A DNA stretch of 64,000 nt, taken from assembly GCF_030814215.1 (NCBI RefSeq), contig NZ_JAUSUT010000001.1, positions 1,674,001 through 1,738,000 on the forward strand. Reading direction: 5' to 3'. Position 1 is the stretch's first letter, and the number at the start of each line of letters is the position of its first letter. The position numbers were made by a program, and so were the translations under genes. This document shows, one piece after another, positions 1-64,000 of this stretch. Below the pieces are notes generated by a model. It searched no databases and was not told where the DNA came from. It was given only the letters and a program-made list of their open reading frames with translations. This DNA is from Amycolatopsis thermophila. GTDB lineage: Bacteria; Actinomycetota; Actinomycetes; Mycobacteriales; Pseudonocardiaceae.

Positions 1-275
1 CCGGCCTGCCGCAACAACCTCTCGTACCCGCCGCCGTGCACGTGCCGGTGGACCAGTGCCGCGGGAACCAGTGCCTCCGGCGCGACCTCACCCGCCTCGG
101 CGAGGTGGGCGTGAGCGACCGAAGCCCACGCCGGGTCCCACGCGGACAACGTCGCGTGCAGGACCGCGATGCCGGGGTGACCGCCAAGCAAGGACGGCCC
201 ACAGCCGCGCACCGAGCGCAGCCGCTCCCCCACCTCCATCGCCAGCTCGACGGGATTGACGGTCAGCGTCGTCAC
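1..275 (-). CDS. lanC: LanC-like lanthionine cyclase, N-terminal part (runs off window)
   Basis: Only the first 91 codons lie in the window. The GTG at 275-273 is preceded by GGAGG seven bases upstream, which sets the start. The translation carries SLLGGHPGIAVLHA near residue 29, a glycine-rich motif like the first inner-barrel segment of LanC cyclases. It follows the LanB dehydratase gene by 26 nt on the same strand, which is the usual lanBC order. In that setting it would add cysteine thiols to dehydrated Ser/Thr to close (methyl)lanthionine rings. The zinc ligands (one His, two Cys) would be in the missing C-terminal half, so the call rests on the N-terminal motif and on context. Confidence 0.72.
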   Translation of the reverse strand, partial: MTTLTVNPVELAMEVGERLRSVRGCGPSLLGGHPGIAVLHATLSAWDPAWASVAHAHLAEAGEVAPEALVPAALVHRHVHGGGYERLLRQA

Positions 276-301
276 GACGTTCCTCCGGTGGTCAGGGCAC
301 T

Positions 302-3151
302 TCATCGCCCGTGCCTCGCACGGTCCGCTCGCAGCGCCAGCCCGCCGTGCACCAGCGCGTACACCTCCTGCTCCCGCGCCCGGTCGATCCCGAACAGGCG
401 GTTGCAGTGCATGTGCGCCAGGCTCAGGGCGATCCGCCCGTACCGCTCCGGCGGCACCTTCGGCAGGTAGTCGGCGATCGCCCGGCTGCGCCGGGTCCAC
501 GGTTGGTCCAGCGATGCACGACCGGTGGGGTCGATGGCGGCCGCGAACTCCTCGCGTTGGTCGCGCGGAACGGATCGCCGCAGGTCGAGGGGTACCGCCG
601 CGGCGAGCCAGTCCAGGATCTCCGGAGGCTGTCCGAAATGCCGGACAAGGTCGAGCACGCTCAGCGCCGTGAGCACGTCCGGTTCCCGCTCGCCCAGCGC
701 GAGGGCGACCAGAGAGTCTGCGTGGAACACCCGCTCGGCGGCCGCGATCGCCTCGGGCCCGCCGTACCGCTCGACCTCGGGGTCGTAACTGTCCAGCACG
801 AGCCGCGACAGCAACCCGTCCGCCCGGAGCCCGCTCGCCCACGAGTGCAGCCGCGGCAGCACCGTGGTCCACAAGTTGTCCGGCTTGCCGGAGAACCGGA
901 TCCGGAGGTGCGGATCGGGATCGGCATAGCGGACGAAGTGCCAGCCGTCGACATCGCTGACCATCTCGTGCAGGCGTGAGTGGAGGATCTGGCGCTGGGC
1001 CGCGTCGCCAGCGTAGAGCTTCGCGTACAGCCAGTCCCCGCCCGGGAGCTGCAGGGCGTCGGACCCGGTCCGGGTGGCCGGAACGGGCCGTTCGGGAGCG
1101 CGTTGGCCCATCAGCTGGAAGACCACTTCGCACGCGTGTCCGTCGAACCAGCCGTCGCCGCGCGAAAGCACCTCCTGGACGACCAGCCGTGGCGTCTTCC
1201 GCAGCTCCGCCTGGAACACCGTCGTGTGCCCCGGGTCGTCGAGGTCGATCACGATCCGGTTGTCCGAGCTGGTCAGCTGCACCCACCTCGGCACGCCCCA
1301 CCGCGTCCGCCACCTCCCCACAGCCGCGGTCCAGTCGGCCGCCGGGTCGATCATGTCGCGGCTGGGCAGCCATCGGGCGGGCGCGAGCACGGTCCTCCCG
1401 TACCGGATCCGCGGCAGGAACGGCGCGGCCGACAGGGCGCCCCACCGCCACGGCAGGCACGACGGGTTCTCCTGCTCCCCCAGCTCGAGCAGGAACCGCG
1501 CGACCGGCGGGATGTGCCCGCTGCGCGGGTTCAGCATGGACCCGGACACCGGGGCGACGCGCGCGCCGGAGGTGAGGTCGACGAGGTACAGGTCGTCCTG
1601 TGTGGCCCCGACGGCGAGCTGGTCGAGGGCCAGGTCCGGGACGTCCGCGACCGCCGGCCCGCACCCGACCGGGATGCGTACCGGGAGCCGCTGCGGCACC
1701 GACGCGACGTTCGCCGATCGCGCGGTCCGGGGACGGCAGGCGACCTGCGCGGCGCCCGGCGGGGCACCTCGCCGGACCAGCTCCGTCAGCGAGGCGTCCA
1801 GCTCGGGCACCAGGTGGGCGAACCGGGCGATCGTCGAACCCGCGTGCGGCGACCCCAGGTTCTCGCCGATGACCAGACGGAACTCCCCCGCGCACAACGC
1901 TTCCCAGCTCGGGGCGAGGACCTCGGCGCACAGTTCCATCGACACCGGCCGCCGCTCCGGCGGGTCCGCGGCGAGCCGGCCGACCAGTTCGTCGTCGATT
2001 TCGATCTCGTCGCGCCCGTCGCGCACCGCCGCCAGCAGGTGCTCGACCAGGACCGAACCGCCGGGCTGTTCCGGCCGGGCGGAGAAATCGGGCAGTCCCA
2101 TCCCGCGGGTGTCGTCGAGCAACTCCAGGACGGGCACCAGCCGGTCACTGCCGTAGCGTTCGAGAAAGCGCTCTCGGTAACCGTCCAACCAGGCCGGTCC
2201 GGAGCGGCTTCCCAGACGCCACAACGCTTCCGCGGCGCGCGCGGCTTCCTCGCCGAGCACGGACGGCAAGGTCGCTTCGACATCGAGCCGGAGGTCGGTC
2301 TGGATCACGTCGGGCACGTCGTGCAGGGCCCGCATCCGGGTCGCGACGGCTCGCCGGCGGGACCAGCGGTCCTCGGCAGCGGCGTCGGCGCCGCGCAGTC
2401 CGGCCTGGATCTCCCGCAGTTCCCGGTGCAACGGGTGGCCGGCGGGAACGCGGCCGATCACGTGTCCGAGCGGGTCGACGCAGTCCGGTGGGGGATCGAG
2501 ATCGGTGAGCAGCACGCCGATGTCGACGAGCTGGCGCAGCACGCCGTCGAACCCGGTGCGCCGGAAGCGGCGGCACAGGTGCTGGACGAGGGCCGACCAG
2601 GAAATCGGGGTGCGCGCGGCGACCCGCACGGCCCGCACGAGTGGCGTGAAGCGGATCGACGCCTCGCGCCGGTGGGCGTCCTCGTACCGCTCCGGGAGCA
2701 CCAGGCGGTCGCCCCGCACGAAGCTGACGTTGTTCGCAACCAGCACGGCCTGCGACAGCACCGCCGGGTCCGTCCGCAGCCGCCGCACCACGCCGTCCAG
2801 CCAGTCGGCGTCCGTCCGACTGGTCGGACGATGTCGCGCACCGATCCGCAACGCGGGCCATGCACCAAACCGGACCGGCGCGACGCCCGCGAACAGCCCG
2901 AACGGTGTCGGCCGGCTGGTCATGCGCAGGTGGTACTTGGCGAGGGCGAGGGTGCTGCGGCGGCGCACCTTGTCCTTGACCGCGTCGCCGCGCACCACGC
3001 GGCGGACGTCGTTCGCCAGGCTGGGACTGGCGGCGTCGACGGCCTCCATCAGGAGTTCGTCGGCCGCGAGGACGTCCAGCGGCGGGATCGGACCGTCGGT
3101 CCGGGGCCGCACCGCCGCCCGCAACAGGGCCAGGCCCGCACACGTGAACAT
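302..3151 (-). CDS. lanB: class I lanthipeptide dehydratase LanB (full length)
   Basis: A 949-residue protein, the usual size of full-length LanB enzymes, which use glutamyl-tRNA to glutamylate Ser/Thr of the precursor and then eliminate it. The N-terminal glutamylation domain shows the family motif RPTPFGLFAG around residues 80-89. The C-terminal SpaB_C elimination domain is recognisable by WLYAKLYAG, ILHSRLHEMV and WHFVRYADPDPHLRIRF. I start at ATG 3151 (MFTCAGLALLRA), which has GGGAG about nine bases upstream. The longer GTG start at 3208 would have to translate through a perfect hairpin and is less likely. The gene follows the precursor gene and precedes a LanC-like gene by 26 nt. Both LanB domains are on one chain, so this is not a split thiopeptide-type dehydratase. 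Confidence 0.92.
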   Translation of the reverse strand: MFTCAGLALLRAAVRPRTDGPIPPLDVLAADELLMEAVDAASPSLANDVRRVVRGDAVKDKVRRRSTLALAKYHLRMTSRPTPFGLFAGVAPVRFGAWPALRIGARHRPTSRTDADWLDGVVRRLRTDPAVLSQAVLVANNVSFVRGDRLVLPERYEDAHRREASIRFTPLVRAVRVAARTPISWSALVQHLCRRFRRTGFDGVLRQLVDIGVLLTDLDPPPDCVDPLGHVIGRVPAGHPLHRELREIQAGLRGADAAAEDRWSRRRAVATRMRALHDVPDVIQTDLRLDVEATLPSVLGEEAARAAEALWRLGSRSGPAWLDGYRERFLERYGSDRLVPVLELLDDTRGMGLPDFSARPEQPGGSVLVEHLLAAVRDGRDEIEIDDELVGRLAADPPERRPVSMELCAEVLAPSWEALCAGEFRLVIGENLGSPHAGSTIARFAHLVPELDASLTELVRRGAPPGAAQVACRPRTARSANVASVPQRLPVRIPVGCGPAVADVPDLALDQLAVGATQDDLYLVDLTSGARVAPVSGSMLNPRSGHIPPVARFLLELGEQENPSCLPWRWGALSAAPFLPRIRYGRTVLAPARWLPSRDMIDPAADWTAAVGRWRTRWGVPRWVQLTSSDNRIVIDLDDPGHTTVFQAELRKTPRLVVQEVLSRGDGWFDGHACEVVFQLMGQRAPERPVPATRTGSDALQLPGGDWLYAKLYAGDAAQRQILHSRLHEMVSDVDGWHFVRYADPDPHLRIRFSGKPDNLWTTVLPRLHSWASGLRADGLLSRLVLDSYDPEVERYGGPEAIAAAERVFHADSLVALALGEREPDVLTALSVLDLVRHFGQPPEILDWLAAAVPLDLRRSVPRDQREEFAAAIDPTGRASLDQPWTRRSRAIADYLPKVPPERYGRIALSLAHMHCNRLFGIDRAREQEVYALVHGGLALRADRARHGR

Positions 3152-3178
3152 CGGTTCGTCTCCCGGCGCGACTGGGTC

Positions 3179-3210
3179 GGGTGGCGGGCCTCCCGCAAGG
3201 CCCGCCACCC
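3179..3210 (-). terminator. intercistronic hairpin between lanA and lanB
   Basis: Perfect 12-bp inverted repeat GGGTGGCGGGCC / GGCCCGCCACCC with an 8-nt loop, lying between the precursor stop (3222) and the lanB ATG (3151). There is no long U tract. It therefore looks like an attenuator or RNA-stabilising stem of the kind often seen after lanthipeptide precursor genes, which raises precursor mRNA above enzyme mRNA. The role is inferred from position. Confidence 0.75.
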
Positions 3211-3221
3211 GGAGAATCAGG

Positions 3222-3350
3222 TCAGCAGGACGGCCACAGGGTGGCGCAGATGTCGCTGAACCCGGACTTGTTGGTCAGCAGGTCCCCGTCCTGGGTCGGA
3301 GCCGAGATACGAAGGTCCAGGTCGAAGTCCTCGGGAGCCAGGTTTTCCAC
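3222..3350 (-). CDS. lanA: class I lanthipeptide precursor peptide
   Basis: A 42-residue peptide from GTG 3350, with AAGGAG ending ten bases upstream. The open frame extends to 3419, but the upstream part lacks a better ribosome site. The leader contains FDLDLRI (residues 9-15), the conserved FNLD/FDLD-type box read by class I LanB enzymes. The C-terminal region has five hydroxy residues (Thr26, Ser29, Ser32, Thr37, Ser41) and only two cysteines (Cys35 and the terminal Cys42), so at most two (methyl)lanthionine rings can form. The segment SGFSDICATLWPSC does not match any lantibiotic core I know. Protease gene, leader cleavage site and transporter are not in the window. It sits directly upstream of lanB on the same strand. 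Confidence 0.88.
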   Translation of the reverse strand: MENLAPEDFDLDLRISAPTQDGDLLTNKSGFSDICATLWPSC

Positions 3351-3394
3351 GATGTGAACTCTCCTTCGCTGTGCGGTGTGGCTCGTGCCACTGC

Positions 3395-3445
3395 TCTCAG
3401 ACCGTAGAAGATTGTTCAACGATCCATCAAGAGGTTGATTCTTAC
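3395..3445 (-). promoter_or_regulatory. candidate promoter region of the lanthipeptide operon
   Basis: The stretch upstream of lanA is clearly AT-richer than its surroundings. On the minus strand it contains TTGATG, 18 nt, then TACGGT, a plausible but imperfect -35/-10 pair ending about 55 nt before the GTG. Weak evidence; no operator was recognised. Confidence 0.3.
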
Positions 3446-3543
3446 GTGGTATTGCGCTACGAAGTTGCTTTTGACCCTTGTTCCGCGGCTACCCATCGTG
3501 ACCCTGTGGTGTAATTCGGCCGCCGAGAGTGAGGGGGACGCCG

Positions 3544-4680
3544 ATGCGCCGGATCGCCGCGCTGATGCTGGCACTGCTGGTCACGACCGCGGCGATGACC
3601 GTCCCGGCGCACGCGGCCGAACGCACCGAACTGGGCGTCGGCGCGTATCCCCGGGTGATCCGCCTGGAGCACACGCCGTTCCGGCGGGGCCGGATCATCG
3701 CGTCGGTGAACAGCTGGGACGGCGGCGGCGCGTTCGCGCGGATCTTCGAGAGCACCGACGAGGGCGCGACCTTCCACGCGATCGGTGAGATCCGCGACCC
3801 GGAGGGCGCGCAGGGCGAGTGCTGCGGCAGCCTCTACGAGCTCCCGCAGCGCGTCGGCCGGCTCCGCGCCGGGACCCTGCTGTGGGCGGCGTCCTACGGC
3901 CAGAACGGGGGCGCCGGGCGTCGCATGTCGATCCGGATCTGGTCCAGTTCGGACGGTGGCCGGACCTGGGCGTTCCTGTCCGAAGCGGCCCGTTCACACA
4001 ACCACGACGGCGTGTTCGAGCCGGAGTTCACCGTGGACGCGGGCGGGACACTCTGGATGCACTACGCCGACGAAACCGAAGCGCCCCGGTACAGCCAAGT
4101 GCTCAACCGGGTCGCCTCGACCGACGGCGTCAGCTGGGGAACCAAGCAGAACACCCTCGCGATTCCGCCCGACCGCGTCCGTCCCGGCATGCCGGTCGTG
4201 CGCCGGCTGCCCGACGGGCGCTACTACTTCGGCTACGAGATCTGCAACTACGGCCGGCGCTACTGCGACCCCTACTTCAAGATCTCCGGCGACGGCGCGA
4301 ACTACGGCGATCCGGCCGATCCCGGCACCCGCGTGGAGACGGCGAACGGTGACTACTTCCAGCACGCGCACACCGTCGCCGTTTTCCCCGGCGGACCGAA
4401 CGGCGTTCGGCTGCTGATGGTCGGCCAGATCTACACGGACAGCAGCGGGAACCCCCGGCCGAACAACGGCCAGATCCTGCTCGCCAACGACGACCTCGGA
4501 TCGGGCACCTGGTACGAGCTATCCGCGCCGGTGCGCGTTCCCCGTGCCTACAACAACTTCTGCCCGAACTACAGCTCGGCACTGCTCCCGGTGGACGACG
4601 CGCGCAACGTCCTGGAGCTGGCCGCCGACTACGACGGCGGGGTCTGCAAGGTCTACTTCGGCACGGGGCCGGCGTCCTGA
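3544..4680 (+). CDS. secreted Asp-box (BNR) sialidase-like protein
   Basis: A 378-residue protein starting at ATG 3544, six bases after AGGGGG. The GTG 15 bases upstream is in frame but overlaps that ribosome site. Residues 1-24 form a Sec signal peptide (RR, hydrophobic core, AHA-AE cleavage). The mature part has Asp-box motifs STDEGATFHAIG, SSDGGRTWAFL and STDGVSWG, diagnostic of six-bladed BNR/sialidase propellers, and YPRVIRL resembles the start of the sialidase F/YRIP region. Several cysteines (ECCGS, EICNYGRRYC, NNFC) suggest disulfides outside the cell. The substrate cannot be read from sequence; exo-sialidase or another glycan-binding role is possible. The 3' end overlaps the convergent thiol oxidoreductase gene by 28 bp. 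Confidence 0.82.
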   Translation: MRRIAALMLALLVTTAAMTVPAHAAERTELGVGAYPRVIRLEHTPFRRGRIIASVNSWDGGGAFARIFESTDEGATFHAIGEIRDPEGAQGECCGSLYELPQRVGRLRAGTLLWAASYGQNGGAGRRMSIRIWSSSDGGRTWAFLSEAARSHNHDGVFEPEFTVDAGGTLWMHYADETEAPRYSQVLNRVASTDGVSWGTKQNTLAIPPDRVRPGMPVVRRLPDGRYYFGYEICNYGRRYCDPYFKISGDGANYGDPADPGTRVETANGDYFQHAHTVAVFPGGPNGVRLLMVGQIYTDSSGNPRPNNGQILLANDDLGSGTWYELSAPVRVPRAYNNFCPNYSSALLPVDDARNVLELAADYDGGVCKVYFGTGPAS

Positions 4681-5324
4681 TACGCCTTGTCCAGCGCGGC
4701 GGCGAAGGTCTCGACGGACTGGGCACCCGAGACGCCGTAACGGCGGTCGAACACGAAGAACGGCACCCCGTTCGCCCCGAACGCGCGGGCCTGGTCGACG
4801 TCGGCCCGGACCTCGTCGGCGTAGCTGCCGTCCTCGAGCACGCGCCGGACCTCCTCACCGTCCAAACCGGCCTCGGTCGCGAGCTCGACGAGCGAGTCCA
4901 CCTCGAACACCGAACGCCGCTCGGTGAAGTAGGCCCGGAAGAACCGCTCGGCCACGGCGTCCTGGAGGCCGCGTTCGCGGGCGAGGTGCAGGACCCGGTG
5001 GGCGTCGAAGGTGTTGCCGATGACGCCACCGTCCAAGTGGTACTCGAGTCCCTCGGCGGCGGCGAGCTGCGTCAGGCGTTCCTCGTTGGCGGCGAAGTCG
5101 GCCTCGCTGATGCCGTACTTCGCGGCGAGCAGCGCGGCCTTGGGCTGCGGCTCGCGGGGCGCGCGCGGATCGAGTTCGAACGACCGGAAGGTCACCTCGA
5201 CCTGGTCACGGTGCTCGAAGCCGGCCAGCGCGCGTTCGAACCGCCGCTTGCCGAGGTAGCACCACGGGCACACGACATCGGACCAGATCTCCACCTGCAC
5301 GACCGGCACGAACGCCCGCGGCAC
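4653..5324 (-). CDS. FrnE-like DsbA-family thiol oxidoreductase
   Basis: A 223-residue thioredoxin-fold protein. Near the N-terminus QVEIWSDVVCPWCYLGKRRFERAL holds the CPWC redox pair (about residues 19-22). The helical insertion and the later cis-Pro region NGVPFFVFDRRYGVSGAQ are typical of FrnE/2-hydroxychromene-2-carboxylate-isomerase-like proteins. No signal peptide is seen, so it should act in the cytoplasm. The start is uncertain: GTG 5324, 5309 and 5300 are all in frame, and I chose 5324, five bases after the tetR stop. It is the last gene of the hydrolase-TetR-FrnE operon and ends inside the 3' end of the convergent sialidase-like gene. Confidence 0.86.
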   Translation of the reverse strand: MPRAFVPVVQVEIWSDVVCPWCYLGKRRFERALAGFEHRDQVEVTFRSFELDPRAPREPQPKAALLAAKYGISEADFAANEERLTQLAAAEGLEYHLDGGVIGNTFDAHRVLHLARERGLQDAVAERFFRAYFTERRSVFEVDSLVELATEAGLDGEEVRRVLEDGSYADEVRADVDQARAFGANGVPFFVFDRRYGVSGAQSVETFAAALDKAYQDAGPVPK

Positions 5325-5329
5325 CGGAG

Positions 5330-5920
5330 TTATTCCACGAGGAGCCCCATCAGCCAGATGGCGAGCACCTGCTCGGCGTCGGACCGCGCCTGCGCGGGGT
5401 TGTCGGCGTGGGCGATCATCAGTGCCGCCTCGTTCACCGCGCTGAGCACGAGCTGACCCAGCACGGCGACCGGAGCGGGTTTCAGCAGCCCCTGCCCGAC
5501 GGCCTGGTCGAGCAGGCCGACGACCAGGCCCAGCCCGTGCTCGGCCTCGATCTCGCGCCAGGTGGTCCAGCCCAGTACCGCGGGCGCGTCGATCAGCGCG
5601 ATCTGCCGGCACTCGTCGCGCTCGCAGGCGTCGAGGAAGGCCTTGAGCGCGAAGAGCAGGCCCGACGCGAGGTCCGGTGCGTCCTTCGTGGCGGCCTCGA
5701 CCTCGGCGGTGACCTCGACCTCCAGCTCCTCGAACACCGCGCGGAACAGGCCCTGCTTGTCGCCGTAGTGGTGGTAGAGCGCGCCACGCGTCACGCCCGC
5801 GGCCCGCACGATCTCGTCCGCGGGCACGGCCTGGTAGCCGCGCTCGGCGAACAACTCGCGGGCGGCCGCCATCAACGCGGCCCGGGTGCTCTGCGATCGC
5901 TCTTCCTGGGTACGGCGCAC
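5330..5920 (-). CDS. TetR-family transcriptional repressor
   Basis: A 196-residue regulator with an N-terminal TetR helix-turn-helix: STRAALMAAARELFAERGYQ, then the recognition helix VTRGALYHHYGDKQGLF around residues 43-59. The C-terminal ligand domain is helical and has no family-specific mark that I recognise. GTG 5920 starts four bases after the hydrolase stop and gives the normal TetR length. It is flanked by an alpha/beta hydrolase and an FrnE-like oxidoreductase. A clean palindrome in front of the hydrolase (6802-6822) is the obvious candidate operator, so I infer that it autoregulates this operon, probably in response to a small organic compound. Confidence 0.93.
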   Translation of the reverse strand: MRRTQEERSQSTRAALMAAARELFAERGYQAVPADEIVRAAGVTRGALYHHYGDKQGLFRAVFEELEVEVTAEVEAATKDAPDLASGLLFALKAFLDACERDECRQIALIDAPAVLGWTTWREIEAEHGLGLVVGLLDQAVGQGLLKPAPVAVLGQLVLSAVNEAALMIAHADNPAQARSDAEQVLAIWLMGLLVE

Positions 5921-5924
5921 GCCT

Positions 5925-6791
5925 CTAATCTGCCATGACGCCGGCGAAGGCCAGGATGTGCCGCACCAGCAGGGCCGGCTGGTCCTCGGGCACGAAGGCG
6001 TAGGAGTCGGGGACCTCGACCAGACGGGCGTCGGGCAGCAGCGCGGCGAGGCGCCTGGCCAGGCGGAGCGGGAACGTGCGGTCCTCGTTGGCCCACACGA
6101 GCAGGACCGGCTTGTCGAAGGTGCGCAGCTTCTCCGCGGCTTCGAGCGTGTAGCGGGAGCTGACGGCACGAACGACCTTGCGCAGATCACGGCGGATGGC
6201 GGGCTGCCGGTGGGCGGGTGTGACGTAGGACTTCACGATCGGCTCGGGGATCGGGTACTTGGTGACGCCGCCGAAGACGAACGGAGTGCGGTGGAGCGCC
6301 TTGACCTGGAGCAGGGCCGCGATCGGGCGCATCGAGCCGGGGATGTGGGCGAGCAGGGTGAGCGGTTTGAACGTGGGCGGGAAGAAGTAGTCGAAGGAGT
6401 CGCACGGGGTGAGCACGACGCGCTCGACCCGCTCGGGGCGGCGGGACAGCATGATCTGGGTGAGCGCGCCGCCGGTGTCGTTGGCCACGAGGACGACGTC
6501 GCGGAGGTCGAGGGCGTCGAGGAAGTCCGCGATGAGGTCGGCGAGGCCGGGCGGGGTGAGGTCCGCGTCCGGGCGGAGCGCGGTTTCGTGCGAGCCGAGC
6601 GGCAGGTCGACGGTGATGGCGCGGAAACCCGCGTCGGCGATGTCGGGGACGACGTGCCGCCACAGGTCGGCGTTGACGAGGACGCCGTGGATGAAGACGA
6701 CGGGCCGCCCCTCGCCGCGTTCGAAGTAGCGGACGTCACCCTGGCGGAGGGTCACGTGCTTTTCCTGGCCGAGTGCTGGTGAACGGGTCAT
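5925..6791 (-). CDS. alpha/beta-hydrolase with Asp nucleophile position, TetR-linked
   Basis: A 288-residue alpha/beta-hydrolase fold protein. FIHGVLVNADLW provides the oxyanion-hole HG motif and VVLVANDTGGAL the nucleophile elbow. The elbow carries Asp, as in epoxide hydrolases and haloalkane dehalogenases, instead of the usual GxSxG serine. The late acid strand LLVWANEDRTFP is present. Where the catalytic histidine normally sits (GH before the last helix) the sequence reads PDSYAFVPEDQP, with no histidine. The protein may therefore be an unusual hydrolase or non-hydrolytic. It is first in an operon with tetR and the FrnE-like gene, and the putative operator lies 11 bp upstream of its ATG. 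Confidence 0.85.
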   Translation of the reverse strand: MTRSPALGQEKHVTLRQGDVRYFERGEGRPVVFIHGVLVNADLWRHVVPDIADAGFRAITVDLPLGSHETALRPDADLTPPGLADLIADFLDALDLRDVVLVANDTGGALTQIMLSRRPERVERVVLTPCDSFDYFFPPTFKPLTLLAHIPGSMRPIAALLQVKALHRTPFVFGGVTKYPIPEPIVKSYVTPAHRQPAIRRDLRKVVRAVSSRYTLEAAEKLRTFDKPVLLVWANEDRTFPLRLARRLAALLPDARLVEVPDSYAFVPEDQPALLVRHILAFAGVMAD

Positions 6792-6801
6792 GATCTCGAA
6801 G

Positions 6802-6822
6802 ATACATACGTTCTGTATGTAT
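6802..6822. promoter_or_regulatory. palindromic TetR-type operator
   Basis: Perfect inverted repeat ATACATAC-GTTCT-GTATGTAT in the short divergent region between the TetR operon and rmlA. It is strikingly AT-rich for this genome and is placed to overlap the hydrolase promoter. TetR operators commonly have this size and symmetry. Assignment to the TetR encoded at 5330-5920 is inferred from proximity. Confidence 0.75.
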
Positions 6823-6848
6823 GTGAAGTGGCAGACGCGCTAGGGTGG

Positions 6849-6866
6849 TTCCGGATCGATCCGGAA
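6849..6866. promoter_or_regulatory. 18-bp perfect palindrome overlapping the rmlA ribosome site
   Basis: TTCCGGATCGATCCGGAA is fully self-complementary. Its last bases are part of GGAAGGAG, the ribosome-binding site of rmlA. It could be a protein operator, or an RNA fold that hides the ribosome site. The symmetry is seen; the role is not known. Confidence 0.5.
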
Positions 6867-6877
6867 GGAGCTGGGGT

Positions 6878-7759
6878 ATGAAGGGCATCGTGCTGGCGGG
6901 TGGCAGCGGGACGCGTCTGCACCCGATCACCCAGGCGGTGTCGAAGCAGCTGTTGCCGGTCTACGACAAGCCGATGATCTACTACCCGTTGTCGGTGCTG
7001 ATGCTGGCCGGGATCCGGGAGATCCTGATCATCTCGACGCCGTCCGACCTGCCGAACTTCCAGCGGCTGCTCGGATCGGGCGACCAGTTCGGGTTGCGGC
7101 TGAGCTACGCGGAGCAGCCGAGCCCGAACGGCCTGGCCGAAGCGTTCGTGATCGGCGCTGATTTCATCGGCGACGACGACGTGGCCCTGATCCTGGGCGA
7201 CAACATCTTCTACGGGCAGGGGTTCTCCGGGCGGATGCGGCAGGAGGTCGCCTCGCTCGACGGGTGCGTGCTGTTCGGGTACCCGGTGAAGGACCCGCAG
7301 CGGTACGGGGTCGGGGAGCTGGATGCGTCGGGCCGGCTGGTGTCGATCGAGGAGAAGCCCTCCCGGCCGAAGTCCAACCAGGCGATCACCGGGCTGTACT
7401 TCTACGACAACCAGGTGGTGGAGATCGCGCGCGGGCTCACGCCGTCGGGTCGTGGGGAGCTCGAAATCACCGACGTGAACCTCACCTACCTGCGCCAGGG
7501 CCGCGCGAAGCTGGTCGAACTGGGGCGCGGGTTCGCGTGGCTGGACACCGGGACGCACGATTCACTGCTCGAGGCCGGGCAGTTCGTGCAGGTGCTGGAG
7601 CACCGGACCGGGGTGCGGATCGCGTGCCTGGAAGAGGTCGCGCTGAAGATGGGGTACATCGATCCGGACGAGTGCCTGGCTCTCGGGCTGAAGCTGTCGA
7701 AGTCCGGGTACGGGGATTATGTCGTGGCGTGTGCCCGCGCCGCGGGGGCGGCTGGGTAA
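6878..7759 (+). CDS. rmlA: glucose-1-phosphate thymidylyltransferase
   Basis: A 293-residue protein starting at ATG 6878, seven bases after GGAAGGAG. It makes dTDP-glucose from glucose-1-phosphate and dTTP, the first step to dTDP-rhamnose and other deoxysugars. The N-terminus [18 protein letters not shown] is the nucleotidyltransferase signature, followed by [30 protein letters not shown] and the sugar-site motif [21 protein letters not shown]. All are near identical to RmlA enzymes and the length is normal. No rmlB or rmlD lies nearby. The only other Rml-type gene in the window is rfbC at 36 kb, so this gene stands alone, about 4.7 kb before the polysaccharide locus begins. Confidence 0.97.
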
Positions 7760-8393
7760 GGCTGGGGGTTACTGGGTGGTGCCGTCGGGGTCGATGCGGA
7801 GGCCCGCGGGGAAGCGCGGTCAGGTGGCGGGGTGGTGCCGCTGGGCACCTCGCAGAGATACGAAAGCTCCAGTCGCGCGGCGGTGAACGGGGCATTCATC
7901 GCGCAACAGCACGATTGATCACCTCGCACCCCCACGACAGTGCCCCTCACACGACAATGAATGGGACGTTCATCACGAGCCGTGCCGGCCCGGTCACCTT
8001 GCTAACGCGCGAGGGTGCCACTCACACCACGATGAACGGGACGTTCATCGGCAGCTGGCACAGCCCGAACCGGCCGCGTGACCGTGTGACCGTGCGACCG
8101 GACACCTCGCACGCGCACGAGGGTGCCGGTCGCACATTCATGAATGGGGTGTTCATCGGCAACCCGTGCGGCTGGTCGCCTCGCGAAGGCGCGAGGTTCC
8201 CGGTCGCGCAACAGTGAACGGGCCGTTCGTCGGGCGACGGCGCGGGGCGCGGCGGGCAGCTCGCGGGCACACGACACATCCACTCACGCGGTGATGAATG
8301 GGACATTCACCCGAGCACCGTGCGCGGGGCCAATCAACCAGAACAGGACGTCGGGACGGTCGCGTCAGACAAGGACGGGCCAGAACGAGCCGG
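7760..8393. other. intergenic region of about 630 bp holding the dyad-repeat array
   Basis: No convincing gene lies between rmlA and htpX. An open frame does cross the region on the plus strand, but it is a continuation of a shadow of rmlA and consists mostly of repeat copies. The content is the six-copy repeat array described separately. Confidence 0.7.
7883..8311. repeat. array of six ~18-nt imperfect palindromic repeats
   Basis: Six copies of a unit close to ATGAATGGGACGTTCATC begin at 7883, 7957, 8032, 8140, 8214 and 8294. Steps are 74, 75, 108, 74 and 80 nt. Each copy is a dyad (ATGAA...TTCAT). Upstream of several copies there is a second conserved block like GAGGGTGCC followed by TCACAC, so the true unit is nearer 45-75 nt. 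In the plus direction the copies would encode MNGTFI-type hexapeptides, but the flanks are not protein-like. I recall similar dyads between genes of Pseudonocardiaceae; a genome search would settle this. Confidence 0.8.
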
Positions 8394-9260
8394 TCAGAAC
8401 GGGCCGCGGCGGGCCATTTCTTCGAGGCGGCGGATGCGGTCGGCCATCGGCGGGTGCGTGGAGAACATCCGGGACAGGGTCTCGCCCGGGCGGAACGGGT
8501 TCGCGATCATCAGGTGCGACTGCGAGACCAACTGCGGCTCCGGCACGAGCGGCGCCCGCCGTGTGCCGAATTCCAGCTTGCGCAGCGCCGAGGCCAGCGC
8601 GAGCGGGTCCCCGGTCAGCTCGGCGCCCGACGCGTCCGCCTGGAATTCCCGCGAGCGGCTGACCGCCATCCGGATGATTCCGGCCGCGATCGGACCCAGC
8701 AGGATGATCAGCAACGACACCAGCGGGTTGTTGCCCTCGCGATCATTGCCACCGAACATCCCGGCGAACATCGCCAGGTTCGCCAGCACACTCACCACAC
8801 TCGCGAGCGCGCCGGCGACGCACGAGATCAGGATGTCCCGGTTGTAGACGTGCGACAACTCGTGCCCGAGCACCGCCCGGAGCTCACGCTCGTCCAGCAG
8901 ACCGAGGATGCCGGTCGTGCAGCAGACGGCAGCGTGGCGCGGGTTGCGACCGGTCGCGAACGCGTTCGGGGCGGCCGTCGGGCTCAGGTAGAGCCGCGGC
9001 ATCGGCTGGCGGGCCGACGTGGCCAACTCCCGCACGATCCGGTACATGACCGGCTGCTCGGCCTCCGACACCGGGCGCGCCCGCATCGCCCGCAGCGCCA
9101 GGGTGTCCGACTTGAAATACGCGTACGCGTTCATCCCCAGCGCGACCGCCAGCCCGATGAACAACGCGCCACGACCGAACAATGAACTGATCGCGATGAT
9201 GATGGCACTCAGCAACCCGAGCAACAGCGCGGTCTTCAGCCCGTTCTGGTGCTTGTGCAC
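8394..9260 (-). CDS. htpX: membrane zinc metalloprotease HtpX
   Basis: A 288-residue M48 protease of the cytoplasmic membrane that degrades misfolded membrane proteins. Two N-terminal transmembrane segments (about residues 10-27 and 31-48) precede the zinc motif HELSH at 133-137. Two more hydrophobic segments lie near 145-170 and 180-200, then the third zinc ligand region [15 protein letters not shown] and the C-terminal [16 protein letters not shown]. Length and motifs are typical. It is monocistronic between the repeat array and a divergent secreted protein gene. Its start lies about 150 bp from that gene's ATG, so the two likely have separate promoters in the shared interval. Confidence 0.96.
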
Positions 9261-9413
9261 GTGCCCTGCGCCTCCTTACCCACGCTCATTTTCCCAACGC
9301 ACGAGCGGGAAGTGAAGTTCCTTCACGGCTTCCGCGCGCGAGCGACCGCGGCCCGGATTACTGTGCGACCGGGTACCCCGAGACATTGTGGGAAACCGCC
9401 GGGGAGGTCGGGC

Positions 9414-11339
9414 ATGGGCACTACCGGATTGAGCCGGCGGGCGTTGTTCGGGCTGGTGGCGGCTGCTGGGGCGTTCATTGCCGCGCGTGGGGCGCAGGCC
9501 GCGCCGGGAGCGGGACGGGCGAGCCGCGGAGGGCGGCCAGGGGGCGTTCGGGGAGTCGCGTCGCGACTGGGGGCGAACGGTAGGTGGGCGGGGTTCGACG
9601 AAGCGGCGGCGCCGCCGCGGCTCGTGTCGGTCGCGGTGGGAAGGGGGCCGCAGGCGGTCGCGGTGAATTCGGTCACCGGGGTGGTCTTCGTGGCGAATGC
9701 CGGGGATCGGACGGTGTCCGCCGTCGAGCAGGGGGAGGTTGCGACGGTCGGACCGGCCGGCGGTGGGCGGCAGGTCGAGGTTGCGGCGCACGCTGATCAA
9801 CAGGGGACGGTAGCGCCCAGCGTCGGCCAGCAGGGCGAGGCTGCCGCGGTCGGGCCGACCGGCGGGCAGGGAGGGCCGGTTCCGGCGAGCGCTGATCAAC
9901 GGGGAAAGGTCGGCCTGACAGGTGGACAGGGGGCGACGAACGCGCCGGTCGGACTGGACGATGGTCGGCCGCGCCGCGTCGGGGCGACCGGCGATCAAGG
10001 GGGAAAGATCGGGCTGACCGTCGGTGAGTTGGGGACCACTGCAGTGGTTGCGGCGGCCGCTGATCAGCAAGGTGGGGTTGCGCTGACGGTTGATCAGCGG
10101 GCGGCGACCACAGCGGTCGCGGGGACCGTCGAGCAGGGGGTCGCGACCACAGCTGTCGGGCTGGCCGGTGGTTGGCAGGGCAAGGTCGCGGCGAAAGTCG
10201 GGCGACAGGCGACGCCCGCAGCGGTCGGACCGGCCGCCGAACAGCACGGCAAGGTCCCGGCGACCGCCGGGCAGGGGGCGACCACCACAGCGATCCGGCC
10301 AGCCGCCGAGCAGCAGGGCAGGGTTGCGGCCGCTGATCCGGAGGGGACGACCACGGCGGCCGGAACGAATGGTGGCCCCCAGGTGCAGCTGGCGGGCGGT
10401 CGGCGGTGGGTCGTGCCCACTGGCGGGGCGCCCAGCGATCAGGGGTGGATCGTGCCCAGGGGCGGGGTGCCCAACGATCAGCGGTGGATCGTGCCCACTA
10501 GCGGGGCGCCCAGCGATCAGCGCTGCGTCGTGCCCACTGGCGGGCTCCCTAGCGATCAGCGGTCCATCGTGCCCACCGGCGGGGTGCCCAACGGCCAGCG
10601 GTGGATCGTGCCCACCGGCGGGGTGCTCAGCGATCTCCTCATCGACGAACACGCGGGTCTCGTCTACGTCGCGGACAGTACGGCCGGCACGACGGCCGTT
10701 CTCGAGGCCGCCGAGGGGGCGATCCGGAACGTCATGGCGACCGGGCCCGGGTCCTCGGCCCTGGCACTCGACCCTGAAAGATACAACCTGTATGTATGTG
10801 GGGACGACCAGATCAGCGTCGTCGACCTGTTCGGGCAGGTTCTCGCCACCACGATTCCCACCCCGGGACGGCAACTCGTCAGCGCCGTGATCGACGGGCC
10901 GCGCCGCGCCGGGTACTTCGCCGACCTCCGCAACAACACGGTCGAAGTCCTCGACCTCGACAGCCACCGGTTCACCAGCCGCATCCAAGTGGGCACGGGA
11001 CCCTCCGGACTCGCGCTGCACCGGGGCACCAACACGGTTTACGTCGCGAATTCGGGTATCCACCACCTGTCCGTGGTCGACGGGGCCACGCACGCACAAA
11101 CGAACACCATCCTGATGCGCAGCGCAGCCTCGTCGATCGCCGTGCACGAAGGGAGCCACACCGTCTACACCAACGGCGGCCCGGACGGGATCGTGCGCGT
11201 CGACGGCGCCCGCGGCGCGATCACCGGCGAACTCACGCTCGGCATCAACCCGGGCCGCCTCGCCGTCGACCAGCGGACCGGCGCCGTCCACGTCACCGAC
11301 CCCCTCCACGACCGGCTCCACACCATCACCGGATTCTGA
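9414..11339 (+). CDS. secreted YVTN/YncE-like beta-propeller with long low-complexity insertion
   Basis: A 641-residue protein from ATG 9414, placed after GGGGAGG. LSRRALFGLVAAAGAFIAARGAQA is a Tat-type signal sequence. One propeller strand set follows (VSVAVGRGPQAVAVNSVTGVVFVANAGDRTVSAVE, residues ~70-104). Then comes about 230 residues of Ala/Gly/Gln/Val/Thr-rich sequence with loose ~16-residue periodicity (QQG...V...TTAVG). After that are six tandem 13-residue repeats of the type WIVPTGGVPSDQR (residues 332-409). The remaining blades run from LIDEHAGLVYVADSTAGTT to the C-terminus, with VYVANSGIHHLSVVDG and similar YVTN motifs. It has no catalytic signature. The insertion splits the first blade from the others, as though a repeat expanded inside a propeller loop. 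Confidence 0.82.
   Translation: MGTTGLSRRALFGLVAAAGAFIAARGAQAAPGAGRASRGGRPGGVRGVASRLGANGRWAGFDEAAAPPRLVSVAVGRGPQAVAVNSVTGVVFVANAGDRTVSAVEQGEVATVGPAGGGRQVEVAAHADQQGTVAPSVGQQGEAAAVGPTGGQGGPVPASADQRGKVGLTGGQGATNAPVGLDDGRPRRVGATGDQGGKIGLTVGELGTTAVVAAAADQQGGVALTVDQRAATTAVAGTVEQGVATTAVGLAGGWQGKVAAKVGRQATPAAVGPAAEQHGKVPATAGQGATTTAIRPAAEQQGRVAAADPEGTTTAAGTNGGPQVQLAGGRRWVVPTGGAPSDQGWIVPRGGVPNDQRWIVPTSGAPSDQRCVVPTGGLPSDQRSIVPTGGVPNGQRWIVPTGGVLSDLLIDEHAGLVYVADSTAGTTAVLEAAEGAIRNVMATGPGSSALALDPERYNLYVCGDDQISVVDLFGQVLATTIPTPGRQLVSAVIDGPRRAGYFADLRNNTVEVLDLDSHRFTSRIQVGTGPSGLALHRGTNTVYVANSGIHHLSVVDGATHAQTNTILMRSAASSIAVHEGSHTVYTNGGPDGIVRVDGARGAITGELTLGINPGRLAVDQRTGAVHVTDPLHDRLHTITGF
10407..10640 (+). repeat. 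six tandem 39-bp repeats inside the propeller gene
   Basis: Six in-frame 39-bp units encode WVVPTGGAPSDQG, WIVPRGGVPNDQR, WIVPTSGAPSDQR, CVVPTGGLPSDQR, SIVPTGGVPNGQR and WIVPTGGVLSDLL. The period is exact in DNA and protein, and the last copy is degenerate. Direct tandem structure without spacers rules out a CRISPR. Confidence 0.93.
10781..10800. promoter_or_regulatory. operator-like AT-rich element within the propeller gene
   Basis: The bases contain ATACA-ACC-TGTAT, a 13-bp palindrome, and CTGTATGTATGTG (10788-10800), a 13-nt exact copy of the right half of the palindrome near 6813-6825. The codons used here (AGA, TAT, GTA, TGT) are rare in this genome. It may be a second site for the same TetR protein; function is inferred only from the match. 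Confidence 0.4.
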
Positions 11340-11400
11340 ATCCTGGAGCAACTCCGGGTATAGGTTCGAAAACACACGACCACGCCGACAGAGGGAATCC

Positions 11401-12273
11401 ATGAAACTCGGACTGCAAATTCCCGACTTCACCTGGCCCAACGGTCCCACCGCGCTCGGCCGCGAACTCGCCGAGGTCGCCCGCGCCGCCGACGACGCCG
11501 GATTCGAATACCTCGCCGTCATGGACCACTTCTTCCAGATCCGCGCCGTCGGCCCCAGCGAGAACGACATGCTCGAGGCCTACACGACCCTCGGCTACCT
11601 CGCCGCCCACACCGAGCGCGCCAAACTCCTCACCGTCATCACCGGCGTCCTCTACCGCCAGCCCGGCGTCCTCGCCAAGGCCGTCACCACCCTCGACGTC
11701 CTCTCCGGCGGCCGCGCCGTCCTCGGCATCGGCGCCGGCTGGAACGAGGAGGAGTCCCGCGGCCTCGGCTTCCCCTTCCCGCCCACCGCGGAACGCTTCC
11801 AGATGCTCGAGGAAACCCTGCAGTACGTCCTGCAGATGTGGTCCGACGACGACGGCCCGTTCACCAGCGACCACATCCACGCCGAACGCCTGTTGAACGT
11901 CCCCCAGGCACTGTCCAAACCGCACCCGCCGATCATGGTCGGCGGCAGCGGCGAGAAGAAGACACTGCGGTTCGTCGCCAAGTACGGCGACGCCTGCAAC
12001 ATCTTCAACGGCCCCGAACTCGAACACAAACTCGACGTCCTGCGCGGCCACTGCGAGACCGAAGGCCGCGATTACGACGAAATCACCAAAACCGTCTACC
12101 ACACGCTCGACGTCGGCGCGAACGGCGAAAAGACCGAAGAACTCAAGGCGGAGCTGCGCCGCCTGAACGGACTCGGCGTCGACGCCGTCATCGGGTCCAT
12201 CCCGGGAATCCCCAACGCCGCCCTGATCGAAATCTTCGCCGACGACGTCATCCCCTTCGCCGAGGCGCTGTGA
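11401..12273 (+). CDS. LLM-class F420-dependent oxidoreductase
   Basis: A 290-residue luciferase-like TIM-barrel protein. MKLGLQIPDFTWP, the VMDHFFQI segment, and TGVLYRQPGVLAKAVTTLDVLSGGRAVLGIGAGWNEEE are hallmark motifs of F420-type LLM oxidoreductases of actinobacteria. The C-terminal part PHPPIMVGGSGEKKTLRFVAKYGDACN is equally typical. It would use reduced F420 (or FMNH2) to reduce an unknown substrate. ATG 11401 is preceded by GAGGG six bases upstream. It lies 60 bp after the propeller gene and 160 bp before the polysaccharide locus, with no clear functional link to either. Confidence 0.92.
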   Translation: MKLGLQIPDFTWPNGPTALGRELAEVARAADDAGFEYLAVMDHFFQIRAVGPSENDMLEAYTTLGYLAAHTERAKLLTVITGVLYRQPGVLAKAVTTLDVLSGGRAVLGIGAGWNEEESRGLGFPFPPTAERFQMLEETLQYVLQMWSDDDGPFTSDHIHAERLLNVPQALSKPHPPIMVGGSGEKKTLRFVAKYGDACNIFNGPELEHKLDVLRGHCETEGRDYDEITKTVYHTLDVGANGEKTEELKAELRRLNGLGVDAVIGSIPGIPNAALIEIFADDVIPFAEAL

Positions 12274-12329
12274 CCCGCACCGGTGCGGCGCCCGGCCAAC
12301 CGGCGTCGCACCGGGACGGTTTGTCACTC

Positions 12330-12361
12330 CCGGAAATCCCACCGCGTAAGCGGTTTTCCGG
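12330..12361. promoter_or_regulatory. inverted repeat upstream of the polysaccharide locus
   Basis: CCGGAAA ... CCGC-GTAA-GCGG-T-TTTCCGG forms an interrupted dyad in the 160-bp interval before the first gene of the plus arm. This interval is where the operon promoter should be. The dyad could be an operator, or a terminator stem for the LLM gene. No confident -35/-10 pair was found. Confidence 0.4.
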
Positions 12362-12435
12362 CGGAACGAGCCCGTAACGATCTCCTCCCGCCCGCCGACC
12401 TCTGGGTCAAGCCGGTGGCGGCGGGAGGGTTTTCC

Positions 12436-13752
12436 ATGAAGATCAGTGTCTTCGGGCTCGGTTACGTCGGATGCGTTTCGGCCGCGTGCCTCGCCGGTGA
12501 AGGGCATGAGGTCATCGGGGTCGACATCAACCCCGTCAAGATCGACCTCATCCGCCAGGGCAAGGCGCCCGTCGTCGAGGAACGCATCGGCGAACTCACC
12601 GCCCGCGTCGTCACCACTGGCGCACTCCAGGCCACCACCGACGTCGGCGCGGCCATCGCGCGCAGCGAAATCTCGCTGATCTGCGTCGGCACCCCCTCGG
12701 CCCCCAACGGCAGCCTGTCCACCGCGTTCCTGGAACGCGTCACCGAAGAGATCGGCGGCGCGCTCGCGGGCAAGACCGGACGCCACACGGTCGTGTTCCG
12801 CAGCACGATGCTGCCCGGCACCTGCCTGGACCTGCTCGTCCCGATCCTGGAGAAGGCCTCCGGCCGCACCGCGGGCGTCGACTTCGGCGTCGCCGTGAAC
12901 CCCGAGTTCCTCCGCGAAGGCAGCAGCGTCAAGGACTTCTTCGACCCGCCCAAGACCGTGATCGGCGAGCTCGACACGGCCAGCGGTGACGCCGTCGCCA
13001 GGCTCTACGACGGGCTGCCCGGCGACGTCTTCCGCGTGCCGATCCCGGTGGCCGAAATGACCAAGTACGCCGACAACGCCTTCCACGGCCTCAAGATCGG
13101 CTTCGCCAACGAACTGGGCGCGATCTGCCGCGCGCTCGGGCTGGACTCGCACCGCGTGATGGACGTGTTCCTCGCCGACCGCAAGCTCAACGTCAGCCCC
13201 GCCTACCTGCGGCCCGGCTTCGCGTTCGGCGGGTCGTGCCTGCCCAAGGACCTGCGCGGGCTGGTGTACGCGGCGCGCCGCGCCGACGTGTCGGTGCCGC
13301 TGCTGTCGCACGTGCTCCCCTCCAACGAAGAACACCTGCGACGCGCCTTCGACCTCGTCGCCCGCACCGGCAAGCGGCGCGTGGGCCTGTTCGGCCTGTC
13401 GTTCAAACCGGGCACCGACGACCTGCGGGAGAGCCCGCTCGTCGAGCTCGCCGAACGCCTGCTCGGCAAGGGCTACGACCTGAAGATCTTCGACGCCAAC
13501 GTGAGCCTGTCCCGGCTGGTCGGTGCCAACCGCGAGTACATCGAAAGCCGCCTGCCGCACCTGGGGCAGCTGCTGGCCGGCTCGGTGGACGAGGTGCTCG
13601 ACCACGCCGAGGTGTGCCTGGTCGGCTGCACCGATCCCGCCGTGCTCGCCGCGCTGCCGAAGGCGGGCCACCGCACGCTCATCGACCTCGTCCGCCTGCC
13701 GGACGCCGCCGTGCGCCGCACCGAAGAAGGATACGTCGGCCTTGCCTGGTAA
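12436..13752 (+). CDS. GDP-mannose 6-dehydrogenase (AlgD-type nucleotide-sugar dehydrogenase)
   Basis: A 438-residue NAD-dependent enzyme that oxidises C6 of a nucleotide sugar to a uronic acid in two steps. The N-terminal Rossmann motif FGLGYVG covers residues 6-12, followed by GVDINPVKIDLIRQGKAPVVE, VGTPSAPNGSL and VNPEFLREGS. The catalytic Cys268 lies in FAFGGSCLPKDLRGL, the same position and context as in Pseudomonas AlgD, so GDP-mannose is the favoured substrate over UDP-glucose. ATG 12436 follows GGGAGGG. As first gene of the plus arm it supplies a uronic acid, probably GDP-mannuronate, that the downstream amidotransferase could amidate. It overlaps the next gene by 11 nt. Confidence 0.9.
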   Translation: MKISVFGLGYVGCVSAACLAGEGHEVIGVDINPVKIDLIRQGKAPVVEERIGELTARVVTTGALQATTDVGAAIARSEISLICVGTPSAPNGSLSTAFLERVTEEIGGALAGKTGRHTVVFRSTMLPGTCLDLLVPILEKASGRTAGVDFGVAVNPEFLREGSSVKDFFDPPKTVIGELDTASGDAVARLYDGLPGDVFRVPIPVAEMTKYADNAFHGLKIGFANELGAICRALGLDSHRVMDVFLADRKLNVSPAYLRPGFAFGGSCLPKDLRGLVYAARRADVSVPLLSHVLPSNEEHLRRAFDLVARTGKRRVGLFGLSFKPGTDDLRESPLVELAERLLGKGYDLKIFDANVSLSRLVGANREYIESRLPHLGQLLAGSVDEVLDHAEVCLVGCTDPAVLAALPKAGHRTLIDLVRLPDAAVRRTEEGYVGLAW

Positions 13753-14920
13753 AGCCCTGATCCTCGTCGAGAACCTGTCCGTCCCCTTCGACCGGCGCGT
13801 CTGGCAGGAGAGCACCACCCTGCGCGACGCCGGGTGGGACGTGCACGTCATCTGTCCACAGGGGACGAAACGGGACACCGAACCCGAGGTCGTGATCGAC
13901 GGCGTCCACATCCTGCGGTACCCGCTCCGGGCCGCGACCGGCGGGCCGGCCGGCTACCTGCAGGAGTACGGATCCGCCCTGTGGCACACGTTCCGGCTGG
14001 CCCGCCGGGTCGGAGCGGTCGACGTCGTGCACGCGTGCAACCCGCCCGACCTGCTGTTCCTCGTCGCGCGCATGCTCAAGCGCACGGGCGCGAAGTTCGT
14101 CTTCGACCACCACGACCTGGTCCCCGAGCTGTACCTGTCGCGCTTCGACCGCGGCCGGGACCTGCTCTACCGCGGCGTGTGCGCGCTGGAACGGGCCACC
14201 TTCAAGGCCGCGGACGTGGTGATCGCGACCAACGAGAGCTACCGGGACGTCGCCCTCACCCGCGGCGGCAAACGACCCGGGGACGTGTTCGTGGTGCGTA
14301 GCGCACCGGTCGTGGAACGGTTCCACCAGGTGCCGCGCGAGCCGGAACTCAAGCGCGGCAAGCCGCACCTGCTCTGCTACCTGGGCGTGATGGGACCGCA
14401 GGACGGGGTCGACTACGCCCTGCGCGCGCTCGCCCGGCTGCGGGACGACCTGGGCCGCACGGACTGGCACGCGGTGTTCGTCGGCTCCGGGGACGCCTTC
14501 GACGCGATGGTCGCGCTGTCCGGTGACCTCCGCCTCGACGACCAGGTGGAGTTCACCGGCCGCATCCCGGACGCCGACCTCATCCGTTATCTGTCCACAG
14601 CGGACGTGTGTCTCGCGCCGGATCCGCTGAACCCGCTCAACGACGTGTCGACCATGAACAAGATCATGGAGTACATGGCGATGAGCCGTCCGATCGTGTC
14701 GTTCGACCTGCGCGAGGCACGGGTTTCCGCGGGTGACGCCGCCGTTTACGCGCCGGCCAACGACGAACTCGAGTTCGCCAAGCTGACCGCGCGGTTGCTC
14801 GACGACCCGACCGAACGCGAACGCATGGGCCGGCTCGGCGCGGAACGCGTGGCGGGCCCGTTGTCCTGGGCCAATTCGGCCGAGGCGCTGCTCGCCGCGT
14901 ACGCCGCGGCGAGACGGTGA
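13742..14920 (+). CDS. GT4-family glycosyltransferase
   Basis: A 392-residue GT-B enzyme. The start is TTG 13742, ten bases after AAGGA and overlapping the stop of the dehydrogenase gene, so translation is probably coupled. ILVENLSVPFDRRVWQE at the N-terminus is the usual opening of this actinobacterial GT4 group. FDHHDLVPELYLSRF lies in the N-domain and the C-domain has VEFTGRIPDADLIRYLSTADVCLAPDP and NKIMEYMAMSRPIVSFDLRE, with the conserved acidic nucleotide-binding region. It should act at the inner face of the membrane, adding a sugar to a lipid-linked repeat unit. Donor and acceptor are unknown. Confidence 0.92.
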   Translation: MPGKALILVENLSVPFDRRVWQESTTLRDAGWDVHVICPQGTKRDTEPEVVIDGVHILRYPLRAATGGPAGYLQEYGSALWHTFRLARRVGAVDVVHACNPPDLLFLVARMLKRTGAKFVFDHHDLVPELYLSRFDRGRDLLYRGVCALERATFKAADVVIATNESYRDVALTRGGKRPGDVFVVRSAPVVERFHQVPREPELKRGKPHLLCYLGVMGPQDGVDYALRALARLRDDLGRTDWHAVFVGSGDAFDAMVALSGDLRLDDQVEFTGRIPDADLIRYLSTADVCLAPDPLNPLNDVSTMNKIMEYMAMSRPIVSFDLREARVSAGDAAVYAPANDELEFAKLTARLLDDPTERERMGRLGAERVAGPLSWANSAEALLAAYAAARR

Positions 14921-14953
14921 TTTCCCCACCGGCAGGCCGAAAACCCGGTCGGA

Positions 14954-14973
14954 AAAACGCCTGGTCGCGTTTT
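14954..14973. promoter_or_regulatory. inverted repeat AAAACGC/GCGTTTT before the first Wzz-like gene
   Basis: AAAACGC-CTGGTC-GCGTTTT forms a 7-bp stem with a 6-nt loop in the 152-bp gap between the GT4 gene and the Wzz-like gene. The run of T makes a weak intrinsic terminator or attenuator possible; an operator is the alternative. The gap suggests that a second transcript starts here. Confidence 0.4.
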
Positions 14974-15072
14974 GAACAAGGCCGGTAACCAATCCGGGAA
15001 TCGCCGCGACCTGGTGTGTGAAAGCCCATCCGAGCGCGGCGGGGCGAATCTCTTGAGAGGGGGACCGCGGCG

Positions 15073-16413
15073 TTGAACGACGACACCGTCCGACTGTCCA
15101 TGATCGGCAGGATCCTGCGCCGGCGTTGGCGCGTCCTGGCCGCCCTCGCCGTGCTGGGCGCCCTCGTCGGCGCGGGTGCCTCGCTGCTGTTCTCGCCCGG
15201 CTACCAGACGACCTCCAACGTCCTGCTGCAGGGCTCGCCGGACTCGAGCGAGCTGATGACCGAAGCCAGGGTGGCGACCAGTTCCGTCGTCCTCGACCGG
15301 ACCGCGCAGGCACTGGCCTGGGGTGTGTCCGGGCCGGACCTGCTCAAATCCGTCAGCGCCGGTGCGGCGGACGGCAACATCGTGGTGATCACCGCCGAGG
15401 CGGACACCCCGGAGAAGGCCCAGCAGCTGGCCGACCAGGTCGCCAAGGAGTACGTCAACTACTCCGCGCAGCTCCTCGGCAGCGCCGCGGACGCGGCCAG
15501 CCAGATCCGCCAGGAGCAGGCGGACGCGCTGCGCCGCCAGGTGCAGGAGACCAACGACACCATCACCGACCTCTCCCGCCGGGTCCAGGGCGTGACGGTG
15601 GAGAGCGTCGAGGTGCGCACCCAGCTGGAGACGCTGCGGACCTCGCTCACCGAGGCGATGGCGAAGCTGGACCAGCTCGGCGGCAACGGCCGCCAGGCGC
15701 AGACGGTCGTCATGGGCTCGGCCGAGCGGCCCTCCGCCCCGGCGGCGCCCACGATGACGCACTTCGTCGGTGGCGGGGCGATCGTGTTCTTCCTGCTCGG
15801 CGTGCTCGGTCACCTCATCGGCTCGCGGGTGGACCGGCGGCTGCGCGACGAGTCCGAGATCGCCGCGGCGGTCGGCGGGCCGCTGCTGGGCAGCGTCGAC
15901 GTGCCGGCCACCGCCGAACACGCGCCACCCGCCGCGGGCGGCCACTGGTGGTCGAAGCTGCTCAAGACCGACGAACCGTGGAACCTCCCGGAGCTCAACG
16001 CCTCCGCCGATCCGGCGAGCCGGGAGATCCGCTACCGCCGGGTGCTGTCCCGGCTGGGCGACAGTTCCGGGGTGTTCCCCCGGGTCCTCGTCCTGGTCAC
16101 CGAAGACGATCCGGTGGCGAGGAGCGCGGTGTCGCAGCTGGTCGCGGCCGGCCGCGGCGAGCGTCCCGAGCTGCGCGTCGCGGTGGTCGACCCGGAACGG
16201 CCCACCGTGCCCGACGACAACGACTCCGCCGGTGTGCTGGTGGTGGTCACCAGCGGGAGCCGGACGGGATGGGAGCTCGTCGGGCTGACCGAGGCCGCCG
16301 CCGACGCCGGGCAGCGGGTGCTGGGCGCCGTGGTCGTCCAGCGCACCGCCGCGGTTCCCGAGCCGAAGGGCGACCAGCCCGCCGGTGACGAAGCATTGGC
16401 AGGTTCAGCGTGA
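15073..16413 (+). CDS. Wzz-like polysaccharide chain-length/co-polymerase protein 1
   Basis: A 446-residue membrane protein starting at TTG 15073, nine bases after GAGAGGGGG. A basic N-terminus (RILRRRWRVL) leads into TM1 (about residues 20-42). A large external helical, coiled-coil-like domain follows (ANQ-rich helices at ~110-215), then TM2 (about 232-252, MTHFVGGGAIVFFLLGVLGHLIGS). This is the Wzz/PCP topology. The C-terminal cytoplasmic domain (~255-446) resembles the fold position of a BY-kinase but has no Walker A motif, so it is probably not a kinase. It likely works with the second Wzz-like protein, four bases overlapped, and with the Wzy-like protein to set chain length. Confidence 0.83.
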   Translation: MNDDTVRLSMIGRILRRRWRVLAALAVLGALVGAGASLLFSPGYQTTSNVLLQGSPDSSELMTEARVATSSVVLDRTAQALAWGVSGPDLLKSVSAGAADGNIVVITAEADTPEKAQQLADQVAKEYVNYSAQLLGSAADAASQIRQEQADALRRQVQETNDTITDLSRRVQGVTVESVEVRTQLETLRTSLTEAMAKLDQLGGNGRQAQTVVMGSAERPSAPAAPTMTHFVGGGAIVFFLLGVLGHLIGSRVDRRLRDESEIAAAVGGPLLGSVDVPATAEHAPPAAGGHWWSKLLKTDEPWNLPELNASADPASREIRYRRVLSRLGDSSGVFPRVLVLVTEDDPVARSAVSQLVAAGRGERPELRVAVVDPERPTVPDDNDSAGVLVVVTSGSRTGWELVGLTEAAADAGQRVLGAVVVQRTAAVPEPKGDQPAGDEALAGSA

Positions 16414-17990
16414 CGACACCGGACACGACCCAGAACGCGCAGCCGCTGCTGGACCTCCAGCGCGTGCTGATCGCGATCCGACGACGGCGGCGGCTGTGGC
16501 TGTCGGCCGCGCTGCTCGGCCTGCTCGCGGGCACCGTGCTCGCGTTCCTCTCGCCGACGCCGCCGACCGCGGTCACCCGGCTGCTGGTCCTGCACTCCGA
16601 AGACGCGCCGAACGACAGCGGCACGCTCATCAAGACCGACGTGGCGATCCTGCAGACCACGCGGATCGCCGACGCGGCACTGAAGAAGCTCGGTTCGACC
16701 GAGCCGCCGGAGCGGTTCCTCAAGTCCTACGCCGGCACCGGCCTGACGAACAACGTGCTGGAACTGCAGGTCAGGGCCGACAGCTACGGCGAGGCCGTCG
16801 CGAAGGCGCAGGCGCTCGCCGACGCGTTCATCGCCGACCACGCCCAGCGCATGCAGTCCGCCGCGGACGCCGAGGCGCAGGCCCTGCTCGGCCAGCGGGA
16901 CCAGATCCAGAACGAGCTGACCGACGTCGACCGGCAGATCGCGTCGTCGGCCAACCGCAACAGCCAGATCGGACCGGCCGAGCTGCAGTCGCTCTACGCC
17001 CGGCGCGCCGACCTGACCTCGCGGGTCTCGGACTTCACCAACAAGGCCAACGAAGCCCGGATCGGCACGCCGGAGCTGGCCGCGGGCACGCAGATCGTGG
17101 ACGCGCCGCGCCCGCTCACCGAATCCGCGCTGGGACCGCTCGTCACCAACGCCGGGATCGGGCTCGGGTTCGGCCTGATCGCGGGGCTGGGCCTGGCGGC
17201 GGTGATGAGCGTGGTGCGGGACCGTCCGCTGCTGCGGCGGGAGATCTCCGCGCACCTCGGCGCGTCGGTCATCGCGCAGTTGCCGAAGCCGCGCCGCGGC
17301 CCGTGGGGAAGCGTCGCGGCGCAACGGAAACGGGCCGCGGCGACCCTGGCGCGCACGGTCCGGGACGGCGGCAGCGTGTCGGTGCTCGAACTCGGGTGCC
17401 CGAAGGTCGCGGCGGAGCTCGCGCTGGAGATGGCCGAGCAGCTGGGCGACGGGATCAAGATCGTGGACGACCTGCCGCACCGGGACGTCACCGCGCTCGC
17501 GCCCGACCGGGTCATCGACGGGAGCGCCCCCGAGGAGGGCCGCATCGGCGTCGGTTCGGTCTCGGCCGGCACCGCGTGGACGGACCTGCGGCGCCTCGGC
17601 GCGGAAACCGTGCTGGTCGTGCGGGCGGGCAAGGCGAGCACCCTGTGGCTGCACACCGTCGCCCGTCAGCTCGCCGATCTGGGGATCCCGATCATCGGCG
17701 TGGTGCTCGTCGCGCCCGACCCGCGGGACCGCACCGACGGCACGCTCTGGGACGGCCTGCACACGGCGCTGCGCGGCCGGGCGGAGTTCACGGCGGCCGC
17801 CACCGCGAAGAAGGACTCCCCGACGAAGTGGTTCGCCCCGCTGCCGGCCACGGCGCCGAGGGCCGAGCAGACCGTCACCCTCACCCCGGTGCACGAACTC
17901 CCGACCAAGCAGTTCACCCCGGTGACGACCCGGGCCGACGGCCCGGAGATGCGCCTGAACGGCAAGCTCCCCCTCGAACGCGAAGGCTGA
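16410..17990 (+). CDS. Wzz-like polysaccharide chain-length/co-polymerase protein 2
   Basis: A 526-residue protein whose GTG overlaps the previous stop (GTGA). The layout matches gene 1: basic segment RRRRRLWLS, TM1 (~31-50), an external domain with long helices (QRDQIQNELTDVDRQI, residues ~170-185), the PCP-type proline segment DAPRPLTESALGP before TM2 (~245-270), and a cytoplasmic C-terminal domain. That domain keeps a Rossmann-like flow (VSVLELGCPKVAAELALEMAEQ; TVLVVRAGKASTLWLHTVARQL; IPIIGVVLVAPDPRDRT), which recalls the BY-kinase/MinD fold, but the Walker A lysine motif is missing. The tail repeats TPVHELPTKQFTPV. It is a degenerate Wzc-type protein, probably structural. Confidence 0.83.
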   Translation: MTTPDTTQNAQPLLDLQRVLIAIRRRRRLWLSAALLGLLAGTVLAFLSPTPPTAVTRLLVLHSEDAPNDSGTLIKTDVAILQTTRIADAALKKLGSTEPPERFLKSYAGTGLTNNVLELQVRADSYGEAVAKAQALADAFIADHAQRMQSAADAEAQALLGQRDQIQNELTDVDRQIASSANRNSQIGPAELQSLYARRADLTSRVSDFTNKANEARIGTPELAAGTQIVDAPRPLTESALGPLVTNAGIGLGFGLIAGLGLAAVMSVVRDRPLLRREISAHLGASVIAQLPKPRRGPWGSVAAQRKRAAATLARTVRDGGSVSVLELGCPKVAAELALEMAEQLGDGIKIVDDLPHRDVTALAPDRVIDGSAPEEGRIGVGSVSAGTAWTDLRRLGAETVLVVRAGKASTLWLHTVARQLADLGIPIIGVVLVAPDPRDRTDGTLWDGLHTALRGRAEFTAAATAKKDSPTKWFAPLPATAPRAEQTVTLTPVHELPTKQFTPVTTRADGPEMRLNGKLPLEREG

Positions 17991-17997
17991 CCAGCGC

Positions 17998-19911
17998 ATG
18001 TGCGGTATCGCAGGAACCTATCGCTGGCCCGACGGCGGCCCGCTGACCGACCGGCTCACCGGCACCCTCGCCCACCGCGGGCCGGACGGTGCGGGCCGGT
18101 ACGGCCACCGGGCCGGGGACGGCGAGGTCCACCTCGGGCACCGCAGGCTGTCGATCATCGACCTGTCCGAGACCGGCGCGCAGCCGATGGTGTCCGGCGG
18201 GCTGGCGCTGACCTACAACGGCGAGCTGTACAACGCCCCCGAGCTGCGGGCCGAACTGCGGTCGTCGGGCGTCCGCTTCCGCGGCACCTCCGACACCGAG
18301 GTCCTGCTCGAGGCGTGGCGGAAGTGGGGCGTGCAGTGCCTGACCCGGCTGCGCGGCATGTTCGCGTTCGGCATCTTCGACGAGCGCACCGGTGAGCTGT
18401 TCCTGGCCCGCGACCAGCTCGGCATCAAGCCGCTGTTCTACGTCCGCCGCGGCGACGGCATCGCGTTCTCCTCGGAGCTGAAGGCGCTGGCCGGGCAGGT
18501 CGGGTCGCTGCACGTGAACGAGACCGCGCTGGTCGCGTCGCTGCTCTACTACTGGGTGCCGGACAGCCAGTGCGCCTACCGGGAGGCGCGCAAGCTCCCG
18601 CCGGGCTCGTGGATGCGCTGCCGGCCGGGCGGCCGCGTCGACACCGGCCGGTACTGGAACCTGCGCGACGTGGCGGCCGAGGCGCAGGCCGGGCCGCCGG
18701 CCGACCTCGCCGCGGTCGTCGAGGACTCCACGCGCAAGCACCTGCTCTCCGACGTGCCGGTCGCGACGTTCCTGTCCGGTGGTCTCGACTCCAGCTACCT
18801 GACCGCGCTCGCCGCGAAGCACCAGCCCGGGATCTCGGCCTACACCATCGGTTTCCGGGCCGAGGACGCGAAGTTCGAGGCGATGCCGGACGACCTGCGC
18901 TACGCGCGGATCGTGGCCGGCAGGTTCGGCGTCGACCTGCACGAGATCGAGATCGCTCCGAACGTGCAGGAACTCCTGCCGCACCTGGCCTACCACCTGG
19001 ACGAGCCGATCGGCGACCCGGCGGCGATCAACACCTACCTGATCTGCACGGCCGCGCGCGAGGCTGGCGTGAAGGTGATGCTGTCCGGGATGGGCGCGGA
19101 CGAGCTGTTCGCCGGCTACCGCAAGCACCTGGCGAACGTGATCGCGCTGCGGTACCAGAAGATCCCCGGCGCGGTGCGCAGGCCGATCGGGTCCGTTGTG
19201 GACCGTCTGCCGGTGGCGACGTCGCGGCGCGGGTTCCGGTCGGTGCGCTTCGCCAAGCGGTTCCTGTCCTTCGCCGAGCTGCCCGAGGAGACCGCGTTCC
19301 GGCGCAGCTACACGATGTACGACCGCGGAGAACTCCTCGACCTGGTCGACCCCGGCCTCGCGGGCGCGGTGGACGACGTGCTCACCGAGCACGCCGACAC
19401 CTACCACGACAACCTGCTGAACGACTTCGTCAACCGCATGTGCCTGGCCGACGCGCGGATGTTCCTGCCCGGCCTGAACCTGACCTACACCGACCGCTCC
19501 AGCATGGCCGCCTCCACCGAGGTCCGGGTGCCGTTCGTGGACGTCGAGGTGGTCAAGGCGGCGTTCAGCCTGCCCGGCAGCCGCAAGATCGCCGGACGGC
19601 AGGGCAAGGCGGCGCTCAAGGAAGCCGCGTTGTCGGTCCTGCCGAAGGAGATCGTGTACCGGCCCAAGGGCCTGTTCAGCGCGCCGCTGCGGGCCTGGAT
19701 GAGCCGCGACCTGGCACCGATGGTGCGCGAGGTCGTGCACGACGGCGAGCTGGTGCGATCCGGCCTGCTGCGCCGCGACGCGTTGCAGCGGCTGGTCGAC
19801 GAGGACGCCGCGGGCCGCGAGGACCGGTCCAAGCACCTCTGGCACGTCCTGACCCTCGAGTACTGGTACCGCGGCGCGACCGAAGCCGGTGCGGCCGAGC
19901 GAGCAGCGTAA
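17998..19911 (+). CDS. asnB: asparagine synthase-type glutamine amidotransferase
   Basis: A 637-residue AsnB-family protein. Met1-Cys2 opens the class II glutaminase domain (MCGIAGTYRW, HRGPDG, LGHRRLSIIDL, YNGELYN), so Cys2 releases ammonia from glutamine. The C-terminal ATP-PPase domain holds SGGLDSS at residues 260-266, GMGADELFAGYRKH and EVRVPFVD. The ATG is seven bases after the second Wzz gene and the enzyme sits inside the glycan locus. In such loci AsnB homologues often amidate uronic acids, and the uronate-forming dehydrogenase at the start of the arm fits that role. True asparagine synthesis cannot be excluded. Confidence 0.9.
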   Translation: MCGIAGTYRWPDGGPLTDRLTGTLAHRGPDGAGRYGHRAGDGEVHLGHRRLSIIDLSETGAQPMVSGGLALTYNGELYNAPELRAELRSSGVRFRGTSDTEVLLEAWRKWGVQCLTRLRGMFAFGIFDERTGELFLARDQLGIKPLFYVRRGDGIAFSSELKALAGQVGSLHVNETALVASLLYYWVPDSQCAYREARKLPPGSWMRCRPGGRVDTGRYWNLRDVAAEAQAGPPADLAAVVEDSTRKHLLSDVPVATFLSGGLDSSYLTALAAKHQPGISAYTIGFRAEDAKFEAMPDDLRYARIVAGRFGVDLHEIEIAPNVQELLPHLAYHLDEPIGDPAAINTYLICTAAREAGVKVMLSGMGADELFAGYRKHLANVIALRYQKIPGAVRRPIGSVVDRLPVATSRRGFRSVRFAKRFLSFAELPEETAFRRSYTMYDRGELLDLVDPGLAGAVDDVLTEHADTYHDNLLNDFVNRMCLADARMFLPGLNLTYTDRSSMAASTEVRVPFVDVEVVKAAFSLPGSRKIAGRQGKAALKEAALSVLPKEIVYRPKGLFSAPLRAWMSRDLAPMVREVVHDGELVRSGLLRRDALQRLVDEDAAGREDRSKHLWHVLTLEYWYRGATEAGAAERAA

Positions 19912-19921
19912 GGAGCCCCTG

Positions 19922-22093
19922 GTGAAGCAGGTCGTGCAGAACTACAAGAGCGGCGAGCTGGCGCTGCTGGACGTCGAGACGCCGGCGTGCAAGCCGGGCG
20001 GGGTGCTGGTGCGCACCGCCTTCTCGCTGATCTCCACCGGCACCGAGATGATGAAGGTGTCCGAGGCGAGCATGTCCATGCTGGGCAAGGCCCGCTCCCG
20101 CCCGGACCAGGTCGCGAAGGTCATGCAGAGCGTCGCGGCCAACGGCGTCGGCGCCACCTACCGCAAGGTGATGAACCGCCTCGACTCCTACACGCCGCTG
20201 GGCTACTCGCTGTCCGGGGTCGTGGCAGAAGTGGGGGCCGGGATCGACGACGTCGCCGTCGGTGACCTGGTGGCGTGCGCGGGCAACGAACACGCGCTGC
20301 ACTCGGAGCTGAACTGGGTGCCCAAGAACCTCTACACGCGCGTGCCGGCCGGCGTGCCGGCGCGGCACGCGTCGTTCGCCACGGTGGGCGCCATCGCGAT
20401 GCAGGGCGTCCGGCGCGGGGAACCGCAGCTCGGCGACACCGCGCTGGTGATCGGGCTCGGCCTGATCGGGCAGCTCGTGGTGCAACTGCTGGCCGCGTCC
20501 GGCGTGCGCGTGGTCGGCGTCGACCCGGACGCCGAGCGGTGCCGTCTGGCCGAACGGCTCGGCGCGTCCGCGTGCGGGCACCCGGGTTCCGGAGAGGTGG
20601 AGGTCGCGGTCGGCGAGCTGACCGCCGGTCACGGCGTCGACCAGGTGTACCTGGCGGCGGGCGGCGGCACGAACGAACCGGTCGAGCTGGCCGCGAAGCT
20701 CGCGCGCGACCGCGGCCGCGTGGTCGACATCGGCAAGTGCCGCCTCGACCTGCCGTGGAACGCCTACTACGAAAAGGAACTGGACGTCCGGTTCTCCCGC
20801 TCCTACGGTCCGGGCCGCTACGACCCGGAGTACGAGCTGGACGGCCGCGATTACCCGATCGGTTACGTGCGGTGGACCGAGCGCCGCAACCTGGAGTGCT
20901 TCCTCGACCTGATCGCGCGCGGGCGGGTCGACGTCGAGCCGCTGATCTCGCACGTCGCCGGCTTCTCGACCGCCGTGGAGACCTACCGCAGGCTCAACGA
21001 GGGCGAGCTCAAGGCCGTCGCCGTGCTGTTCCGGTACCCGGACGCGGACACCGGCACCGAAGAACCGGTCCTGACCGCCGAGGTGCCGCGGCGCGAACCG
21101 ATCCGCACCTCCCAGCGGATGGGGAAGGTCCGCACCGCCTTCATCGGCGCGGGCAACTACGCCTCCTCGATGCTGCTGCCGCACCTGGCCGAGCGCGAGG
21201 ACGTCGCGCTGCGGCGCGTGGTGACCACCTCCGCGCTGTCCGGGGCGAACGCCAAGCGCAAGTTCGGGTTCGCCGAGGCCACCACCGACGTCGAGGCGAC
21301 ACTCGCCGACCCGGACATCGATGCCGTGTTCGTGGTGACCCGGCACAGTTCGCACGCCGAACTGACCCGCCGGGCACTGCTGGCCGGTAAGGCGGTGTTC
21401 GTCGAGAAGCCGCTGGCACTGAGCGAGGACGAGCTGGGCAAGGTGCTCGGCGCGGTCGAGGAGTCCGGCAACGACCGGCTGCAGGTCGGGTTCAACCGCC
21501 GGTTCGCGCCGCTGCTGCACGAAGCGCGCGGCCGCTTCGGACGGCGCATCGGCCCGGCGTCGGTGCGCTACCTGGTCAACGCCGGGCGCCTGGAGCACGG
21601 CAGCTGGTACGACCAGGCCGGTTCCGAGGGCACCCGGTTCGCCGGCGAGGGCGGGCACTTCATCGACACCGTCAGCTGGCTGCTGGACGCCGACCCGGTG
21701 TCGGTCTACGCGTGCGCCACGCCCGACCAGCAGGACCTGCAGATCCTGCTGCGTTACCCGGACGGCTCGACCGCGGCCGTCACCTACGCCACCAGCGGCT
21801 CCACGACGTTCCCGAAGGAGACCCTGGACGTCGTCGCCGACGGCAAGGTGCTCAGGTTCGACGACTTCGCCCGCGCCTCGGTGTACGCGCGCAAGCGCTG
21901 GACCAGCTCGCGCATCCCGAAGGGCCGCGACAAGGGCCAGAACGCCGAGCTCGACGCGTTCGTCACCGCGGTCACCTCGGGCGGCCCGATGCCGGTGCCG
22001 CTCGAGTCGCTGGTCGCGACCACGCTGGCGACCATCGCGGTGCGGACCAGCCTCGCCACCGGCGTGCCGGTCAAACTCGGGGCCGGCGCGTGA
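19922..22093 (+). CDS. bi-domain dehydrogenase: MDR alcohol dehydrogenase fused to Gfo/Idh/MocA
   Basis: A 723-residue fusion from GTG 19922, with AAGGAG eight bases upstream overlapping the asnB stop. Residues ~1-370 are a medium-chain dehydrogenase (SLISTGTEMMKV, PLGYSLSGVVAEVGAGIDDVAVGD, Rossmann VIGLGLIGQLVVQLLAASGVRVVGVD). Structural zinc cysteines are not obvious. Residues ~400-723 are a Gfo/Idh/MocA sugar oxidoreductase (VRTAFIGAGNYASSMLLPHL, FVEKPLALSEDEL, GEGGHFIDTVSWLL). This fusion is known from capsule and exopolysaccharide loci next to heparinase II/III-like genes, exactly the neighbour here with which it overlaps by one base. The substrate is unknown; a sugar of the glycan or its lipid-linked form is likely. 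Confidence 0.9.
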   Translation: MKQVVQNYKSGELALLDVETPACKPGGVLVRTAFSLISTGTEMMKVSEASMSMLGKARSRPDQVAKVMQSVAANGVGATYRKVMNRLDSYTPLGYSLSGVVAEVGAGIDDVAVGDLVACAGNEHALHSELNWVPKNLYTRVPAGVPARHASFATVGAIAMQGVRRGEPQLGDTALVIGLGLIGQLVVQLLAASGVRVVGVDPDAERCRLAERLGASACGHPGSGEVEVAVGELTAGHGVDQVYLAAGGGTNEPVELAAKLARDRGRVVDIGKCRLDLPWNAYYEKELDVRFSRSYGPGRYDPEYELDGRDYPIGYVRWTERRNLECFLDLIARGRVDVEPLISHVAGFSTAVETYRRLNEGELKAVAVLFRYPDADTGTEEPVLTAEVPRREPIRTSQRMGKVRTAFIGAGNYASSMLLPHLAEREDVALRRVVTTSALSGANAKRKFGFAEATTDVEATLADPDIDAVFVVTRHSSHAELTRRALLAGKAVFVEKPLALSEDELGKVLGAVEESGNDRLQVGFNRRFAPLLHEARGRFGRRIGPASVRYLVNAGRLEHGSWYDQAGSEGTRFAGEGGHFIDTVSWLLDADPVSVYACATPDQQDLQILLRYPDGSTAAVTYATSGSTTFPKETLDVVADGKVLRFDDFARASVYARKRWTSSRIPKGRDKGQNAELDAFVTAVTSGGPMPVPLESLVATTLATIAVRTSLATGVPVKLGAGA

Positions 22094-24039
22094 TGGACCC
22101 CGCCTGGTACCTGCGCCGGCTGTCGCGGATGGGGCCGCGCGAGGTCGCCGGGCGCGCCGCGGACGTGCTGAACCGGCGGCGGCTGCGCGCCGGCCCGCCC
22201 GAACCGTCCGCTCCCCTGCCACGGCGCCGGTTCACCGCGGTGCTGCCCGGGGGCGTGCGGGTCCCGCCGGACGCGCGGGCCCGCGTGCTGGCGACCGCGG
22301 ACCAGCTGCTCGACGGCCGCGCCGAGTACTTCGGCGTGACGCGCGACGACATGGCGAACCCGGACTGGTCGGCCGACCCGAAGACCGGGCGGCGCGCGCC
22401 CTCGGACGCGTTCGCCTTCGACATCCCCTACCGGCACGAGGACGTCGTCGGCGACATCAAGCAGATCTGGGAGCCCTCCCGCCACCAGCACCTGACCGTG
22501 CTGGCCACCGCGTACTGCCTGACCGGCGAAAACCGGTACGCGCAACGGGTCGCCGACCACCTGAAGTCGTGGTGGGCCGCCAACCCGCCGTTGCTGGGCG
22601 TGCACTGGGTCAGCGGGATCGAGCTGGGCATCCGGCTGCTGTCCTGGGTGTGGGTGCGGCGGCTGCTGGACGGGTGGCCCGGCGCGGCCGGGTTGTTCGA
22701 GGACAACCCCGAGGCGCTGCACCAGATCTGGCACCACCAGAACTGGCTGGCCACCTTCCCCAGCCGGGGATCGTCCGCGAACAACCACGCCATCGCCGAG
22801 ACGGCGGGACAGCTGGCCGCCGCGAGCGCGTTCCCGTGGTTCCCCGAATCGGCCGGCTGGCGGGCGGCGGCGCTGCGGTCGCTCGACGCGCACCTGGACG
22901 CCAACACCTTCGGCTCCGGCCTGAACCGCGAACTGGCCACCGAGTACCACGGCCTGGTGCTCGAACTCGGCGTGGCCGCGGCGGTCGAGGCCGAGGCCGC
23001 CGGGGTCGCGGTGCCCGAGTCGCTGTGGCGGACCCTGCTGCGGATGACCGACGCGCTCGCGGCCATTGTGGACACCCGCCTGCGCCCGCCCCGGCAGGGC
23101 GACGGCGACGACGGCCACGGGCTGATCCTCGACGGCGGTGGCACCGATCGCTGGTCCGCGCTGCTGTCGACCGGCGACGCGCTGTTCGGCCGCCTCGACT
23201 GGTGGCCCGCGCCCCGCGGCGGCGACGCCCGCACCGCGTTGCTCGCCGCGCTCGCCCGGCCGCACCGGGGCAACGGCCGTCCGTGGACCCGGCCCGACCA
23301 CTTCGCCGACGCCGGGCTCACGCTGCTGCGCACCCCGGCCGAGGACGGCCGCGGCGAGATCTGGTGCCGCTGCGACGGCGGCCCGCACGGGTTCCTCTCG
23401 ATCGCCGCCCACGCGCACGCCGACGCCCTGTCGATCGAGGTGCGGCACGACGGCGTCGACATCCTCGCCGATCCGGGCACGTTCTGCTACCACGGCGATC
23501 CGGCGTGGCGCGCGTACTTCCGGTCCACCCTCGGCCACAACACGGTTCAGCTGGACGACACCGACCAGTCCACTTCGGGCGGTCCGTTCCTGTGGACCAG
23601 GCACGCGGCCACCCGCGTCCTGGCCCGCCCCAGCGGCGGCGTGCCGCGGTGGTGCGCCGAGCACGACGGGTACCGCCCGGCCGTGCACCGCCGGACCGTC
23701 GAACTCGCCCCGGCCGGGCGGGAACTGCGGATCAGCGACGAGATCACCGCCGACCGGCACCACCCCGCCCGGCTGGCGTTCCACCTCGGGCCGCGGGTGA
23801 CCGTCCAGCTGTCCGGGCACACCGCCCTGCTCGGCTGGACCTCCCGCGGCCAGGAGCAGGCCGCCGTCCTCGACCTGCCCGACGGCCTGACCTGGACCGA
23901 GCACCGCGGCCAGACCGATCCCCCGCTCGGCTGGTACTCGCCCGGCTACGGCCGCCGCGAACCGGCCACCACCCTCGTCGGCAGCGGCCTCACCGGACGC
24001 GGCGGACCCCTCACCACGCTGCTGCGTTTTTCCCACTAG
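22093..24039 (+). CDS. heparinase II/III-like polysaccharide lyase family protein
   Basis: A 648-residue protein, ATG 22093 in a TGATG overlap with the upstream stop. Residues ~50-380 form the alpha/alpha-toroid part (DIPYRHEDVVGDIKQIWEPSRH, GSSANNHAIAETAG with the conserved Asn-His, EYHGLVLELG with the Tyr-His pair). Residues ~410-648 form the beta-sheet domain (HAHADALSIEVRHDGVDILADPGTFCYHGD). Those motifs match the Hepar_II_III family, whose lyases cleave uronic acid linkages. No signal peptide is seen (MDPAWYLRRLSRMGPREVAGR), so it may act inside the cell, or it may modify rather than degrade. Its presence beside uronate-making genes is consistent with epimerase, editing or lyase roles. 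Confidence 0.9.
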   Translation: MDPAWYLRRLSRMGPREVAGRAADVLNRRRLRAGPPEPSAPLPRRRFTAVLPGGVRVPPDARARVLATADQLLDGRAEYFGVTRDDMANPDWSADPKTGRRAPSDAFAFDIPYRHEDVVGDIKQIWEPSRHQHLTVLATAYCLTGENRYAQRVADHLKSWWAANPPLLGVHWVSGIELGIRLLSWVWVRRLLDGWPGAAGLFEDNPEALHQIWHHQNWLATFPSRGSSANNHAIAETAGQLAAASAFPWFPESAGWRAAALRSLDAHLDANTFGSGLNRELATEYHGLVLELGVAAAVEAEAAGVAVPESLWRTLLRMTDALAAIVDTRLRPPRQGDGDDGHGLILDGGGTDRWSALLSTGDALFGRLDWWPAPRGGDARTALLAALARPHRGNGRPWTRPDHFADAGLTLLRTPAEDGRGEIWCRCDGGPHGFLSIAAHAHADALSIEVRHDGVDILADPGTFCYHGDPAWRAYFRSTLGHNTVQLDDTDQSTSGGPFLWTRHAATRVLARPSGGVPRWCAEHDGYRPAVHRRTVELAPAGRELRISDEITADRHHPARLAFHLGPRVTVQLSGHTALLGWTSRGQEQAAVLDLPDGLTWTEHRGQTDPPLGWYSPGYGRREPATTLVGSGLTGRGGPLTTLLRFSH

Positions 24040-24053
24040 CCGGAGGTTCCGCC

Positions 24054-25568
24054 GTGCGCGCACCCATGACCGCACGAGCCCGCTGGGCGACCGTCCTGCT
24101 CGGCGTGCTGTCCCCCCTCGTCGTGCTCGGCTGCACCCCCAGCGCCGGGCCGGCCAACACCACGGTGGCGCTCACCGCCCACGGGACGTGCAGCTCGCTG
24201 CCGCCCGGCCCCGCGCAACCGCCGGCCGGTGCGGTCGTCGTCGATCCGGCCGTGACGGGCGACCTGCAGGCCAAGACCAAGGCCAGCCCGCCGGGCACCA
24301 CGTTCTGGCTGGCACCGGGCGGGCACACCCTCGGCACCGACGAGTACGACCAGGTCGCGCCGAAGGACGGTGACCGCTACGTCGGTGCGCCGGGCGCGGT
24401 CGTCGACGGGCGGGACACCAACCGGTACGCCTTCACCGGCAAGGCGAGCCGGGTGACCATCGAGAACCTGACCGTCACCGGGTTCCGCGCGCCGGACAAC
24501 GAGGGCGTGGTCAACCACGACTCCGGCGCCGACTGGCTGATCCAGTCCAACCTGGTCACCGACAACCGGGGCGCGGGGATGATGGCCGGCGCCCGCCAGG
24601 TCATGAAGAACAACTGCCTCAAGGACAACGGCCAGTACGGGCTCAACGGCTGCTGCGGCGACGTCACCGACATCGTGCTCGAGGGCAACGAGTTCGTCGG
24701 CAACAACGCCGACGACGTGGAGAGCAAGTACCCCGAGGGCTGCGGCTGCACCGGCGCGATGAAGTTCTGGGAGGTCGACGGGGCCGACATCCGCGGCAAC
24801 TGGATCCACTACAACCGCGGCCCCGGCATCTGGGCGGACACCAACAACAACGACTTCCTGATCGAGAACAACCTCATCGAGAACAACGACGGCACCGCGA
24901 TCTTCTACGAGACCAGCTACAACGCGATCATCCGGGACAACACCCTGAAGCGGAACAACCTGGTCGGCGGGCGCGAGTTCGTCGACCGCGACGACAACTT
25001 CCCGGTCGCGGCGATCTACATCTCCGAGTCCGGCGGCGAGCCGCGCGTCCCGGCCCGCACCGACAAGATCGACATCTACGGCAACGACCTCACCGACAAC
25101 TGGTCGGGCGTCACGCTGTGGGAGAACGCGGACCGGTTCTGCAACAGCCCGGCCAACAGCTCCACCGGCACCTGCACGCTCGTCGTCAAGGACGTCGGCA
25201 AGTGCTCGCCGCCGGGCATCCTCACCGACCCGCTGCGGTCCGACTGCCGGTGGAAGACGCAGAACGTGCAGATCCACGACAACCGGTTCGCGGTCGACCC
25301 GAAGAGCATCGGCTGCCAGGCGATGTGCGCGCGGATGGCGGTGCTGTCCAACTACGGCAGCTCGCCGGACTGGTCGCCCTACCAGGGCGATCTCGTCCCC
25401 AAGGCGATCACGTTCGACCAGCGCAACCGCTGGTACGACAACCACTACGTCGGGCCGTGGACGTTCGTCACGCACGACGCCAGCCAGGTGGTCGACCAGC
25501 TGGCCTGGCAGGGCGGCGCCTACCGGCAGGACCAGGGCAGCACGTTCGCGGTGGGAGGCGGCAACTGA
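24054..25568 (+). CDS. right-handed beta-helix lipoprotein
   Basis: A 504-residue protein from GTG 24054, seven bases after GGAGG. The N-terminus has a lipoprotein signal ending in VVLGC, so Cys27 should be lipidated and the protein anchored outside the membrane. Residues ~90-480 are a parallel beta-helix rich in Asn (RVTIENLTVTGF, WLIQSNLVTDN, NNNDFLIENNLIENN, TLKRNNLVGG), the fold of pectate lyases, alginate epimerases and their relatives. Paired cysteines (CCGD, CGC) are frequent. I see no alginate-epimerase DPHE motif, so activity is unproved. Between a lyase-like gene and a polymerase gene, it probably binds or trims the exported glycan. Confidence 0.85.
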   Translation: MRAPMTARARWATVLLGVLSPLVVLGCTPSAGPANTTVALTAHGTCSSLPPGPAQPPAGAVVVDPAVTGDLQAKTKASPPGTTFWLAPGGHTLGTDEYDQVAPKDGDRYVGAPGAVVDGRDTNRYAFTGKASRVTIENLTVTGFRAPDNEGVVNHDSGADWLIQSNLVTDNRGAGMMAGARQVMKNNCLKDNGQYGLNGCCGDVTDIVLEGNEFVGNNADDVESKYPEGCGCTGAMKFWEVDGADIRGNWIHYNRGPGIWADTNNNDFLIENNLIENNDGTAIFYETSYNAIIRDNTLKRNNLVGGREFVDRDDNFPVAAIYISESGGEPRVPARTDKIDIYGNDLTDNWSGVTLWENADRFCNSPANSSTGTCTLVVKDVGKCSPPGILTDPLRSDCRWKTQNVQIHDNRFAVDPKSIGCQAMCARMAVLSNYGSSPDWSPYQGDLVPKAITFDQRNRWYDNHYVGPWTFVTHDASQVVDQLAWQGGAYRQDQGSTFAVGGGN

Positions 25569-26809
25569 TGAGCCTCACCGAAGTGCGCGGCCGCCCGCTG
25601 GAGGACGAGCTCCCGCACGGCCCGCGCACCGCGAAGATCCTCGGCGCGATCTGGGCGCTGCTGATCTTCAACACGCTCGCCACCCAGGGGGTGTCGGCGC
25701 TCATCCCGCTGCCGCGCCCCGTCACGCAGGCCCTCACCATGAGCGCGGTCGGTATCGCCTTCGCGCTCGCGCTGATCGTCAACCCGCGCCTGAAGATCCG
25801 CCCCAGCGCGTACCTGATGCTGCTGAGCCTGCTGCTGGTCGCGAGCTTCGCCGGCAGCGTGCGGATGGAGTCCGGCCTCGGCTCGCTGTTCCGGTGCGCC
25901 CGCCTCGCCATGTTCGTCGGGACGTTGTGGTTGATCAGCCCCTGGATGAACGGGTCGATGCGGTTCGTCCGCCAGCACATCCGGGTCCTGACCGCGCTGC
26001 TGGTGACGGTCGCCGTCGGCCTGGTGATCTCCCCCGGGGCGGCGATGCCGGAGCTCAACGAGGGCCGCCTGACCGGCGTGCTGTGGCCGTTGACGCCGAC
26101 CCAGATCGGCCAGTACGCGGCGATCGCCGCGGGCCTGGCGGTGCTGCTGTGGATCAACCGGCTCACCGACGCCCGCAGTGTCGCGCTGGTGGCCGGGCCG
26201 TCCGTGGTCCTGCTGTTGCTGACCCACACCCGCACCGCCACGCTCGGCCTGGTCGTCGGGCTCCTCGTCGCGATGCTGTCGATGTGGCTCACCAACGGCC
26301 GCTCCCGCAAGACGTTCGCGTGGGCCCTCGGGGTGGCCGGCGTCGCGACGGTGCTGCTCGGGCCGCTGCTGCAGACGTGGATCCTACGCGGACAGGACTC
26401 GGAGAACTTCGGCAACCTCACCGGCCGGGCGAAGGTGTGGGACCGGCTGCTGGACGCGCCGCGCACGTGGTTCGAACAGGTCTTCGGCACCGGGCTGTCC
26501 AACAAGTCGTTCGACGGGCTGCCGATCGACAACAGCTGGCTCGCCGTCTACCACGAACAGGGCTACCTCGGCGTGACGATCGTGGCGCTGTTCCTGGTGA
26601 CGCTCGTCCTGGTGGCGATATCCCGCGCGCCGTCGCCGCAGCGGGCGTGCGCGCTGTTCCTCATCACCTACTGCCTCGCGGCCTCCTACACCGAGGCCGG
26701 CCTCGGCGACGCATCGCCGTACCTGCTCCACCTGGCCGTCGCGGCCGGGCTGCTCGCCGCGCCCGGCCGGCGAGCCGGATTGCCCGATCCACAAAGGACC
26801 GTGTCGTGA
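25568..26809 (+). CDS. Wzy-like O-antigen polymerase/ligase
   Basis: A 413-residue integral membrane protein with about ten to twelve hydrophobic segments from residue 23 onward and a larger external loop around residues 300-340. The loop holds RAKVWDRLLDAPRTWFEQVFGTG and the tail NSWLAVYHEQGYLGV, the sequence pattern of the O-antigen ligase/Wzy family (PF04932-like). It would join exported repeat units, or attach the chain to an acceptor. ATG 25568 overlaps the previous TGA by one base. It stands beside the two Wzz-like genes and the flippase of the same locus, which together complete a Wzx/Wzy-type pathway. Confidence 0.88.
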   Translation: MSLTEVRGRPLEDELPHGPRTAKILGAIWALLIFNTLATQGVSALIPLPRPVTQALTMSAVGIAFALALIVNPRLKIRPSAYLMLLSLLLVASFAGSVRMESGLGSLFRCARLAMFVGTLWLISPWMNGSMRFVRQHIRVLTALLVTVAVGLVISPGAAMPELNEGRLTGVLWPLTPTQIGQYAAIAAGLAVLLWINRLTDARSVALVAGPSVVLLLLTHTRTATLGLVVGLLVAMLSMWLTNGRSRKTFAWALGVAGVATVLLGPLLQTWILRGQDSENFGNLTGRAKVWDRLLDAPRTWFEQVFGTGLSNKSFDGLPIDNSWLAVYHEQGYLGVTIVALFLVTLVLVAISRAPSPQRACALFLITYCLAASYTEAGLGDASPYLLHLAVAAGLLAAPGRRAGLPDPQRTVS

Positions 26810-26880
26810 CCCGTGCGGGCGTAACACACCCCGCGGTCGCCGCGACCTCCAAGCAACCGGAAGAGGTGGTCGAACCGTGA
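26806..26880 (+). CDS. 24-residue translationally coupled mini-ORF
   Basis: GTG 26806 overlaps the stop of the Wzy-like gene and its own TGA (26878-26880) overlaps the GTG of the next gene. AAAGGA lies eight bases before its start. The peptide VTRAGVTHPAVAATSKQPEE (continuing VVEP) has no known motif. It may be a real small protein or only a coupling device that carries ribosomes to the next gene. Confidence 0.4.
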   Translation: MTRAGVTHPAVAATSKQPEEVVEP

Positions 26881-28067
26881 GCCAGCCAGGCATTCTGCTC
26901 GATCGCGACGGCACGATCATCGTCGACAGCGGCTACGTCGGCTCCGTCGACCGGGTCGAGTTCATCGACGGGTCCATCGCGGCGATCGCCGCGCTCAACC
27001 GCGCCGGCATCCCGGTCGCCGTCGTGACCAACCAGGCGGGTGTCGCGCGCGGCTACTACGGCATCGCCGACGTGGAACAGGTCCACAAACACATGATCGC
27101 CGAGCTCGCCCGGCACGGCGCCCACGTCGACCTGTGGCTGTTCTGCCCCTACCACCCGGACGGCATCGTGGAGGCCTTCGCGCGCCGCAGCGCCGACCGC
27201 AAACCGGGGCCCGGCATGGCACTGGCCGCCGCGGAGGCGCTCGACCTGGACCTGGGCAAGTCCTGGGTGGTCGGCGACAGCCCGTCCGACGTCGGCCTGG
27301 CCCGCGCCATCGGCGCGCGGCCGCTGCACGTCGGCCCGCCCGGCTCCGCCGTCGACAACGTCGACACCTTCCCCGACCTCGCCGCCGCGGTGCGGTTCAT
27401 CCTCGGCGGCGGCGAGCTGCCCGCCACGCCGCGGGACGAGCGGCCGGTCAAGTTCCCGGCGGCCCGGTTCCACCGCGCCGACTCCTACGGCGGCGCCTAC
27501 GTCAACGAGCTGTCCCGCGCCTTCGCCACCGTCGACCTCGAGCAGGTCAGCCGCGCGGCGAAGATGCTCGGCGACGCGCACGACCGCGACGCGGCCCTGT
27601 TCGCCTGCGGCAACGGCGGATCGGCGTCGATCGCCAACCACCTGCAGTGCGACCACGTGAAGGGCGTCCGCAACAGCACCGGCATCACCGCGCGCGTGCA
27701 GAGCCTGAGCACCAACGTGGAGCTGTTCAGCGCGATCGCCAACGACCTCGGCTACGAGCACGTCTTCGAATACCAGCTGCAGTCCCAGGCGCGGCCCGGC
27801 GACGTGCTCATCGCCATCTCGTCCTCGGGCCGCTCGCCGAACATCGTGCGGGCACTGGACTGGGCGGCGGCGCACGGGATGCACACGATCGCGCTCACCG
27901 GCTTCGAAGGCGGCCCGGCGCGGCGGCGTGCCCACGTCTCCATCCACGTCGACTCCGCCAACTACGGCGTCGTCGAAGACGCCCACCAGGCGTGCATGCA
28001 CCTGCTGGCCCAGTACGTCCGACAGTCGAGGATGACCCCAGATGCCGTTGCCTCCCAGACCTTCTGA
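26877..28067 (+). CDS. GmhB-GmhA fusion: heptose-bisphosphate phosphatase plus sedoheptulose-7-phosphate isomerase
   Basis: A 396-residue two-domain protein. Residues ~1-180 are a HAD phosphatase of the GmhB type: LLDRDGTI with the DxD pair, VTNQAGVARGYY, CPYHPDG with a metal-binding Cys/His cluster, RKPGPGM and VVGDSPSDVGLA. Residues ~195-396 are a SIS isomerase domain of the GmhA type: LFACGNGGSASIANHLQCDHVKG and ISSSGRSPNIVRAL. GmhA converts sedoheptulose-7-phosphate to D-glycero-D-manno-heptose-7-phosphate, and GmhB later removes the C7 phosphate of the bisphosphate. The two steps are separated by the kinase step, which is encoded 2.9 kb downstream. GTG 26877 overlaps the mini-ORF stop. 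Confidence 0.9.
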   Translation: MSQPGILLDRDGTIIVDSGYVGSVDRVEFIDGSIAAIAALNRAGIPVAVVTNQAGVARGYYGIADVEQVHKHMIAELARHGAHVDLWLFCPYHPDGIVEAFARRSADRKPGPGMALAAAEALDLDLGKSWVVGDSPSDVGLARAIGARPLHVGPPGSAVDNVDTFPDLAAAVRFILGGGELPATPRDERPVKFPAARFHRADSYGGAYVNELSRAFATVDLEQVSRAAKMLGDAHDRDAALFACGNGGSASIANHLQCDHVKGVRNSTGITARVQSLSTNVELFSAIANDLGYEHVFEYQLQSQARPGDVLIAISSSGRSPNIVRALDWAAAHGMHTIALTGFEGGPARRRAHVSIHVDSANYGVVEDAHQACMHLLAQYVRQSRMTPDAVASQTF

Positions 28068-29205
28068 CCGCATGCGCGTCGCGATCAACCTGCTCACCGA
28101 CGACCCGGTCAACCCCTCGGGTGCGCACTGGTTCTGGACCCGCGTGATCCCCGAGATGGCCAAGCGGCTCACCGACGGCGAGTCGTTCCACCTGATGGTG
28201 AGCCCGAAATCGCGGCCGACGCACAGCGGGTACGGGCGCAACGTCGACTACATCACCTACCCGTGGTCGAACGAGAAGCGCAACATGCGCACCCTGTCCG
28301 AACACGTGTACTCGCCGGTGCGGCTGCCACTGGGCCGGATCGACGTGCTGAACACGCTGATGGCGCCGATCGTCAAGTCCGCGCCGAAGCTCGTGGTGCA
28401 CATCAAGACGCTGCACGCGTACACCACACCGCACGCGATCTCGCCGCCGGCGCGGCTGTACCGGCAGCTGAGCTACCCGCGCACGGCACGGGTGGCCGAC
28501 GCGATCATCCTCAACTCGCGCAGCCTGGTCGACGAGGTGCAGCAGTACCTGAAGGTGGACCCGGCGAAGATCCGGCTCATCCCGGAGGCGGTCGACCACG
28601 ACCTGTTCCACCCGGGTGACCGGGACGAGGCGTTCTCCTACGTTTCCCGGCGCTACGGGGTGCGGGAGAACTTCGTGCTGTTCGTGTCCTCGCTGTGGCC
28701 GTACAAGAACTGCGAGGGCCTGATCCGCGCCTTCGCCGCGGCGAAGGCGGAGCTGGGCGGGCGGCAGCTGGTCGTCGTCGGGCCCGGGCGGGACACCGGG
28801 TACATCGGTTCGCTGGAGTCGCTGGCGGCCGGGCTCGGCGTGGCGGACGACATCGTGTGGGTGGGCGGGGTGCCGCTGGAGGAGACCGTGCACTTCTACC
28901 GCGCGGCGGACGTGTTCGTGTACCCCTCGCACAACGAGACGTTCGGCCTGCCGATCCTGGAGGCGATGGCGTCGGCGTGCCCGGTGGTCACCTCGAACGT
29001 CACCGCGATGCCGGAAACCGCGGGCGGGGCGGCGCTGCTGGCCGATCCGGCGGACTCCGACTCGATCGCCGACCAGATCGTCAAGGCGTGCGGCCCGGAG
29101 GGTGAGCGGCTGCGCATCCGCGGGCCGGAGCGCGCGGGCGAGTTCACCTGGGCGGCGACCGCGCAGCGCACCCTCGACGTGTACCGGGAGGTGCACGCGC
29201 GATGA
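28042..29205 (+). CDS. GT4-family glycosyltransferase (second)
   Basis: A 387-residue GT-B glycosyltransferase. ATG 28042 has GAGGAT upstream and overlaps the preceding gene by 26 bp; an internal ATG at 28072 (MRVAINLLTDDPVN) is an alternative. C-domain motifs are clear: VLFVSSLWPYKNCEGLIRAFA, VVVGPGRDTGY, VWVGGVPLEETVHFYRAADVFVYPSHNETFGLPILEAMASACPVVTS, with the EX7E-type acidic residues of GT4 retaining enzymes. Its place between heptose-precursor genes suggests that it may transfer heptose, but donor specificity cannot be read from sequence. The stop overlaps the following epimerase start by 4 nt. Confidence 0.92.
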   Translation: MPLPPRPSDRMRVAINLLTDDPVNPSGAHWFWTRVIPEMAKRLTDGESFHLMVSPKSRPTHSGYGRNVDYITYPWSNEKRNMRTLSEHVYSPVRLPLGRIDVLNTLMAPIVKSAPKLVVHIKTLHAYTTPHAISPPARLYRQLSYPRTARVADAIILNSRSLVDEVQQYLKVDPAKIRLIPEAVDHDLFHPGDRDEAFSYVSRRYGVRENFVLFVSSLWPYKNCEGLIRAFAAAKAELGGRQLVVVGPGRDTGYIGSLESLAAGLGVADDIVWVGGVPLEETVHFYRAADVFVYPSHNETFGLPILEAMASACPVVTSNVTAMPETAGGAALLADPADSDSIADQIVKACGPEGERLRIRGPERAGEFTWAATAQRTLDVYREVHAR

Positions 29206-30311
29206 GGATCCTCGTCACCGGCGGCGCCGGGTTCATCGGCTCGCACACCTGCGACCGGCTGGTCGCGCTCGGGCACGAGGTGACCGTGCTCGACGTGCTC
29301 GCCGCTCCGGTGCACCGCGGCACACCGGAGCACCTCACGCCCGGCGCCGAGTTCTACGAGGGCGACGTCCGCAACCCCGACCTGGTGCGCAACCTGCTGC
29401 GCCGCACCGACGCGGTCTACCACTTCGCCGCCTACCAGGACTACCTGCCGGACTTCGCGAAGTTCACCGACGTCAACGTCACCTCCACGGCGATGATCTA
29501 CGAGATCGTCGTGGCGGAGAAGCTCGACCTGGCGCGGATCGTCGTGGCGTCCTCGCAGGCGGCGATGGGCGAGGGCCTCTACTCCTGCCCCGAGCACGGC
29601 GAGCAGACACCGGACATGCGACCGGAATCGCAGCTCGAGGCGGCGCGGTGGGACCTCGGCTGCCCGGTGTGCGGCGGGCCGGTCGACGTGCTGCCGACCC
29701 CGGAGCGGATCGCCAACCCGCAGAACGCCTACGGCATGTCCAAGCACGGCGAAGAGGTCGTGGCGATCAACCTCGGCCGCCGCTACGGGATCCCGACGGT
29801 CGCCCTGCGCTACAGCATCGTGCAGGGGCCGCGGCAGTCGGTGTTCAACGCCTACTCCGGCGCCTGCCGCATCTTCAACCTGCACTACCTGCTCGGCGGC
29901 GCGCCGACCCTGTACGAAGACGGGCAGGCGATCCGCGACTACGTCAACATCCACGACGTCGTCGACGCGAACGTGCTGGTCCTCGACGACGACCGCGCGG
30001 CGGGCCGGGTGTTCAACGTCGGTGGCGGAACCGGGTACACCACCCAGGAGTTCGCCGAGATCGTGCGGCGGCAGTACGGGTCGGACCGGCCGGGCCGGAT
30101 CAGCGGCGAATACCGCTTCGGCGACACCCGGCACATCACCTCCGACATCGACGCGCTCAAACAGCTCGGCTGGTCGCCGTCGCGGACCCCGGCGGACTCG
30201 GTCGCCGAGTACGCGGAGTGGCTGCGCGGCATGCCCGGCCTCGACGAGGTCCTGGCCGAGGCCGACGCGAAGATGCGCTCGCTCGGCGTGGTGCGCAGGG
30301 CGGGGACGTGA
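29202..30311 (+). CDS. NAD-dependent nucleotide-sugar epimerase with Cys-rich insertion
   Basis: A 369-residue extended short-chain dehydrogenase. GGAGFIGSH at residues 7-15 binds NAD and YGMSK is the catalytic Tyr-Lys pair. Between the catalytic serine region (VVASSQAAMGEG) and the Tyr there is an insertion carrying YSCPEHGE and, about 36 residues on, GCPVCGGP, a probable zinc knuckle. I know this pattern from the dTDP-L-rhamnose 4-epimerase group of epimerases. Given the heptose genes on both sides, a GDP-heptose or a dTDP-sugar could be the substrate. ATG 29202 overlaps the GT4 stop. Confidence 0.87.
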   Translation: MRILVTGGAGFIGSHTCDRLVALGHEVTVLDVLAAPVHRGTPEHLTPGAEFYEGDVRNPDLVRNLLRRTDAVYHFAAYQDYLPDFAKFTDVNVTSTAMIYEIVVAEKLDLARIVVASSQAAMGEGLYSCPEHGEQTPDMRPESQLEAARWDLGCPVCGGPVDVLPTPERIANPQNAYGMSKHGEEVVAINLGRRYGIPTVALRYSIVQGPRQSVFNAYSGACRIFNLHYLLGGAPTLYEDGQAIRDYVNIHDVVDANVLVLDDDRAAGRVFNVGGGTGYTTQEFAEIVRRQYGSDRPGRISGEYRFGDTRHITSDIDALKQLGWSPSRTPADSVAEYAEWLRGMPGLDEVLAEADAKMRSLGVVRRAGT

Positions 30312-31006
30312 AGGCGTTCCTGCTCGCGGCCGGCCTGGGGACGCGCTTGCGGCCCCTGACCGACCACACGCCCAAGTGCCTGGTCGAGATCGGCGGCCGC
30401 CCGGTGCTGGACATCTGGCTCGACGCGCTCGAGGCCGCCGGCGTCGACGAGGTGCTGGTCAACCTGCACCACCTGGCCCCGCTGGTGCGGGCGCACCTGG
30501 CGGAGCGACGAGGTGGTCCGGTCGTGCGCACGAGCGAGGAGCGGGAACTGCTCGGCAGCGCCGGCACCCTGTGGGCCAACCGCGCGTTCGTCGACGGCGA
30601 GGCGGAGTTCCTGGCCCTCAACGCCGACAACCTCACCGACTTCGACCTGCGCGTGCTGATCGACGCGCACCGCTCGGGCGGGGCCATCGCGACGCTGTCG
30701 GTGTTCCACGCGCCCGATCCGCGGCGGTGCGGGATCCTCACCGTCGACGACGGGCTCGTCACGGGCTTCACCGAAAAACCCGCGGAGCCGCCGGGCGACC
30801 TGGCCAACGCCGGGATGTACGCGTTCTCCCCGGCGGTGCTCGACCTCATCGGGCCGCCGCCCCGGGACATCGGCTACGACCTGCTGCCCAAGCTCGTCGG
30901 CCACGCCCGCGCGGTGTCCCTCGGCGACTCCTGGTTCCTCGACATCGGCACCCCCGCGGCACTGGCGCAGGCGCGGGACGAATGGCAAGGCGGGCGAGCA
31001 TCGTGA
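30308..31006 (+). CDS. sugar-1-phosphate nucleotidyltransferase (HddC-like)
   Basis: A 232-residue nucleotidyltransferase from GTG 30308, overlapping the upstream stop by 4 nt. VKAFLLAAGLGTRLRPLTDHTPKCLVEIGG is the signature loop, LNADNLTDFDLR carries the metal-binding Asp, and GFTEKPAEPPGDLANAGMYAF the sugar site. The short length without a C-terminal hexapeptide repeat matches HddC and WcbM-type D-glycero-alpha-D-manno-heptose 1-phosphate guanylyltransferases and small mannose-1-phosphate enzymes. The kinase, phosphatase and isomerase beside it make the heptose role most likely. GTP as the nucleotide is inferred. Confidence 0.84.
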   Translation: MKAFLLAAGLGTRLRPLTDHTPKCLVEIGGRPVLDIWLDALEAAGVDEVLVNLHHLAPLVRAHLAERRGGPVVRTSEERELLGSAGTLWANRAFVDGEAEFLALNADNLTDFDLRVLIDAHRSGGAIATLSVFHAPDPRRCGILTVDDGLVTGFTEKPAEPPGDLANAGMYAFSPAVLDLIGPPPRDIGYDLLPKLVGHARAVSLGDSWFLDIGTPAALAQARDEWQGGRAS

Positions 31007-31992
31007 TCATCACCCAGACCCCGCTGCGGATCGGCCTCGTCGGTGGCGGCACCGATCTGCCCAGCTACTACCGGGGGCACGGTGGCCGGGTCCTCAACGC
31101 GACCATCGACAAGTACGTCTACGTCGTGGTGAAGCAGCGCTTCGACGACGAGATCTACGTGAACTACTCGCGCAAGGAGATCGTCTCCCGGGTCGAGGAC
31201 CTGGAGCACGAGCTGGTGCGCGAGGCCATGCACATGACCGGGGTGCGCCGCGGCGTGGAGATCACCACGCTCGCCGACATCCCGTCCGCGGGGTCCGGGC
31301 TGGGCTCCTCGTCCTCGGTGACCGTCGGTTTGCTGCACGCCCTGTTCGCCTACCAGGGCAAGCAGGTCAGCGCCGAGGAGCTGGCCGAGCGGGCGTGCGC
31401 CATCGAGATCGACCGGTGCCGCAAGCCGATCGGCAAGCAGGACCAGTACGCGGCGGCGTTCGGCGGGTTGTGCGACCTGCGGTTCGGCCCCGGCGACGCG
31501 GTCGGGGTCGAGCAGATCGAGATGCCCCGCGAGGAGTGGCGCAAGCTGCAGGACGAGCTGATGCTGTTCTTCACCGGCATCACCCGCAGCGCCGACACGA
31601 TCCTCGGTGAGCAGAACGCCAACGTCGGCGACCGGTTGCCGCAGCTCAACCAGCTGCGAGACCTGGCGGGCGAGGCGGCGGACGGGCTGCGCGGCGGTGA
31701 CCTGTCCGCGCTGGGCACCGCGCTGCGCAAGAGCTGGGAAGCCAAGCGCTCGCTGGCGTCCGGCGTGTCGAACCGGCAGATCGACGAGGCCGTCGAGGTG
31801 GCACTCGCGGCGGGCGCGTCCGGAGCGAAGGTGACCGGCGCCGGCGGCGGCGGGTTCCTGCTGGTCACCTGCCCGCTGGAGCACCAGCGCGAGGTGCGCG
31901 AGCGGCTGTCGTCGATGAAGGAACTGCCGATCAAACTGGAGCGGCTGGGCTCGCGCGTCATCTTCAACGTGCACCACGACATCTGGAGCTGA
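31003..31992 (+). CDS. GHMP kinase, D-glycero-D-manno-heptose 7-phosphate kinase (HddA-like)
   Basis: A 329-residue GHMP-superfamily kinase starting at GTG 31003 in a 4-nt overlap. The N-terminus TPLRIGLVGGGTDLPSYY is the opening typical of HddA and related sugar kinases. IPSAGSGLGSSSSVTVGLLHAL is the ATP-binding glycine/serine loop, and KVTGAGGGGFLLV is GHMP motif 3. HddA phosphorylates C1 of D-glycero-D-manno-heptose 7-phosphate, giving the bisphosphate used by GmhB. With the fused GmhB-GmhA and the nucleotidyltransferase the four catalytic steps to GDP-heptose are all present within 5 kb. Confidence 0.88.
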   Translation: MIITQTPLRIGLVGGGTDLPSYYRGHGGRVLNATIDKYVYVVVKQRFDDEIYVNYSRKEIVSRVEDLEHELVREAMHMTGVRRGVEITTLADIPSAGSGLGSSSSVTVGLLHALFAYQGKQVSAEELAERACAIEIDRCRKPIGKQDQYAAAFGGLCDLRFGPGDAVGVEQIEMPREEWRKLQDELMLFFTGITRSADTILGEQNANVGDRLPQLNQLRDLAGEAADGLRGGDLSALGTALRKSWEAKRSLASGVSNRQIDEAVEVALAAGASGAKVTGAGGGGFLLVTCPLEHQREVRERLSSMKELPIKLERLGSRVIFNVHHDIWS

Positions 31993-32071
31993 CCAGAGCC
32001 ACACCGCACCGAGCACGCCCACACTGCCCAGCTGCCCGGAAAACGCGCCGTTCCCGCCGCCGAGGTTCACA

Positions 32072-32794
32072 ATGGGGTGCCGCGGGGGGAAACGATCCAC
32101 GCGCCCCCGGCGACTTCCCCACGTGGAGCCGACGAACCCGTGGACACGACACCCGGCGATCCCGCCGGCGGTGCGGACGTCGCTGACGCTGGTGGCCATC
32201 GCCGGCGCCGTCGTGGCGGTCGTGCTCGGTGTGGTCTTCGTCGGTGACACCGTCGGCACGGCGCTCGACCGGGGCGTGTACGACGCGCTCAAGGGCAGCG
32301 TGCCCGAGCCGTCGGTCGGGTTCGACGTCTCGTGGGTGATCGGCACCGCGGGTGATCCGGCGTGGGCCGCCGGGCTCGTGGTGATCCTCGCGGCGGTGTG
32401 CTTCGCCGCGGGACGCAGGCGGCTGGCCCTGCTCGCCGTCGCCGGGCCCGTCGCGACCGGGCTGGTCACGACGGTGGTGAAACCGCTGGTGGACCGCACG
32501 ATCAACGGCGACCACCTGTCCTACCCCAGCGGGCACACGGCGTTGCTGACGTCGCTCGGGATCGTCGTCGGCCTGCTGCTCACCGACCGGTTCCGGCTCG
32601 GCCGCGCCGCCGGACCGGGACTCGTGCTCGGGCTGGCGCTGCTGTGCGCCGCGGCGATGTCGTGGTCGCAGACGTCGTCGCGCGTCCACTACCTGACCGA
32701 CACCCTGGGCGGGTTCTGCAGCGCGCTCGCGCTGGTCACCGCGGCCGGCCTGATCATCGACCGAGTAGCCGATCGGGTGAAGGTCAACGGGTAA
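32072..32794 (+). CDS. PAP2-family membrane phosphatase 1
   Basis: A 240-residue membrane protein with about five or six hydrophobic segments. The PAP2 motifs are present: KPLVDRTIN (first), YPSGHTALLTS (second, PSGH) and SSRVHYLTDTLGGFC (third, S-R-x-x-H). ATG 32072 has CGAGG six bases upstream; GTG 32123 is an internal alternative. Members act on lipid phosphates such as undecaprenyl diphosphate or phosphatidylglycerol phosphate at the outer leaflet. In this locus recycling of the undecaprenyl carrier released by polymerisation is the likely job. The gene is 80 bp after the kinase gene, so it may have its own promoter. Confidence 0.9.
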   Translation: MGCRGGKRSTRPRRLPHVEPTNPWTRHPAIPPAVRTSLTLVAIAGAVVAVVLGVVFVGDTVGTALDRGVYDALKGSVPEPSVGFDVSWVIGTAGDPAWAAGLVVILAAVCFAAGRRRLALLAVAGPVATGLVTTVVKPLVDRTINGDHLSYPSGHTALLTSLGIVVGLLLTDRFRLGRAAGPGLVLGLALLCAAAMSWSQTSSRVHYLTDTLGGFCSALALVTAAGLIIDRVADRVKVNG

Positions 32795-32871
32795 CGATGC
32801 TTCCCACCGGGGCGACTGCCCTTGTGGCGAGCTGTGCAGCCGTGGCTCGTGGGGGATGAGCGGAGGTCCAC

Positions 32872-33999
32872 ATGGGACACAGGTTGTGCGCGGAGAGCGA
32901 GTACCCGGCGGCGTTGCTCGCCGTCGCGGCGTACCGGTTGCCGGGGAGCGACCGGGCGTTCCCCGCCGGGCCGTTGCCGTCCGAGGAGTGGGCGGCGCTG
33001 CTGGAGGCGGCGCGCGAGCACCGGATGACGGGTCTGCTGACGGCGGCGATCGGTGCGGGCGCGTTCCCCGCGACGTGCGGGCAGGCGCGCGAGGTGACGT
33101 CGGCGCACGCGAAGAACCAGATGCGGGTGCTGGCCCTGGAGGGTGAGCTGCTGCGGATCCTCGGGCTGCTGGAGGGCGCGGGTATCGAGTCGCGGGTGCT
33201 CAAGGGCACGGCAGCGGCGCACCTCGACTACCCCGATCCGGCGCTGCGGTCGGTCAACGGCCTGGACGTGCTGGTGCGGGCGGACGACATCGCGCGGTCC
33301 GTCGCGGTGCTGGGGACGGCGGGTTTCGAGCGGACGCCGGCCGAGCCGCGGCCGGGGTTCGACCGGCGGTTCGACAAGGGCATGACGTTGCGGCCGCCGG
33401 CCGGGTACGAGCTGGACCTGCACCGGACGTTCGTGCCGGGGCCGTGGGGCCGGATGGTCGACCTCGACGCGGTCTGGGACGCGGGCGAAGAGTTCACCGT
33501 CGCGGGGCGGGCGGTGCGGGCGTTGTCGCGGCCGAACCGGTTCCTGCACGCCTGCTACCACGCGGCGCTCGGGAACTGGCCGTTGCGGCTGGGGTCGTTG
33601 CGGGACGTGGCGGAGATGCTGCGCGTGCTGGACCACGCGCCGGCGGAGGTGCTGCGGACGGCCGCGGCGTGGGGTGCGGAGGCCGTGGTCGCCGCGGCGG
33701 TGGCCGACGCGGTGCGGTTGCTCGGCATCAAGGTGCCCGGGGAGCTGGCCCGCTGGGCGGTCGCGTACGTGCCCAGCGCGCGCGAGGAATCCTGGCTGGG
33801 GCTGCACGCGCAGCCGGACAAGACGTTCGCCGCGCAGGCCCTGGCGACGCTGCGGATGCTCCCCTGGAGGGACAAACCGGCCTACCTGAGAGCCCTCGCC
33901 TTCCCCGACGCGCACCACACGGAGGCCCGCCACCACTCCCCCCTGAGCCGATTCACCTACGCCCTGCGCGAGGCGCGGGGAGGTGCGCCGGTGAAGTAG
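32872..33999 (+). CDS. NTP_transf_5-type putative nucleotidyltransferase
   Basis: A 375-residue protein from ATG 32872, five bases after GGAGG. Residues ~100-200 match the uncharacterised nucleotidyltransferase family PF14907: LLEGAGIESRVLKGTAAAHLDYPDPALRSVNGLDVLV, then YELDLHRTFVPGPWG and an SRPNRFLHACYHAALGNW segment. In typical members the motif reads R-x-x-(N/G)-D-(L/I)-D-x-(L/F); here it is NGLD, so one of the two usual acidic residues is replaced by Gly. This family recurs in polysaccharide and antibiotic sugar loci without assigned function. It sits between two PAP2 genes. Confidence 0.78.
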   Translation: MGHRLCAESEYPAALLAVAAYRLPGSDRAFPAGPLPSEEWAALLEAAREHRMTGLLTAAIGAGAFPATCGQAREVTSAHAKNQMRVLALEGELLRILGLLEGAGIESRVLKGTAAAHLDYPDPALRSVNGLDVLVRADDIARSVAVLGTAGFERTPAEPRPGFDRRFDKGMTLRPPAGYELDLHRTFVPGPWGRMVDLDAVWDAGEEFTVAGRAVRALSRPNRFLHACYHAALGNWPLRLGSLRDVAEMLRVLDHAPAEVLRTAAAWGAEAVVAAAVADAVRLLGIKVPGELARWAVAYVPSAREESWLGLHAQPDKTFAAQALATLRMLPWRDKPAYLRALAFPDAHHTEARHHSPLSRFTYALREARGGAPVK

Positions 34000-34125
34000 T
34001 ACGCGACCCGCGGGTCGCGGGGTTCGCGGTTCCGGGGACCGCGCGGCGGACCGAGCACCTCCTCGCGGCGGACCGCAGCGGAACAGCCGGCGAAACGAAC
34101 CTCGTGCGGCGACCGACTCCCCCAG

Positions 34126-34794
34126 GTGACCCGAGCCGTGCTGTCCGTGCGGGATTCGCTGCCCACCGCGGTGCGACGCCCGATGCTGGTTCTCGCGCCA
34201 CCGGCGGCGATCGCCGTGGTGGTGGTCGGGCTCCTGGTGCACGGCCGGAGCACCCCGAGCGCGTTCGACCGGTGGGCGCTCGACGCGTCCGGCGGCCCCG
34301 TCCCGTACCCGTCGCAGCAACGGCTCCTGGCGCAGGTGGTCGATTTCGCGGGCGAGCCGGTCGGCGCCGGACTGCTCGTGACCGGGTTGATCGCGTTCTG
34401 CCTGGTGCTCGGGCACCAGCGGTCGGCACTGCTCGCGATCTTCGGTCCCAGCCTGTCGGTCGCGGTGACGACGGTGCTGAAACCCGTGGCGCGACGCACC
34501 ATCAACGGCCCGCACCTGTCGTTTCCCAGCGGCCACACGGCGATCGTGACGGCAGTGGCGCTGGTGTTCGCGTTCGTCGTCGTCGACCGGCTGGGGCTGG
34601 GTCCGCGCGCGGGCACGACGGTGGTGCTCTACACCGCGGTCACCGCGGGCGGCATCGAGGCGTGGGCGCAGTACGGCATGGTCGTGCACTACCCGTCGGA
34701 CACGCTCGGCGGGTTCTGCGTCGCGCTCGCCGTCGTGCCGCCGTCCGCGTGGGTGGTGGACCGGGTCACGCGTGGGGGCGGAACACCGGTTTGA
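34126..34794 (+). CDS. PAP2-family membrane phosphatase 2
   Basis: A 222-residue membrane protein, a paralogue of the one at 32072. Motifs: KPVARRTING, SFPSGHTAIVTA and VVHYPSDTLGGFC. TINGPHLSFPSGHTA here compares with TINGDHLSYPSGHTA in the first copy. The third motif has no arginine right before the loop (MVVHYPSD, where the first copy has SRVHYLTD), so the activity could differ. GTG 34126 lacks a strong ribosome site, so the start is tentative. The 3' end overlaps the convergent aminotransferase gene by 29 bp, marking the meeting point of the two arms. Confidence 0.86.
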   Translation: MTRAVLSVRDSLPTAVRRPMLVLAPPAAIAVVVVGLLVHGRSTPSAFDRWALDASGGPVPYPSQQRLLAQVVDFAGEPVGAGLLVTGLIAFCLVLGHQRSALLAIFGPSLSVAVTTVLKPVARRTINGPHLSFPSGHTAIVTAVALVFAFVVVDRLGLGPRAGTTVVLYTAVTAGGIEAWAQYGMVVHYPSDTLGGFCVALAVVPPSAWVVDRVTRGGGTPV

Positions 34795-36079
34795 CGGGAC
34801 GGCCCCCGATCCACGGCGTCGGGTCCTCGACGTCGAGCGCCTTGCGGTACACAGCGCAGGCCTGGGCGACGACGTCCACGGTCCGGTCGATGTCGTCCTC
34901 GGTCAGGGCGCTGCTGACCACGAAGGACGGTCCGAGCACCCCGCCGGCGACCAGCTGCCGCAGGAACAGCGTGCGGTACGGCTGGGACGGCCGGAACCGC
35001 GAGTCGAGCGTGCCGAACACCAGGTTGCTGGCCCGGCCGCGCACGACGACGTGGTCCGCGACGCCCATCGCCGCGGCGACGTCGCGCACGCCGGACGCCA
35101 GCCGCTCGCCGAGCGCGTGCAGCCGGGCGGCGATGCCCTCCTCGGCGTAGGTGTCCATCACCGCCATCGCCGCGGCCAGCGAATGCGTCTCGGCGCCGTG
35201 CGTGGTCGACAACAGGAACACCCGTTCCCGCGTGTCGCGCAGCCCGCCCAGCTCCATCAGCTCGCGCTTGCCGGCGAGCGCGGACACGGCGAAGCCGTTG
35301 CCGAGCGCCTTGCCGAACGTCGACAGGTCGGGCGCCACGCCGTAGTAGCCTTGCGCACCGGCCTCCGACCAGCGGAAACCGGTGATCATCTCGTCGAACA
35401 CCAGCACGGTTCCGTACCGGTCGGCCAGGTCCCGCAGCCCCTGGAGGTAACCCGGCGGCGGCTCGACCGCGGTCGCGGCCTCCAGGATCAGGCACGCGAC
35501 GTCGTGCTGCCGCAGGACGTCCTCGGTGGCGGCGAGGTCGCCGTACGGGAACCGGACGGTCAGGCCGGCGATCTCGTCGGGGATCCCGGCCGGCATGCCG
35601 GTGGTGGCGATGAACCAGTCGTCGGTGGAGAAGAACGGGTGGTCGGCGCAGATCGCGACCACCGGACGGCCGGTCGCGGCGCGCGCGAGCCGCACGGCCG
35701 CGGTCGTGACGTCCGAGCCGTTCTTGGCGAACTTGACCATGTCCGCGGTCGGCACCGTGGCCAGGAACTTCTCCGCCGCCGCCAGTTCGACGATGCACGG
35801 GCGTACGAAGTTGGTGCCGCGACCCAGCTCGCGGCGCACCGCGTCGACCACCCGCGGGTGCGCGTGCCCGAGGCTCACCGACCGCAGACCCGACCCGTAC
35901 TCGATGTAGGAGTTGCCGTCGATGTCCCACACGTGCGCGCCGCGCCCGTGCGAGATGACCGGCGCCAGACCTTCCGGGTACTGGTCGTCGCCCTTCGCGT
36001 AGGTGTGCGCACCACCGGGAACGAGCGCGTGCAGCCGCTCGTTGGCCTCGGCCGACCGGGGCAGGATCTGCGCGTCCAT
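34766..36079 (-). CDS. class III aminotransferase (glutamate-1-semialdehyde aminomutase-like)
   Basis: A 437-residue PLP enzyme starting at ATG 36079, five bases after the rfbC stop, with GAGGTG just upstream. VPGGAHTYAKGDDQYPEGLAPVISHGRGAHVWDIDGNSYIEY is the class III opening. LVFDEMITGFRWSEAGAQGYYGVAPDLSTFGKALGNGFAVSAL contains the Asp that contacts the PLP nitrogen and the Schiff-base lysine (FGKALGNG). It resembles HemL in sequence pattern, but its place last in the minus sugar operon argues for amination or a mutase reaction on a sugar or side group. No heme gene is near. Confidence 0.9.
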   Translation of the reverse strand: MDAQILPRSAEANERLHALVPGGAHTYAKGDDQYPEGLAPVISHGRGAHVWDIDGNSYIEYGSGLRSVSLGHAHPRVVDAVRRELGRGTNFVRPCIVELAAAEKFLATVPTADMVKFAKNGSDVTTAAVRLARAATGRPVVAICADHPFFSTDDWFIATTGMPAGIPDEIAGLTVRFPYGDLAATEDVLRQHDVACLILEAATAVEPPPGYLQGLRDLADRYGTVLVFDEMITGFRWSEAGAQGYYGVAPDLSTFGKALGNGFAVSALAGKRELMELGGLRDTRERVFLLSTTHGAETHSLAAAMAVMDTYAEEGIAARLHALGERLASGVRDVAAAMGVADHVVVRGRASNLVFGTLDSRFRPSQPYRTLFLRQLVAGGVLGPSFVVSSALTEDDIDRTVDVVAQACAVYRKALDVEDPTPWIGGRPVKPVFRPHA

Positions 36080-36084
36080 GACTG

Positions 36085-36633
36085 TCACCTCAGGGCTCTC
36101 AACGCGTCGGCCAGCGGGGGCGCACCCCGGTCGCGGTCGGAGGTCAGGGTCACCGGCAGCGGCCACGGGATGGCCAGGTCGGGGTCGTCGAAGGCGATGG
36201 CGACGTCCTCCGACGGGTCGTGCGGCCGGTCGATCCGGTAGGAGACGTCGGCGGGGTCGGTCAGCGCCTGGAAGCCGTGCGCGCACCCGGCCGGCACGTA
36301 CACGGTGACCTGTGTTTCGCCGGAGAGCCGGAAGTACTCCGCGTTGCGGAACGTCGGCGAGCCGGGCCGCAGGTCGACCACGACGTCGAACACCTCGCCG
36401 GAGGAGCAACGGACCAGTTTGGACTCGCCCGCGCCGGACCGCAGGTGCATCCCGCGGACCACGCCCTTCACCGACCGGGACAGGCTGTCCTGCGCGAACC
36501 CGTCCGGGTCGATGCCGACTGACGCGACGACCTCTCGGTCGAACGTGCGGGAGAAGAACCCGCGCTCGTCGACGTGCGGGGTGGGTTCGAACAGCCACGC
36601 CCCGGCGATGGCGGGGACCGGCACGGCCTTCAT
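36085..36633 (-). CDS. rfbC: dTDP-4-dehydrorhamnose 3,5-epimerase family protein
   Basis: A 182-residue cupin from ATG 36633 with GAGAGGAG six bases upstream. VDERGFFSRTFDREVVA, RGMHLRSGAGESKLVRCSSGEVFDVVVDLRPGSPTF and VYVPAGCAHGFQAL are RmlC-family motifs; the histidine in RGMHLR is the catalytic base. RmlC usually reads RGLHYQ, so the substrate pocket may be altered, and isomerases of other dTDP- or CDP-4-keto sugars are possible. It overlaps the pyruvyltransferase stop by 4 nt. RmlB and RmlD are absent from the window. Confidence 0.91.
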   Translation of the reverse strand: MKAVPVPAIAGAWLFEPTPHVDERGFFSRTFDREVVASVGIDPDGFAQDSLSRSVKGVVRGMHLRSGAGESKLVRCSSGEVFDVVVDLRPGSPTFRNAEYFRLSGETQVTVYVPAGCAHGFQALTDPADVSYRIDRPHDPSEDVAIAFDDPDLAIPWPLPVTLTSDRDRGAPPLADALRALR

Positions 36634-37808
36634 GCCCGGCTCCTCTCGATGACCGATTCGGACAGTGTGGCGAACTGGCGCTCCAGACGCTCGCGAACCA
36701 CCCGGTTTCGCTCTTTCAGGACAGCACCCAGTTCCTCGCGCCGGTCCTCGAGCTCGCGGAACTGCGCGACCAGCCGGTCGAAGTCGGGTTCGCGGGCGGA
36801 CTGGCAGAACCCGCCGAGTCCCATCGTCTCCATCAGCACGTCGTTCTTGCGCGCGTAGCCCAGCGAGATCGTCGGTTTCGCGGACTTCAACGCGCACAGC
36901 ACGTTGTGGTAGCGCGTGGCGACGACGACGTCGACCGCCGCCATCTGGCGCATCAGGTCCTGCAGCGAGGTCAGCGGTTCGGCGACGATGTCCGCGCCCG
37001 GCACGGCCGCCACGATCTCCGCGGGCACCTCGTCGTCGGCCACGTCGCCGGTGAACAACCGGATCGGGCGACCCTCGTCGGCCAGCAGGCGCACGAACCG
37101 CTTCACCGCGCCCAGGTAGGCGCGGTTGATCTCGTCCGCGCGGGCGCGGTCGTCGTTGCCGCCGTGGAAGGCCATCACGCCGACGCCCACCGCGCCGGTC
37201 GAGGGCCGCGGCTCGGGGTCGTCGAGCCCGAACGCGAGATCCGGGAACACCTCGTCGCCGCGCACGTCCACGCCCATCCGCCGCATGGCCTCGCGCGAAT
37301 GCTCGTCGCGGAACGACCGGTAGTGCGCCAGCCGCGCGGCGCGCGTGATCACCCAGCGGGTCCCGCGCTTGCGCACCACGTCCGAACCGACGCTGACCAG
37401 CGCGACCTTCGTGCCGGTGAGCCGGGCGGTGACGCCGAGCCAGAGCAGCGAGTACGGCAGCGCCCACGGCCGCAGCGGCAGGGTCGCCTCCAGCACGCCC
37501 ATGCCGGGCACGATCACCACGTCGAACCCGCGCACCCAGGCCCACGTGCGGAGCGGGTCCAGCAACTTGCCGAGCACCTTCAGCCCGGCCGCCCGCAGAC
37601 CCGTCGCGTCGCCCGCGTGCGGTTCGTACCACTGCAGGTGGGTCGCGGGCGCGCCGTAGCGTGCGGCGAGTTGCTCCGGCCCCATGGCCAGGAACCCGAG
37701 CTGCGCATCGGGATACCGCTCGCGCACGTAGCCCATCACGCTGTCGAGCGAGCCGTCGTTGCCCAGGTTGCCCGATCCGAGGATGCCGAAGAACCCGATC
37801 CGCGTCAC
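36630..37808 (-). CDS. polysaccharide pyruvyl transferase family protein
   Basis: A 392-residue protein whose GTG 37808 overlaps the GT2 stop by 4 nt. IGFFGILGSGNLGNDGSLDSVMGYVRERYPDAQL is the N-terminal signature of the WcaK/CsaB/PF04230 group, with VVIVPGMGVLEA, VSVGSD, and the late motif VVVATRYHNVLCALKSAKPTISLGYARKND, including the R-x-H pair. These enzymes add a pyruvate ketal from phosphoenolpyruvate to a sugar, giving the glycan negative charge. Some members of the fold are glycosyltransferase-like, so pyruvylation is likely but not proven. Confidence 0.9.
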   Translation of the reverse strand: MTRIGFFGILGSGNLGNDGSLDSVMGYVRERYPDAQLGFLAMGPEQLAARYGAPATHLQWYEPHAGDATGLRAAGLKVLGKLLDPLRTWAWVRGFDVVIVPGMGVLEATLPLRPWALPYSLLWLGVTARLTGTKVALVSVGSDVVRKRGTRWVITRAARLAHYRSFRDEHSREAMRRMGVDVRGDEVFPDLAFGLDDPEPRPSTGAVGVGVMAFHGGNDDRARADEINRAYLGAVKRFVRLLADEGRPIRLFTGDVADDEVPAEIVAAVPGADIVAEPLTSLQDLMRQMAAVDVVVATRYHNVLCALKSAKPTISLGYARKNDVLMETMGLGGFCQSAREPDFDRLVAQFRELEDRREELGAVLKERNRVVRERLERQFATLSESVIERSRA

Positions 37809-38662
37809 GAGATCAGCCCCACCTTCCGCAGTGGCTTGCCGCCGAGCCACTCGGCGATGACGCCGTAGCAGCGGCGCCGTTCGCTCGCCGACAGCGGCGC
37901 CCGGCGGATCGCGGTGAGGTACCCGGCGAGGTAGGCGGCGAACAACCGCGCCGTCGACTGGCCCTTCCGGCGCGGGTCGAGGTTCGCGCACACCTTCTGC
38001 ACCGAGCCCAGGTTGTCGCCACGACCGGGGTGCTCGCGGCGGAAGAACATCACTTCGGGCACCTGGACGAACGTCCCGTAGAGCGCCAGCTCGCCGACGA
38101 GCTTGCGGCCGGCGTTGTGGTAGCTGTCGTGCGGTGCGATGCGGCGCATCACCGAGGTCCGGATGACGCCGTAGAAGTCGTCGCCGCCCTCGACGAACAT
38201 CAGGCTGCGGAACCGTTCCGCGGCGTCCGGCGAATCGGTGGCGAGCGTGTAGTCGTAGTCCTCCAGCACCTCGCCCTGCTCGTCGACGATCGCCATGTAC
38301 GAGTGCGCGAGGACTGCTTCGGGGTGCTCCTCGAGCGCCCGCACGCATTTTTCGAGCAGCTGAGGCGCGAACAGGTCGTCGTGCGCGGCCCACTTGAAGA
38401 GCTCGCCGCGCGCGGCCTGCACCACGAAGTTGTGGTTGGGCGCGGCGCCGATGTTGCGCGGCTGGCGCAGGTAACGGATGCGGTCGTCCGTCGCGGCGTA
38501 CTTCTCGCAGATCTCCTGGGTGCCGTCGGTGGAGGCGTTGTCGGAGATGATCAGCTCGAAGTCGGTGAAAGTCTGCGCGAGCAGGTTGTCCAGCGCCTCC
38601 GCGACGTAGTTCTCCCCGTTGTAGACGGGCAGGCCGATGCTCAGCCTCGGTGCGTTCGTCAT
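37805..38662 (-). CDS. GT2-family glycosyltransferase
   Basis: A 285-residue GT-A enzyme from ATG 38662. LSIGLPVYNGENYVAEALDNLLAQTFTDFELIISDNASTDGTQEICEKYA is the classical family 2 opening, and KWAAHDDLFAPQLLEKC stands in the place of the DxD metal site (HDD). A C-terminal tail (residues ~230-285) may form an amphipathic or membrane-associated part. It should transfer a sugar by inversion onto the lipid-linked unit. Overlaps of 4 nt on both sides couple it to the flippase and pyruvyltransferase genes. Confidence 0.93.
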   Translation of the reverse strand: MTNAPRLSIGLPVYNGENYVAEALDNLLAQTFTDFELIISDNASTDGTQEICEKYAATDDRIRYLRQPRNIGAAPNHNFVVQAARGELFKWAAHDDLFAPQLLEKCVRALEEHPEAVLAHSYMAIVDEQGEVLEDYDYTLATDSPDAAERFRSLMFVEGGDDFYGVIRTSVMRRIAPHDSYHNAGRKLVGELALYGTFVQVPEVMFFRREHPGRGDNLGSVQKVCANLDPRRKGQSTARLFAAYLAGYLTAIRRAPLSASERRRCYGVIAEWLGGKPLRKVGLIS

Positions 38663-39948
38663 GGGGTCCTCGTTTCCTCCGGTACCGGGACGTGCTCGCG
38701 CACGGCGACGTGCAACTGGCTCCACCAGACGAACGCACCGGCGAACGTGGCACACGCGACGCCCCAGCCGGAGCCGACGGCCCCGGCGATCGCGGCGCCG
38801 GACAGCCCGCCGACGACGTAGAGCGTGGACGCGATGAGCTGGCAGCGCATGCTGCGCTTGGCCGCGCCCAGCGCCCGCAGACCGGACGCGGCACCGCCGA
38901 TGAAGCTGGCGTTGAAGACGGACAGGGTGGCCGGGATGATCAGCGCGCGGGCAGTGTGCCAGACGTCGCCGAGCACCCACTCGCCGAGGTGGTCGTTCAG
39001 CACGAGCAGCAGCGCGCCGCCCCACAGCAGCGCGCCGAGCGCCTGGCTCCCGCCGAGGGCCAGGCAGAACGTGGTCAGCCGGCGGACGTTGCGCCGCACC
39101 ACACGGGCGGCCTCGGGCACGGCGACGTAGGCGAGTCCCATCAGGACGGCCAGGAACGGGCCGAGCAGCAGCTCGCCGCCGCGCACGGTGCCGACCGCCG
39201 CGACACCGGCGATCGCGCCCAGCCCGTACATCCGGATCTGCGACCCGCCGCTGTTGCTGACGTTCTCGACCAGGTAGCGCGGGCCGAGGTCGCGCTGGTC
39301 GTGCAGCCAGCTGCGCACACCGCCCAGGCTCGGCCGCAGCCCGGTCTGCGCGTAGCCGAAGGCGGCGGCGACCGCGGCCGCGCCACCCCACGCGAGCAGG
39401 AACGCGACGACGCTGCCGTGCAGGTCGGCCAGCACCATCGCGGGGATCATCGCGACACCCCACAGGGCGTCGTTGAGGAACGACTTCTGCCCCTGACCGG
39501 CGGCGAAGAACGCGAACCGCCAGCTGTCCTGCAGCAGCAGCACGGGCAGGATCACGCCGAGCGCGATGAACGCGGGGCCGATGCGCCCGCCCACCACGAT
39601 CCCGAACAGGACGCTGACCAGGCCGGCGGCGGCGCCGACGGCGAGCGCGGTCGCCGACGACCGGGCCACCGCGGCGCGCCACACGCCGGTGTCGACGCCG
39701 CTGAAGCGCACCATCAGCGGATCGGTCGCCAGGCCGCGCGAGACGTTGAGCATGACGCCGTAGGTGACCCACGCGAGGCTGAAGATGCCGAACGCGGTGA
39801 CCCCCAGTTCGCGTGCCACGTAGATGCCGACGACGAAGTTCGTCAGGCTCGACACGGCCTGGTCGCCCAGGCCCCAGGACAGCCGCCCGGCCATCGCGCG
39901 CAGGCCCGAGGCCTTCGCGGTGGTCATGCGGTGGCGGCCGACGGTCAC
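38659..39948 (-). CDS. Wzx-like polysaccharide flippase
   Basis: A 429-residue protein with about twelve hydrophobic segments spread along its length, starting from LSWGLGDQAVSSLTNFVVGIYVARELGVTAFGIFSLAWVTYG. That opening is typical of MATE/MOP-type Wzx exporters, which move lipid-linked repeat units across the membrane. The translation from GTG 39948 begins five bases after the DUF4910 stop. A downstream ATG (MTTAKAS) eight codons in is an alternative. It is the only flippase candidate in the locus and pairs with the Wzy-like protein on the other arm. Confidence 0.9.
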   Translation of the reverse strand: MTVGRHRMTTAKASGLRAMAGRLSWGLGDQAVSSLTNFVVGIYVARELGVTAFGIFSLAWVTYGVMLNVSRGLATDPLMVRFSGVDTGVWRAAVARSSATALAVGAAAGLVSVLFGIVVGGRIGPAFIALGVILPVLLLQDSWRFAFFAAGQGQKSFLNDALWGVAMIPAMVLADLHGSVVAFLLAWGGAAAVAAAFGYAQTGLRPSLGGVRSWLHDQRDLGPRYLVENVSNSGGSQIRMYGLGAIAGVAAVGTVRGGELLLGPFLAVLMGLAYVAVPEAARVVRRNVRRLTTFCLALGGSQALGALLWGGALLLVLNDHLGEWVLGDVWHTARALIIPATLSVFNASFIGGAASGLRALGAAKRSMRCQLIASTLYVVGGLSGAAIAGAVGSGWGVACATFAGAFVWWSQLHVAVREHVPVPEETRTP

Positions 39949-39952
39949 GCGA

Positions 39953-41218
39953 TCACTCCTTCACCAGTCCCGCGTCCCGCAGCGCGGTGGCGGCGGCGGA
40001 GACGGCGTCGAATTCGAGTCCGGACCGGCACGTGACGTCGAGCAGGTCGTGGTCACCGTCGGCGAGGTTGAGCACCCACAGCATCGCCATCTGGGCCTGC
40101 TTGGCGTCGCTGCGGCCGCCCAGCGAGTCGTAGAGCCCGCGCTTGCCCAGCTGCGGTTCGCCGAACGGGCTGAGGTTGGTGTAGCGGCGGTTGCGGTCGA
40201 GGATCGCGCACGCCTCGCGCAGCACCGCGAGTGTGTCCGCCATCGCGGCCGGTGACACGAAGTCCGGGTTGTCGGCGGAGGTGTGGTACTCGGGGTAGCC
40301 GGCGTAGGGCGTCCGGGTGAGCGAGCCGACGCCGAGGTCGAACCCGGGCGAGCAGAACTGCCGCTCGTCGTAGCCGTACGGCGAGAACTCGGCGATCCGG
40401 TGTGGACGGCCGGCCAGCACGTGCTCCAGGACCCGGTCGATTTCGGCGTCCCCGCGGCGGCTGCGCTTGTAGGTCAGGTCACCGCGGTCGCCCGCGCAGG
40501 CGAGCACGACGCCGTGCTTGACCCGTTCGATGCGGTGCTGGTTTCGGGCCAGCCAGGTGATCGCGCCGATCGTGCCGGGCATGAACAGGAACCGGTAGGT
40601 GTACCACGGCTTTCCGGCGGCCAGTGCCTGCGCGAGCGACACCGCGACCGCGATGCCGGCGAGGTTGTCGTTGGCCAGTGACGGGTGGCAGACGTGGCAG
40701 GACACGATCACCTCGTCGTCGACCTGCCCGGGCACGACGTGCTCGCCGTAGCTGAGGTGCCCGTCGGCGAGCGTCGAGTCGATCCGGACGTCGTAGGACC
40801 CCTCCGGCAGCGCGTCCAGCGTCTCCTGCGTGAGGCAGAAGCCCCAGGCCGGCGCGTAGTAGCTGGTGCGGTACGGCACCCAGGACGGGCGGTCCGGGAG
40901 CGTGTGCAGGTGCGGCCGCAGCTCCCGCAGGGTCATCGTCGCCGCGACCGGGACGCTGTAGCCGACGACGTGCAGGTTCGACTCCGCGAAGTCGATCACG
41001 CGCTTGCCGTCGGCGTCGGCGACGTAGGCGTCGCGGATGTTCCACTCCGGCGGCACGGTCCAGTCGAACACCTGCGTGCCGGTGGGCACCTCGTGGCGGG
41101 CCAACGGGATGTGCTCACCGATGATGTCCAGCGTCGCGCGGACCCCGTCGCCCGTGATGCTCCGGCAGAGCGGGTACAACCGCTCCACCAGCGCGTGCAT
41201 CTCGGCCCCGGTTCGCAT
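39953..41218 (-). CDS. DUF4910 aminopeptidase-like protein
   Basis: A 421-residue protein from ATG 41218, in a TGATG overlap with the epimerase stop. It resembles the DUF4910/DUF2172 family, distantly related to M28 zinc aminopeptidases. SCHVCHPSLANDNLAGIAVAVSLAQAL has the metal-ligand type His and Asp, GYDERQFCSPGFDLGVGSLTRTPYAGYPEYHTSADNPDF the later His, and MPGTIGAITWLARN the loop between them. The C-terminal part (~365-421, with the KRGLYDSLGG stretch) looks like a winged-helix module. Family members recur in sugar loci next to RfbF-type genes but have no firmly known reaction. No signal peptide is present, so it should be cytoplasmic. Confidence 0.86.
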   Translation of the reverse strand: MRTGAEMHALVERLYPLCRSITGDGVRATLDIIGEHIPLARHEVPTGTQVFDWTVPPEWNIRDAYVADADGKRVIDFAESNLHVVGYSVPVAATMTLRELRPHLHTLPDRPSWVPYRTSYYAPAWGFCLTQETLDALPEGSYDVRIDSTLADGHLSYGEHVVPGQVDDEVIVSCHVCHPSLANDNLAGIAVAVSLAQALAAGKPWYTYRFLFMPGTIGAITWLARNQHRIERVKHGVVLACAGDRGDLTYKRSRRGDAEIDRVLEHVLAGRPHRIAEFSPYGYDERQFCSPGFDLGVGSLTRTPYAGYPEYHTSADNPDFVSPAAMADTLAVLREACAILDRNRRYTNLSPFGEPQLGKRGLYDSLGGRSDAKQAQMAMLWVLNLADGDHDLLDVTCRSGLEFDAVSAAATALRDAGLVKE

Positions 41219-42240
41219 CACAGGAACCGCAGGGTGTCGTCGACGTCGCCGTTCTCGCGGTGGTGCTTGAGCCGCGCGAGCCGGGTGAAGGTCTGCTCGA
41301 ACGAGGAGTGGGTCAGCCCGTACCGCTGGTAGGCCTCGACCAGCTCGACCGCGCCGTCCTTGACCGACCACTCGCAGCTGAACCCGGGGACGGCCGCGCG
41401 GAACCGGGAGAAGTCGACCCGGTAGGACCGCGGGTCGGCGCCCGCCTCGCCGGTGATCCGCAACCGCGACCCCGGGACGGCCTCGACGACCTGTTCGGCG
41501 ATCTCGGCGACGGTCACGTTGTTGCGCTCGGTGCCGATGTTGAACGCCTTGTCGTGCACCGCTTCCCGCGGCGCGACCAGCGCGGCGGCGAACGCCCGCG
41601 CGATGTCCCCGGCGTGCACCAGCGGCCGCCACGGCGTGCCGTCGGAGAGCACCAGCACCTCACCGGACAGGCACGCGTGCCCGACCAGGTTGTTCAGCAC
41701 GATGTCCGCCCGCAGCCGCGGCGAAAAGCCGAACGCGGTGGCGTTGCGCAGGAAGACCGGCGTGAAGTCGTCGTCGGCCAGCTCGTGCAGGTCGTCCTCG
41801 ACCAGCACCTTCGACTCCGCGTACGGCGTCACCGGCCGCAGCGGCGCGTCCTCGTTCACCAGACCCGCGCCGCCGGACGCGCCGTAGACCGAGCACGTCG
41901 AGGCGTACAGGAACCGGGACACCCCGGCGTCCTTCGCCAGGCGGGCCAGCCGGACGGCCGCCTTGTGGTTGATCTCGTAGGTCAGTTCCGGCGCGAGCGC
42001 GCCCAGCGGGTCGTTGGACAGCGCGGCCAGGTGGATCACGGCGTCCACTCCGGACACGTGCTCGGCGGTGACGTCCCGCAGGTCGACGCGGTGCCCGGGC
42101 GGGTCCTGCGGCGCCGGGCCGAGCACGCACTCGTCGAACAGACCGGAGTCGAGCCCGGTCACCTCGTGCCCGGCGGCGGTGAGCACCGGTGCCATCACCG
42201 TGCCCAGATACCCCTTGTGCCCGGTCAGCAGCACACGCAT
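41218..42240 (-). CDS. NAD-dependent epimerase/dehydratase
   Basis: A 340-residue extended SDR. GHKGYLGTVMAPVL replaces the usual GGxGFIG; the glycine spacing is kept but the first residues differ. VIHLAALSNDPLGAL, YASTCSVYGASG and YAESK (catalytic Tyr and Lys) complete the site. Members with this opening are often annotated as SDR proteins in CDP- or dTDP-sugar loci, and RfbF is encoded one gene upstream. It could make or reduce a 4-keto sugar. The last codons overlap the DUF4910 start by one base. Confidence 0.9.
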   Translation of the reverse strand: MRVLLTGHKGYLGTVMAPVLTAAGHEVTGLDSGLFDECVLGPAPQDPPGHRVDLRDVTAEHVSGVDAVIHLAALSNDPLGALAPELTYEINHKAAVRLARLAKDAGVSRFLYASTCSVYGASGGAGLVNEDAPLRPVTPYAESKVLVEDDLHELADDDFTPVFLRNATAFGFSPRLRADIVLNNLVGHACLSGEVLVLSDGTPWRPLVHAGDIARAFAAALVAPREAVHDKAFNIGTERNNVTVAEIAEQVVEAVPGSRLRITGEAGADPRSYRVDFSRFRAAVPGFSCEWSVKDGAVELVEAYQRYGLTHSSFEQTFTRLARLKHHRENGDVDDTLRFL

Positions 42241-42243
42241 GGC

Positions 42244-42885
42244 TCAGCCCTCCAGCTGGAGACGCATCTTCGTGACGTGGAAGGCCTCCGCGTACCGCGC
42301 CTGGCATTCGATGCCCCGGACGCGGGCCAGCCCGAGGAAGGCTTCCCGGTCGTACCAAGGACGATGTCGCTGCGAGGGGTAGTGTCGTTGCAGCAATTCG
42401 ACCTTTTTCTCGGCGAGTTCGCCGGACAGCGGCACGTACGCCGAGGGTGTGGTGAGGTCGCCGTCCCACTTGACGATCTCGTAGCCGAGGGTGAGGTGCC
42501 CGCGGAACGCCGTCGGCACCAGCTTCGCGAGGCCGCGGTGGTCCTGGTGCGCGTCGTCGGTGCGGGGTGCCAGGATCAGGTCCGGATCGGTGCGGGACCG
42601 CAGTTCCTCCAGGGCGTTCTTGGCCTCGCCCCAGTGCGCGGGCAGCCGCCCGTCCGGCATCTTGAGCACGGTGACGTCGAGGTCCGCGCCCGGGCAGAAG
42701 GCAGCGAGCGCGGCCCGTTCCTCGTCCTCGCGCTCGCTGCCGCCGCCGGAGAGCACCAGCGCGTCCACCCGCAGCCCCGGCCGGCTCATCCGCAACAACG
42801 TGCCGCCCGCGCCGATCGGGATGTCGTCGCAGTGCGCGCCGAGCACCACGATCCGCTCGAGCCGCTCCGGGATCAGCCCGATCAC
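42244..42885 (-). CDS. PIG-L family deacetylase
   Basis: A 213-residue LmbE/PIG-L protein from GTG 42885, overlapping the rfbF stop by 4 nt. VVLGAHCDDIPIGAGGTLLRM (residues ~12-32) is the zinc site; the canonical AHPDDE becomes AHCDDI, so His and the first two Asp are kept and Glu is replaced. DDAHQDHRGL supplies the third ligand and further His. Such enzymes remove N-acetyl groups from sugars or act on other amide substrates. It probably deacetylates an intermediate of the glycan built by this operon. Confidence 0.88.
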   Translation of the reverse strand: MIGLIPERLERIVVLGAHCDDIPIGAGGTLLRMSRPGLRVDALVLSGGGSEREDEERAALAAFCPGADLDVTVLKMPDGRLPAHWGEAKNALEELRSRTDPDLILAPRTDDAHQDHRGLAKLVPTAFRGHLTLGYEIVKWDGDLTTPSAYVPLSGELAEKKVELLQRHYPSQRHRPWYDREAFLGLARVRGIECQARYAEAFHVTKMRLQLEG

Positions 42886-43670
42886 GCCGGCACTCGGTCC
42901 TTGTCCCACAGCGCCCACGGACGCACGCCGCGCGTGTAGCCCTCGTCCAGGGCGAACCGCTCCTTGACGGTGTCCGTCGGCTTCCAGAACCCGCGGTAGG
43001 GGTAGGCCAGCAGGCGGCCGCGCTTGGCCAGTTCGGCGCACCCGTCGGCGACCAGGTCACCGTTTTCCGGGATGTGGTCGAAGACTTCCTGGCGCAGCAC
43101 GAAGTACCCGCCGTTCTCCCACAGCGGCATCTCGCTGACCGCGGTGATCGAGCCGACCAGGCCGCCCTCGTCCATTTCCACGCAGTGGAACGACGACTGC
43201 GGCGGCACGACCATCATCGACGCACCGGCGTCCGATCGCTCGAACCGCTCGATCATCGCCGGCAGCGGCGCATCGGTGAGCACATCGGCGTAGTTGGCGA
43301 GGAACATCCCGTCGCCGCCCAGGTGCTCGCGCACCCGGCGCAGCCGCTCCCCGATCGGCGACTCGATCCCGGTCTGCACGAACGAGATCGTCCAGTCCGC
43401 GATGTCGGTGGACAGCAGCTCCGCCCGCCCGCCGCGGAGCACGAAGTCGTTGGACGTGGTCTCCTCGTAGTTGAGGAAGAAGTCCTTGATGTGGTGGGCC
43501 CCGTAGCCGAGGCAGAGGATGAATTCGGTGTGCCCGAAGTGCGCGTAGTAGCGCATGACGTGCCAGATCAGGGGCCGGGGACCGACCATGGCCATGGGCT
43601 TGGGGACGTCGGAGGCGGTGCCGCCGCGCATCCGCATTCCGTACCCGCCGCAGAACAGGACGACCTTCAC
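42882..43670 (-). CDS. rfbF: glucose-1-phosphate cytidylyltransferase
   Basis: A 262-residue nucleotidyltransferase from GTG 43670, eight bases after GAGGTG. KVVLFCGGYGMRMRGGT...VPKPMAMVGPRPLIWHVMRYYAHFGHTEFILCLGYGAHHIKDFF matches RfbF/DdhA enzymes, which form CDP-glucose for 3,6-dideoxy- and branched-chain sugars. WENGGYFVLRQEVFDHI and GFWKPTDTVKER are further family marks. CDP-glucose 4,6-dehydratase (RfbG), which normally comes next, is not encoded in the window. The product therefore either uses a remote RfbG or follows a different route through the neighbouring epimerase. Confidence 0.93.
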   Translation of the reverse strand: MKVVLFCGGYGMRMRGGTASDVPKPMAMVGPRPLIWHVMRYYAHFGHTEFILCLGYGAHHIKDFFLNYEETTSNDFVLRGGRAELLSTDIADWTISFVQTGIESPIGERLRRVREHLGGDGMFLANYADVLTDAPLPAMIERFERSDAGASMMVVPPQSSFHCVEMDEGGLVGSITAVSEMPLWENGGYFVLRQEVFDHIPENGDLVADGCAELAKRGRLLAYPYRGFWKPTDTVKERFALDEGYTRGVRPWALWDKDRVPA

Positions 43671-44905
43671 GTTGGGTTCACCTCGACGATTTCCAGGTGG
43701 GGTATGGGAAAGACGAGCTTGCCGCCCCATTCCCCGACGTAGGACAGCTGCTGGGTCAGTTCGTCCCGCAGGTTCCAGGGCAGGACGAGGACGTAGTCCG
43801 GCCGGTCCGCCGCGATGCGATCCGGCGGCAGGACGGGGATCCGCGTGCCGGGTGTGAACCGGCCGTGCTTGTAGGGGTTGCGGTCGACCGTGTAAGCGAG
43901 CAGGTCCGGCCGGATTCCGCAGTGGTTGAGCAGGGTGTTGCCCTTGCCCGGCGCGCCGTAGCCGGCCACGGTCAGACCGTCGTCGGCCGCGTCGATGAGG
44001 AACCGCAACAGGTCCCGGCCCACCCGGGCGACCCGCGCGGCGAACTCGGTGTAGCCGGACAGCTCGTGCAGCCCGGCCGCCTTCTCGCGGGCCAGCACGT
44101 CGAGCATGCGCCGGCTCGGTTCACCGGCGGCCTCGGCGGGCCGGGCCCACAGGCGGATCGACCCACCGTGCGTCGGCAGCAGCTCGACGTCCACAAGCGA
44201 CAGTCCGCCGGAGGCGAGCGCCCGCTGCGCCGAAGCCACGGTGTAGTACTGGAAGTGCTCGTGGTAGATCGTGTCGTACTGGGTCTTCTCGATGAGCGTG
44301 AGCAGGTGCTGCACCTCGATCGACACCCACCCGTCGTCGGCGGCGAGCGCGCGCAGGCCCTTGGTGAACCCGATGACGTCCGGGATGTGCGCGTAGACGT
44401 TGTTGGCGACCACCAGGTTCGCCGGCCCGTACTGCTCGCGCACGGACGCGCCGGTCTCGGGTCCGAGGAACGCGGTCAGGGTCGGCACCCCGGCCTCCCG
44501 GGCCGCTTGACCCACGTTCACCGAAGGTTCCACGCCCAGGCAGCGGATGCCCTGTGCCACAACGTGTTTGAGCAGATAACCGTCGTTGCTGGCGACCTCG
44601 ACGACGAACGAGCCGCGATCCAGGCCCAGCCGTTCCACCGCGCCGGCGACGAACCTGCCGGCGTGGTCCACCCAGGACTGCGAATACGACGAAAAATACG
44701 CGTATTCGGTGAACGTGTCCTCGGGCGTGATCAACGGCGGAATCTGCGCGAGCCAGCAATCCGTGCACACCCGCAGGTGCAACGGAAAGGTATTTTCCGA
44801 CTCGTCCACTTGTTCCGCGGTCAGGAACGCCTCGCACGGTGGCGTCGCACCGAGATCGACGACACTGGCCAGGTGCGTGGAACCGCAGAGTCGGCACGTT
44901 GTCAT
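43667..44905 (-). CDS. SAM-dependent sugar C-methyltransferase (TylCIII/EvaC-like)
   Basis: A 412-residue protein, ATG 44905. Residues 1-65 are a zinc-binding domain (MTTCRLCGSTHLASVVDLG, and LRVCTDCWLAQIP), the middle is a class I methyltransferase (FVVEVASNDGYLLKHV, residues ~105-125), and the C-terminal domain contains GYGAPGKGNTLLNHCGI. This three-part layout is that of C-3 methyltransferases such as TylC3/EvaC, which act on nucleotide-4-keto sugars to make branched sugars. It is first in the minus operon, so the repeat unit may hold a C-methyl branched sugar. A short C5/G5 stem (44907-44922) covers its ribosome site AGGGGGC. Confidence 0.91.
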   Translation of the reverse strand: MTTCRLCGSTHLASVVDLGATPPCEAFLTAEQVDESENTFPLHLRVCTDCWLAQIPPLITPEDTFTEYAYFSSYSQSWVDHAGRFVAGAVERLGLDRGSFVVEVASNDGYLLKHVVAQGIRCLGVEPSVNVGQAAREAGVPTLTAFLGPETGASVREQYGPANLVVANNVYAHIPDVIGFTKGLRALAADDGWVSIEVQHLLTLIEKTQYDTIYHEHFQYYTVASAQRALASGGLSLVDVELLPTHGGSIRLWARPAEAAGEPSRRMLDVLAREKAAGLHELSGYTEFAARVARVGRDLLRFLIDAADDGLTVAGYGAPGKGNTLLNHCGIRPDLLAYTVDRNPYKHGRFTPGTRIPVLPPDRIAADRPDYVLVLPWNLRDELTQQLSYVGEWGGKLVFPIPHLEIVEVNPT

Positions 44906-44906
44906 G

Positions 44907-44922
44907 CCCCCTGATTCGGGGG
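44907..44922. promoter_or_regulatory. small dyad at the ribosome site of the C-methyltransferase gene
   Basis: CCCCC-TGATTC-GGGGG lies directly before the ATG and includes the ribosome-binding G run of the minus strand. As RNA, the stem could occlude the ribosome site. The pairing is clear; any regulation is a guess. Confidence 0.35.
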
Positions 44923-44989
44923 ACGCGAAGGACCTGTTACAAATACCGGCTCCGCGATCGCGCACCGAGCCCGAAATGAGACACAGGAA

Positions 44990-45820
44990 CTACTTGCGGA
45001 TCTCCAGCGTGCAGCACTTCGGTCCACCGCCCGCCTTGCGCAGTTCCGAGATGTCGACGAGCACCGGTTCGTACCCGCGCACCACGAGCCGCTCGGCCAG
45101 GGCGGTCGCCTCCACCGGGAGCACGACGTTGCGCCCGTCGGACACGCCGTTGAGGCCGAAGCAGGCCGCGTCGGCCCCGGTCGCGAGCACGGCGTCCGGG
45201 AACAGGCGCGCCAGGACGCGCCGCGATCCGGCGGAGAACGCCTCGGGGTAGTACGCGACCTGCGCCGGAGTGGTGTCGGTCGCCTCGCTGAGCACGAACA
45301 ACGCCGTGTCGAGGTGGTAGTAACGCGGGTCGGTCAGCCGCAGCGACAGCACCGGCACGCCGAGCACCTCCTGCGCCTCCGCGTGCGCGGCCGGGTCGGT
45401 GCGGAAGCCCGTGCCCGCGAGGAGCATCCGGCCGGTCCAGGCGAAGTCGCCCTCGGCCTCGTTCACGAACTCCGGCATGACGACGTCCCGGTAGCCGTGC
45501 TCGACGAACCAGCGCCGGAAGTGCTCGGCCTCGGCGGCGCGCTGCGGGGCGCGGAAGCGGGCGCCCAGGACCCGGCCGTCGACGACCGTGCCCGAGTTCG
45601 CCGCGAACACCATGTCCGGCAGCCCGCGCTGCGGCTCGATCTCCTCGACCGTGTGCCCGAGACGGCGGTAGGTGTCGCGCAGCTCGCACCACTGCGCCAT
45701 CGCGCGCTCGGCGCTGACCGGCTGCGCGGGGTCCATCCACGGGTTGATCGCGTAGTCGACGGCGAAGTACCGGGGCGGGCACATGAGGTATCGGCGGGTG
45801 GTCGGTACCCGGGTCGTCAT
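44990..45820 (-). CDS. dimethylargininase-like amidinohydrolase
   Basis: A 276-residue guanidino-modifying enzyme of the DDAH/arginine deiminase superfamily, which splits N-methylated arginine to citrulline plus methylamine, or related substrates. Family marks: YLMCPPRYFAVDYAINPWMD, GLPDMVFAANSGTVVDG, EGDFAWTGRMLLAGTGFRTD, the catalytic His in YYHLDTALFVL and the nucleophilic Cys near the end (GGPKCCTLEIR, Cys269 or 270). It is divergent from an Lrp regulator gene with only 67 bp between them, an arrangement common for amino-acid catabolic genes, so Lrp control is expected. Confidence 0.91.
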   Translation of the reverse strand: MTTRVPTTRRYLMCPPRYFAVDYAINPWMDPAQPVSAERAMAQWCELRDTYRRLGHTVEEIEPQRGLPDMVFAANSGTVVDGRVLGARFRAPQRAAEAEHFRRWFVEHGYRDVVMPEFVNEAEGDFAWTGRMLLAGTGFRTDPAAHAEAQEVLGVPVLSLRLTDPRYYHLDTALFVLSEATDTTPAQVAYYPEAFSAGSRRVLARLFPDAVLATGADAACFGLNGVSDGRNVVLPVEATALAERLVVRGYEPVLVDISELRKAGGGPKCCTLEIRK

Positions 45821-45845
45821 GACTTCACGGTATGGCTCGATTCAG

Positions 45846-45871
45846 GAGCAATCAATCGCTGTTTCTTGCTC
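45846..45871. promoter_or_regulatory. candidate Lrp operator between DDAH and lrp genes
   Basis: GAGCAA, 14 nt (AT-rich for this genome), then TTGCTC is an inverted repeat in the 67-bp divergent interval. Its spacing and AT content fit Lrp/AsnC sites. The assignment is inferred from location. Confidence 0.5.
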
Positions 45872-45887
45872 ATCGACCTGCTAAACA

Positions 45888-46340
45888 TTGCGTGTGAACA
45901 CGCTCGACCAGCAGATCGTTTCGTGCCTCGTCACGAACGCGCGTGCCAGCTACGCCGAGATCGGGAAGGTCGTCGGACTGTCCGCACCCGCGGTCAAACG
46001 GCGGGTCGACCGGCTGCTGGAGACCGGGGTGCTGCGCGGCTTCACCGCGGTCGTCGACCCGGAGGCCCTCGGCTGGGGCACCGAGGCGTTCGTCGAGGTG
46101 CACTGCCGCGGCAACATCTCGCCGGCCCGCATCCGGGCCCGGCTGGAACCGCTGCCCGAGGTGGTCGCCGCCTACACGGTCACCGGCGCCGCGGACGCGA
46201 TCGTGCACCTGCGCGCCGCCGACATCCACCAGCTGGAGACGGCACTGGAGCGCCTGCGCGGGCTCGAGATCATCGACCGGACCGTGTCGACGGTGGTGCT
46301 GTCCCGGCTCCTTGAGCGCCCGCCGAACCCCGCGACATGA
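45888..46340 (+). CDS. Lrp/AsnC-family transcriptional regulator
   Basis: A 150-residue regulator (148 if GTG 45894 is used instead of TTG 45888). The N-terminal winged helix reads LDQQIVSCLVTNARASYAEIGKVVGLSAPAVKRRVDRLLETGVLRGF (residues ~6-52). The C-terminal RAM domain (VEVHCRGN..., VVAAYTVTGAADAIVHLRA) binds effector amino acids and oligomerises. It faces the dimethylargininase gene and its stop overlaps the enoyl-CoA hydratase start, so it may be co-transcribed with that gene while controlling the divergent one. The effector is probably arginine-derived, which is only inferred. Confidence 0.93.
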   Translation: MRVNTLDQQIVSCLVTNARASYAEIGKVVGLSAPAVKRRVDRLLETGVLRGFTAVVDPEALGWGTEAFVEVHCRGNISPARIRARLEPLPEVVAAYTVTGAADAIVHLRAADIHQLETALERLRGLEIIDRTVSTVVLSRLLERPPNPAT

Positions 46341-47113
46341 TGACGGTCATGACCGAACGCATCGTGTCCGAGCGACGGGGCAAGGTCGCCGTCGTCACCG
46401 TCGACGCCCCGCACCGGCGGAACTCGCTGACCCTGGCGCTGTCCACCGAGCTCGGGCAGGCCGTCGTCGAGGCCGAACAGGACGAGAACGTGCACGCCCT
46501 GGTCGTCACCGGTACCCCGCCGGCGTTCTGCGCGGGTGCCGACCTGACGACGCTGGGCAGCGCCCAGGAGGAGGGCCTGCGGGCGGTCTACGAAGGTTTT
46601 CTCAGCGTGGCCCGGTGCTCGCTGCCGACGATCGCGGCGGTCGGCGGGGCCGCGGTCGGCGCCGGGATGAACCTGGCGCTCGCCGCGGACGTCCGCCTCG
46701 CCGGGCCGCGGGCGAAGTTCATCCCCCGGTTCCTCGAGCTGGGTCTGCACCCCGGCGGCGGGTTCACGTGGATGCTCCAGCGCGCGGTGGGTATCCAGCG
46801 GGCACGGGCGATGACGTTGTTCGGCCAGTCCCTCGACGCGGCGGCGGCCGAGGCGGCCGGGCTGACGTTGCGCACCGTGGACGGAGACCACGACGCGTTG
46901 CTGGAGGCGGCACTGGAACTGGCGGAACCGGCGGCGCGGGCGCCCCGCGAGGTCGTCCTCGCCACGAAGTTCTCGATGCGGCAAACCTCGACCATGGCCG
47001 AGCATTCCCGCGCAGTGGACACCGAGATCGAACCCCAGGTGAAGTCCCTGAATTCGCCTGACTTCGCCGAACGTCTCGCTTCCATGCAGGCCGCGATCAC
47101 CGCGCGGAAGTAG
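46337..47113 (+). CDS. enoyl-CoA hydratase/isomerase family protein
   Basis: A 258-residue crotonase. AFCAGADLTTLGS (residues ~63-75) and AAVGGAAVGAGMNLALAADVRLAGPRAKFIPRFLELGLHPGGG are the two oxyanion-hole regions of the fold. The catalytic acid region has PRFLELGLHPGGG, where one of the two hydratase glutamates is present, so hydratase versus isomerase activity is open. ATG 46337 overlaps the lrp stop (ATGA); ATG 46349 is another possible start. It would act on a CoA thioester in the cytoplasm. No other beta-oxidation gene is nearby. Confidence 0.92.
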   Translation: MMTVMTERIVSERRGKVAVVTVDAPHRRNSLTLALSTELGQAVVEAEQDENVHALVVTGTPPAFCAGADLTTLGSAQEEGLRAVYEGFLSVARCSLPTIAAVGGAAVGAGMNLALAADVRLAGPRAKFIPRFLELGLHPGGGFTWMLQRAVGIQRARAMTLFGQSLDAAAAEAAGLTLRTVDGDHDALLEAALELAEPAARAPREVVLATKFSMRQTSTMAEHSRAVDTEIEPQVKSLNSPDFAERLASMQAAITARK

Positions 47114-47114
47114 A

Positions 47115-47137
47115 TGTTACCGTAAGTTACAGGTAAG
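47115..47137. promoter_or_regulatory. paired TTAC/GTAA dyads upstream of korA
   Basis: TTAC-C-GTAA and TTAC-AG-GTAA lie in direct succession (47117-47136) just after the crotonase stop and 125 bp before korA. Two adjacent short palindromes of the same half-site suggest an operator for a dimeric repressor, possibly TetR type. Not matched to a known regulator. Confidence 0.5.
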
Positions 47138-47261
47138 CAGGGTCACACCGGCGATCGCCGCCGCAAAACGAGAAGTAAGGTGGAGGTATCGGCGGAAGTG
47201 TGCCCACCGGCCACGTGTCGACGAGGACGCAGCCTGTCGGGAGAGAGGGATTCCCTGACCC

Positions 47262-49159
<1,898 letters not shown>

Positions 49160-49163
<4 letters not shown>

Positions 49164-50224
49164 CCGCCACGGATCTCGGTCTCCCCCGGCTCGGTGGCCT
49201 GGATTTGGTTCCGGCCACCGACGAGGCCCAGAAGGCGAAGGACTTCAAGTCCGACCAGGAAGTGCGCTGGTGCCCGGGCTGCGGCGACTACGTCGTGCTC
49301 AACACCGTGCAGTCGTTCCTGCCCACGCTGGGGCTCAAGCGCGAGAACATCGTGTTCGTCTCCGGCATCGGCTGCTCGTCGCGCTTCCCGTACTACCTCA
49401 ACACCTACGGGATGCACTCCATCCACGGCCGCGCCCCGGCGATCGCGACCGGCCTGGCCACCACGCGGCCCGACCTGTCGGTGTGGGTGGTCACCGGTGA
49501 CGGCGACGCGCTGTCCATCGGCGGCAACCACCTGATCCACGCCCTGCGGCGCAACGTGAACATCAAGATCCTGCTGTTCAACAACCGGATCTACGGCCTG
49601 ACCAAGGGCCAGTACTCGCCGACGTCCGGCCAGGGCATGGTCACCAAGTCGACCCCGATGGGTTCGGTGGACACCCCGTTCAACCCGGTCTCGCTCGCGC
49701 TGGGCGCGGAGGCCACCTTCGTCGGGCGCGCGCTGGACAGCGACCGCAAGGGCCTGACCGAGGTGCTGACCGCGGCGGCCCAGCACCGCGGTTCGGCGCT
49801 GGTCGAGATCTACCAGAACTGCCCGATCTTCAACGACGGCGCGTTCGACGTGCTCAAGGACGCCGACGAGGCCGCGCAGCGGATCATCCCGCTGCGCGCG
49901 GGCGAACCGATCCGCTTCGGACCGGAAGCCGAGTACGGCGTCACGCCGACCCGCTGGGGCGGCTTCGAGGTCGGCAAGGTCGCGGAGATCGGGGAGGAGA
50001 ACCTGGTCGTCCACGACCCCACCATCACCGACACCGCGTACGCCTTCGGGCTGTCCCGGCTCGGCGACCAGAACCTCAACCACACCCCGACCGGCATCTT
50101 CCGCCAGGTGTACCGCCCCACCTACGACGACCAGGCCCGTGCCCAGGTCGAACAGGCCCGCTCCGCCAAGCCGGCGGACCTGCAGGCCCTGCTCACCGGC
50201 AAGGACACCTGGACCGTCGACTGA
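49160..50224 (+). CDS. korB: 2-oxoglutarate:ferredoxin oxidoreductase, beta subunit
   Basis: A 354-residue thiamine-diphosphate and iron-sulfur subunit. WCPGCGDYVVLNTV and GIGCSSRFPYYLNTYGMHSIHGRAPAIATGLA hold cysteines of the [4Fe-4S] cluster. VVTGDGDALSIGGNHLIHALRRNVNIKILLFNNRIYGLTKGQ is the TPP-binding GDG...N motif, and NCPIFND gives a further Cys. Length and order (korA then korB, 4-nt overlap) are as in Mycobacterium and other actinomycetes. A strong terminator follows 17 bp after the stop. Confidence 0.96.
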
Positions 50225-50232
50225 GTTCGTCC

Positions 50233-50277
50233 GACGAAAAGGGGCCCCGCACCTGTGGTGCGGGGCCCTCTTCGTCG
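50233..50277. terminator. strong bidirectional terminator after korB
   Basis: GGGCCCCGCACC-TGT-GGTGCGGGGCCC (50242-50268) is a perfect 12-bp stem. It is extended by near-complementary flanks, GACGAAAAG on the left and CTCTTCGTC on the right, so the T- and A-rich outer arms serve transcripts from both sides. It separates korAB from the convergent gene whose stop is at 50283. Confidence 0.92.
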
Positions 50278-50282
50278 TGTCC

Positions 50283-51533
50283 CTACAACGGGCGGAAGCC
50301 GACCCGCTCGGCGTCCTCCGCCGAGCGGAACCACACCTCGGCGACCATCCGCCCGTACTGGGGCGAGTCGGCGGTGCAGTAGCGCAACGCGGTCACACTC
50401 GCCTTCACCACGAACTCCGCGGACGGCGCGCCGCCCCCGGGCCGGGGCATGGCCGAACCCGGGCCGAACGGACCCGGCGGCACGGAGGCGTCCCCGTGGC
50501 TGCGCGCGGGCGGCGGCGCCGGGGCGTTGGCCGCCCTCGGGCCGGGCTCGAACAGCGAGCCGCTGCGCCCACCCTCCTCGGACTGGGTCGGTTCGCGGCG
50601 CTCGACGGTCCGCATGGACGGCTGCACCGGCCGCGGCGGGTCGAACGCGTGCGCCGAGCGTCGCGGCTGCCGCCTCGGCAGGACCTGCGTGGTCTCCGTG
50701 GCCGCCTCGTCGTCGGCGTGCGGCTGCTGCTCGTCGGCGCCGAACGCGTACGCCGGCGGCTCCTCCTCGGGCGCGGCGAACGGCGTGAAGGCCGACTCGG
50801 GCGACCGCGCCGGCTCGGGCGCGTGATCCGGGTCGAACAGCGACCCGCGCTCCGGCTCGGGCGCGTCGTCCCGGCTGAACAGCGACCCCCGCCCGGCGGT
50901 CCGCTCGCCCTCGGCCCCGGCGGCCGACGCGTCCGGCCCCGGCTCGAACAGCGAACCCCGCTCCTCAGCCGGCTCACGCTCGAACAGCGACCTGGCCTCG
51001 CCCGCCTGGTCGCGTTCGAACAGCGACCCGGCCTCGCCCGCCTGGTCGCGTTCGAACAGCGACCCGGCCTCACCCGTCCGCTCCCGCCCGAACGCGTTGA
51101 ACACGGTGGTCGCCTCGGCCGTCGCCGCTCCGTGCGCCTCCGGCTCCGGGGCACCCGTCCCGCGGTACTCCGGCTCGTCCTCGGGCTCGGGTTCCGTGTC
51201 GAACAGCGAGTCGTCGTCGATCTCCGACCCCGGCTGGTACGACCGCCCGGCGAGGCTGTCCCGCTCCAGCCACGACGGTGGCGCGTGGTGCTCCTCGGCG
51301 GGCGAAGGCTCGGCGGACGTGTCCTTCCGGGCGACCGGCGCGGACACCGGCTCCGGGTCGCGTTCGAAGGTGCGCGTCGGCTGTGCGGCAGGCGCGCTCT
51401 GCGCGGCGAGGAGTCTGCGCTCCAGGTGCCTGCTTCTCGCCTGGGCCGGTCGTGCCAGGAACAACCAGGTCAGCAGCACCCCGACCACGAATGCCGCCGC
51501 GCTCCACAGCCAGACCTGTCCGAAGAGGGACAT
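50283..51533 (-). CDS. SLF-repeat membrane protein with sunset-like C-terminal domain
   Basis: A 416-residue protein from ATG 51533. One N-terminal transmembrane segment (SLFGQVWLWSAAAFVVGVLLTWLFLARPAQARSRHLERRL) anchors it, probably with the rest in the cytoplasm. Residues ~100-345 are acidic, Pro/Glu-rich and disordered, with the motif (G)SLF(E/D/S) eight times (e.g. AGSLFERD twice, RSLFERE, RGSLFDPD, SGSLFEPG). The last 45 residues (VVKASVTALRYCTADSPQYGRMVAEVWFRSAEDAERVGF) resemble the sunset domain known from mycobacterial ArfC-type channel accessory proteins. The repeated SLF units may be short linear docking motifs for an unknown partner. Function unknown. Confidence 0.82.
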   Translation of the reverse strand: MSLFGQVWLWSAAAFVVGVLLTWLFLARPAQARSRHLERRLLAAQSAPAAQPTRTFERDPEPVSAPVARKDTSAEPSPAEEHHAPPSWLERDSLAGRSYQPGSEIDDDSLFDTEPEPEDEPEYRGTGAPEPEAHGAATAEATTVFNAFGRERTGEAGSLFERDQAGEAGSLFERDQAGEARSLFEREPAEERGSLFEPGPDASAAGAEGERTAGRGSLFSRDDAPEPERGSLFDPDHAPEPARSPESAFTPFAAPEEEPPAYAFGADEQQPHADDEAATETTQVLPRRQPRRSAHAFDPPRPVQPSMRTVERREPTQSEEGGRSGSLFEPGPRAANAPAPPPARSHGDASVPPGPFGPGSAMPRPGGGAPSAEFVVKASVTALRYCTADSPQYGRMVAEVWFRSAEDAERVGFRPL

Positions 51534-51673
51534 CGGTGCCGCCCTTCCTTTCCTACCGCGCGGTTACCACTGTGAGTGACGCCGCGTCGGCGCAAGCATG
51601 ACGTGGCCGGCCCCTCGCCCACCGCCACCACCCTCAACCGAGGCGCTGCGCGCCGCTGCCCTGTTCAAGATCT

Positions 51674-52699
51674 TCACCGCGTTCGCGCGACGAGGTAGTC
51701 CGCGACGGATTCGCAGGCTTCCCGCGCGGGCCCGGCCGGCAGGGGGGCAAGCTCTGCCCTCGCGCGCTGAGCGTAGTCCGACAGGGTGACCATGGCGCGA
51801 TCCAGCCCGGTCGAGGCCCGCAGCAGGGTCAGGGCCTCCTCAACCAGGTCGTCCTCGGTGATCGGGCCGGCCAGCAGCTCGACCAGACGGGGGTCGGTGC
51901 CCGGGTCGGCCAGCGCGTACAGCATCGGCAGGGTGCGCACGCCCTCGCGCAGATCGGTGCCCGGTGTCTTGCCCGATTCGTGGGACGGGGACGCGATGTC
52001 GATGATGTCGTCGGAGATCTGGAACGCGGTGCCGATGATGTCGCCGAACCGCTGCATCGCCTGGACCGCGTCCGGTTTCGCACCGGAGACCATGGCGCCG
52101 AACCGGCCGGACGTCGCGATCAGCGAGCCGGTCTTCTGCGCGATGACGCTGAGGTAGTGGTCCACCGGGTCCTCGCCCTCGCCGGGGCCGACGGTCTCCC
52201 GCATCTGGCCGGTGACCAGCTCGCTGAACGTCTCGGCGAGGATGCGGGCGGCGTCCGTGCCGAGGTCGGACACCAGGCGCGACGCGTGCGCGAACAGGAA
52301 GTCGCCGGTGAGGATCGCGATGCTGTTGGTCCAGCGGGCGTTGACGCTGGGCGCGCCGCGCCGCATGGTCGCCTCGTCCATGACGTCGTCGTGGTACAGC
52401 GTGGCCAGGTGCACCAGCTCGACGGCGGCCGCGGCGATCACGACGTCGTCGTGGTTGCCCTCGCCGAACTCGCCGGCCAGCAGGGTCAGCATCGGACGGA
52501 AGCGTTTGCCACCTGCCTCGACCAGGTGCGACGCCGCGTCGTGGACGGCCTTGACCTCGCTGCGCGCGGTGTCCCGCAGCAGCTTCTCCACGTCGTCCAG
52601 GCCGGCGGCCATCGTGCGCAGCAGCTGCTCGTCGGCGATCCGCAGGCCCACGCTCCCGCGCAGCTCCTCGATCGTGCTACCCCGGTGCCGCACTGACAC
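51674..52699 (-). CDS. polyprenyl (heptaprenyl-type) diphosphate synthase
   Basis: A 341-residue trans-prenyltransferase starting at GTG 52699. The first Asp-rich motif is LYHDDVMDEATMRRG (DDVMD at 104-108) and the second is ISDDIIDIAS (~235-240). GGKRFRPML and the GQM region (LVTGQMRETVG) are also typical. The bulky residues before the first motif (VELVHLATLYHDD) are of the long-chain type, consistent with the side chain of menaquinone. The gene lies about 1.4 kb from the nuo operon, whose complex I uses that quinone, so it is likely needed for the same chain; the exact chain length is not readable. Confidence 0.93.
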   Translation of the reverse strand: MSVRHRGSTIEELRGSVGLRIADEQLLRTMAAGLDDVEKLLRDTARSEVKAVHDAASHLVEAGGKRFRPMLTLLAGEFGEGNHDDVVIAAAAVELVHLATLYHDDVMDEATMRRGAPSVNARWTNSIAILTGDFLFAHASRLVSDLGTDAARILAETFSELVTGQMRETVGPGEGEDPVDHYLSVIAQKTGSLIATSGRFGAMVSGAKPDAVQAMQRFGDIIGTAFQISDDIIDIASPSHESGKTPGTDLREGVRTLPMLYALADPGTDPRLVELLAGPITEDDLVEEALTLLRASTGLDRAMVTLSDYAQRARAELAPLPAGPAREACESVADYLVARTR

Positions 52700-52984
52700 G
52701 TTGTCCGCCCTCTCCGCACTTCACTGACCGGTCTTCACCAGCGTAATGGCTGCACCCGGGGCGTTCGTGCGCCCGGTTGGCAACCGCGCTGGTGATGCAC
52801 GTGACAGCGCCCACCCACATCATCGGGTGAGACAGCCCGCAGGCGGCTCTGACCAGCACTAACGTTCGCGAAGTGACCAGCCGGGAGGCCCCGGACACCG
52901 TCGTCGCGGCGATCATGCTCAAGACGCTGCTGGCCGCGCTCGTGTCCACCACGGCTGCCGACGATCGTGGCCGGCCTCGGCGGT

Positions 52985-53103
52985 GCCGCCCACCTAGGAA
53001 CGCCCGTTTGCGCCCGATGACGTCGCCGAACTGGCCGATCAGCGCCATCATGATCGTCTCGGCGAGCAGGTACGACGTGACCACCCGCGACAGACCGCGC
53101 CAT
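52985..53103 (-). pseudogene. MFS transporter remnant, N-terminal fragment
   Basis: The minus-strand translation contains VTSYLLAETIMMALIGQFGDVIGRKRAFLGG, which matches the TM2/loop 2-3 signature of drug-efflux MFS proteins (TxYLLAxT...G+LGDxxGRK+xF). The rest of a transporter is not found in frame; flanking sequence is not membrane-like. Thus only a fragment remains. Confidence 0.55.
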
Positions 53104-53229
53104 AGTCCGTCCGCGGAGGAAGGTCCGGCGACGAACGGCACCACGCTGGCCAGGCGGCGGTCGAGCCGCGCATCGACTACCTGGGCCGCTCCAGTGGGCC
53201 TCGCCCGCCCGCTGAACAGGCGCATCGGC

Positions 53230-53510
53230 TCCCGGCCCGCAGCCCCACCAGCACCAGCAGCACCACCGAGGGGTTCGCCATGTTCGGTGGCATCACCTAC
53301 CTGCGGCTGGCGCAGGGTGCGAGCGCGCCCGAGCCGGGGTTGCGGATGCTGGCGCTCGTGGTCGGGATGATGGTCACCGCACTGGTCAGCGGCGCGGCGA
53401 TCAGCCGGGGTGGCGACGTCCGCGGTGAGTTCCCGTCGAGGGGTTCTTTCGGGGTCACGGTGTTCGGCACGATCTACGCCGGCAACCTGCCGCCGCGGCC
53501 GAACGTGAGT
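53230..53510 (+). pseudogene. MFS (DHA2-type) transporter remnant, late-TM fragment
   Basis: The plus-strand frame around 53260-53500 reads GFAMFGGITYLRLAQGASAPEPGLRMLALVVGMMVTALVSGAAISRGGD and then SFGVTVFGTIYAG. The first part is like the TM8-9 region of DHA2/QacA-type transporters (FGxITYLPLxLQxVxGxSPTxSGLxxLP) and the second like the later GxSFGVxVFGxIF motif. The parts that should lie between are deleted. Coding potential ends soon after. With the opposite-strand fragment at 53 kb it marks rearranged remains of one or two transporter genes. Confidence 0.55.
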
Positions 53511-53830
53511 CCTATGTGGACGCGATTGGGACGCCGATCGGTCTGCTCGCGTTCGGTGGCGGCTGTGGATGCTCGACAACGTCGCGGGAACCGAAACCGC
53601 GGCGGGACGGGACTTCACGGCCTGCATAGACGAAATCGCGACGCAGCTGATCAGCAACAGTGATCGCCGGCGCCGAGCGGCCGGCCTGAGGTGCAGGTCG
53701 GCTAGCACACGCCACCGACAAAAACCCGCGCCACCGCACGAATCGCCACGACTTGTCCACATCGCCCCCACCCATCCACAGAATCCGGTTCTGTTTCCCA
53801 CTCCGCTCGTTCTCCGTGCATGCTCGGGAC

Positions 53831-54055
53831 ATGACCGAACAAACCCTTCCCGGCCGCCGCGGCCGCAACCAGACCACCCGGCTGGCGTTCGACGAGGCCC
53901 GCGGACACGGCCTCGCCCGACGGCACCTCCGCAAGCTGATGCGGCTGGCCCGGCACAACCCCTGCCGCTGCCCCGAGGTGCACCGGCACACCTGCTCCTA
54001 CGGCGACGTGCTGCGCACATTGCAGTCCGGGCACCCCGCGCCGGATTCCGGCTGA
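53831..54055 (+). CDS. small Cys/His-containing protein, 74 residues, unknown function
   Basis: ATG 53831 opens a 74-residue basic protein: TEQTLPGRRGRNQTTRLAFD, then RGHGLARRHLRKLMRLARHN, then PCRCPEVHRHTCSYGD. The cluster CxC-x5-HxH-x-C could bind a metal. No strong ribosome site is visible. I do not recognise the family; similar short Arg-rich ORFs occur in actinomycetes. It is followed by a stem loop at 54067. Confidence 0.5.
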   Translation: MTEQTLPGRRGRNQTTRLAFDEARGHGLARRHLRKLMRLARHNPCRCPEVHRHTCSYGDVLRTLQSGHPAPDSG

Positions 54056-54066
54056 CCACACGAAAA

Positions 54067-54094
54067 TGCCCTCCACCCGGATGGGCGGAGGGCA
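54067..54094. terminator. hairpin between the small ORF and nuoN
   Basis: TGCCCTCC-A-CCC-GGAT-GGG-C-GGAGGGCA pairs over 11 bp with one mismatch. An A run precedes the stem on the plus strand, which is a U run for transcripts leaving nuoN. It lies 18 bp after the nuoN stop, so it most likely ends the nuo transcript. Confidence 0.8.
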
Positions 54095-54111
54095 CTTCCG
54101 GCGGCAATGCC

Positions 54112-55674
54112 TCAGAAGGCGAAGGATCCTGCTCCCGCCCAGTTCAGCGCGAACGCGGGGGCGACCCCGAGCAGCAGGGTGATGATCACGCCCAGCGTGA
54201 TCGCCGCCGTGGTGAACGCACCCGGCACCGTCACGGTGGGGCCGTCGGGGGCCGGCTTGGAGAAGTACATGAGCACGACCACCCGCAGGTAGAAGAACGC
54301 CGCGACGGCGCTGAACACCAGCGCGATCACCACCAGGGGCGCCATGCCGTCGCGCAGCGCCGCCGAGAACACGACGAACTTGCCGACGAACCCGCTGGTG
54401 AGCGGGATCCCGGCCAGAGCGAGCAGGAGGAACGTGAACACCCCGGCCAGCACGGGTGACCGCTTGGCCAGGCCGGCCCACGCGGACAGGTGCGTGGCCT
54501 CGCCCTTGGCGTCGCGCACGAGCGAGACCACCCCGAACGCCGCGAGCGTGGTGAAGCCGTAGGCCAGCAGGTAGAACAGGGTCCCGGACAGGCCCTGGTC
54601 GGTCATCGCGAGCGTGCCGACGAGCAGGAAGCCGGCGTGCGCGATGGACGAGTAGGCGATCATGCGCTTGACGTCGGTCTGCGTGAGGCCGAGCACGGCG
54701 CCGATCGCCATGGAGATGATCGCGACGGCCCACAGCACGCCGCGCCACTCCCAGCTGGTCGACTCGAACCCGACCGTCAGCACGCGCAGGATCCCGCCGA
54801 ACGCGGCGACCTTGGTGCAGGCCGCCATGAACCCGGTGACGGGCGTCGGCGCGCCCTGGTAGACGTCCGGCGTCCAGGTGTGGAACGGACCGACCGAACC
54901 CTTGAACAGCAAGCCGACCACGAGGAGGCCCAAGCCCGCGAACAACAGCATGTCCGACCGGTCCGAACCGGCCGCCGCGTTGGCGATGTCGGCGAGCTTG
55001 ACCGAACCCGCGTAGCCGTACAGCAGCGCGAGGCCGTACAGGAAGAACGCCGACGAGAACGCCCCGAGGAGGAAGTACTTGACCGCCGCTTCCTGCGACA
55101 GCAGCCGACGGCGCCGGGCCAGGCCGCACATCAGGTACAGCGGCAGGCTCAGCACCTCGAGCGCGATGAACATCGTGAGCAGGTCGTTGGCCGCGCAGAA
55201 CGTCATCATCCCGCCCAGCGCGAACAGCGCCAGCGGGAAGACCTCGGTCTGCATCCCGGTCGACCCGGCCTGGGCCCGGTCCTGCACGGTGCCCGGACGG
55301 ATGGCGGCCTGCGCGACGAACGCACCGCCCGGTTCCACCGAGCGGTCGGCGATCAGCAGGATCGCGGGCAGCGCCAGCGCGAGCAGGGTGCCCCACAGGA
55401 ACAGGGCGGGCTTGTCGACCGAGAGCGTGCCGCTGAGGGTGGTCAGTCCCTTGACCGGCGAACCGCTGACGTACACGGCCAGCGCGATGCCGGCGGCGGC
55501 GAGACCGACGAGGCTGAGCAACACCTGCGACGGCCACCGCATGTGCCGGGGCAGGAAGGCCTCGAACAGCACGCTGACGCACGCCGCACCGAGCACGATC
55601 AGCACCGGCAGGATCGCTTGGTACTCGATGTGCGGTGCGGTGATTTGCCCTTGCTGGGCCAGAATCCCGAGCAT
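54112..55674 (-). CDS. nuoN: NADH-quinone oxidoreductase subunit N
   Basis: A 520-residue, about 14-helix proton-pumping antiporter-like subunit of complex I. FFVAANDLLTMFIALEVLSLPLYLMCGLARRR, HTWTPDVYQGAPTPVTGFMAACTKVAAFGG and MIAYSSIAHAGFLLVG are conserved, with the key lysines and the helix-breaking region in KGSVGPFHTWTPDVYQGAPTP. The ATG is separated from the nuoM stop by one base. It is the last gene of the operon. Confidence 0.97.
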   Translation of the reverse strand: MLGILAQQGQITAPHIEYQAILPVLIVLGAACVSVLFEAFLPRHMRWPSQVLLSLVGLAAAGIALAVYVSGSPVKGLTTLSGTLSVDKPALFLWGTLLALALPAILLIADRSVEPGGAFVAQAAIRPGTVQDRAQAGSTGMQTEVFPLALFALGGMMTFCAANDLLTMFIALEVLSLPLYLMCGLARRRRLLSQEAAVKYFLLGAFSSAFFLYGLALLYGYAGSVKLADIANAAAGSDRSDMLLFAGLGLLVVGLLFKGSVGPFHTWTPDVYQGAPTPVTGFMAACTKVAAFGGILRVLTVGFESTSWEWRGVLWAVAIISMAIGAVLGLTQTDVKRMIAYSSIAHAGFLLVGTLAMTDQGLSGTLFYLLAYGFTTLAAFGVVSLVRDAKGEATHLSAWAGLAKRSPVLAGVFTFLLLALAGIPLTSGFVGKFVVFSAALRDGMAPLVVIALVFSAVAAFFYLRVVVLMYFSKPAPDGPTVTVPGAFTTAAITLGVIITLLLGVAPAFALNWAGAGSFAF

Positions 55675-55675
55675 T

Positions 55676-57226
55676 TCACTGGCCTCCGTTGAGTGCGGAA
55701 AGCGTCGCGTCGACCGACGGGGTCACCGTGTCCAGCACGGGTTGGGGGAAGAAGCCGAGCCCGATGACCAGCACGACCATCGGCACCAGGATCGCCAGCT
55801 CCCGGCCGCCCAGGTCCTTGATGGTCTTGCGGGCGCCCAGCTCGGGCGCCATGGCCGTGCCCGGGCCGCCCCCGGCGCCGACCAGCGCGGTCCCCCGCAC
55901 CGGTCCGGTCATCAGGCGCTGGTACAGCCACAGCACGTACGCCGCGGCCAGCACCATGCCGACCGTGGCGAGGATCGCGTACACCGGCTGGGTCTCGAAA
56001 GCGCCCAGCAGCACCAGGAACTCACTGACGAACGAGTTGGTACCCGGGAGGGACAACGTGGACAGACCGGCGATCAGCAGCATGCCGCCCAGGAGTGGCG
56101 TCAGCTTGAACATGCCGCCGTAGTCGGAGATCCGGGTCGACCCGCCCCGGGCGATCACCAGGCCCAGCACCACGATCAGCATGCCGGTCGCGAGGCTGTG
56201 GTTGAGCATGTAGCTCACCGCGCCGACCGTGGCCTGCTGGGTGAAGGCGAAGATGCCCAGTGCGATGAACCCGAAGTGGGCGATCGACACGTAGGCGACG
56301 AAGCGTTTCATGTCCTGCTGCCCCGCGGCGAGGATCGAACCGTAGAGCACGCCGATCACGGCGAGCACCAGCACCAGCGGTGCCAGGTCCTTGCTGGCCT
56401 GCGGGAACATCGGCAGGCAGTAGCGCAGGAAACCGAACGTGCCGACCTTGTCCAGCACGCCGACCAGCAGGACGGCCACCCCGATGGGCGCCTCGCCGGC
56501 CGCGTCGGGCAGCCAGGTGTGGAACGGCACGAGCGGTGCCTTGATCGCGAACGCCAGGAAGAACCCGAGGAACAACCAGATCTGGGTGCTCGCCGGCGCA
56601 TCCCGGACCACCGTGACCAGCGTCGCCCAGTCGAAGGTCCCGTTGCCCAGCTTGTCGGCGGCGAGCGAGTAGGCCCCGATCGCCGAGGCCAGCATGATCA
56701 GACCGCCGAGGAAGGAGTACAGGAAGAACTTGACCGCCGCGTACTGCCGGTTCGCGCCGCCGTAACCGCCGATGAGGAAGTACATCGGGATCAGCATGAT
56801 CTCGAACAGCACGTAGAACAGGAACACGTCGGTGGCCGCGAACACCGCGATGGTGATGGCCTCCTGCACCAGGATCAGCGCGAGGAAACCACCCGCGCTG
56901 CGGTCCTGCGGCAGCTTGTCCGCCGTGCCCAGTGCGCCGATGACGATCGGCACCAGGAACGCGATCACGGCGATCATCACCAGGGCGATGCCGTCGATGC
57001 CGAACGAGATGTGCACGCCGAAGCTCGGGATCCAGTCCATGGAGCTGGTGTGCTGCAGGCGGGCGCCACCCGGGTCGTAGGTCGCCCACGTCGGGATGAT
57101 CATCGCCAGCTCAACGAGGGAGAACACGACCGCGGCGAGCACGGCGAGCCGGTCGTTGCGGCGCAGCCCGGTGACGACGCACGCGCCGATCAGCGGCCAG
57201 AGGATGAGGGCAAGCACCCAGGTCAT
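55676..57226 (-). CDS. nuoM: NADH-quinone oxidoreductase subunit M
   Basis: A 516-residue antiporter-like membrane subunit of complex [22 protein letters not shown] carries the conserved Glu in helix 5. [50 protein letters not shown] contains the key lysines. ATG 57226 overlaps the nuoL stop (ATGA), and GAGG lies five bases upstream. Confidence 0.97.
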
Positions 57227-59118
57227 GAGAACCTCACCATCAGCAGGGCGGCGACGAGGACGAACGAGCCGGCCAGCATCGACAGGGCGTAGGAGCGGAC
57301 GAAGCCGGTCTGCAGTCTGCGCAACCGTCCGGACCCGCCACCGAGTGCGGCGGCCAGGCCGTTGACGGCACCGTCCACGCCACGGCTGTCGAGGTAGACC
57401 GAGAACCGGGTGAGCCACATACCCGGCGTGGCGACCAGCGCCTCGTTCACCGCGTTGCCGTAGAGGTCCTTGCGGGCCGCCTTGACGACGGCGGAGACGT
57501 TCTCCGGCCGCTCGACCGGGGTGTCCCGGCGCCCGACGACGAGCCAGGCGACCAGCACGCCGAGCGCGGACAGGGCGACGGTGACCCACGGGATGAGCGA
57601 GTGCGGGATCGCGGTGTGCTCGGCCTCGCCGAGCTCGCCCAGCGCCGGGGCGAGCCACGTGGAGAGGCGGTCGCCGAGGGCGAAGAAGGCGCCGGCGCCG
57701 ACCGAGCCGAGGGCCAGCACGATCATCGGCCCGGTCATCACCGGTGGCGACTCGTGCGGGTGGAACTCCTTGCCCTCTGCGGTGCGCAGGTCCTTCCAGC
57801 GTTCCTTGCCGAAGAAGGTGAGCAGCATCAGCCGGGTCATGTAGAAGGCGGTCAGCGCGGCGCCGAGCATCGCCGCGAGGCCGAACACCCAGCCGCGCCA
57901 GCCCTCCTGGCCGAAGGCGGCCTCGATGATCGCGTCCTTGGAGAAGTAGCCCGACAGGAAGGGGAACCCGATGAGTGCCAGGTACCCGAGCCCGAAGGTG
58001 ACGAACGTGATCGGCATGTGCCGGTACAGGCCGCCGAACTTGCGCATGTCGACCTCGTCGTTCATGCCGTGCATGACCGACCCGGCGCCGAGGAACAGCC
58101 CGGCCTTGAAGAAGCCGTGCGTGAGGAGGTGCATGATGCCGAGCGCGTAGCCGAACGGGCCGAGCCCGACGGCGAGCATCATGTAGCCGATCTGGCTGAC
58201 GGTCGAGTAGGCGAGCACCTTCTTGATGTCGTCGTAGGCGCAGCCGATGATGCACCCGATCAGCAGTGTGACCGCGCCGACGAGGGTGACGATCAGGCGC
58301 CCCGCCTCGGTCTCGTTGTAGATCGGGTTGGCCCGCGCCACCAGGTACACGCCGGCGGTGACCATGGTGGCCGCGTGGATCAGGGCCGACACCGGGGTCG
58401 GGCCCTCCATGGCGTCCGGGAGCCAGGCCTGCAGCGGGAACTGGCCGGACTTACCGCACGCGCCGAGCAGCAGAAGGATCGCGATCGCGGTGATCACGGC
58501 CGGCGGGGCCTCGCCGATGCGGTCGAACACGCCCGCGTAGGTGACCGTGCCGAGGTACTTGAACATCAGGAAGATCGCGAGCGCGAGCCCGACGTCACCG
58601 ACGCGGTTCATCAGGAACGCCTTCTTCGCGGCGGTCGCCGCGGACGGGCGGTCCGAGTACCAGCCGATGAGCAGGTACGACGCCAGGCCGACGCCCTCCC
58701 AGCCGAGGTAGAGCGTCACGAAGTTGTTGCCCAGCACCAGAACCAGCATGGAGGCCACGAACAGGTTCAGGTACCCGAAAAAGCGACGCCGGCCGCCGTC
58801 CTCCTTCATGTAGCCGATCGAGTAGATGTGGATCAGCGCGCCCACGCCGGTGATCAGCAGGACGAAGACGAGCGACAGCGCGTCGATCCGCAGTCCGAAG
58901 TCGATCTGGAGCGAGCCGACGCCGATCCAGGTGAACATTCTGGTGTCGGTGACGTGCCCGTCGCTGCCGAAGAACAGCACCAGGCCGTACACGAACGACG
59001 CGATGACCGTCGCACAGCCGAGGAGGTGACCCCAGCCGTCGGTGCGCCTGCCCCCGGCCAGCAGGACGAGCGCGCCGAGGGCCGGGAACGCGACCAGCAG
59101 CCACGATGATGCGATCAC
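57223..59118 (-). CDS. nuoL: NADH-quinone oxidoreductase subunit L
   Basis: A 631-residue antiporter-like subunit, with the long C-terminal lateral helix that couples the membrane arm. [20 protein letters not shown] holds the conserved Glu, [41 protein letters not shown] the pump lysine and histidines, and [18 protein letters not shown] lies in the C-terminal part before the lateral helix. Length is normal. It starts twelve bases after the nuoK stop. Confidence 0.97.
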
Positions 59119-59130
59119 TGAGTAGCCCTC

Positions 59131-59430
59131 TCAGTACTTGAGCAGGTTGGTGTCGTCGACCGAGGCCGAGCGGCGGGTCCGGAAGATGGCCATGATGATC
59201 GCCAGCCCGACCACCACTTCGGCGGCGGCGACGACCATCACGAAGAACGCCATCACCTGGCCGTCGAGCTGCCCGTTGATGCGGGAGAACGTGACCAGGG
59301 ACAGGTTCACGGCGTTGAGCATCAGCTCGATGCACATGAACACGACGATGGCGTTGCGCCGCACCAGCACGCCGACCGCGCCGATGGCGAACAGCAGGGC
59401 GGAGAGCAGCAGGTAGTAGGTGGGGGTCAT
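59131..59430 (-). CDS. nuoK: NADH-quinone oxidoreductase subunit K
   Basis: A 99-residue three-helix subunit. [39 protein letters not shown] carries Glu residues conserved in the proton path (IELMLNAVN), and [25 protein letters not shown] the second. ATG 59430 overlaps the nuoJ stop by 4 nt. Confidence 0.97.
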
Positions 59431-60224
59431 TCCTCGTCACCCTTCCCGACCAGTGCGTGGGCGTCGGGCTGTGGTTCGGTGCCCTCGACCTGCTTGCGTT
59501 CGGCCTCCAGGCGGGCCGTGGGCGTGGACTCGATGATCGTGGACAGCGACTCCGGCGCGACCGAGCCGTCCGGCAGGATCGCGGGGGTCGTGACGGAGTG
59601 GGAGGTGGCGAACACGCCGGGCCCCGGCAGGGGCGAGATGCGTTCGTACTCGCCGCGGAACCGGGCCTCGACGAGTTCCTTCTGCGTCCGGCGCCCGCGC
59701 TTCTCGGGGAACGCCAGCACCATCGCCCCGAGGGCGGCGGTGATCAGCAGGGCCGAGGTGAGCTCGAACGGGAACAGGAAGTCGGTGAAGATGAGGCGCC
59801 CGAGCCCGCCGGCGGTGCCGCTCGCCGGTGGCGCCGGGGTGACGTTGGCGAGCGCCCGCGTGAGGGCGGTGGCCATCAGCCCGGCGACGCCGATGCCGAG
59901 GATGCCGCCCCACAGACGCTGCCCGCGGAGCACTTCGACGACCGAGTCGGAACTCTCCCGCCCGACGAGCATCAGCACGAACAGGAACAGCATCATGATC
60001 GCGCCGGTGTAGACGATGATCTGGGTGAACCCGAGGAACGGCGCCTGCTGGACCATGTAGAGGATGCCCAGCGAGAACATCGTGAGGGCCAGGAAGAGCG
60101 CCGAGTGGACCGCGTTGCGGGCGAAGATCAGCCCGAGGGCGCCCAGCAGGGCGATCGGACCGAGCACCCAGAACGCGATGGCCTCCCCGGTGGAGACCGC
60201 TTCCGCGGCTTGTGCCAGCACCAT
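59427..60224 (-). CDS. nuoJ: NADH-quinone oxidoreductase subunit J
   Basis: A 265-residue subunit with five helices. [53 protein letters not shown] is the highly conserved TM3 region with the pi-bulge Tyr (QIIVYTGA). Residues ~185-265 form a hydrophilic C-terminal extension, as in other actinomycetes. ATG 60224 follows GGAGG seven bases upstream and lies in a TGATG overlap with the upstream small ORF. Confidence 0.96.
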
Positions 60225-60436
60225 CACCGCACCTCCTCGCGGACGGGCCCGGCACACCGGCCGGGGCTTGCGGATGAGGCCGACTGCCAGGCCGGCTCCG
60301 ACGGCCAGGCCGGCCCCGAGCGCCCGGCCGCCTCCGAGTGCCAGGCCGGCACCGGGTGCCAGGCCCCGGGAACGGCTGACGGGAACGGGACTGGCGAAGC
60401 GTGATCGCGCGGCGGCACGATCGTGGGGGCGGTCAT
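60224..60436 (-). CDS. 70-residue Pro/Ala/Trp-rich ORF between nuoI and nuoJ
   Basis: ATG 60436 overlaps the nuoI stop (ATGA), and the TGA overlaps the nuoJ ATG, so it is translationally coupled on both sides. The 70-residue product begins [18 protein letters not shown] and has repeated six-residue units ([30 protein letters not shown]) encoded by 18-bp repeats. No known complex I subunit resembles it, and standard nuoI-nuoJ junctions lack it. It may be a real, fast-evolving small protein or a repeat expansion that stays in frame because of coupling. Confidence 0.5.
60282..60371 (-). repeat. 18-bp tandem repeats in the nuoI-nuoJ spacer ORF
   Basis: Units of 18 bp start at 60282, 60300, 60318, 60336 and 60354, with the plus-strand consensus GAGTGCCAGGCCGGCTCC. 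The fifth is partial and diverged. They give the six-residue period of the ORF on the minus strand. Confidence 0.85.
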
Positions 60437-60999
60437 TGGATCGCCTCCTCGCGGGAGGTCTCCACCGTCTCGCCGGCGGGGATGCCCCGGCCGCGGGCCA
60501 GTTCCGGGCCGTGCACGTAGTAGTCCTGCTCGTCGTCGCCCAGGCGCATCGGGTGCGGGGGTTGCTCCATGCCCGGCAGGAGGGGCGCCAGCAGGTCCTC
60601 CTTGGTCCAGATCAGCTTCTGGCGGTCGTCGTCCGCGAGCTCGTAGAAGTTGATCATCGTCAGGGAGCGGGTGGGGCAGGCCTCGACGCACAGGCCGCAG
60701 CCGATGCACCTCAGGTAATTGATCTGGTAGTCCTTGCCGTAGCGCTCGCCCGGCGAGTACCGCGCGTCCTCGGTGTTGTCGCCGCCCTCGACGAAGATCG
60801 CGTCCGCCGGGCACGCCCACGCGCACAACTCGCAGCCGACGCACTTCTCCAGCCCGTCCGGGTGCCGGTTCAGCTGGTGCCGCCCGTGGTAACGCGGCGC
60901 GGCCGGGGCACCGATCTCCGGGTACTCCTCCGTCGCCACCTTCTTGAACATCGTGCTGAAAGTGACGCCGAAACCCTTGATGGGGTCAAACAGTCCCAT
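60433..60999 (-). CDS. nuoI: NADH-quinone oxidoreductase subunit I
   Basis: A 188-residue ferredoxin-like subunit. [16 protein letters not shown] and [16 protein letters not shown] are two CxxCxxCxxxCP motifs for clusters N6a and N6b, which pass electrons toward quinone. ATG 60999 ([20 protein letters not shown]) has AAGGAGG seven bases upstream. The longer frame beginning near 61077 lacks such a site. Confidence 0.97.
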
Positions 61000-62326
61000 C
61001 GGAACCCTCCTTCCCGGCGCCCACCTGGGCGGGCTCCGAAGTACGACCCGCCACCCGGCGGCGCCGCTTCCCGGCACCGCGCTCGGGCACGTCGGGCACG
61101 CGCAGATCCAACGGCGGCAACGGGAACCCGCCGCCGGTGACCGGCACCGAATCGCCGTCGGCGCGTTTCTTCTCGGGCACGAGCAGCGCGATCGCCACCG
61201 CGACCACCACCACGATCGCCCCGCCGATCAGGATCTGCCCCGTCGTGAGACCACCGTTGTTCCGGATCGCGCGGATCGTCGAGATGATCAGGATCCACAC
61301 CAGGTTCGCCGGCACCAGCACCTTCCAGCCCAGCTTCATGAACTGGTCGTACCGGTACCGCGGCAGCGTCCCGCGCAGCCAGATGAACCCGAACAGCAAC
61401 GCGAACAACTTGATCACGAACCACAGGATCGGCAGCCAGCCCTGGTTCAACGGCGAGTCGAGCCCGACGAACGGGAACATCCAGCCGCCCAGGAACAACG
61501 TCGTCGCGAACGCCGACACGATCACCATGTTCACGTACTCGGCGAGGAAGAACATCGCGAACTTCATCGACGAGTACTCGGTGTGGAACCCGCCGACCAG
61601 CTCCGACTCGGCCTCCGGCAGGTCGAACGGCGCCCGGTTCGTCTCGCCGACCATCGAGATCAGGTAGATCACGAAACTCGGCAGCAGCAGGTAGAAGTAC
61701 CAGCCGTGGGACTGCGCGGCGACGATGTCGCCGGTCGCCATCGACTGCGAGTACAGCACCACCCCGACGATCGACAGGCCCATCGCGATCTCGTAGGAGA
61801 TCACCTGCGCCGCCGAGCGCAGCCCGCCCAGCAGCGGGTACGGCGACCCGGACGACCAGCCGGCCAGCACGATCCCGTACACGCCGACCGACGAGCAGGC
61901 CAGGACGAGCAGCACCCCGACCGGCAGGTCGACCAGCTGCAGCACGGTCTGCTCACCGAAGATCGACACCCGCGGCCCGAACGGGATGGCCGACAACGCG
62001 ATCAGCGCGGGCACCGCCGACAGCACCGGGGCCAGGAAGTAGACCTTCCGGTCGGCGCCGTCGGGGACGATCTGTTCCTTGAACGGCAGCTTGATCGCGT
62101 CCGCCAGGGACTGGAAGTAGCCGTTCGGGCCGACGCGGTTCGGGCCCGGCCGGTTCTGCATCCGGCCGATGGCCTTGCGCTCCCACACGATCAGGAACAC
62201 GGTCAGGACCGGCCCGATCAGCAGGATCACGACCGCCTTGAGGAGCACCAGCCACCACGGGTCGTCCGCCAGCAGCTCCGCCCTGGTCATCTGGTCCGTG
62301 GCCTGCGCCAAGAACGGAGTCATCAT
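60986..62326 (-). CDS. nuoH: NADH-quinone oxidoreductase subunit H
   Basis: A 446-residue, about eight-helix subunit at the junction of the arms that shapes the quinone chamber. [36 protein letters not shown] is the highly conserved first loop, and [34 protein letters not shown] carries the acidic quinone-path residues. The C-terminal ~50 residues are a basic extension ([16 protein letters not shown]). ATG 62326 overlaps the nuoG stop. The 3' end overlaps nuoI's start by 14 nt. Confidence 0.97.
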
Positions 62327-64000
62327 CGCGCTCCCTCGATGTCCACGACCGCCCCGTGACCGGCGCCGAGCGTCCGGCGCAGCCGCGAGCCGTCGGAGTT
62401 GCCGGGCAGCCACACCACGTCGTCGGGCAGGTCGGCGATCTCCACCGGCAGCGTGACCGCACCCCGGTCGGTCGACACCGTCACCTCGTCACCGAGCCCG
62501 GCCGCCGTCTTCGCCGACATCCGCGCGACCACTCTGCGCGCCGTCCCCGCCAGGTGCGGCTCGTCCGCCTGCAACGAACCCTCGTCGAGCAGCTGCCGCC
62601 AGCTCGCCAGCCGCGCCTGGCCCGGCCCCACGTCGCGGACCGGCCGCGCGACGCCCGGCTCCCGGAACGTCGGACGCGCACCGGCCGACGTGCCCAGCCG
62701 CGCGAAGTCGCCGTAGGCGGCCACCGGGGTCTGGGTGAACAGGTCCGCGTCCATCTCGACGGCGAGCGTGTCCAGCACCCGGCAGTCCGGGAGGGCGCCG
62801 GTGCCCTCGAGCGTCGCGTCGAACGGGCGGCGGCGCCCCTCCCAGTTGACGAAGCTGCCGGACTTCTCGACCACCGGCGCGATCGGCAGGACCACGTCGG
62901 CGTGCTCGGTGACGGTGCTCGCCCGCATCTCCAGGCTCACCACGAACTCCGCCCGCGACAGTGCCTGCCGCGCCATTGCCGGGTCCGGCAGGTCGTCCAG
63001 GTCGACACCGCCGACGACCACGCCGGACAGGTACCCGCCGGCCAGCGCGCCGATGATGTCGCCGGCGTCGCGGCCCGGCTCGGCCGGCACCGGCACACCC
63101 CAGACGGCCTCGACCTCGGCGCGTGCCGCCTCGTCGGTGACCAGCCGGCCGCCGGGCAGCAGCGTCGGCGCCGCACCGGCCTCCAGGGCCCCGCGCTCGC
63201 CCGCCCGCCGCGGGATCCACGCGACCCGTGCACCGGTGCGCTCGGCCAGCCGCCGCACGGCGGCGAACAGGCCCGGCACCTCGGCCGCCCGCTCGCCGAC
63301 CAGCACGACCGCGCCGTGCGCACCGAGGGCGGACTCGACGTCCGGCGCGTGCTCCGGGATCCCGTCGAGCGCCGCGGCCTCCGAGCCCGGCACGCACGCC
63401 AGCAGCTCGCCGGAGGTCTTGCGCACCGACGACGTCGTCCACTGTCCCAAGTGGACGACCCGGGTGCCCTTCTTGCGCGCCGCCTTGCGCAGCCGGAGGA
63501 AGACGATCGGCGCCTCCTCCTCCGGTTCGAACGCCACGCACAGCACGGCCGGGGCGTTCTCGATCGCGCCGAACGTCACCCCGTTCTCCGGCGTTGTGCC
63601 GACCACGTGGGCGGCGAGGAAGTCCAGCTCCTCCGGCGAGTGCGCGCGCGCCCGGAAGTCGACGTCGTTGGTGCGCAACGCGACGCGGGCGAACTTCGCG
63701 TAGGCGTAGGCGTCCTCCAGCGTCAGCCGCCCGCCCGCGAGCACCGCCGCGCCGCGACTGTCACGGGCCTTGGCCAGCCCCTCCGCGGCGATCCGCAGCG
63801 CCTCCGTCCACGGCGCCTCCCGCAGCTCGCCGGAGGCGTCGCGGACCAGCGGCCGCCGGATCCGGTCCGCCGCCGTGGCGTACCGGAACGCGAAGCGGCC
63901 CTTGTCGCAGATCCACTCCTCGTTGACGTCCGGGTCGTTCGCGGCCAGCTTGCGCATCACCTTGCCGCGCCGGTAGTCGGTGCGCTCGGCGCAGCCGGAC
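62323..64000 (-). CDS. nuoG: NADH-quinone oxidoreductase subunit G, C-terminal part (runs off window)
   Basis: About 559 codons of the molybdopterin-oxidoreductase-type part are in the window; the N-terminal iron-sulfur domain is outside. The sequence continues past 64000 as [41 protein letters not shown], with the conserved [11 protein letters not shown] motif, so an internal ATG at 63960 is not the start. The middle ([24 protein letters not shown]) and the end (a C-terminal molydop_binding-like domain, [25 protein letters not shown]) match actinobacterial NuoG. It holds clusters N1b, N4 and N5 in the full protein. Confidence 0.95.

Follow-up and report, generated by a model that had tools for sequence, protein, structure and literature searches.

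Among described lanthipeptide systems, that of microbisporicin (NAI-107), comprising MibA, MibB and MibC, has an actinobacterial leader with a DLDL-type box like that of the peptide described here. Its core is unrelated to the present one, which has only two Cys residues, and the extra tailoring genes of the microbisporicin system are not found in the insert containing the present operon. NisB and NisC of the nisin system are related to the full-length LanB and zinc-dependent LanC encoded here, and NisA resembles the present precursor in having an FNLD-type leader and a basic residue before the core. The two systems differ in that nisin has five Cys residues against two, and in that the present core lacks the nisin lipid II motif and its insert lacks protease, transport and immunity genes. 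The NCBIfam family NF038155 (FDLD family class I lanthipeptide) combines an FDLD box with a short Cys-containing core, as does this peptide. Labyrinthopeptin-type class III peptides have a motif in common with its core (S29-x-x-S32-x-x-C35); they are made by LanKC, whereas the cluster described here holds LanB and LanC.

The peptide is encoded by a short gene, lanA, in a 64-kb stretch of Amycolatopsis thermophila DNA (the window), which lies within a single-contig genome of 7.3 Mb. Judged by sequence and surroundings, lanA very likely encodes the precursor in a minimal class I operon of three genes, lanA-lanB-lanC, whose product would be a short two-ring lanthipeptide.

The lanA gene, its enzymes and its putative control elements

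The features of the locus are as follows.

1..275, minus strand: 5' part of lanC, the cyclase gene, starting at GTG 275 and continuing beyond the window to its end at L002:11136
302..3151, minus strand: lanB, full-length class I dehydratase of 949 aa from ATG 3151, with PF04738 and PF14028
3178..3211, minus strand: 15-bp GC hairpin between lanA and lanB, no U-tract
3225..3350 (stop codon 3222-3224), minus strand: lanA, GTG start, predicted 42-aa class I lanthipeptide precursor
3225..3266, minus strand: proposed core, residues 29-42, SGFSDICATLWPSC
3267..3350, minus strand: leader, residues 1-28, FDLDL box at residues 9-13, with proposed cleavage after Lys28
3361..3366, minus strand: ribosome-binding site of lanA, AAGGAG, 10 nt before the GTG
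3401..3430, minus strand: promoter-like TTGATG-N18-TACGGT, a putative assignment
3409..3425, no strand assigned: near-palindrome GGATCGTTGAACAATCT between the two hexamers
3544-4680, plus strand: BNR-repeat-like gene, divergent from the operon, with a weak BNR match under the Pfam cut-off

The initial annotation had placed a 42-residue, GTG-started gene with a leader box at 3222-3350, coordinates that are correct but were given without the minus strand on which the gene lies. Translation of that strand yields 42 codons, MENLAPEDFDLDLRISAPTQDGDLLTNKSGFSDICATLWPSC, starting with GTG at 3348-3350 and containing two cysteines only, Cys35 and Cys42, as had been stated; the plus strand of the same interval gives residues unrelated to the peptide. 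At the ribosome-binding site, GAAGGAGAG is found in all seven aligned genus copies, and because ATG replaces GTG at the start position in two of them (G007 and G008), the annotated start is supported. The pattern F[DN]LD[LV] occurs a single time in the six-frame translation of the window, as the FDLDL of lanA.

That lanA stands directly before a full-length lanB and a lanC-like gene, another point of the initial annotation, is confirmed by Pfam domains and synteny. Domain-level matches to the glutamylation (Lant_dehydr_N, PF04738, E 3.3e-171) and elimination (Lant_dehydr_C, PF14028, E 1.2e-49) domains were found in one LanB protein. The closest solved relative in a PDB search was 5ehk, 'Lantibiotic dehydratase' (E 1.2e-141), which we take to be MibB; NisB followed at E 4e-33. 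The lanB reading frame could be extended to GTG 3208, giving 968 aa, but ATG 3151 is the more likely start because the seven genus copies have MF[TS]C in common at this point. The separate LanC matches LANC_like (PF05147, E 6e-34) and the solved structures 8byk (E 3.7e-34) and NisC (E 9.9e-11), and carries the zinc-ligand motifs WCYG and CHG, which were present in all 12 long loci scanned. With an FxLD leader and a core holding Cys and Ser/Thr, the precursor fits the same class. The proposed class I assignment is well supported by conservation, synteny and the homology of both enzymes.

Against NF038155 the peptide scored 15.4 bits, under the cut-off of 20, the match being limited to residues 8-23 of the leader. 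All nine homologues, which are described below, match this model at E<=1; scored singly, the distant pair passes (23.8), and G008 (17.2) and G006 (15.4) fail. The precursor is thus unrecognised, as first described, but only just so. The further claim that the core matches none described is consistent with searches of the PDB and the literature: a search with the precursor alignment found no PDB relative, and SGFSDICATLWPSC was not found described in the literature, a search that left out supplements and precursor databases and does not imply absence from print.

A methyltransferase-dependent product of the isoaspartate/aspartimide type was also considered. TIGR04364 (PIMT-like methyltransferase) matched eight places in the genome, the best of them reaching 137.9 bits against a cut-off of 320; matches, likewise all under the cut-off, also occurred in 14 of 14 control genomes. 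None of the eight places fell within the yajQ-BNR insert. This type of FxLD-methyltransferase lanthipeptide was rejected, Asp33 being nonetheless invariant.

Upstream of lanA, the seven genus copies share the promoter-like block with minor differences; an automatic consensus promoter scan of 3140-3600 reported no promoter-like site. The near-palindrome within the block resembles, and may be, a GntR/FCD operator. With up to 2 mismatches allowed, the genome (7.3 Mb) has four GGATCGTTnAACGATCC-like palindromes, this one included, and a reversed control gave none. One of the other three (L061) is flanked by a GntR/FCD regulator gene on one side and the gene of an MFS transporter on the other; inspected by eye, the remaining two (L062 and L064) have no GntR-like gene beside them. 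The spacer between lanA and lanB folds at -40.2 kcal/mol (z -3.15). Its hairpin has a 14-pair consensus stem in the seven genus copies, the innermost pair being broken in one, with weak covariation (of the 17 predicted pairs, a single one varies at both partners), and the strong stem is missing in the distant pair. The hairpin is a possible partial terminator or mRNA stabiliser, which would raise the lanA transcript over that of lanB or stabilise the lanA message.

Distribution, conservation and history of the operon

The search of related genomes that had been suggested for this peptide was carried out and returned six further intact genus copies and two distant homologues. Counting that of A. 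thermophila, lanA is present in 8 of 19 genus genomes, full-length in seven and truncated in one (G009), and no precursor match was found in the other 11. The six other intact copies are 90-98% identical to the window peptide; Amycolatopsis thermalba, A. tucumanensis and A. deserti are named records among the matched relatives. Among 390 family genomes, two distant homologues were found, both in genus g30 and at 41% identity, directly before a LanB 59% identical to that of the window. The peptide is common to one subclade of the genus and not specific to the strain.

An order-wide search with the precursor alignment (397 genomes, E<=0.1, the genomes of the distant pair possibly not among them) matched 11 genomes, five of them from the genus, one truncated. 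The distant g30 homologues were not among the matches. The six matches outside the genus (E 0.007-0.08) were rejected as chance, their loci lacking any short ORF in which a Cys follows an FDLD-like box.

The core is strongly conserved. Comparing every pair among the seven intact genus copies gives it a pN/pS of 0.048, a figure drawn from a short core with few changes; per site, an amino-acid change is about 20-fold less frequent there than a silent one. The pN/pS values are 0.252 for the leader and 0.305 for lanB. One amino-acid difference, A36D in G006, is seen in the core across seven genomes. Residues E2, L4, A5, P6, D8 to L13, K28, G30, D33, I34, C35, T37 and C42 are invariant in all nine homologues, and positions 29 and 32 are Ser or Thr in every one; in the distant pair, Thr26 is not kept and Ser41 is replaced by Pro.

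These data bear on whether lanA could be no gene at all but a fortuitous frame ahead of lanB, the real precursor lying elsewhere. The gene is short, starts with GTG, lies in GC-rich DNA and scores under the NF038155 cut-off, all of which such a frame might do. Yet it is full-length in nine genomes at the same place before lanB, the changes within the genus are mostly silent, and the leader pattern is found nowhere else in the window. A precursor near lanC would have to fit between the lanC stop at L002:11136 and the end of yajQ at 11102, and since this gap is only 33 bases there is no space for one. We rejected a chance frame on its conservation across genomes and regard its probability as negligible.

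Beyond lanC lies yajQ (a putative identification, read from the translation), followed by a tRNA-Tyr gene; on the other side, the BNR-like protein has an N-terminus that reads as signal-peptide-like. In one subclade, the three-gene operon appears to have been inserted between yajQ and the BNR gene, because these two genes adjoin without it in all four lan-less genomes compared (G018, G013, G004 and G003, of 11 such) and each of the 19 genus genomes has the BNR-like gene. In the lan-less genomes, about 200-590 bases of unmatched DNA separate the stretches matching the yajQ side and the BNR side. Neither a protease nor a transporter nor an immunity gene was found within the three-gene insert. 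In G009 (L058), the lanA frame lacks a start and the FDLD box, lanB matches fall in several frames, and the WCYG and CHG motifs of lanC remain; this operon is, by its sequence, decayed. Its decay and the lack of a precursor match in 11 of 19 genus genomes indicate that the operon is dispensable. Separately, ORFs with clearly lower third-position GC (0.62-0.71) were seen farther out on the lanC side at L013:13528-15343 and L014:14036-16124, possibly a mobile insert.

Related LanB proteins accompany other cores. A family-wide lanB search hit 141 of 390 genomes at E<=1e-60, and precursors were sought by an FDLD-like pattern beside the family lanBs in the 30 loci listed. Class-wide, 2 of 394 genomes matched at E<=1e-140, the genome itself and G1028 (44% identity), where the likely precursor has an unrelated core. 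Because the LanBs of G106 and G221, 54-55% identical, stand behind precursors with unrelated cores, this LanB clade seems to serve various cores. Four genomes of the family search (G217, G129, G212 and G216; L034, L036, L037 and L038) share a common precursor type with the core ...NTCTSPCTSVACTHSGSC, beside lanBs 40-41% identical to that of the window. In G033, of the same family, a precursor-like ORF adjoining lanB (L048:4741-5049) ends VTSVSLCTPGCTSPGGGSNCSFCC, which in our estimation strongly resembles the microbisporicin/NAI-107 core.

Cleavage site, ring pattern and the labionin-like motif

Lys28 probably ends the leader, because it is invariant in nine of nine homologues, with Thr26 not kept and Ser41 changed to Pro in the distant pair. 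It follows the box by 15 residues in this peptide and by 14 in the distant pair. Counted by eye, the G221 precursor has an Arg-Ser junction 14 residues past the box, while the corresponding junction of the G106 precursor lacks a basic residue.

The initial annotation allowed for up to five dehydrations. This is unlikely: Thr26 precedes the invariant Lys28 and is absent in the distant pair, where Ser41 is Pro, leaving positions 29, 32 and 37 as the only conserved acceptors of the core. Two non-crossing rings, 32-35 and 37-42, with 2-4 dehydrations seem likelier. The pairs Ser32-Cys35 and Thr37-Cys42 follow from a nearest-acceptor rule, stated in a passage of PMC11251773, by which Cys joins the preceding free Ser or Thr three or more residues away. 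Were the first ring formed from Ser29 to Cys35 instead, a seven-residue ring would enclose Dha32, comparable to the outer Ser in some class III peptides. Position 29, Ser or Thr in nine of nine homologues, is indeed kept as strictly as position 32; the same rule from PMC11251773 favours 32-35, however, and passages of the literature that deal with such motifs offered no class I precedent, so that we consider the larger ring rather unlikely and retain Ser32-Cys35. A C-terminal AviCys was set aside as a conserved feature, since the distant pair continue with Arg-Lys past the last Cys; no LanD gene was seen within the insert.

The segment S29-x-x-S32-x-x-C35 fits the class III labionin motif SxxSx2-5C as given in a passage of PMC11251773, and a similar motif, Sx2Sx3C, appears in part of PMC7268733. 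It reads SGFSDIC in all seven intact genus copies and TGVTDIC in the distant two, which thus have T-x-x-T-x-x-C. Conversion of [ST]-x-x-[ST]-D-I-C by LanB and LanC into a labionin or methyl-labionin carbacycle would give a peptide with one labionin and one methyllanthionine. No LanKC kinase-lyase-cyclase synthetase is present in the window cluster, which has LanB and LanC instead, and we think this outcome very improbable, a plain thioether being the default for S-x-x-S-x-x-C here. Labionin is, to our knowledge, known only from class III systems.

Proposed biosynthesis and role

From these features we infer the following course of dehydration, ring formation, cleavage and export. LanB would bind the FDLDL leader and dehydrate core Ser and Thr residues via glutamyl-tRNA, and LanC, a zinc cyclase, would then join the resulting dehydro residues to Cys35 and Cys42. 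Cleavage past Lys28 would fall to a protease from another locus, and a general exporter would release the product. The likeliest product is a peptide of 14 residues with non-overlapping rings Ser32-Cys35 (Lan) and Thr37-Cys42 (MeLan). Ser29 would become Dha, and a pyruvyl cap once N-terminal, or stay Ser, and dehydration of Ser41 would be optional. Passages of PMC8960859 describe class I clusters without a protease gene as noticed increasingly often, and part of PMC11672506 describes the protease gene as typically missing from lanthipeptide clusters of Actinobacteria.

Most characterised class I peptides are antibacterial, and the strong conservation of the core would suit a lantibiotic with a conserved target, a function compatible with the structure proposed above. 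The insert carries no immunity or transporter gene, however, and the core lacks the nisin-type lipid II motif SxxxCTP(G/S)C as given in a passage of PMC7268733; we regard an antibacterial role as less likely than not. A signalling or developmental role seems at least as likely, given a core that hardly varies from species to species and an operon unaccompanied by genes for immunity or transport. SapT, described in part of PMC9011353 as a class I peptide with morphogenetic activity, no clustered protease and a split LanB, provides a precedent for a non-antibiotic role.

The leader, enzymes and gene order are those of ordinary class I systems, the sole oddity being the S-x-x-S-x-x-C motif in a class I setting, and the lanA product is very probably a new, well-conserved lanthipeptide of a known sort. 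Amycolatopsis is known for its antibiotics, and the genus gains here a small class I core that is nearly invariant, together with a minimal three-gene operon. With a core of 14 residues, two Cys, and a single LanB and LanC, the system is tractable, and with its conserved SxxSxxC motif one could ask directly if the cyclases of class I are able to make more than simple thioethers.
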